Below are positions 1 to 22,311 of a stretch of DNA of 22,311 nucleotides, in pieces. The notes beneath the pieces were generated by a model, which saw only the letters and a list, made by a program, of their open reading frames with translations, was not told the DNA's origin and searched no databases. Source of the stretch: a virus. The stretch spans positions 1-22,311 of IMG/VR virus record IMGVR_UViG_3300025132_000343. One strand, written 5' to 3'. A program made the translations under genes and the position numbers. Position 1 is the stretch's first letter. The number at the start of each line of letters is the position of its first letter.

Positions 1-837
1 GTCACCAAAACCACCCGCATCAAACGGTCTACCACCTGCGCCCCTCTGAGGCGATGTCGATAGCTCTGGTATACCAATATCCTTGGCGAGCAGTTGGTAG
101 TTCGGCATGTTCATGGCTGAATCAAAAGCAAAGTTTTCGACAAAGTCTCCGGCAACGTCTCGCGCACCACGCATCGCGTCAACACCTCGTTGACCGGCAT
201 CACGCATCGCGTCAACACCTCGTTGACCGGCATCTTGAAATTGACCGCCAAGATCGCTCAATCCCTGCCTTAGCTCGCTCATGTTCGGGAGGACATCACC
301 TCTGCCAACCATTGAGTAGTCCGGCATGTTCATCTGTGCGCTTATCTTTAACTGCTCAAGAGCCTCCTCCACGGAGATACCAGCAACCTCTGCCATCACC
401 TTGGCTCTTTGAATCAGCGGGTCAATGTATTCCCTCTGCACACCATAAAGTGCGTCTGCTCCGGGCATACTACCGCCGGGAGCCATCTTCACAATTCCAC
501 CCTCAGCCATCATCTGAGGCGGCATAACTTGCTCTACCCCCTGTGGAGGCATTTGAGGAGGAGGCATCTGAGGCATTCTCTGAGGCATCTGCGGAGCCAT
601 AGCCATTTGGGGCGGCATCGCGCCCATAATCCCCATACCAGCCTCACCCACGATGCGGTCTTTAACAGTGCCTTCTTGTGGTTGCTCCTTTTGGAATCGC
701 TTACGCAGGTCAGATCGGCGCTGTATCTCAGACACAACCAGAAACTGCGGCACCTGACCGCTAGGCATCTGAGCTTCCTGCATTAGCGCCTGATCAGGAA
801 GTCCCTTAATAACGTCTTCTTGCTCAAGAATGTTCAT
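1..837 (-). CDS. Putative internal virion / ejection protein (3' end cut by window)
   Basis: The frame is open from an ATG at 837 to the window edge, giving at least 279 residues with no stop seen. The start overlaps the stop of the upstream gene by 4 bases (ATGA), which supports translational coupling. Residues 70-110 are Met/Pro/Gln-rich, with many MPPQM-like steps. They are followed by a motif MAEGGIVKMAPGG (about 112-124), a Gly-rich signature I recall from internal or tail-associated proteins of marine phages. Around residues 202-223 an 11-residue unit (DAGQRGVDAMR) occurs twice. The downstream part has short amphipathic helices with NMP[DN]Y repeats. The position after other internal-protein genes suggests a virion core or DNA-ejection role. 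That role is inferred; there is no catalytic motif. Confidence 0.7.
   Translation of the reverse strand, partial: MNILEQEDVIKGLPDQALMQEAQMPSGQVPQFLVVSEIQRRSDLRKRFQKEQPQEGTVKDRIVGEAGMGIMGAMPPQMAMAPQMPQRMPQMPPPQMPPQGVEQVMPPQMMAEGGIVKMAPGGSMPGADALYGVQREYIDPLIQRAKVMAEVAGISVEEALEQLKISAQMNMPDYSMVGRGDVLPNMSELRQGLSDLGGQFQDAGQRGVDAMRDAGQRGVDAMRGARDVAGDFVENFAFDSAMNMPNYQLLAKDIGIPELSTSPQRGAGGRPFDAGGFGD
168..233. repeat. Perfect 33-bp tandem duplication inside a coding region
   Basis: Bases 168-200 and 201-233 are identical. The unit is 33 bp, so it adds exactly 11 codons and keeps the reading frame of the putative ejection protein. On the coding strand each unit encodes a permutation of DAGQRGVDAMR. Zero divergence between copies suggests a recent slippage or recombination event, or an assembly artefact. 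Confidence 0.95.
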
Positions 838-1832
838 CCTGTCTGCGGCCCCCTAAATGCGTTGTACAGCCCAGCCGCCGCTATCCCTGTACCCAGCAAC
901 TGTTGCATGGTGGACGGTTGCATGCCAAATGATGACTGTGTTTGTCCGGGCTGTATAGGCGCTCCTTGTAGCATCGCACTATAAAAGCCAAGTTGCTCTT
1001 GCGGGAAGGCTCTTTGTCTCAGGAAGTCCTGATAACCAATATCCATGCCTGCCTGACGGAGCCTGCGCTCTGCCTCTCCAGCGGCCTGCATATTGCGGAG
1101 TCTTTCGATTTCCATTCTCTGGCGCTGGCTTGCGTAGTCACCCAGCATTCCAGCCGCCTGTAGGCGCTGTGCGTCTCCTGACAGCAAGTTTCCGTATGCC
1201 GCCTGACCTAGCTGAGCGGCCTGCTGTGCATACGCCCTGTCTTGACCAAGAGCCTGCTGTGCCTGACCAAATGCCTGTTGCATCCCCGCGCCATATATAT
1301 CACCAAGCTGGCGCTCTAAATTGCGCTGACGCTCTGCCTGCATGATGCCTTCGCGGTATCCGCCCAGACTGCCCTGACCAGCCGCCTGTAAACCAAAGTC
1401 ACGACCCATAATGTCGGACTGGCGGCGGGTTTCCCGCATCTGGTTATCCAGAACAAGTTGCTGATACGGATTCATGTAGGACGCCATCGCGTAGGGGTCA
1501 GCCATCGACGGCATTTCTTGCGCTCGACGAGTTGTCTCCAGCATGGTGCCTGCATAGGGGCTACCCATGCCGACGGTGGCGGCAATGTTGCCAGCTACAT
1601 CAAGCTCTGGAGATGTTCCAGAAACGCCCATCTCCGTAAACCGCGACATGGCCTCCTGCTCAGCAGGAGTAAAATACGCCATACGCGCCGCAGGGTACGG
1701 GGTATATTCTTCCGCAGACTCATAGCCAACGCGAGCCAAAAGGTCTTTGTAATATGGCTCTGCGTACTCTGGTAGGTTTGAAACTATCTGTGTAGTTTCT
1801 GTTGGAGCAGAACTGCCGCCACCTTTAGCCAT
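834..1832 (-). CDS. Putative internal virion protein, Gln/Ala-rich helical (332 aa)
   Basis: The protein begins MAKGGGSSAP. It has a Pro/Tyr-rich N-terminal part (LPEYAEPYYKDLLARVGYES, EYTPYP) and then a conserved-looking segment YMNPYQQLVLDNQMRE at about residues 118-133. A long Gln/Ala/Arg-rich helical region follows (about 140-270), including GSLGGYREGIMQAERQRNLE. The C-terminus is a short hydrophobic Gly/Ala stretch (LLGTGIAAAGLYNAF). I recall the MNPYQQ-V-D-Q-RE and GGxR patterns from marine podovirus genes next to the nozzle and ejection genes, where they are taken as internal virion proteins. There is no enzymatic motif. It overlaps the next gene by 4 bases and starts 5 bp downstream of a GNAT-like gene. 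An ejection-channel or core role is inferred. Confidence 0.72.
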   Translation of the reverse strand: MAKGGGSSAPTETTQIVSNLPEYAEPYYKDLLARVGYESAEEYTPYPAARMAYFTPAEQEAMSRFTEMGVSGTSPELDVAGNIAATVGMGSPYAGTMLETTRRAQEMPSMADPYAMASYMNPYQQLVLDNQMRETRRQSDIMGRDFGLQAAGQGSLGGYREGIMQAERQRNLERQLGDIYGAGMQQAFGQAQQALGQDRAYAQQAAQLGQAAYGNLLSGDAQRLQAAGMLGDYASQRQRMEIERLRNMQAAGEAERRLRQAGMDIGYQDFLRQRAFPQEQLGFYSAMLQGAPIQPGQTQSSFGMQPSTMQQLLGTGIAAAGLYNAFRGPQTG

Positions 1833-2247
1833 TTTTTATGCCCTTCTCATAGAATGCCGCCGACTTCTCAAAGCCGTCAGCCTGTAGATATTTCCAAAAA
1901 CCAAACCTTGCCACGCCCTCAATCCCGTCACAGCCCATATCTAGGCCATATCGGGTAATTTGCTCAAGCAACAGGTTGTACCAAGAATCAAAATCTTCGC
2001 CGCCAAGGAAGTGCATAGACAACACTCGCTTGGCAGGATATTGCGTTATCTCTGTAGTAAGACAGCCCCAAATCTTTTGATCGTCGTCAAAGGCTATCCA
2101 AAGTTGTGTGCTACCCATGGTCACTGCGGCGCACAGGTGCTCCATCGTCCAGCGCCCGTTGCACCTCTCGACGGCGGGTTCTAGGTAATGACGTACATCA
2201 TTCCATGCCGAATGGGCGTGTTCCAACGGAACTAGACTAATGTTCAT
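1825..2247 (-). CDS. GNAT-like acetyltransferase-fold phage protein (140 aa)
   Basis: At 140 residues this has the size and pattern of small phage GNAT-like proteins. There is a strand-rich core (TQLWIAFDDDQKIWGCLTTEI, residues about 47-67; I skip no residue within), then RVLSMHFLGGEDFDSWYNLL. The segment GLDMGCDGIEGVARFGFWKYL (about 101-121) matches the GC-IE---R-GW-K-L pattern of this family. The canonical acetyl-CoA loop R/Q-x-x-G-x-G/A is not evident, so catalysis is uncertain and it could be a structural use of the fold. It sits between a large internal protein (4-base ATGA overlap) and another virion protein. In many marine phages a homologous gene lies in this neighbourhood. Substrate unknown. 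Confidence 0.7.
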   Translation of the reverse strand: MNISLVPLEHAHSAWNDVRHYLEPAVERCNGRWTMEHLCAAVTMGSTQLWIAFDDDQKIWGCLTTEITQYPAKRVLSMHFLGGEDFDSWYNLLLEQITRYGLDMGCDGIEGVARFGFWKYLQADGFEKSAAFYEKGIKNG

Positions 2248-4550
2248 ACTGGCATGACTTTCCTTTCGTCGATTGGAGGAGCCTGCCTCGTTGTGCCGTT
2301 ACGTTCGATACGAACCTTATCCATCATCTCATCTAGTCTTTTTGCTCCAGCGTCAGAGCTTCCTTCGCCAAGACCAGACACTACATCCGCAGGAACAATA
2401 AACTCTCCGGGCGATACAGCGACAGGCTGATCACTGCCTATCATACCCTGCACCGCGTCATCCATCCCACTGCCATTTCCGCGAACCATACCCTCTGTCT
2501 GAGCATTTGGAACGACAGACTCAAGGATCATTTGTCTAACCTGACGAAACATATCGGGACCATACCTGTCAACAAACATATTGATGATCGGGTCGGGGTT
2601 TTCTGTCTGACCCAGAACGGCCATGGCCAGCATCGACATCTCTTGCTCGCTAGGCATCGCCTGCTGGGTAAACTCAGTGGGAACCCGAGCTATCCCGCCA
2701 TCAGGGACGGTTCCCTGCATCATGGAGGTGCGGATGGGTATATCGCTACCCTCCGCCACGCCCCCTTCAGCCATAAAACTGCCGACACCAGCAAGACCGC
2801 CCGGCACCAAGCTAGATAGGAACTTAGCTGTCTCCGGATCAAATGTTTGCAAGTATTCCTGCATCTGAGCTTGTTGCTCTGAAGTTAAGCCTGACACAAA
2901 ATCAGGCACATCTTCCTTCTCTGGCTTTGCCGTCGCCTGACTAAACTCTTCGTTGGTTACAACGCCATCACCATCTAGGTCGTAGCCTTTTGACCTTGCA
3001 AATTGCTGATTGGCTATAGCCTCCTGCAAAGACATGCCGCGATCCATCAACTCCGTAAATCTATTTCTTTGGTCCATATTAAACGGGGCTAATGGCGCGT
3101 ACTGCCTAAACATATTCTGTTGCGGTGTAGACAGTGTGGAGCCTTCAGAGGCCAAACCCATCACTATCTCCTCGTCGAGGGGGCCGGGGTCGAGCTTTTC
3201 TAGTGTCCGGCGATACTCATTCATTTGAGCGTTAGACTGAGGTGCTTGCAGGATGGGGTCAAAGTATTGACTGCGAGATATGACGCCTTGCCTCGTCGGC
3301 CTGTAACTTCTGTCAGGGACATCAGGGGTGCCGACTACATTGCCGCTTGGATCGCGGGCTAGACTCTGGAAGTAATCAAACTCCGGCTCAAAGCCGGGCA
3401 TATAATCGCGTGGTGGAGCTACAACATCAGGGCCGCGCAGTCTTTGCTGTACGGTGACGGGATCAACTCCGCCATACCCTCTAGCGCCACCCATAAAGCG
3501 AGCAATGTCTCTAGCCGCTCCAAGGCCCGCGTACTGCCTTGCATAAGGGTTTTCGTCCTGATCGCCTGAAGATGCTCTACCACCCGCTTCCATGCCGCGA
3601 ACCTGACCACCTCCAGCCATGCCGCTGTAAAGGCTCTGTATCGCTTGCTGTGCGTTAATAGAGCTTCCTGTAATCGGCTGTTCTATGCTACGCATGGCTT
3701 CCTGAGCATTCATATACATAGGCGACGGTGTACGATAGCTCATCTCTGATCTTTCGGCTGACAAGCCAGTGGGTATTCCGGGCTGTGCCATCGCGTAGCC
3801 ACGCTGGAGGTCGTCAAAAGCCTCTTTCCGGTCTGCCTCTGCCTCTCCCAGCCGCGCCCTCTCCTGTCTGGCAAACTGCTCTTGCATCTTATCTTGCTCT
3901 ACCATGCCAGCAGTAATACCCGCCCCGGCTAGATTGCCAGTAAAACCAAGGTTTTGGCTTATGCCTTCGCCAATGCCGGTGCCTGACTTGAGGGCGTCAG
4001 GAACACTAGCGCGTATACTCTCTACTGTTTCACCAAAACCCCCGAGAGAGGAGCCGGGAACTGCTGATGCTGTAGACTCAGCAATACTAGTTGGGACAGA
4101 AGGAAGGTTGGGAAGTTGTTCAGAAACCTGTGACAGGTTTTCAATCATGCCTGTATTTTCTATGCCAGTTGCTTTTGTTATTTCCGTGCCAAGCTCACTA
4201 GGAATTGCATCGCCAACACCAACCGCCTCTCCAAGACCAGCACCAAAGCCTGCTGTCAGGCCAGACAGAATGCCGCGCTTGAGATCGCCTGTTACAGCCG
4301 CCGTTCCTGCGCCTACAAGAGCGCCTGTGCCTAACGCACCAAGACCTAAGCCCTTTGCCGCAAACCCTAAAAGAAATGGCAGGAAGGCTTCTGGCTGTCC
4401 TGTAACAGGATTTGTAGTGAGTCTGCCGCCGGGAACCAGAGAGGCTATCCCTGCCACTTCAGCGGGGTTCATGTGGACAAGCATGGAGTCGCCATAACGA
4501 CCATACCTCGCCATCTCGTCCATCATTGGTTTTGCTGGGTATCTATTCAT
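2244..4550 (-). CDS. Large putative internal/ejection virion protein with EF-hand-like loop (768 aa)
   Basis: Visible regions in order: a Gly/Ala-rich hydrophobic segment at about 55-112 that could insert into membrane; an acidic helical stretch at about 216-255; two Gly-rich motifs, MAGGGQVRGMEAGG (311-324) and MAEGGVAEGS (593-602); and an EF-hand-like loop DLDGDGVVTNEE (524-535). The C-terminal region (about 692-750) carries GMDDAVQGMIGSDQPVAVSPGEFIVPADVV and then SDAGAKRLDEMMDKVR, a block I recognise from many tailed-phage virion proteins with xxGEFVIPADVVSxLG. The start is ATG at 4550 in a TGATG overlap with the upstream gene. The length, location after the nozzle gene and membrane-like segment fit a DNA-ejection or internal core protein. 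The exact role is inferred. Confidence 0.72.
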   Translation of the reverse strand: MNRYPAKPMMDEMARYGRYGDSMLVHMNPAEVAGIASLVPGGRLTTNPVTGQPEAFLPFLLGFAAKGLGLGALGTGALVGAGTAAVTGDLKRGILSGLTAGFGAGLGEAVGVGDAIPSELGTEITKATGIENTGMIENLSQVSEQLPNLPSVPTSIAESTASAVPGSSLGGFGETVESIRASVPDALKSGTGIGEGISQNLGFTGNLAGAGITAGMVEQDKMQEQFARQERARLGEAEADRKEAFDDLQRGYAMAQPGIPTGLSAERSEMSYRTPSPMYMNAQEAMRSIEQPITGSSINAQQAIQSLYSGMAGGGQVRGMEAGGRASSGDQDENPYARQYAGLGAARDIARFMGGARGYGGVDPVTVQQRLRGPDVVAPPRDYMPGFEPEFDYFQSLARDPSGNVVGTPDVPDRSYRPTRQGVISRSQYFDPILQAPQSNAQMNEYRRTLEKLDPGPLDEEIVMGLASEGSTLSTPQQNMFRQYAPLAPFNMDQRNRFTELMDRGMSLQEAIANQQFARSKGYDLDGDGVVTNEEFSQATAKPEKEDVPDFVSGLTSEQQAQMQEYLQTFDPETAKFLSSLVPGGLAGVGSFMAEGGVAEGSDIPIRTSMMQGTVPDGGIARVPTEFTQQAMPSEQEMSMLAMAVLGQTENPDPIINMFVDRYGPDMFRQVRQMILESVVPNAQTEGMVRGNGSGMDDAVQGMIGSDQPVAVSPGEFIVPADVVSGLGEGSSDAGAKRLDEMMDKVRIERNGTTRQAPPIDERKVMPV
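2946..2981 (-). other. EF-hand-like calcium-binding loop in the 768-aa virion protein
   Basis: Codons 524-535 encode DLDGDGVVTNEE. Positions 1, 3 and 5 are Asp, 6 is Gly, 8 is Val and 12 is Glu, which is the canonical 12-residue EF-hand loop pattern. Only one loop is visible. Calcium binding is predicted from the pattern alone. Confidence 0.65.
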
Positions 4551-4879
4551 CAGCTTGTCTCTACACCGAACATGTTAAAGCTAAGGCCAGTGCTACTTGC
4601 GTACACCTTGACCACATCGCTTTGATTGAGTGTCAGTCCTAACACAGCAGAAAATGTATCTGTAGCTGAGACTGATTTATCATAATAAATAAACTGTTTG
4701 TTGTCTGCTCCTGCGCCTGCAACATGGACACTTAGTCTAAATGTCAGTGCGCCAGAAGTGCGGTTGCATACATTGATAGAACTAACGGTGGTCTGATTTA
4801 GGTTAGGCACCGTGTACAACGTAGTTGTTGTCGTGGCGGACGGGTCAAGCTGACCAAGAACCTTGATGACATCAGCCAT
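4550..4879 (-). CDS. Small conserved phage tail-accessory protein (109 aa)
   Basis: I place the start at the ATG at 4879 (MADVIKVLGQLDP). A GTG three codons upstream would also fit, but the ATG gives the usual family-like N-terminus. The protein is Thr/Ser/Val-rich and looks all-beta: TTTTTLYTVPN, SSINVCNRTSGALTFRLSVH, then a C-terminal strand pair ending SFNMFGVETS. I recall similar proteins (KVLGQ-xPxATT-LYTVP) beside nozzle or fibre genes of marine phages and cyanophages, without known function. It overlaps the upstream small gene by 8 bases and is followed by a TGATG junction with the 768-aa gene. A virion structural role, perhaps decoration or fibre-associated, is inferred. Confidence 0.72.
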   Translation of the reverse strand: MADVIKVLGQLDPSATTTTTLYTVPNLNQTTVSSINVCNRTSGALTFRLSVHVAGAGADNKQFIYYDKSVSATDTFSAVLGLTLNQSDVVKVYASSTGLSFNMFGVETS

Positions 4880-5069
4880 TGCCTGCACCCATCAGCAAGA
4901 ACTGAAACCGGCGCAGGGCCAGTGACGAATCCTTGTTTGTCTTGTTTGTGTTGCCTTCTACAGTTGACGATATATCTTGTAGCGACTGCTCTATCGATCT
5001 TCTGGCAACCTGCTCATTTTCCCGCTCGTACTCTGCGCTGGCTACTGGCAGTGTCGTGTATTTAGGCAT
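4872..5069 (-). CDS. Small phage protein of unknown function (65 aa)
   Basis: The start MPKYTTLPVASAEYEREN overlaps the upstream stop by 8 bases and its stop overlaps the next gene, so it lies in a tightly coupled chain. Residues about 13-40 form a charged, probably helical segment with SIEQSLQDISSTVEG. The C-terminus is LALRRFQFLLMGAGNG. I recall MPK-TT-P N-termini in small genes between the nozzle and internal-protein genes of marine podoviruses, with no assigned role. It has no signal peptide or catalytic motif. The overlaps and position are the main support. Confidence 0.62.
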   Translation of the reverse strand: MPKYTTLPVASAEYERENEQVARRSIEQSLQDISSTVEGNTNKTNKDSSLALRRFQFLLMGAGNG

Positions 5070-5286
5070 AAGTGTCTATTGCCCTACCTTTCGTGGCATC
5101 AGTGGAGGGGGTGGTATCAACGGATGTGGGCTGGAATCTGACCTTCGCCGCATCCAGAGGCTGTTGAGAATTGCTCAAAGTGGTGGGATCCATAGCAGGA
5201 TTAGCCGCACCCGCCACGATACCCGTAGGCTTCTGCATCATGTTGGGCCACCTAATGCCGCCCACCTGTAAAGGGTCACTAGCCAT
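5062..5286 (-). CDS. Small phage protein of unknown function (74 aa)
   Basis: The gene starts at 5286, eight bases after the nozzle stop, with an AGGAT ribosome-binding sequence just upstream. The protein begins MASDPLQVGGIRWPNMMQKP and is rich in Pro, Thr and Asp (NPAMDPTTLSNSQQPLD), with little predicted secondary structure. Its stop overlaps the next start by 8 bases. No motif is recognised. It may be a short virion-associated or assembly protein, and support comes from the operon position and the ribosome-binding site. Confidence 0.58.
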   Translation of the reverse strand: MASDPLQVGGIRWPNMMQKPTGIVAGAANPAMDPTTLSNSQQPLDAAKVRFQPTSVDTTPSTDATKGRAIDTYA

Positions 5287-5294
5287 ATACTATC

Positions 5295-7145
5295 CTATCG
5301 GCGTCCATCCGTTCTAACATCAAATCGTAAATCACCTAACGTCCAGCCATAACCTGAGCCATTGCTGGATATTTTAATAATCATCTCCCGAGTTCTGGCC
5401 CTGAGATGGAACTGGCCCGTGGTGCTCTCTATGGTGGCTGTGTCCAAAAGGGTCTCGCTACTCAGCGGAAAGTCCCTGCCCTTGACCTCAAGGGACAGGT
5501 CAACAGCCGCAGAGTTGCCCCTAAAGGTAAAGTCAGGTATCACCCGCCGAACCGCCGCAAACTGCTCGCCATCACCCAAGCCAATGCCGCCAGAGGCAAC
5601 AAACGCATTTAGAGGCTCGCCGTCAGCCGTGTGGCCGATCTCATGTGTGTAAAGATAGTTGTCGCTAGTCAGGCTGTTTGACGCGGCAAGCGGGAACTCT
5701 TTGGTCGGCGCATGGATAAACGCACCACGATCCAGTGTGCCTATAGACCAATTGTCTTCTTGGTAGTTGTATGTGACATAGTTCGTGATGTCTGCGCTTG
5801 GGGTTCCCACTGGGTAATACCAAGTTACCTCTGAGTCATCAGGGTTTGTTGTAGCGTATATCTTAAATCTCTGCTGGAACTGAAGATTGGAAAAGACATG
5901 GTCCAACACGGAGCAGGGCAGTCTTTGCACCGAGCCGCGATAAACATAGAACCCCTCCCTATCCATGAAAAACACAGAGTCAGCCGCCGCAACCCCAGCC
6001 TTGGGCGAGATCATGCTAACGTTCTCTGCTACCGGAGAGAATGAGTAAATAAACGGAGCGCCGACAAAGCGCATGGCTTGAATGCCTACATCCGTAAATA
6101 CTAGTATTTCCTGACGAGTCTTGATCGCCCCGACAATCGTTGTCCCTGTAGAGATAACCTGACCGCCAGCACTATTCGTTGCTGTTGGCGTCCAATCTAC
6201 CGCGTTCTCTTGGTCAGACCAGCGAATGAACAGCGGGTCTAGGGTTGACGACCCAATCGGGTTGCATCCAAAACAAATAACGTGCCTGTCAATGTCAGAC
6301 ACCATGACTTGAAGCGCCTCAACGGGAGTGTCAGATGCACCACCCAAGCTGGACAGGGCCACCGCTCTGGTTGTCAGACCACTGCTCTCATCCCAGAAAT
6401 AAACAGAGCTACCTCTAGGGTTGAATATAAGGTCATCGCCAAATGCGTCCTGACTGTACAGGCGTAGCTGGTTTGACGAGGTAATTGCTACAGACTCGCC
6501 AAAAGTCCCAGCACCCCACGCCCCCACACCCCAACCTGTACTGTCTACATAAAAGTTGGTGCCAGTATTAATTTGGTACGCGCCCACCGTAGAGCCGCCG
6601 CCATTACCAGAGTCACTGGAATTAGCCGTGACTGTCGCGCCAGCGGTGTCTTTCGCCGTGATGTTGTAGCTATTGGCGTTTACAATGACGCCGATTTGGT
6701 ACTCCTGATTGAGTACAGCGGCTGTCACATTGCCGCCCAATGACGCGGCACCAGAGTACGTCACAAAGTCGCCCTCTACAGCGCCGTGTGCTGTGTCTGT
6801 CACCACCAGCGTTGACGAGCCATTAGTTGCGGCAAAGGTTACATCGCCAGCAGAGGTGGTGGCCCTGATCGGAGTTACATCCGCTACCGTACCGCCTGAC
6901 TCCACATAAAACTTCAGGTTGGTACCGATACCCAGATACTTGTCACCGTCAGCCGCACCCCAATCAAATAATGACCGCGCTACGCCTTTGATCGCTGTGC
7001 TGACGTACTTTTGCCAGCCGCCAATTGTTTCGACACGGCCTTTTCTAAAACGAACCCTATCTGCGTCAAACCAGCCGGAATCGGCACTGTATTCTGTGCC
7101 TTCTTTATCGATTCCCGGCTTGAACTGTATCTTTGTTAAGGGCAT
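5295..7145 (-). CDS. Tail nozzle / DNA-stabilisation protein, P22 gp10-like (616 aa)
   Basis: I choose the ATG at 7145 (MPLTKIQFKPGIDKEGTEYS), which overlaps the endolysin stop as TGATG, over a GTG four codons upstream. The N-terminus, with GWFDADRVRFRKGRVETIGGWQ at about 24-45, is typical of phage stabilisation or nozzle proteins related in architecture to P22 gp10 (the tail hub that closes the DNA channel). Residues about 100-190 look like an inserted beta domain (VVTDTAHGAVEGDFVTYSG, NSYNIT). Later segments (WTPTATNSAGGQV, FMDREGFYVYRG, VTWYYP) fit beta-propeller repeats. The length of about 600 matches this class. The matching adaptors are encoded some 11 kb upstream. The role as nozzle is inferred from pattern and context; confidence is good. 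Confidence 0.82.
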   Translation of the reverse strand: MPLTKIQFKPGIDKEGTEYSADSGWFDADRVRFRKGRVETIGGWQKYVSTAIKGVARSLFDWGAADGDKYLGIGTNLKFYVESGGTVADVTPIRATTSAGDVTFAATNGSSTLVVTDTAHGAVEGDFVTYSGAASLGGNVTAAVLNQEYQIGVIVNANSYNITAKDTAGATVTANSSDSGNGGGSTVGAYQINTGTNFYVDSTGWGVGAWGAGTFGESVAITSSNQLRLYSQDAFGDDLIFNPRGSSVYFWDESSGLTTRAVALSSLGGASDTPVEALQVMVSDIDRHVICFGCNPIGSSTLDPLFIRWSDQENAVDWTPTATNSAGGQVISTGTTIVGAIKTRQEILVFTDVGIQAMRFVGAPFIYSFSPVAENVSMISPKAGVAAADSVFFMDREGFYVYRGSVQRLPCSVLDHVFSNLQFQQRFKIYATTNPDDSEVTWYYPVGTPSADITNYVTYNYQEDNWSIGTLDRGAFIHAPTKEFPLAASNSLTSDNYLYTHEIGHTADGEPLNAFVASGGIGLGDGEQFAAVRRVIPDFTFRGNSAAVDLSLEVKGRDFPLSSETLLDTATIESTTGQFHLRARTREMIIKISSNGSGYGWTLGDLRFDVRTDGRR

Positions 7146-7495
7146 CAGTACGTCCACATGACCGGCGTAGAAGATCGCTTGTCAACATGAACAAATGTCT
7201 TAGCCACCCCTATGCCGTTAAATCCCATCTCTATAGCCTTCCAGACAATCAGCATCCTCTCAGAGCCATTCTTAACCTGTATATCAGCGGCAATGCCATG
7301 CGCGTGAGTTCCCGGCTTTTCTTTCTTGGCCTCCAGACTGTGGCTATTTGATCTGTAACCGGAGGTGATAATGAACGGGAAACCGCAAGACTCTCGTAGC
7401 TCATCAAGATCCATGATGAAATCCAAATCCATCTCGTTTTCGCCGGTCTCCTGACAGTCGAAGTCGGACAGCTTGAAATACTTAAACTCTTTCAT
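7145..7495 (-). CDS. Endolysin, M15-type D-Ala-D-Ala carboxypeptidase-like peptidase (116 aa)
   Basis: This single-domain zinc peptidase of the peptidase M15_3 type would cleave peptide cross-links in peptidoglycan. Visible motifs are SGYRS (45-49), GTHAHGIAAD (62-71) giving H64 and D71, and FVHVD (101-105) giving H103. Together these make the expected His-Asp-His zinc site, and D105 could be the catalytic partner. The length is normal for phage M15 lysins. No signal peptide is present, so it would need holins to reach the wall. The ATG at 7495 overlaps the stop of the small membrane protein by 4 bases, placing it at the end of the lysis cassette. The segment LEAKKEKPGTH is typical of this family. 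Confidence 0.92.
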   Translation of the reverse strand: MKEFKYFKLSDFDCQETGENEMDLDFIMDLDELRESCGFPFIITSGYRSNSHSLEAKKEKPGTHAHGIAADIQVKNGSERMLIVWKAIEMGFNGIGVAKTFVHVDKRSSTPVMWTY

Positions 7496-7695
7496 TCTTT
7501 CTTTCCCTGCCCCAAGAACAGGCCGAAAGCCCCGGTTAGCGCCCCAGTCATCACGCTGACCAAGGCCGCTTGCTCAGGATTCGGATCAGACAAGTCCATA
7601 AACCACTCGACAACCCGGTAAGTCATAACAATCATCACAAACATAACCACTCGCGGAAGTATCCGCCAGCGATCTAGTAACTCAGGGGTAATCAT
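7492..7695 (-). CDS. Small two-helix membrane protein of the lysis cassette, holin-like (67 aa)
   Basis: I start at the ATG at 7695 (MITPELLDRWRILPR), in a TAATG overlap with the 45-aa gene. A longer reading with 25 more residues would overlap that gene and begins with an unlikely Cys-rich sequence. Two hydrophobic segments are visible, about 15-33 (VVMFVMIVMTYRVVEWFM) and 44-62 (ALVSVMTGALTGAFGLFLG), with a basic tail GQGKKE. The size and topology suit a class II holin or pinholin-like protein. I recall similar LLDKWRILPR proteins next to lysins in marine phages. Whether it is a holin, antiholin or accessory is not decidable from sequence. Confidence 0.78.
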   Translation of the reverse strand: MITPELLDRWRILPRVVMFVMIVMTYRVVEWFMDLSDPNPEQAALVSVMTGALTGAFGLFLGQGKKE

Positions 7696-7832
7696 TATTG
7701 AAGCGCAAAAATTGCCACCAAAACAACATTCGCCGCGACTGCAAAAATAAACAGCGCCCCAGCTTGCCACTCAGTAAGGTGCATAACACGAGACTTGCAG
7801 GCTTTACCAACGGCCTTTATCGGTTCAATCAT
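7695..7832 (-). CDS. Tiny single-helix membrane protein of the lysis cassette (45 aa)
   Basis: This gene runs from the ATG at 7832 to a TAA at 7695-7697 and fills the gap between the 3TM holin and the two-helix protein. The protein begins MIEPIKAVGKACKSRVMHL and continues TEWQAGALFIFAVAANVVL, so a basic N-terminus is followed by one transmembrane segment at about 26-43. It ends ALQ. It starts 3 bp after the holin stop, and its TAA overlaps the next ATG as TAATG. It is a plausible antiholin, holin partner or small spanin-like accessory. No sequence feature separates these. Confidence 0.75.
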   Translation of the reverse strand: MIEPIKAVGKACKSRVMHLTEWQAGALFIFAVAANVVLVAIFALQ

Positions 7833-7835
7833 TGC

Positions 7836-8237
7836 TTACTTCTCCCTTGCTACTTGCTTAGTCTTCTCAAACGTTCTGAGACCGCCCAGTCCCAACATGC
7901 CAAGAAGCACGGTCAACAGGCTTTCCATCTCAAATACAGGTAGCGGAGGGGCGTCCACACCAGCAAATGTAATAACAAAAACAGCAATAGGCTGACCCAC
8001 AAAGTGCCAAGCCAAAGCAACGCCGCAAGTCCAGCCGACAAACGGCCTCCAGCCTGCGACAAACATTGACTTGTGTGCCGCTTCAGCCTTGTTAATCTCA
8101 ATCTGGCCCTTGGCAAGCTCTTGGGCATGTCGCTCCGACATCGTCGCAATCTCGTGCGCGAGCCTCGCCTTTTCGTCCGCATCCGGTATGAATTTATCCA
8201 GAAGCCCCGTAACTGGGCCAATCAGTGCTTGTAACAT
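7836..8237 (-). CDS. Holin of the GTA 3TM type (133 aa)
   Basis: The protein resembles the family known as holin of 3TMs for gene-transfer-agent release (GTA_holin_3TM). Such proteins permeabilise the inner membrane at lysis. The N-terminal half is a charged helix with KFIPDADEKARLAHEI and the segment GQIEINKAEAAHKS. It is followed by the family signature FVAGWRPFVGWTCGVALAW (about 59-77). Hydrophobic stretches at about 66-78, 80-92 and 105-120 give the three membrane segments, and the end LGLGGLRTFEKTKQ fits the family. A strong AAGGAGG ribosome-binding site lies just before the ATG at 8237. It leads a four-gene lysis cassette ending with the M15 endolysin. The family is common in alphaproteobacterial phages. 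Confidence 0.9.
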   Translation of the reverse strand: MLQALIGPVTGLLDKFIPDADEKARLAHEIATMSERHAQELAKGQIEINKAEAAHKSMFVAGWRPFVGWTCGVALAWHFVGQPIAVFVITFAGVDAPPLPVFEMESLLTVLLGMLGLGGLRTFEKTKQVAREK

Positions 8238-8246
8238 GACGCCTCC

Positions 8247-9218
8247 TTAGAATGTGGACAGTGCGACCCTCTTCCATGTGTTGGTTGCAACACAGACATA
8301 GATGTAGTCTGTGTCATATGCTATCTCGCCCTTGGTGCCTGACGCTGATGAATTAGCTGGCGTCTGACTGGTGTCGATCCTAATGTTGTCGCCAGTGGTA
8401 GCCAGCGCGTTAAAGGTGCCTGCGCCGGGGGTGGAAGCGCCTATGTTGGTGCCATCAATGCTACCAGCGTTGATGTCCACAGTAGGTAGTGTCGCCGTGC
8501 CTGTGGTGCTGAGCGTTGTGAACGCGCCTGTGCTGGCCGAACTAGCCCCAATCGTGGTGCCGTCTACAGCGCCGCCATTTACATCAATCGAAGAAAATGA
8601 GGACGATCCCGTCGAGGCCACGTTCCCTGTCACGTTTCCCGTCAGGTCGCCCGTCACGTTTCCCGTCACGTTTCCCGTCACATTGCCGGTGACGTTGCCC
8701 GTTACTGCGCCCGTGACATTTCCGGTGACGTTGCCCGTTAAGTTGGCGCTTACCGTTGTTGCTAACAAGTCAACAAAAACCTGCGTGACCGTGGCACCTG
8801 AGCCTGTGCCACTGAACTTCAGCACTGCATCTTTGCCGTTGGCAAGCTCAAAGTCATTTGAAGCGTTATATGTGCCTTGGAACAAAATGACAGATCGGCT
8901 TGACGACAAGCTATTACGAACAAATAAAATCTTCTCTGCATCATTAGGCGTCAGCCTGACATAAGCTGTGCCGCCAAGGTCTCCGCCATCGGTAAACTCA
9001 ATAAATTTGTTTCTACCGTTTGAGACAGCGCCGTCCGTGACGGGGATATCTGTTGGCGAGCCGGAGCTACCGGCAGAAGCTAGGGTCAACGACAGTATCC
9101 CGTTGACAGCCTGATCCAGAATGTCAAAGTTGGTATTGGTTGTATCGCCCCATGTACCAGACTGATCGCCTGTTGCGATCTTCTCTATGCCTAAGTTGGT
9201 TGTATATGTGCTAGTCAT
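8247..9218 (-). CDS. Tail fibre-like protein with NVTG repeats (323 aa)
   Basis: The N-terminus (TSTYTTNLGIEKIATGDQSG, GDTTNTNFDILDQAV) is the typical start of marine phage fibre proteins. Residues 159-200 are about ten tandem 4-residue units NVTG, LTG or AVTG. Residues about 211-275 hold two imperfect copies of a unit with DG-T-IGAS---G-F--L-TTG, another fibre hallmark. The C-terminus (GEIAYDTDYIYVCVATNTWK) matches the end module seen in many phage fibre and baseplate proteins. A trimeric beta-rich fibre contacting host receptor is the expected role. It follows the 259-aa repeat protein by 3 bp and precedes the holin. Receptor unknown. Confidence 0.85.
   Translation of the reverse strand: MTSTYTTNLGIEKIATGDQSGTWGDTTNTNFDILDQAVNGILSLTLASAGSSGSPTDIPVTDGAVSNGRNKFIEFTDGGDLGGTAYVRLTPNDAEKILFVRNSLSSSRSVILFQGTYNASNDFELANGKDAVLKFSGTGSGATVTQVFVDLLATTVSANLTGNVTGNVTGAVTGNVTGNVTGNVTGNVTGDLTGNVTGNVASTGSSSFSSIDVNGGAVDGTTIGASSASTGAFTTLSTTGTATLPTVDINAGSIDGTNIGASTPGAGTFNALATTGDNIRIDTSQTPANSSASGTKGEIAYDTDYIYVCVATNTWKRVALSTF
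8619..8744. repeat. Degenerate 12-bp tandem repeat encoding NVTG units
   Basis: About ten consecutive 12-bp units encode NVTG or near variants (NLTG, AVTG, DLTG) at residues 159-200 of the fibre protein. Codon use varies between units (for example gtcacgtttccc versus gtgacattgccg on the plus strand), so the protein repeat is older than any single slippage event. Confidence 0.9.
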
Positions 9219-9221
9219 GTT

Positions 9222-10001
9222 TTATGCCGCTATCTCTGTCCAATTCGGGTCTTGATTCGGTATGATCTCGTTCCATGCCACTACAGACCCACCTGAAGTG
9301 GCTCCTGTTGCCGCAACCCCTGTCGCCAAAACGCTGATCGCGCCAGTCGCAGACGCAACACCAACGCTACCTTGAAGTGACGGTGACGTAATCGCCACTG
9401 TAAGGCCCGCGCCCTCTGTAATTGTTACAGAGCCTACACCGCCCGCCCCTGCTATCCCGGTAACCTCTACTTGCCCGGCGGCTTCTACAGTTACTGAGCC
9501 AACGCCGCCTGTACCAGCAACACCAGTGACAGAAGCATTTGCTGGCCCCACAATCGTTACACTGCCAGCGTCACCAGCGGCGGCAACACCCGTCACCAAA
9601 CCGCCAGTTCCTAGCTCAAACGATATTTTTAGAGCGGTGTCCGCTGGTGTAGCGAAAGACTCTTCTGCAAAGCCCACGCCACCAAAAAACCCACCGCCTG
9701 CGCCCGTTGCGGTCATCGGCATGGTTGCCGAAACGCCAGTTACAGAGACATTTTCAGGCAAAGATGGAATAGCTGTGCCTACAGCGCCTGTGGCTCCTAC
9801 TCCAGTGACACCTACACCAATAGAAAAGAGCACCTGACCAACGGTGGCTGTTGCTTGTAGACCTGTGACTACAGCGTCTGCGGCCCCATTTACAGATACA
9901 CTGCCAACACCTCCAGTGGCTGACAGCCCTGTAACACCAACAGGCCCAGCATCAGTATCCGAGCCAAATGGAAAGGCTGAAAACGCACTTGTGCTTGGCA
10001 T
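9222..10001 (-). CDS. Repeat-rich virion structural protein, VTGV-type (259 aa)
   Basis: Most of the protein consists of imperfect units of the form VTG[VIL]xATGxVGxVx[VI] with a period near 18-20 residues, and is extremely rich in Gly, Ala, Val and Thr. There are no charged stretches and no signal peptide. It reads as a run of short beta strands, suited to a fibre or tail appendage. Residues about 104-130 (GGGFFGGVGFAEES) interrupt the pattern. The C-terminus VAWNEIIPNQDPNWTEIAA is a short module that I recall ending phage structural proteins of this type. The start is in a TAATG overlap with the coiled-coil gene. The exact place in the virion is unknown. Confidence 0.75.
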   Translation of the reverse strand: MPSTSAFSAFPFGSDTDAGPVGVTGLSATGGVGSVSVNGAADAVVTGLQATATVGQVLFSIGVGVTGVGATGAVGTAIPSLPENVSVTGVSATMPMTATGAGGGFFGGVGFAEESFATPADTALKISFELGTGGLVTGVAAAGDAGSVTIVGPANASVTGVAGTGGVGSVTVEAAGQVEVTGIAGAGGVGSVTITEGAGLTVAITSPSLQGSVGVASATGAISVLATGVAATGATSGGSVVAWNEIIPNQDPNWTEIAA

Positions 10002-10231
10002 TATTTATCGGCCTTTGAATCTATCTTGGCTTCAATTGTGTCGAGCTTCTCAAAGATGCGCTGTATGTCATGCCGAAACTCGTCCCGTCTGACATAGTCA
10101 CCGGCAACACGAATCTCTATCCCACTAACATTCGCCTCCAGCCTCCTGACGGAGTCCCATAGAGTCTTCATAAGCCACCCGAAAACACCTGCACCGAGGG
10201 TAATGATTGTGTTAATCATGCCTTGGTCCAT
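10001..10231 (-). CDS. Small membrane-anchored coiled-coil protein (76 aa)
   Basis: Residues about 5-24 (MINTIITLGAGVFGWLMKTL) form a probable transmembrane or amphipathic helix. The rest is charged and helical with YVRRDEFRHDIQRIFEKLD and ends IEAKIDSKADK. Small proteins with YVRR-[DE]-F---I--I---LD---KADK are common in phages, often near holins, and have been compared to haemolysin XhlA-like membrane proteins; function is not settled. A GAGGG ribosome-binding sequence precedes the ATG at 10231, seven bases after the upstream stop. Following a second TM/coiled-coil gene, it belongs to the envelope-directed block. It could help lysis or anchor another protein. Confidence 0.75.
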   Translation of the reverse strand: MDQGMINTIITLGAGVFGWLMKTLWDSVRRLEANVSGIEIRVAGDYVRRDEFRHDIQRIFEKLDTIEAKIDSKADK

Positions 10232-10238
10232 ACTACCC

Positions 10239-10709
10239 TCACTCTTCTGTGTTTAGTGGGTTGTCTAGGATTCGCTCTATGCGCTCTTCTAAATCATCAC
10301 GCATACTTCTTAGCTCGTTGTTAATATCCCTAAGACTATCGTTTACTCGCTCCTCAAGCGCGTAAACATCATCCCTAAGCTCTCTGGTGGCTTCGGCAAC
10401 TGTGTCATCTGTGCTCCGCGCTATGGACTCTACAACGTCTATATCTGCCTGCAGACGGTCTAGCTCCCTTTCAAGGGCCGTGGTCAATGACTCAACATTG
10501 CCCATCTTCGTGTCGATCACAGCTAGGGCCTCATCATAGGCACTAAAATCAGGCGAGACGTACTCAGTTACAGCCTGCTCGGCAGTCAATAGGCGCTGAT
10601 ACAACTCAAAACCACCCCACATGGCGGCTAAAATGCTACCTAGAAACGGTATTGCAAGCAGTAACTTACCGCCCGAAACCTTTAATCCCGCAAATTCTAT
10701 TTCTGCCAT
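10239..10709 (-). CDS. Membrane-anchored long coiled-coil protein (156 aa)
   Basis: A hydrophobic segment at about 15-35 (KLLLAIPFLGSILAAMWGGF) is followed by a long acidic heptad-like region from about 60 to 150. That region includes ALERELDRLQADIDVVESIA, ELRDDVYALEERVNDSLRDI and ELRSMRDDLEERIERIL. No Cys is present. The design, one N-terminal membrane anchor plus an extended coiled coil, is like inner-membrane spanins (i-spanins), but the gene is 2 kb from the holin and has no embedded o-spanin. It overlaps the 607-aa secreted-protein gene by 13 bases, so the two are probably co-translated. Spanin, scaffold for the secreted proteins, or virion-associated tail protein are all possible. Confidence 0.75.
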   Translation of the reverse strand: MAEIEFAGLKVSGGKLLLAIPFLGSILAAMWGGFELYQRLLTAEQAVTEYVSPDFSAYDEALAVIDTKMGNVESLTTALERELDRLQADIDVVESIARSTDDTVAEATRELRDDVYALEERVNDSLRDINNELRSMRDDLEERIERILDNPLNTEE

Positions 10710-12520
10710 TGGATGTCCACCAAATCTTTATATGTGTCTGAGCCACCAATCCTAAGCACACCAAAGGGATCTACCCGTGGGGCGTTGTTTGGATAAACCT
10801 GAGTATTTTTGTAAAACTCGTCGCGGTCAGAAAGATTTACGTCTTGATATTGATTAAAGTCAGAATTATTAGATATCAAGAACACAGCAACGGATTGATC
10901 GGTAAAGCCACCTGTATCAGCCAAAGTGTCCAACTGATTATCAATACTCTCTTCTACCTGCGCTTGGCTCATAGTTTTGATAGCTACGGTGGCTTTTTGT
11001 ACCATTCTCTTTTCTTGAACAGTTGGCTCGTCAATCTCAAACCGGCTGAAGTCCGGCGGTTGTGAGCTTAAAAACTGACCAACACTTTGCCCTGTAGCTA
11101 ATGCATCATTAAAATCGTCTTCAAATTGCGCCTGTGCTGGTGGAGCTACATCGACGGAGGCCATACTGTCTGACTGCTGTTGTTGCGAAAGCTGTATCAA
11201 AGTTTTGCTAATGTTGGTTTGTTCTGTCGCCATCTGCCAATAGCTGTCAGCCCCTGACTGACTAATAACCTGCGCTATCTGTTGCATTGGCTTTGATTTT
11301 TGCGGCGCACTTCCTAGCTTGCTTGATTGTGTTGATTGCTCTTTAGCAAGAGACAGAGCTATTCCAACTACATCGACGGCAGGTCTTGCAATCGTGCGAA
11401 CAGACTCCGCGACAGGTTCTGATCGTGTTGTTGCCGCGATCTCCACAGGCACCACTTGCTTTTCTCTGACAGGAGGTTCTACCGGCACCTCTTGCCTGAC
11501 AGGCGCAATTTCTGGGACTGGACGCCTTGTAACCCTTTCGACTTCAGCAATTATTTCATCTGGCTCAGCTTGTCGTAGCTTCTTATCTTCTTTTATTGGC
11601 TCAACCTTTCTTTCCTTTTCAACGCCGGGCAAAGGCTCAACGATTTCTGTTGGCTCTTCAGCCACAGGGGGCGCATCGTTTATGCGAGGTCTAGCTTGGG
11701 GAGGTGGCTCGCCAAGCATTTCAGCTTCTTGAGATGTATCTTGGTACGCCTGCGGCGGCTCTGCCTGCTTCAATGCTCTAGGCTTGCCCGTTCTGTCGGG
11801 CTGGTCTAAATATAAGAAGTCGTCAGGAGAATCGCCGAAAACCACATTCGTTGCTTGCTCAGCGAAAGTCGGAGGCGTCGGCTCTACAACCAACGCCGCT
11901 TGTTGCGCGGCAAGTGCTTCTGCGTAACCCGCACAGGACGGGTCATTAAGGGGGTTTGAGCAATCAGGCAGAATAACAGGGTTAGTGTTAACAGGAGTAT
12001 AGATAGCTATCACAGATGGGCTTCGGACTGTTGGCCCGTAGTTACCAGCCCAGAACCCACGATCTATGCCCTCTATTTGCAAAGCAACAGCCTCATAAGC
12101 ACTGCCGAAATCATAAACCTCAGAACCACTAAAAGTCTGCCACTCTGTAAAAAAGTCTCGCTTGTTGAATACTTCACGGACATCTTCGTCGCCTGCAAGA
12201 TTGGTCACAGCAAGAAAAGCCTGTAGCTCATCTTGCGTTCCATTGGGGTCTGCACAATTACCACCAATCTGGTTGTTGCAGTTCATTAGGGCGTCAAACG
12301 ACCAAGTGAGCGTGAGTATCTGTAGCGGGTCGTACTGCGGCAAAAGCCCGCCAGCAGTCACCTCGCCAGTCTGAAAGCTGTATTTGTAAGTACCCGCCGC
12401 CGCATTAAACGCCACATTGTTTGACGATTGCGTAAGGGTGACTAAATTTTCACTGGTTAGGGTCTGACCATGCCCAGCGCCCGCACAAAACAAAAGCATT
12501 GCGCCAAGAAGACGCTTCAT
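10697..12520 (-). CDS. Exported protein with Cys-pair motifs and Pro/Glu-rich linker (607 aa)
   Basis: I choose the ATG at 12520 because it gives a clean signal peptide (MKRLLGAMLLFCAGAGHGQ, cleavage near 18-19). The longer reading to 12589 would bury it. Residues about 20-180 look like a beta-rich domain with a Cys pair (C81, C89). A short motif DCSNPLNDPSCAGY (186-199) follows, with Cys 187 and 196. I recall this motif from other marine phage proteins of unknown role. Residues about 210-380 are Pro/Glu/Lys/Arg-rich and low-complexity, like periplasm-spanning linkers such as that of TonB. The C-terminal part (about 410-607) is Gln-rich then compact, with AVFLISNNSDFNQYQD and VDPFGVLRIGG. Envelope location is supported; function is unknown. 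It starts one base after the upstream stop. Confidence 0.78.
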   Translation of the reverse strand: MKRLLGAMLLFCAGAGHGQTLTSENLVTLTQSSNNVAFNAAAGTYKYSFQTGEVTAGGLLPQYDPLQILTLTWSFDALMNCNNQIGGNCADPNGTQDELQAFLAVTNLAGDEDVREVFNKRDFFTEWQTFSGSEVYDFGSAYEAVALQIEGIDRGFWAGNYGPTVRSPSVIAIYTPVNTNPVILPDCSNPLNDPSCAGYAEALAAQQAALVVEPTPPTFAEQATNVVFGDSPDDFLYLDQPDRTGKPRALKQAEPPQAYQDTSQEAEMLGEPPPQARPRINDAPPVAEEPTEIVEPLPGVEKERKVEPIKEDKKLRQAEPDEIIAEVERVTRRPVPEIAPVRQEVPVEPPVREKQVVPVEIAATTRSEPVAESVRTIARPAVDVVGIALSLAKEQSTQSSKLGSAPQKSKPMQQIAQVISQSGADSYWQMATEQTNISKTLIQLSQQQQSDSMASVDVAPPAQAQFEDDFNDALATGQSVGQFLSSQPPDFSRFEIDEPTVQEKRMVQKATVAIKTMSQAQVEESIDNQLDTLADTGGFTDQSVAVFLISNNSDFNQYQDVNLSDRDEFYKNTQVYPNNAPRVDPFGVLRIGGSDTYKDLVDIQWQK

Positions 12521-12521
12521 C

Positions 12522-13430
12522 TTACATGCGCCTTTCTGGAGTGGGAATGCGCTCTGGATAGGTCTCCCACAAAGCCTTAGCCTCATCACCTATTTGGCCC
12601 TCAATCGGGCAAGGTGTACCGGCATCCATCATAGAAGACCAGACTCGGTAGTCTTGGCACATCAGGCTAACAGCCGCCACCCGCATACCCATGTCGTAAA
12701 GAGTCTTGCTGAGCTTAATTCGCTCGCAGTTCTTATCTCGTACAGACTTCCCAGTGGAAAACCCAAGGATCTGCGTCTGTACAGCCCCTGAAATCCCTGT
12801 AGTGCATAGGTCTTGGCTGTAGCTACTGCCAATCGATGGGGCTATCGCACTGGGCGGCGGCGAGTTTATATCCTGCGTAATTCTTTGAGTCGAATCACTG
12901 GTCGAGTTGCTCGTCGAATTGCTGTTGTTGGTGTTGACGTTGTTGTTGTTCGAGTTTACCTCGGACGTAGAGTTGCTGGTCTGATTAATCGTTGTGTCAG
13001 ACGTTGACAAGCTAACACTGTTGCTAGTGCTCGTATTCTGATTAATGTTCGTAGCAGTGCTGACCGAGGTGTTGTTGTTTGTGTTGTTATTGGTATTTGT
13101 GTTGATATTGGTGTTGTTGTTATTTGAGTTGGTGTTGTTAAAGTTTCGGATCAACCCGTTGTAATTCGTGCTGTTAATGTTTTGATTCAAGTTGGTGTTG
13201 TTATTGATCGCACTTGAAGTCGAGTCAATAACTGACGTATTCACGTTTGTGTTGACGTTCGTATTCGTAGACGTACCCGTATAATTCGTCGTATTCACGT
13301 TATTGTTGGTATTGGTATTGGTGGACGTATTAGTCGAGGACGACGTTGTGTTTATATTAGTCGTCGTTTCATCACCCAATGAGAAAGCGGGCCACAAAAA
13401 ACACGCAGTGATAATCAATAATTTTTTCAT
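12522..13430 (-). CDS. Exported Asn/Thr/Ser-rich repeat protein with Cys-containing C-terminal domain (302 aa)
   Basis: The ATG at 13430 gives a signal peptide (MKKLLIITACFLWPAFSLGD) and has a GGA ribosome-binding sequence in the short gap after the upstream stop. A longer reading to 13469 overlaps the chaperone gene and hides the signal. Residues 22-186 are almost entirely Asn, Thr and Ser with alternating TNTN patterns and two TNY-G sites. The C-terminal domain (about 200-300) is ordinary globular sequence with Cys at 209, 235, 258 and 274. Its motifs are NCERIKLSKTLYDMGM, VAAVSLMCQDYRV and GTPCPIEGQIG, a pattern I recall in other marine phages without assigned function. The low-complexity half could form beta fibrils. 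It lies in tight tandem with the 607-aa exported protein. Surface or periplasmic action is inferred. Confidence 0.8.
   Translation of the reverse strand: MKKLLIITACFLWPAFSLGDETTTNINTTSSSTNTSTNTNTNNNVNTTNYTGTSTNTNVNTNVNTSVIDSTSSAINNNTNLNQNINSTNYNGLIRNFNNTNSNNNNTNINTNTNNNTNNNTSVSTATNINQNTSTSNSVSLSTSDTTINQTSNSTSEVNSNNNNVNTNNSNSTSNSTSDSTQRITQDINSPPPSAIAPSIGSSYSQDLCTTGISGAVQTQILGFSTGKSVRDKNCERIKLSKTLYDMGMRVAAVSLMCQDYRVWSSMMDAGTPCPIEGQIGDEAKALWETYPERIPTPERRM
12873..13367. repeat. Low-complexity Asn/Thr/Ser codon tract
   Basis: About 495 bases encode residues 22-186 of the exported protein. On the plus strand the tract is dominated by gtt, gtg and att trinucleotides in irregular order. Codons for Asn and Thr are mixed (aat/aac, act/acc/acg), so this is selected protein composition and not a simple uninterrupted microsatellite. 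The tract keeps frame throughout. Confidence 0.9.
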
Positions 13431-13444
13431 GTGATTTCCACATT

Positions 13445-13960
13445 TTACGGCTTTGGCTTTTCGGGCCATGTAATGGTGCTGGGAAAATCTGTCTGTTGTG
13501 GCACATCACGCAAAGCCTGCCTGTACTTTGCCATATCGTCTGACATGGTTACGTCTGAAAGGCCATAGTGATCTGTCTCCGTTAACAAAAGATCGCGCTT
13601 AGAGCGTTCTAGGGCGGCTAAGGACGAGGTATTTGCCGCATCGTAGGCGTCTTTCTGGGCCTGTACGGTTACAGTGGTTTCGTTGCCCTCATCATCAGTC
13701 TCCGTGTACTCAGTGAACATATCCTGCTCAGTCCATGCGTACACCCAGTTGTCATCAGAGTCTTGTACCGCGCCGTTGCGTACAACAACTTTATAGTCAC
13801 CAGAGGGCGCTGGCTTAGGTGATTCCAGCACTGGATCGACATTCAAGGCGTCAAAAGTGCTTTCATTCCAGACTTTTGGAAAGCTCATATTTTTGTTTTC
13901 AGCTTTCAACTCGGCGTCTGTCTTGATTTCGCCGCTAGTTCGATTTCTGTATTCAGACAT
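13445..13960 (-). CDS. Tail assembly chaperone-like protein (171 aa)
   Basis: The C-terminal third carries the well-known pattern of phage tail assembly chaperone-type proteins. It has RSKRDLLLTETDHYGLSD and then VTMSDDMAKYRQALRDVPQQ, ending FPSTITWPEKPKP (about 117-171). This corresponds to the R--LL--TD---L-D--M----YRQALRD-P-Q--FP--I-WP-KP signature. The N-terminal part (MSEYRNRTSGEIKTDAELKA, about residues 1-20) resembles a short domain often found before it. A central acidic region contains TEYTETDDEGNETTVTV. Proteins of this type accompany fibre genes and are thought to help fibre or tail assembly. It sits just after the modular 679-aa protein (11 bp gap, AGGA ribosome-binding sequence). 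Confidence is high for the family. Confidence 0.87.
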   Translation of the reverse strand: MSEYRNRTSGEIKTDAELKAENKNMSFPKVWNESTFDALNVDPVLESPKPAPSGDYKVVVRNGAVQDSDDNWVYAWTEQDMFTEYTETDDEGNETTVTVQAQKDAYDAANTSSLAALERSKRDLLLTETDHYGLSDVTMSDDMAKYRQALRDVPQQTDFPSTITWPEKPKP

Positions 13961-13971
13961 AGTTGATATTC

Positions 13972-16011
13972 CTATGCGATTGCTAAAAAGATGTAGTTAC
14001 CGCCAGAGGCGTTCATGCCCGTTGGTGCTGATGATGTAACTGTAAAGCCGCTTGACAACGGGTCTATGTAGTCAGCAGAATCTTCGTCGTTGCTAAGATT
14101 TAAACGTAAATACCCCTCATTACCCGCTACAATTCCGCGAGCCGTGTCAAATACATACCAATCGCCACTAGCGTCTGTTCGTTTGACCATTACAAACCTA
14201 GCGCCAGAACTAAAACCACAATCTACATTTATGTCGTTGCCTGTTCCCGTGTAACTGCCGACCTTTGATATGCCAGCAACAGTGGCAAATAGATAGGCAA
14301 CATAATTGTGATTAGAGGCATTAACTTCGTCTTTAGTACCCAATGTAAATACAGATGCTGTTGGACTTGTATTATTCCACCTTTCATTAGCATCAGTAGT
14401 TAAGGAGGCACCACTTTCCAGCGCGGTGTAGTAGGTAGGCCCAAGGGAATTAATATAAACCATCCAAGTAGATGCGGCTGTCGTTCTTTTAACCAACATT
14501 ATTTCCGGCACGGCATTCAGATTATGCGCTACGGTTCTGCCTGCGGTGCCATTTCCGGCATAGGCCACAACATCAAAGAAACCCGGTGCTCTAGAAAATC
14601 TCCAAGCCGCATAACTTTCTCCGTTAACGTTTATGTTAGAGCCACTATCTTGATTTACAGATATATCTCTATCATTTATAGTGCCAAACGAATATACGTC
14701 TGCTTGACTGTCAGTGGTATTAAAGTGCAAGCCATCTGGAGAAACAGATGCTGTAGATGTCTTATTGGGCCACGGCGATGAAGTTAATCTTGTTATAACT
14801 TCCCAATTTCTGCCATTCAATTGTCTAGATTTAAAAAAAGCCAAATCTATTGCTTGTGGCGAAGTAGGCGCGTCAATAACTGCTGAAGTGCCTGTTCCAC
14901 CACTTCCTGTATAAATAGACGGCTTAAACAAATCAGTAGCCGCAAGCTCTGATGCTGGCTTGTGGGGTCTGCGGATGGCCATGTAGATGTAGTCTTGACC
15001 GTTTTCGTTGTATTGAGCACTGCTACTTGTGAGCTTGAATCCTGTTCCAGTCAAAGCTATATTTGTCGAGCCACTCCATTCTGCGCTACTGCCGTCTGCT
15101 TGTAACTGCGGGTCATCACCACCTGTAACAATTCCTCGCATATTGTCGTGCATGATCCACGCTTCAGCCGATCCTGTTGCTTTCTTAAGTAACAACCACT
15201 GAGGTTCAAACCCAAGATCAATTGTAGGCCCAGTACTGCTTCCGTTACCCGTGTAAGTGTCACACTTAATAATCGCTTCGTCGGAGTCTGTGCCATAGTC
15301 TTGGGCATCGTGGGCGAATAGGTAGGCAATGTAATTTTTACCTGTTGTTCCGGTTTCAGAACTTCCGCTAACCGTAAACTGAGTGGAAGTAGGGGACTGA
15401 ATGTAGCCCGTACCAGAAATAGCATCCGTTGTATTCAGTTTAAGAGTTGATTGGGAACCTCCGCTTTCTCCTCCTGATACAGAGGACAAACTTCTGTGCC
15501 AGACAGCCCAATTTGAGCTATCCGTAAGATTCTTGATGATAATCATCCCCGGCGTCGAGCCTAGATTATGCGATACATTGGTCGGTGATCCGCTGGGCGT
15601 GTACGTAACAACATCGAAAAAACCTTCTCCCTTGCGGAATGTCCAAGAAACGTAGTCATATCCATTGTCGTTTGTCCAATACGGACCACCCGACCCAACT
15701 GTATGACCGTTAGAATTGAACGCTGTTATAAGATTGGCATTGGTTTGTTCTGCACTCGTTCCATCTGAGGAGAGCCATTTAGTCTTGCCTCTTGCGGTAT
15801 CTATTAGCGCATGGCTAGTAGCTCCACCAGAGGTATTTTCTCTAGCTTTTGTCCACACAAGACCACCCTCGCCATCAAGATCGATGCCGCTGGTTATGTT
15901 TTGCGATGTCCCATTACCCTCGTACAAAAACGTAGAAAACACATCGTCAGCGTAAACGGGATCGTCTTTCGCACCAGCGCCTGCAAGTACTCTTAGTGCA
16001 GAATTACTCAT
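13972..16011 (-). CDS. Large modular tail-fibre-like protein with about six tandem beta modules (679 aa)
   Basis: I count about six modules of roughly 100 residues (about 25-127, 131-233, 249-346, 363-472, 478-575, 582-679). Each opens with a Y-G-G or similar turn (for example YTGNGSSTGPTIDLGF). Most continue with a hydrophobic strand such as PGMIIIKNLTDSSNWAVWH or SGARFVMVKRTDASGDWYV, and close with an aromatic strand such as NYIAYLFAH or YIYMAIRRPH. The pattern matches a marine-phage fibre family that I recall under DUF7483, a label not verified here. It reads as a concanavalin-like or beta-sandwich array, suited to binding host glycans. The start is in a TAATG overlap with the fibre gene. 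No enzymatic residues are evident. Confidence 0.82.
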   Translation of the reverse strand: MSNSALRVLAGAGAKDDPVYADDVFSTFLYEGNGTSQNITSGIDLDGEGGLVWTKARENTSGGATSHALIDTARGKTKWLSSDGTSAEQTNANLITAFNSNGHTVGSGGPYWTNDNGYDYVSWTFRKGEGFFDVVTYTPSGSPTNVSHNLGSTPGMIIIKNLTDSSNWAVWHRSLSSVSGGESGGSQSTLKLNTTDAISGTGYIQSPTSTQFTVSGSSETGTTGKNYIAYLFAHDAQDYGTDSDEAIIKCDTYTGNGSSTGPTIDLGFEPQWLLLKKATGSAEAWIMHDNMRGIVTGGDDPQLQADGSSAEWSGSTNIALTGTGFKLTSSSAQYNENGQDYIYMAIRRPHKPASELAATDLFKPSIYTGSGGTGTSAVIDAPTSPQAIDLAFFKSRQLNGRNWEVITRLTSSPWPNKTSTASVSPDGLHFNTTDSQADVYSFGTINDRDISVNQDSGSNINVNGESYAAWRFSRAPGFFDVVAYAGNGTAGRTVAHNLNAVPEIMLVKRTTAASTWMVYINSLGPTYYTALESGASLTTDANERWNNTSPTASVFTLGTKDEVNASNHNYVAYLFATVAGISKVGSYTGTGNDINVDCGFSSGARFVMVKRTDASGDWYVFDTARGIVAGNEGYLRLNLSNDEDSADYIDPLSSGFTVTSSAPTGMNASGGNYIFLAIA

Positions 16012-17132
16012 TAGCCCATAGCCTGACCGGCAGTGAAGCCGTAGTAGGTTGTTCCACCGTCGATAGTTAGGAACACAAAGACATCGACGCCGTTATTAGT
16101 GGTCGTGAGTGTAGGCGCTGTAGCCGCCGCCCAATCAACACTGCCGGGCCATGTGATTGTTCTAGCAGAAGAATCTTGAATGACCTTCAGGACAAAGGCA
16201 GAAGCTCGTCCTGACGCGGCAGGATTGCTGAATGTGTAGGTCACATTTTCAGTCAGGTCATGCTCAAAAACATTACCGTCGCGCAGATTAATCGTGGCCG
16301 CGTTAGAACTAGAGGTGACACTCGTTACTTCGTCGATGGTGCCATTATCAAAGGACACGACGCCATTGGCATCTGACGTAACAACCCCTGACGCCTGAGT
16401 CAGCCCCAGCGTGTCGGGTAGCTTAACCGTGTAGGTAGCCGCCGCACTGTGCGCTGGGCCTTGGACGGTGACGCCATGCGAATTGCTTTCACAATTAAAC
16501 CGTATGGTGCCTGCGTTAGTGTTTCCGTATAGCTCAGTGAACCCCGTACCATTTGGGAACAACTGAATGTTACCGTTGGTGTCCGTAGACTTTATTGCAT
16601 TTGCGTCGATCTGAATGTTGTCCACATCCAGTTCATTTGCGGTGACCTGACCAGCGGCTCCATAAATGACCGCTTTGGAATTGACCACCGTGTCTGCCGT
16701 AGAGCCATCTACTAAATTCAGCTCTGTTGCAGTAGATGTCACGCCATCAAGAATATTAAGCTCCGCCGCAGTAGAAGTTACCGCAGTGCCGTTTATTACA
16801 AGCTGGTTGGAACCATCTAAAAACGCGGATTTGTCAGCAGGGTAGGTCAAAATAACATCTTTTGTCCCTGCGGAAAAGTTGACTGCACTATTGCTGTTGG
16901 AACTAGATAAAACTGTAGTACGAGTTATCGTGTTCCCACTACTAGCATAAGTGCCAAGACCCACCTCAAAAGCAAGATTAGTATTATCAATGATTGCGTA
17001 ATACGTCGTATCTGCATTAGATAACACAGAGGAAAAAGTGCGAAAATTTGGCTGTGCTCCAGCCAAAGAAATCGCACCAGTACCTGTCGAGGTGGTGGTT
17101 TCTTTTACGCGATCTTTTACGACTAAGGCCAT
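16011..17132 (-). CDS. Tail fibre protein (373 aa)
   Basis: The N-terminal module (ALVVKDRVKETTTSTGTGAI, then TYYAIIDNTNLAFEVGLGTY and FSAGTKDVILTYPADKSA, to about residue 103) is characteristic of marine phage fibres. It is followed by INGTAVTSTAAELNILDGVT and STATELNLVDGSTADTVV (about 111-150), a repeat that I recognise from many marine virus fibres. A central strand-rich region (NGNIQLFPNGTGFTELYG) leads to a C-terminal domain (NVTYTFSNPAASGRASAFVL, about 295-314; ending TYYGFTAGQAMG) of the kind ending receptor-binding proteins. It lies between the 147-aa gene and the modular fibre gene, both closely spaced. The role in host contact is inferred; the class assignment is firm. Confidence 0.87.
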   Translation of the reverse strand: MALVVKDRVKETTTSTGTGAISLAGAQPNFRTFSSVLSNADTTYYAIIDNTNLAFEVGLGTYASSGNTITRTTVLSSSNSNSAVNFSAGTKDVILTYPADKSAFLDGSNQLVINGTAVTSTAAELNILDGVTSTATELNLVDGSTADTVVNSKAVIYGAAGQVTANELDVDNIQIDANAIKSTDTNGNIQLFPNGTGFTELYGNTNAGTIRFNCESNSHGVTVQGPAHSAAATYTVKLPDTLGLTQASGVVTSDANGVVSFDNGTIDEVTSVTSSSNAATINLRDGNVFEHDLTENVTYTFSNPAASGRASAFVLKVIQDSSARTITWPGSVDWAAATAPTLTTTNNGVDVFVFLTIDGGTTYYGFTAGQAMG

Positions 17133-17134
17133 AA

Positions 17135-17578
17135 TTATGCAATCCTAATAATAGCGTTTGAGGCATCCGGCGTGGGAAACACAATGGTAAAGTCACCAGC
17201 ACTGGACGACTTGTCGGAGCCAAAGTCCAGCACAACAACAGTATCTGTAGTACCAGATCCACCGCTAGTTGTCGTATTGTATATAAGTGCTCCACGCGCC
17301 GTCAGTGTTGACGAGCCGAATGTGAGGTCGGCAAAGTCCGTCAGGGCTGTGGTTCCAGATAGACTTGGGGTCACGTTGGTGAGTGTCCCGCCGCCTGCTG
17401 AATAACCCGTGCCGCTGATCTCATTGCTAGTTGTATACGCTGTGGTCGCCGCATCAAAGCTGGCTGAGTTGGTGTACATCGCCAGCTTGAACGTGTGAGC
17501 GCCGTTTGTAAAATTGTGAGCGCCGATAAGCAGTTCCTGCTTAAAAGATGAACACATAAAGTTTCCGCTAAAAGCCAT
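17135..17578 (-). CDS. Conserved phage structural protein, fibre/decoration-like (147 aa)
   Basis: The protein begins MAFSGNFMCSSFKQELLIGA and continues HNFTNGAHTFKLAMYTNSAS, which is the recognisable N-terminus of a common marine phage protein of about 145 residues. The middle (SNEISGTGYSAGGGTLTNVT, then LTDFADLTFGSSTLTARGAL) and the end (VVLDFGSDKSSSAGDFTIVF) are strand-rich with Gly turns. No enzyme motif is present. An AGGAG ribosome-binding sequence precedes the ATG at 17578. It sits between the adaptor block and the fibre genes. A virion structural role is inferred, with homologues in many phages of unknown detail. Confidence 0.78.
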   Translation of the reverse strand: MAFSGNFMCSSFKQELLIGAHNFTNGAHTFKLAMYTNSASFDAATTAYTTSNEISGTGYSAGGGTLTNVTPSLSGTTALTDFADLTFGSSTLTARGALIYNTTTSGGSGTTDTVVVLDFGSDKSSSAGDFTIVFPTPDASNAIIRIA

Positions 17579-17579
17579 A

Positions 17580-17870
17580 TCACATTCTCCTGATAAGTTC
17601 GGCTAGGTCTTTTTGCCCCGCATCTAAAAGGGCGTTATACACTGTGGTTCGGTCGCTGTTTGCGGCCTCTTTCATGTAAAAAACAAGAACCGCTCTAATG
17701 TGATCCTTGAATGCCTGCGCCTGTGCCTGTACCTCCGGCAACGCAGTATCAGCTACCGAGACGATCTTATCTAAGCATCTCTCAGCAATCTCCTCTGGGG
17801 TAAATCCCCTTTTATCTGTGGTGTGAACCGCAACCCCGCCTACCTCTACACCACCGCTTACGCCAATCAT
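17580..17870 (-). CDS. Conserved small phage protein (96 aa)
   Basis: Residues 1-24 are Gly/Val-rich (MIGVSGGVEVGGVAVHTTDK). The rest is helical, with RGFTPEEIAERCLDKIVSVA and the C-terminal pattern MKEAANSDRTTVYNALLDAG followed by QKDLAELIRRM. The end pattern KEA--SDRTT-YN----AG--D-AE-IRR is one that I recall as widespread in marine phages next to fibre or adaptor genes, with no known function. ATGA overlap with the upstream adaptor gene supports coupling. It could be a head-tail joining or assembly factor. Confidence 0.72.
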   Translation of the reverse strand: MIGVSGGVEVGGVAVHTTDKRGFTPEEIAERCLDKIVSVADTALPEVQAQAQAFKDHIRAVLVFYMKEAANSDRTTVYNALLDAGQKDLAELIRRM

Positions 17871-18508
17871 GCTCTAGCTTTCCTTACTTCGCCCGATCTG
17901 TAACTGTCTGTTGTGCTGTAGCCTTCTCCCAACTGCTCCAGATTAGCCAGTGCTTCCATATACCGCTGGGAATACACCTGCATTAGGTCAGGGTCACCCT
18001 TTAGGAAGGTGTACGCCTCGACAAGACAGCCATACAGAAGCGTGGACTCTGCGTTGGTGCCGAGCCAGCTTGTGCCGTCTCCAGACGCGGTGATTGAGGT
18101 GGGCTTGTGGAAGTAGTGCAGTTCTGCGTCATAAGCAGAATTGGGGGTGGGGCCAAGAATAAACGCGGTGCGGCTGAAAATGCCGTAATACTTGGGCGCT
18201 CCCTGCGTTGCTGTTAGCGGATACGCCTGACGTATGAAGTTTACGTCCTTAAATATCAGATACTCAAAGCCAGAGTTGTCGATGGCTAGCGAGTAAGGTG
18301 TCAAAAAGTCTGTAGGCATGATGAGGTACTGGTTACCGCTTGCCACAGAACCTGAGACATTCTTGCGAAAATCAGGCAGTTGCACAGCTTTGAGAATCTT
18401 GTCCTCTGCCTGCGTAATGATCGTTGTCAAATTATTGACAAATGTTGTCTCGTTTGACTCTGTATAGTCTTGAATGGCCTGCTTTAGAGTCGTAAGGGTA
18501 AACGCCAT
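17867..18508 (-). CDS. Head-tail adaptor protein, SU10-adaptor-like (213 aa)
   Basis: The protein has the hallmarks of the phage adaptor family named after SU10. The N-terminal helix is MAFTLTTLKQAIQDYTESNE, with FVNNLTTIITQAEDKILKAV next. Then come MPTDFLTPYSLAIDN, the segment GAPKYYGIFSRTAFILGPTP (about 104-123) and LHYFHKPTSI. A C-terminal helical part has ESTLLYGCLVEAYTFLKGDP and YSQRYMEALANLEQ. The length of about 210 is normal. Adaptors of this kind form the ring between portal and nozzle in podoviruses. Its ATG overlaps the upstream stop (TGATG). The matching nozzle gene is at 5295-7145. Family assignment is confident. Confidence 0.85.
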   Translation of the reverse strand: MAFTLTTLKQAIQDYTESNETTFVNNLTTIITQAEDKILKAVQLPDFRKNVSGSVASGNQYLIMPTDFLTPYSLAIDNSGFEYLIFKDVNFIRQAYPLTATQGAPKYYGIFSRTAFILGPTPNSAYDAELHYFHKPTSITASGDGTSWLGTNAESTLLYGCLVEAYTFLKGDPDLMQVYSQRYMEALANLEQLGEGYSTTDSYRSGEVRKARA

Positions 18509-18852
18509 CAGGATGTCTCCACTGTTACGCGCCCAACAACACCCGCCATATCAAGGCCGACAGTACGGCTTCCAAGCGCCGTATTGCCTCCCCCGACAGG
18601 ATCGAACGCAGACAGCGCCCGACTTTCATCAATACTGTTATCAGGTCGCGGAAATCGTAACGCTTGCGGGTCACTTGCATTGACATCCCCCAGCTTTAGC
18701 TGTGGCTGATCTTGATCTACAACGTCCCTGCCTACCAGCAAGCCGTTCCAGCGACCATCCTCAATCTGCCTGACCAGATCACGCAACGGGTATCTGAATC
18801 CTGTGCGGTCACAAAAGCCAAAGGCTTTCGATCCTTTCGCGTAACTGCTCAT
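18508..18852 (-). CDS. Conserved phage protein of the connector block (114 aa)
   Basis: The N-terminus MSSYAKGSKAFGFCDRTGFR and the following YPLRDLVRQIEDGRWNGLLV match a marine phage family (FCDR-GFRYPL-DL). The rest is VGRDVVDQDQPQLKLGDVNA with SDPQALRFPRPD (about 60-71). The C-terminus is Gly/Val-rich. Relatives that I recall carry Cys pairs suggestive of zinc binding, but here only one Cys (14) is visible, so metal binding is doubtful. It lies between two adaptor-type genes with 4-base and 1-base overlaps. A role in head-tail joining is inferred from context. Confidence 0.73.
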   Translation of the reverse strand: MSSYAKGSKAFGFCDRTGFRYPLRDLVRQIEDGRWNGLLVGRDVVDQDQPQLKLGDVNASDPQALRFPRPDNSIDESRALSAFDPVGGGNTALGSRTVGLDMAGVVGRVTVETS

Positions 18853-19544
18853 AAGTTGTTATATCCACCGGGAGCCATGTACAGCGATGCCTTCTCTCTG
18901 GAGGCGTCTGCCGCCAGATTCCACTGCTCCTCATACACCTCTCTAAGTGCCGGAGCCAGTTGTATCGACTCAGGCTTCTTGCTCGCTATGTAATAGGCCA
19001 GCCCAGCCACCATGCAAGGCAAATACCGCGCCGGCACATCCATGTTGTTGGAGGCTGGCTTTCCGGTGTCCTCTATCCTGTCTAGGTAGTAATACGCAAA
19101 TGTGTAGGTCGTTGTCGCATCTGGCACAGGCCAGAAGTGCAACGTCAGCCCCGCAGGTTTGCGCTCGACGTAATACTGTAGTGGTCTACCCTGAGTTAGC
19201 TTGTTGGTCTGGTGGGCGTACTGGCTCACCGAGATTCTCTGCATGGTCAGGTCAGACTGCTTAGAGGTGTCGCCTGCGTCAGTTCGCAGTAGACCCTCAA
19301 TGATGTCTTGCTTCTCCGAAGTCAAGTCGTACGACGAGGTGCCTGCGGTCAGAGTCTGCGTAGCATCCCTTACTGTCCACAAGTTAAGACCACGGTTCTG
19401 CCACTCTAGCATCAACAAATCCAGACTGCGCCGTGCCGTCCGGTAGTCGTAGCCGCTTCGTAGCTCAGAGCCTGCTCGCTCAAACGCCTCTTCAAATATG
19501 TCTGACAAGTCAAGAGTAAAGGCTGTCGTTCCGCTAGTCGCCAT
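18849..19544 (-). CDS. Head-completion / connector protein, P22 gp4-like (231 aa)
   Basis: The protein contains FTLDLSDIFEEAFERAGSEL and YDYRTARRSLDLLMLEWQNR (about 8-54) followed by GLNLWTVRDATQTLTAG. A C-terminal region has LQYYVERKPAGLTLHFWPVP, TFAYYYLDRIED and LPCMVAGLAYYIASKKPES. This is the typical pattern of the phage connector family compared to P22 tail accessory factor gp4 or T7 tubular A-like adaptors. These proteins seal the portal and carry the tail. The length of about 230 is usual for marine podoviruses. It begins in a TGATG overlap after the small basic gene. The identity as a connector is strong; the exact ring position is inferred. Confidence 0.82.
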   Translation of the reverse strand: MATSGTTAFTLDLSDIFEEAFERAGSELRSGYDYRTARRSLDLLMLEWQNRGLNLWTVRDATQTLTAGTSSYDLTSEKQDIIEGLLRTDAGDTSKQSDLTMQRISVSQYAHQTNKLTQGRPLQYYVERKPAGLTLHFWPVPDATTTYTFAYYYLDRIEDTGKPASNNMDVPARYLPCMVAGLAYYIASKKPESIQLAPALREVYEEQWNLAADASREKASLYMAPGGYNNL

Positions 19545-19669
19545 CAGACCTTCCTTCCTCTCGTTCTACCCCTACGAGCCAAGCCGTTCCTGCACTTAGC
19601 CGCCTTGATCTTCTTTGACTTGGGCGCGTTTTTGACCTGCTTGCCCATCTGCGCTCTGCTTATAGGCAT
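19544..19669 (-). CDS. Very small basic protein (41 aa)
   Basis: I choose the ATG at 19669 (MPISRAQMGKQVKNAPKSKK), four bases after the upstream stop. A longer reading upstream would overlap that gene and is unlike the family. Of 41 residues, 15 are Lys or Arg (RRGRTRGRKV at the end). MPISRAQM is an N-terminus that I recall in tiny marine phage proteins, where it is followed by AKCR-G-A-RG-TRG. One Cys is present. A DNA-binding or assembly role is possible. Confidence 0.65.
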   Translation of the reverse strand: MPISRAQMGKQVKNAPKSKKIKAAKCRNGLARRGRTRGRKV

Positions 19670-19673
19670 ATCA

Positions 19674-19943
19674 TCACCAGTTCTTGCAAGACCAATAACG
19701 AGCAGACATCTTGCTTGGCGGCTTGGAGTCGCACTTGTGTCTCGCACGGAAAGACTTGCGCCGTCCCGGCTGGCTCTTCTTGATCTTCATATTCTTGTCG
19801 CCATAGCGGATGATTTTCTCTTTCCCGCCCTCACACGCCTTGACCACAAACTTCTTTTTAGGATGGCTAGGCGTTCGCTTTGGCTTGTTGCACGACATGG
19901 ACTTTTTGTTGACCTTGCCGCCTGCCTTGTAATACATGCGCAT
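19674..19943 (-). CDS. Small basic Cys-containing protein with ARYWSC motif (89 aa)
   Basis: The protein is strongly basic and ends RRKSFRARHKCDSKPP then SKMSARYWSCKNW. The central segment is VVKACEGGKEKIIRYGDKNM. Cys at 18, 37, 71 and 86 could bind a metal. I recall KEK-IR-G---M-IKKS---RR-SFRARH-C-----ARYWSCK-W as a widely shared phage protein, with function unknown. The start is in a TAATG overlap with the upstream gene. The position between capsid and connector genes, plus its charge, suggests a virion or packaged-DNA-associated role. Confidence in the gene is high. Confidence 0.78.
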   Translation of the reverse strand: MRMYYKAGGKVNKKSMSCNKPKRTPSHPKKKFVVKACEGGKEKIIRYGDKNMKIKKSQPGRRKSFRARHKCDSKPPSKMSARYWSCKNW

Positions 19944-20197
19944 TACTTGCGATGCCTCGCTGTCTTCTTGGCAATCCGCTTGGGTTGCTTTGAATGTTGC
20001 TTGCCTTTCTTGGTATCTGCGCGTTTTTTCCGCGTAGTCGCGGCATATTCCTTGGATGACATGGACTTGATGGCCTTCTCAGGAAGGTAACGCTCGCCAG
20101 TAGCTTTTGCACCCTGAGTGCTGGGCTTGCCAGACTTAGTGCGCCACTTTTGTTTAGTCCACTTCTTGAGGGACTTCTGCGATTTTTTAAGAGCCAC
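19943..20197 (-). CDS. Small very basic protein, DUF5872-like (84 aa), GTG start
   Basis: It starts at a GTG (20195-20197) inside the end of the preceding gene, an 11-base overlap. No ATG in frame fits. The protein reads MALKKSQKSLKKWTKQKWRT then KSGKPSTQGAKATGERYLPE and KAIKSMSSKEYAATTRKKRA. This TKQKWRTKSGKPS-----GERYLP-KAI pattern is, as I recall, the DUF5872 family found in phages and large viruses. Charge is extremely high (about a third Lys/Arg). Function unknown. It ends in TAATG with the next gene. Confidence 0.78.
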   Translation of the reverse strand: MALKKSQKSLKKWTKQKWRTKSGKPSTQGAKATGERYLPEKAIKSMSSKEYAATTRKKRADTKKGKQHSKQPKRIAKKTARHRK

Positions 20198-20321
20198 GCT
20201 TAGGCTTTTTCTTTTTGGTCAGGGTTTTTTCGATCCTATCTGCCTGACCTGCATGTGTCTTAGATGCCTTCCTAAGCTCTCGGATCATTTTGCGCTTTGC
20301 CGCATCAGTAAATTCAGCCAT
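20187..20321 (-). CDS. Tiny basic protein (44 aa)
   Basis: This gene fills the gap between the 70-aa and 84-aa genes. It begins at ATG 20321 in a TGATG overlap and ends at TAA 20187-20189. The protein starts MAEFTDAAKRKMIRELRKAS, continues as a charged helix, and ends TKKKKPKRGS. It is basic like its neighbours. No family is recognised. Support comes from the exact overlap with the upstream gene, the coding fit into the gap and the matching composition. Confidence 0.65.
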   Translation of the reverse strand: MAEFTDAAKRKMIRELRKASKTHAGQADRIEKTLTKKKKPKRGS

Positions 20322-20533
20322 CAGTCTTTATATCCTCCCCCAGCTTTCTTGTAAGCGGCGGCAACCATCTGCGCCTTACGCGCCGACCACTGCCCCGGCC
20401 TACCGCCCTTACCGCCGGCCTTTATTCGATTGAATATACGCTTGCGGAGTCCGGGCTTGGTGTAATTTCCCGCCTCATTGACGCGGGACTTGGACTTTTT
20501 AGTTTTACCGCCTTTCTTGTAATACTGTCTCAT
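20321..20533 (-). CDS. Small basic conserved phage protein (70 aa)
   Basis: The protein begins MRQYYKKGGKTKKSKSRVNE and continues AGNYTKPGLRKRIFNRIKAG, then GRPGQWSARKAQMVAAAYKK, ending AGGGYKD. The RVN-AGNYTKP-LRKR-F--IKA---G--GQWSARKAQ pattern is one that I recall as shared among marine phages and found in some bacteria; no function is known. The MR-YYK-GGK opening also appears at the start of the 89-aa protein, so the two may share a small module. The start is at 20533 with TAA/TGA-type overlap to the upstream gene. Confidence 0.78.
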   Translation of the reverse strand: MRQYYKKGGKTKKSKSRVNEAGNYTKPGLRKRIFNRIKAGGKGGRPGQWSARKAQMVAAAYKKAGGGYKD

Positions 20534-20943
20534 CAGCCGTAGTTCTTCTTCAGCTTCAGAACGACAGAGTAAGTGTCGCCACTGCTCGCGTTTGTGGTGG
20601 TAAAAAGAATGTCGCCTGTTTTGCCAGAAGCGGCGGCGGTGTTGGGCAAGCCAACAAAGTCAGAAAAGTCCAGCGTGTCGCCGTAGTCGGCAATCAACTC
20701 CCACGCCAAGACATTGGTAGTAGCATCAAAGAAGATTTGCACACCCATACCTTTGGTCGTGTACTGGATGCTTTCTATGTTGACGCTAGTACAGGCTCCC
20801 TTGCCTGCGGGGTCTGAACTCAGCGCAGAAACATCTACCTTAGCAACAGCCGATTCACCCGAGCCATCACTGACGTTGGTGAAGTACATAATCGCTGTGC
20901 GGGGGCCATCCTCAATAGTTTTGCTTGTGACTGTATCAGCCAT
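20533..20943 (-). CDS. Virion structural protein, decoration-like (136 aa)
   Basis: The protein has TIEDGPRTAIMYFTNVSDGS, GESAVAKVDVSALSSDPAGK and SIQYTTKGMGVQIFFDATTN in order, and ends TTTNASSGDTYSVVLKLKKNYG. This arrangement (DG-RT-I---TN-SDG-GE-AV-KVD, then GDI-LTT---SGD-Y---L-LKK) is one that I recognise in marine phage structural proteins. It is strand-rich with no enzyme motif. The strong TGGAGG ribosome-binding site follows directly after a hairpin downstream of the preceding gene. A capsid decoration or minor head role is inferred from position just downstream of the capsid genes. Confidence 0.77.
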   Translation of the reverse strand: MADTVTSKTIEDGPRTAIMYFTNVSDGSGESAVAKVDVSALSSDPAGKGACTSVNIESIQYTTKGMGVQIFFDATTNVLAWELIADYGDTLDFSDFVGLPNTAAASGKTGDILFTTTNASSGDTYSVVLKLKKNYG

Positions 20944-20959
20944 CTTGTCCTCCAGATAA

Positions 20960-20974
20960 GGGGGCTATGCCCCC
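20960..20974 (-). terminator. GC-rich hairpin between two structural genes
   Basis: A perfect 6-bp stem (gggggc / gccccc) with a 3-base loop lies between the stop at 20981 and the ribosome-binding site of the next gene. On the transcribed strand it is followed by TTATC, which is a poor U-tract. It may be a weak terminator or an mRNA-stabilising or processing hairpin. Confidence 0.6.
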
Positions 20975-20980
20975 GTCAGT

Positions 20981-21463
20981 TTATGATGCGTCTGAAGTGC
21001 TGGAGATACCAAAGAACTTGAGGACAATAACTGTGTCGCCGCCCGGATCGCCAGAAACCACAAGCTCTACCTCGTCAGCCGTTTCTGTAGCCGCAGTGGT
21101 AGTGCCACCGGACATTCCCAGAACGCCATTACAAGGGAAAAAGCCCTTGAAGCCCGTAGAGTTAACTGCAACAGAGATGCCATCAACGAAACCATCTGTG
21201 TCTGCATCGGTGCCAATATCGTTAAGGGTGACGGAGTTAGCGGCGGCTGTGGTAACAGCAATCGTAACGCCCATAGGAATGAAGTTTGAGGGGATACCAA
21301 TAGCGGCTTCTTTACCTGTCGTGTCCCCGTTAGCTACGGTAATCGTAGTCTCGTAGTTGGACAGCGTCATGGTGCCAGTAATAGCGCCGGTGGTAGAGTT
21401 TTTGGTGATATCTTTGAACCCGTTTTCAGAGCGGACGGGACCGCTGAATGTAGAATTAGCCAT
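20981..21463 (-). CDS. Virion structural protein, probable head decoration (160 aa)
   Basis: The protein begins MANSTFSGPVRSENGFKDIT, an N-terminus that I recall from marine phage head proteins. The middle has strands such as TLSNYETTITVANGDTTGKE and AIGIPSNFIPMGVTIAVTTA. The end has ETADEVELVVSGDPGGDTVI then VLKFFGISSTSDAS. One Cys is present and no catalytic motif. An AGGAG ribosome-binding site lies six bases before the ATG at 21463. It is the first gene after the capsid terminator, typical of an abundant capsid-associated protein. The decoration role is inferred. Confidence 0.78.
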   Translation of the reverse strand: MANSTFSGPVRSENGFKDITKNSTTGAITGTMTLSNYETTITVANGDTTGKEAAIGIPSNFIPMGVTIAVTTAAANSVTLNDIGTDADTDGFVDGISVAVNSTGFKGFFPCNGVLGMSGGTTTAATETADEVELVVSGDPGGDTVIVLKFFGISSTSDAS

Positions 21464-21519
21464 GTGATTCTCCTGTCGTGGCTAGAGTCTAATGTTCCAC
21501 ATGGAACAATTAGTCAGGG
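21464..21519. other. Intergenic region between capsid terminator and next gene
   Basis: This 56-base gap holds the parS-like palindrome and the AGGAG ribosome-binding site of the following gene. It is one of the few non-coding gaps here, and it is where a promoter for the downstream 21 kb could sit. I see no convincing -35/-10 pair with normal spacing on the minus strand. Confidence 0.6.
21493..21508. promoter_or_regulatory. parS-like 16-bp near-palindrome
   Basis: The sequence TGTTCCACATGGAACA has 6-base arms (TGTTCC / GGAACA) around ACAT. It differs by one base (A for G at position 9) from the perfect palindrome TGTTCCACGTGGAACA. That perfect sequence is of the chromosomal parS type bound by ParB (B. 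subtilis-type consensus TGTTTCACGTGAAACA and its close variants). It lies outside genes, between the capsid terminator and the next ribosome-binding site. ParB binding is inferred; an operator for another repressor is also possible. Confidence 0.6.
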
Positions 21520-21540
21520 AAAAAGGGGGCCGAAGCCCCC
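21520..21540 (-). terminator. Intrinsic terminator after the major capsid gene
   Basis: On the minus strand this reads GGGGGC-TTCG-GCCCCC followed by TTTTT. It has a 6-bp all-GC stem, a UUCG tetraloop and a U-run, which is a classic strong intrinsic terminator. It lies just beyond the capsid stop at 21547. It would set capsid mRNA apart from the downstream genes or reduce read-through. Confidence 0.9.
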
Positions 21541-21546
21541 GACATT

Positions 21547-22311
21547 TTAGGAAGTTCCGGGCGAGCCGTAAATTCCGAGTGGATCAGATACGCCGAACGA
21601 GTAACGAGCGCGGGCTTTGTAGCGCACGTTTCCTGTATCGAAATCTCCGTCCATTGAAGTTTCAAGCGCGGTGCGCTCAAAGTGCTTCATACCGTTCGGC
21701 ACATCGGTGATCAAGAAGAAGGCATTGGTGTCAGTCAAGAAGTGATTGACAGAGTAACCTTCTGGGATTGAACCGTTGTTGCGAAGGGCGTTGATGTCGT
21801 TGTCAGACGTTCCGACTCGACCCTCAGTCTCAAGCAAGCGAGTTGCTACAAACTGAAGTGCGGGGGGAACAATCAAACGACGGGGGCGAGCCGCAATCAG
21901 CAGTCCACGCTCATCGGTAAATGCGGCGATGTTAATCACAGCATCTTCCAGTGAGGTTTCATTCAGATCAGCCGCAGTGGTAGGACGGTTAGCATTGGTA
22001 CCACCGTTTACCAGAGGGTGAGCCGTGCTGAACAGCGTAACGCCGTCACCAGATTGGAAGGTGTTGAAACCGTTATTCAACGGATTCGCCGACTTCACTT
22101 GCTTGGTATGCGCCATTGCCCTTGCAAGAGCTTTTGTATATCTTGCAGACAATGAGTCATATAGATTGTCCTCCATTGCTTCTTCTGTGATACTGAAGCC
22201 GAGAGCAATCGTTTCATGATTATACCTAGCAGTGAACGACTCTTGCGCCGAGTCATAGCTGATGGCCGCGCCTTCAGCTTTAACTGGTGCGGCACCAAAG
22301 CCGGACAGCTT
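21547..22311 (-). CDS. Major capsid protein, C-terminal part (start outside window)
   Basis: The frame is open to the window edge and gives 254 residues without a start. A Met in GFSITEEAMEDNLYD is internal, because in-frame protein upstream (SGFGAAPVKAEGAAISYDSA and YNHETIALGFSITEEA) continues the fold. Other landmarks are LFSTAHPLVNGGTNANRPTT, IAAFTDERGLLIAARPRRLI, VPPALQFVATRLLETEGRVG and the C-terminal VRYKARARYSFGVSDPLGIY. These match major capsid proteins of marine tailed phages, which I associate with the Mu gpT-like head-protein group of the HK97 fold. It is followed by a strong terminator, as expected for an abundant product. Confidence 0.88.
   Translation of the reverse strand, partial: KLSGFGAAPVKAEGAAISYDSAQESFTARYNHETIALGFSITEEAMEDNLYDSLSARYTKALARAMAHTKQVKSANPLNNGFNTFQSGDGVTLFSTAHPLVNGGTNANRPTTAADLNETSLEDAVINIAAFTDERGLLIAARPRRLIVPPALQFVATRLLETEGRVGTSDNDINALRNNGSIPEGYSVNHFLTDTNAFFLITDVPNGMKHFERTALETSMDGDFDTGNVRYKARARYSFGVSDPLGIYGSPGTS

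Follow-up and report, generated by a model that had tools for sequence, protein, structure and literature searches.

An exported Asn/Thr/Ser protein with two alternating faces heads a conserved cassette of ocean phages and may serve a late envelope module

Why should a tailed phage export a protein built largely of Asn, Thr and Ser, and what might such a protein do to the cell that makes it? The question is raised by gene A (12522–13430, minus strand) of IMG/VR record IMGVR_UViG_3300025132_000343, whose positions 1 to 22,311 form the window analysed here (22,311 nucleotides). An earlier sequence-only reading took the gene to be phage-encoded, and the window agrees: it derives from a tailed phage with a capsid protein about 62–67% identical to that of HTVC023P-type podophages, with a holin (7836–8237, minus strand; PF11351, phrog_3427) and a peptidase M15 endolysin (7145–7495, minus strand; PF08291, phrog_894) 5 kb downstream of A. 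The window also holds ten 12-base repeats (8619–8738) coding GNVT units in a tail-fibre-like protein (8247–9218), three small, very basic proteins on the minus strand between the capsid and tail genes (19674–20533), two of which start alike (MRMYYKAGGK and MRQYYKKGGK), and, at its left edge (164–234), a 33-base tandem repeat of 2.2 copies with a 97% match.

Gene A runs on the minus strand from an ATG at 13430 to a stop at 12522–12524, and its 302 codons (12525–13430) specify a signal peptide (residues 1–20, MKKLLIITACFLWPAFSLGD; 13371–13430) without a valid lipobox, an Asn/Thr/Ser tract (residues 21–186; 12873–13370) and a C-terminal region (residues 187–302; 12525–12872) that starts just ahead of SPPPSAIAPS and whose folded part, about 207–295, carries Cys 209, 235, 258 and 274. 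Export had been proposed from this protein alone; a signal-peptide-like N terminus is found in this protein as well as in virtually every complete relative. Among 107 A proteins, none has a lipobox and 105 have an even mature Cys count. The suggestion that the C-terminal part acts as an anchor fares less well, with a hydrophobic C-terminal segment in 9 of the 107 relatives but none in the A of the window. The profile phrog_20531 (function unknown) matches residues 132–275 (E = 1.3e-13) and represents the same domain, although neither the tract pattern nor the gene order set out below is described there; A fits no known family beyond it. We take a Pfam match to Lin-8 (E = 4e-4, below the cut-off) for a composition artefact.

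The secreted prion-like composition had been called unusual, but the protein is no isolated case: its C-terminal domain is encoded in at least 591 viral contigs. These relatives include the Pelagibacter phage isolates HTVC115P, 033P, 202P, 023P, Mosig and Baldr and the Roseobacter phages CRP-810 and CRP-207. A remoter one occurs in Achromobacter phage JWAlpha, an N4-like phage in which the gene (L087:5422–6336) lies away from the late genes and a Gly/Asn/Gln-rich tract replaces Asn/Thr/Ser. As for the domain itself, its four cysteines are invariant in a 47-sequence alignment, and AlphaFold (47 sequences) folds residues 207–295 into a β-hairpin plus four helices (block pLDDT 73–96), in keeping with the compact four-Cys domain first perceived in the letters. 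No PDB structure matches this fold at E ≤ 0.001, leaving no convincing relative among solved structures, and BFVD returns uncharacterised phage proteins only. A bacterial origin finds no support: 385 sampled alphaproteobacterial genomes virtually lack the domain (two weak matches apart from the query MAG), and the genome_contigs matches, from marine bins and single cells, look like contigs of phages.

The tract itself comprises 166 residues, with 34% Asn, 25% Thr and 17% Ser; the remainder is mostly Val, Ile, Gln and Asp. The description 'almost only' Asn, Thr and Ser is thus slightly strong for a sum of 76%, although the enrichment is real, the densest 100-residue stretch reaching 79% of these residues against 46% for the window's next protein. 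More telling than composition is order. Asn shows a lag-2 autocorrelation of z = 5.2, and testing for two faces by parity yields z = 8.2, a value reached by none of 5,000 shuffles, so that the alternating polar pattern already perceived lies far beyond chance. One face holds 26 of the 29 Ser and 35 of the 57 Asn, the opposite face 34 of the 41 Thr and 11 of the 17 Val/Ile, and four other proteins of the window show no parity signal in their Asn/Thr/Ser-rich stretches. Every one of the 79 relatives with tracts of at least 80 residues has a parity z above 3.8 (median 10.5). Pooling 20 tracts reveals Asn enriched at each even lag and depleted at each odd lag out to 30 residues, with Thr and Val/Ile sharing the face opposite Asn. 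By these sequence tests the tract is an alternating polymer with two faces, its Asn/Ser parity set against a Thr/Val/Ile parity.

Nor does this order look like the residue of recent repeat expansion. Codons are mixed (Asn as 37 AAC and 20 AAT; the four Thr and six Ser codons all in use), no 12-mer within the tract occurs more than twice, and dN/dS in the tract is 0.03–0.06 against the four closest relatives and 0.04–0.10 in other close pairs; together these rule out an origin by microsatellite slippage. As judged from these ratios the tract is under purifying selection that keeps the sequence itself, beyond its composition, which strengthens the earlier notion that the composition is selected. 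An N-glycosylation array was also ruled out, there being 18 sequons against 23.8 in shuffles.

Alternation of this kind is compatible with β-strands, and the tract had been put forward as possibly fibril-forming. Q/N-rich prion-like domains are conventionally recognized by at least 30 N+Q in 80 residues. The window tract, with 37 per 80, passes this classic cut on prion-likeness, as do 75 of 96 relatives. Fibre formation is nevertheless no more than a possibility, because the monomeric tract is disordered in AlphaFold (pLDDT below 50 over residues 19–190, in a monomer prediction with 47 sequences, which cannot decide on assembly) and because a few homologues nearly lack it. Aligned homologues have tracts of about 10 to 490 residues beside a nearly invariant four-Cys domain; the tract is almost absent in L114 (ADSTVNYKNQ), in L085 (open frame 4851–5357) and in HTVC115P (about 18 residues), which is the finding that the sequence-only reading had named as its own refutation and which speaks against a fibre that is obligatory. 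Low pLDDT across the tract, its variable length and the confinement of conservation to the Cys domain would all suit a merely flexible, hydrophilic spacer that keeps that domain clear of the membrane or of the export machinery, with the Cys domain and the partner proteins as the active parts. A spacer, however, needs neither two-face parity over tens of residues nor a dN/dS of 0.03–0.10, and we regard this account as rather improbable.

The partners, genes B and C, had escaped the sequence-only reading. B (10697–12520, minus strand) encodes an exported protein of 607 residues and starts 1 base past the stop of A; it combines a jelly-roll head (about 30–176), a disordered linker (about 250–460) and a helical C terminus. 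C (10239–10709, minus strand), overlapping B by 13 bases, encodes 156 residues with a hydrophobic, transmembrane N-terminal segment and a coiled coil, ends in NPLN and draws weak coiled-coil-type Pfam matches; its relatives share the layout. B sits directly behind A in 49 of 50 loci. In the 72 loci with a complete B it follows A directly, mostly with spacings between a 4-base overlap and a 1-base gap. C, again with an N-terminal transmembrane segment and a coiled coil ending in NPL, lies downstream in 58 loci. The order A-B-C recurs in HTVC115P, 202P, 023P, 033P, Baldr, Mosig and phage S28C10. On the strength of this gene order, A heads a conserved cassette with B and C. We found no literature describing it, and it occurs in pelagiphages and in hundreds of uncultivated ocean phages; roseophages, too, have A. 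Beyond C in the window stand a 76-residue protein with a hydrophobic N terminus and a predicted coil (10001–10231, minus strand; phrog_462) and, between C and a tail protein, a 259-residue protein of VTGVxATGxVGSV-type Gly/Val repeats (9222–10001, minus strand), which has no Pfam or PHROG match and has similar proteins in 14 relatives.

B carries a signal peptide, in essentially all relatives as well, and has neither a lipobox (0 of 80) nor a C-terminal membrane segment. Its head is a predicted β-sandwich whose best matches among solved structures include carbohydrate-binding modules (CBM4, CBM16, CBM22), the Fbs glycan-binding domain and a lambda-type gpJ tail fibre domain, at E values of about 1e-5 to 1e-4, although the TM-scores are low. 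Heads are exchanged: in 57 pairs the tails are 60–70% identical and the heads unrelated, and the alternative head resembles NIDO (E of 0.002–0.006, below the Pfam cut-off). That A lies directly behind a tail fibre assembly chaperone gene (13445–13960, minus strand; PF16778) and that B has a head similar to one domain of gpJ, the lambda-type central tail fibre, might place both proteins in the virion, B as a receptor-binding protein and A as its stalk; Sec signals on the two proteins in virtually all relatives, and B heads that match no other protein of their loci, make this very improbable. Exported proteins with conserved tails and swapped heads are also what host-specific selection would predict if B bound a surface sugar or protein and so masked receptors or excluded rival phages. 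Genes for such exclusion, however, are usually expressed early or from a prophage, whereas the cassette lies on one strand among tail and lysis genes. Masking would also leave the link to endolysins, described next, unaccounted for, and we consider it distinctly improbable.

Of the 34 records with a recognised or annotated endolysin, 25 have its gene no more than 6 kb from A, against an expected fraction of 0.34; counted by lineage, grouped by hand, the figure is 11 of 19 against an expected fraction of 0.29 (p = 0.007). The endolysin family varies among clades (M15, T4-type lysozyme, GH19, amidase) while the cassette stays. In one clade (L067:9584–10339, L017, L027, L022 and L068) a class 3 lipase (PF01764) stands between A-B-C and the holin and lysozyme, and is possibly a further envelope-breaking enzyme. 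Beside the holin of that lipase clade there is also a small lipoprotein-like gene (MRYLICITLIAMSSC...; L025:9608–9835, with similar genes in about 7–9 loci), a possible o-spanin. The Rz family PF03245 was found above cut-off in none of 32 records, and no open reading frame of at least 40 residues with a lipobox was found in the window.

We therefore favour, tentatively, a reading in which A, B and C constitute a late envelope or lysis module in which A forms a β-sheet assembly, most plausibly for a step at the outer membrane; we prefer it to an adhesive fibre, a spacer, receptor masking or a virion part, though we put it at somewhat below an even chance. What supports lysis is the position of B behind A, the A-B-C order and its proximity to endolysins while the endolysin family changes, the class 3 lipase of one clade, the failure to find Rz or lipobox reading frames, the i-spanin topology of C, the even Cys count, the parity signal and the low dN/dS. 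At the sequence level the export signals, the cassette, the exchange of heads, the alternation, the selection acting on the tract, the invariant cysteines and the frequent proximity to an endolysin are established; late expression, β-assembly, docking and the outer-membrane step we infer, as follows. A and B would be exported by Sec, and C, seated in the inner membrane, would have its coiled coil in the periplasm. Stabilised by disulphides, the Cys domain of A could dock on C, on the tail of B or on both, and A tracts, through an Asn/Ser face and a Thr/Val/Ile face, might pair with those of further A copies into a β-sheet assembly. The swappable jelly-roll or NIDO-like head of B would bind a surface sugar or protein specific to the host, thereby fixing the assembly to the outer envelope. 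As long as the peptidoglycan is intact the complexes would be kept apart; once the endolysin cuts it, they could assemble laterally and disrupt the outer membrane.

Several observations weaken this lysis reading. No endolysin lies near A in HTVC115P, HTVC202P, Baldr, L035 and L036 (about 160 kb), L056 or L065, and none is annotated near A in Mosig; the AlphaFold tract is unstructured; and a hold on the outer membrane by B is hard to explain for a protein that has neither a lipobox nor a C-terminal membrane segment. Comparison with spanins cuts both ways. C has i-spanin topology (N-terminal transmembrane segment, coiled coil), A has conserved periplasmic cysteines, and the cassette is often near a holin and an endolysin; in contrast, A and B lack a lipobox and are SPase-I-type exported proteins, nothing matches PF03245 above cut-off, and there is a third component, one that bears a binding head. 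By the lipobox and PF03245 tests the cassette is not a canonical spanin. The periplasmic domains of unimolecular spanins are predicted to be mainly extended β (PMC6139136), but a unimolecular spanin such as T1 gp11 has a lipobox and a C-terminal transmembrane segment, of which A has the former in none and a hydrophobic segment in 9 of 107 relatives.

Length, too, bears on the choice: at 0.34 nm per residue the extended tract would span about 56 nm in the A of the window and more than 160 nm in L078, exceeding the periplasm, so that an external fibre fits better than a spanin. Such a fibre has a counterpart in the curli (type VIII secretion, CsgA/B/F/G) genes of other pelagiphages, which likewise specify exported, Asn-rich, possibly β-forming proteins in phages of the same hosts and for which a role in sibling capture or retention has been proposed (PMC7029224, PMC9599517). 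By analogy, A might polymerise on the outside of the infected cell, as functional amyloids do, with B as a sugar-binding tip, sticking cells or debris to the progeny for aggregation ('sibling capture') or virion retention; strand-compatible alternation over up to about 490 residues, Q/N-richness in most relatives, swappable glycan-type heads and the role proposed for curli all point this way. Yet the CsgG pore (PF03783) is found in none of 32 A-bearing records (several of them fragments; controls positive), which rules out the curli secretion route and leaves no known path across the outer membrane. Pfam detects no curlin repeats in the A of the window or in the long relatives L078 and L059, the partner genes are others, and some homologues nearly lack the tract. 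With the curli-bearing phage Melnitz, moreover, clumping was not seen (PMC9004378). We think this adhesive role unlikely. With CsgG absent and no lipobox, A is neither curli nor a canonical spanin.

Two further classes of polymer invite comparison. The tract resembles the Q/N-rich prion-like domains of phages (PMC5694896) in its N+Q content, although typical domains of this kind are not known to alternate strictly every second residue, and the A tract is exported and kept by purifying selection. Silk-type β-sheet polymers alternate every second residue, Gly against Ala/Ser, and so present two distinct faces; the A tract alternates too, but with Asn/Ser against Thr/Val/Ile. Within the envelope module that we favour, a more specific picture is possible, if doubtful: the two-faced polymer, part of a very common marine-phage machine, may form a phage-encoded β-fibre in or on the dying cell's envelope, held by an inner-membrane coiled coil and tipped with swappable sugar-binding heads, by which phages without a lipobox would breach the outer membrane.

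About 13% of surveyed phage genomes are without spanins, and of these 91 phages 20 have marine cyanobacteria as hosts (PMC6139136). For the question of how a phage with no recognisable spanin gets through the outer membrane, A-B-C offers a concrete candidate. If the tract does assemble, protein polymers would gain a new member that is exported, alternates in sequence and is held under strong sequence selection.
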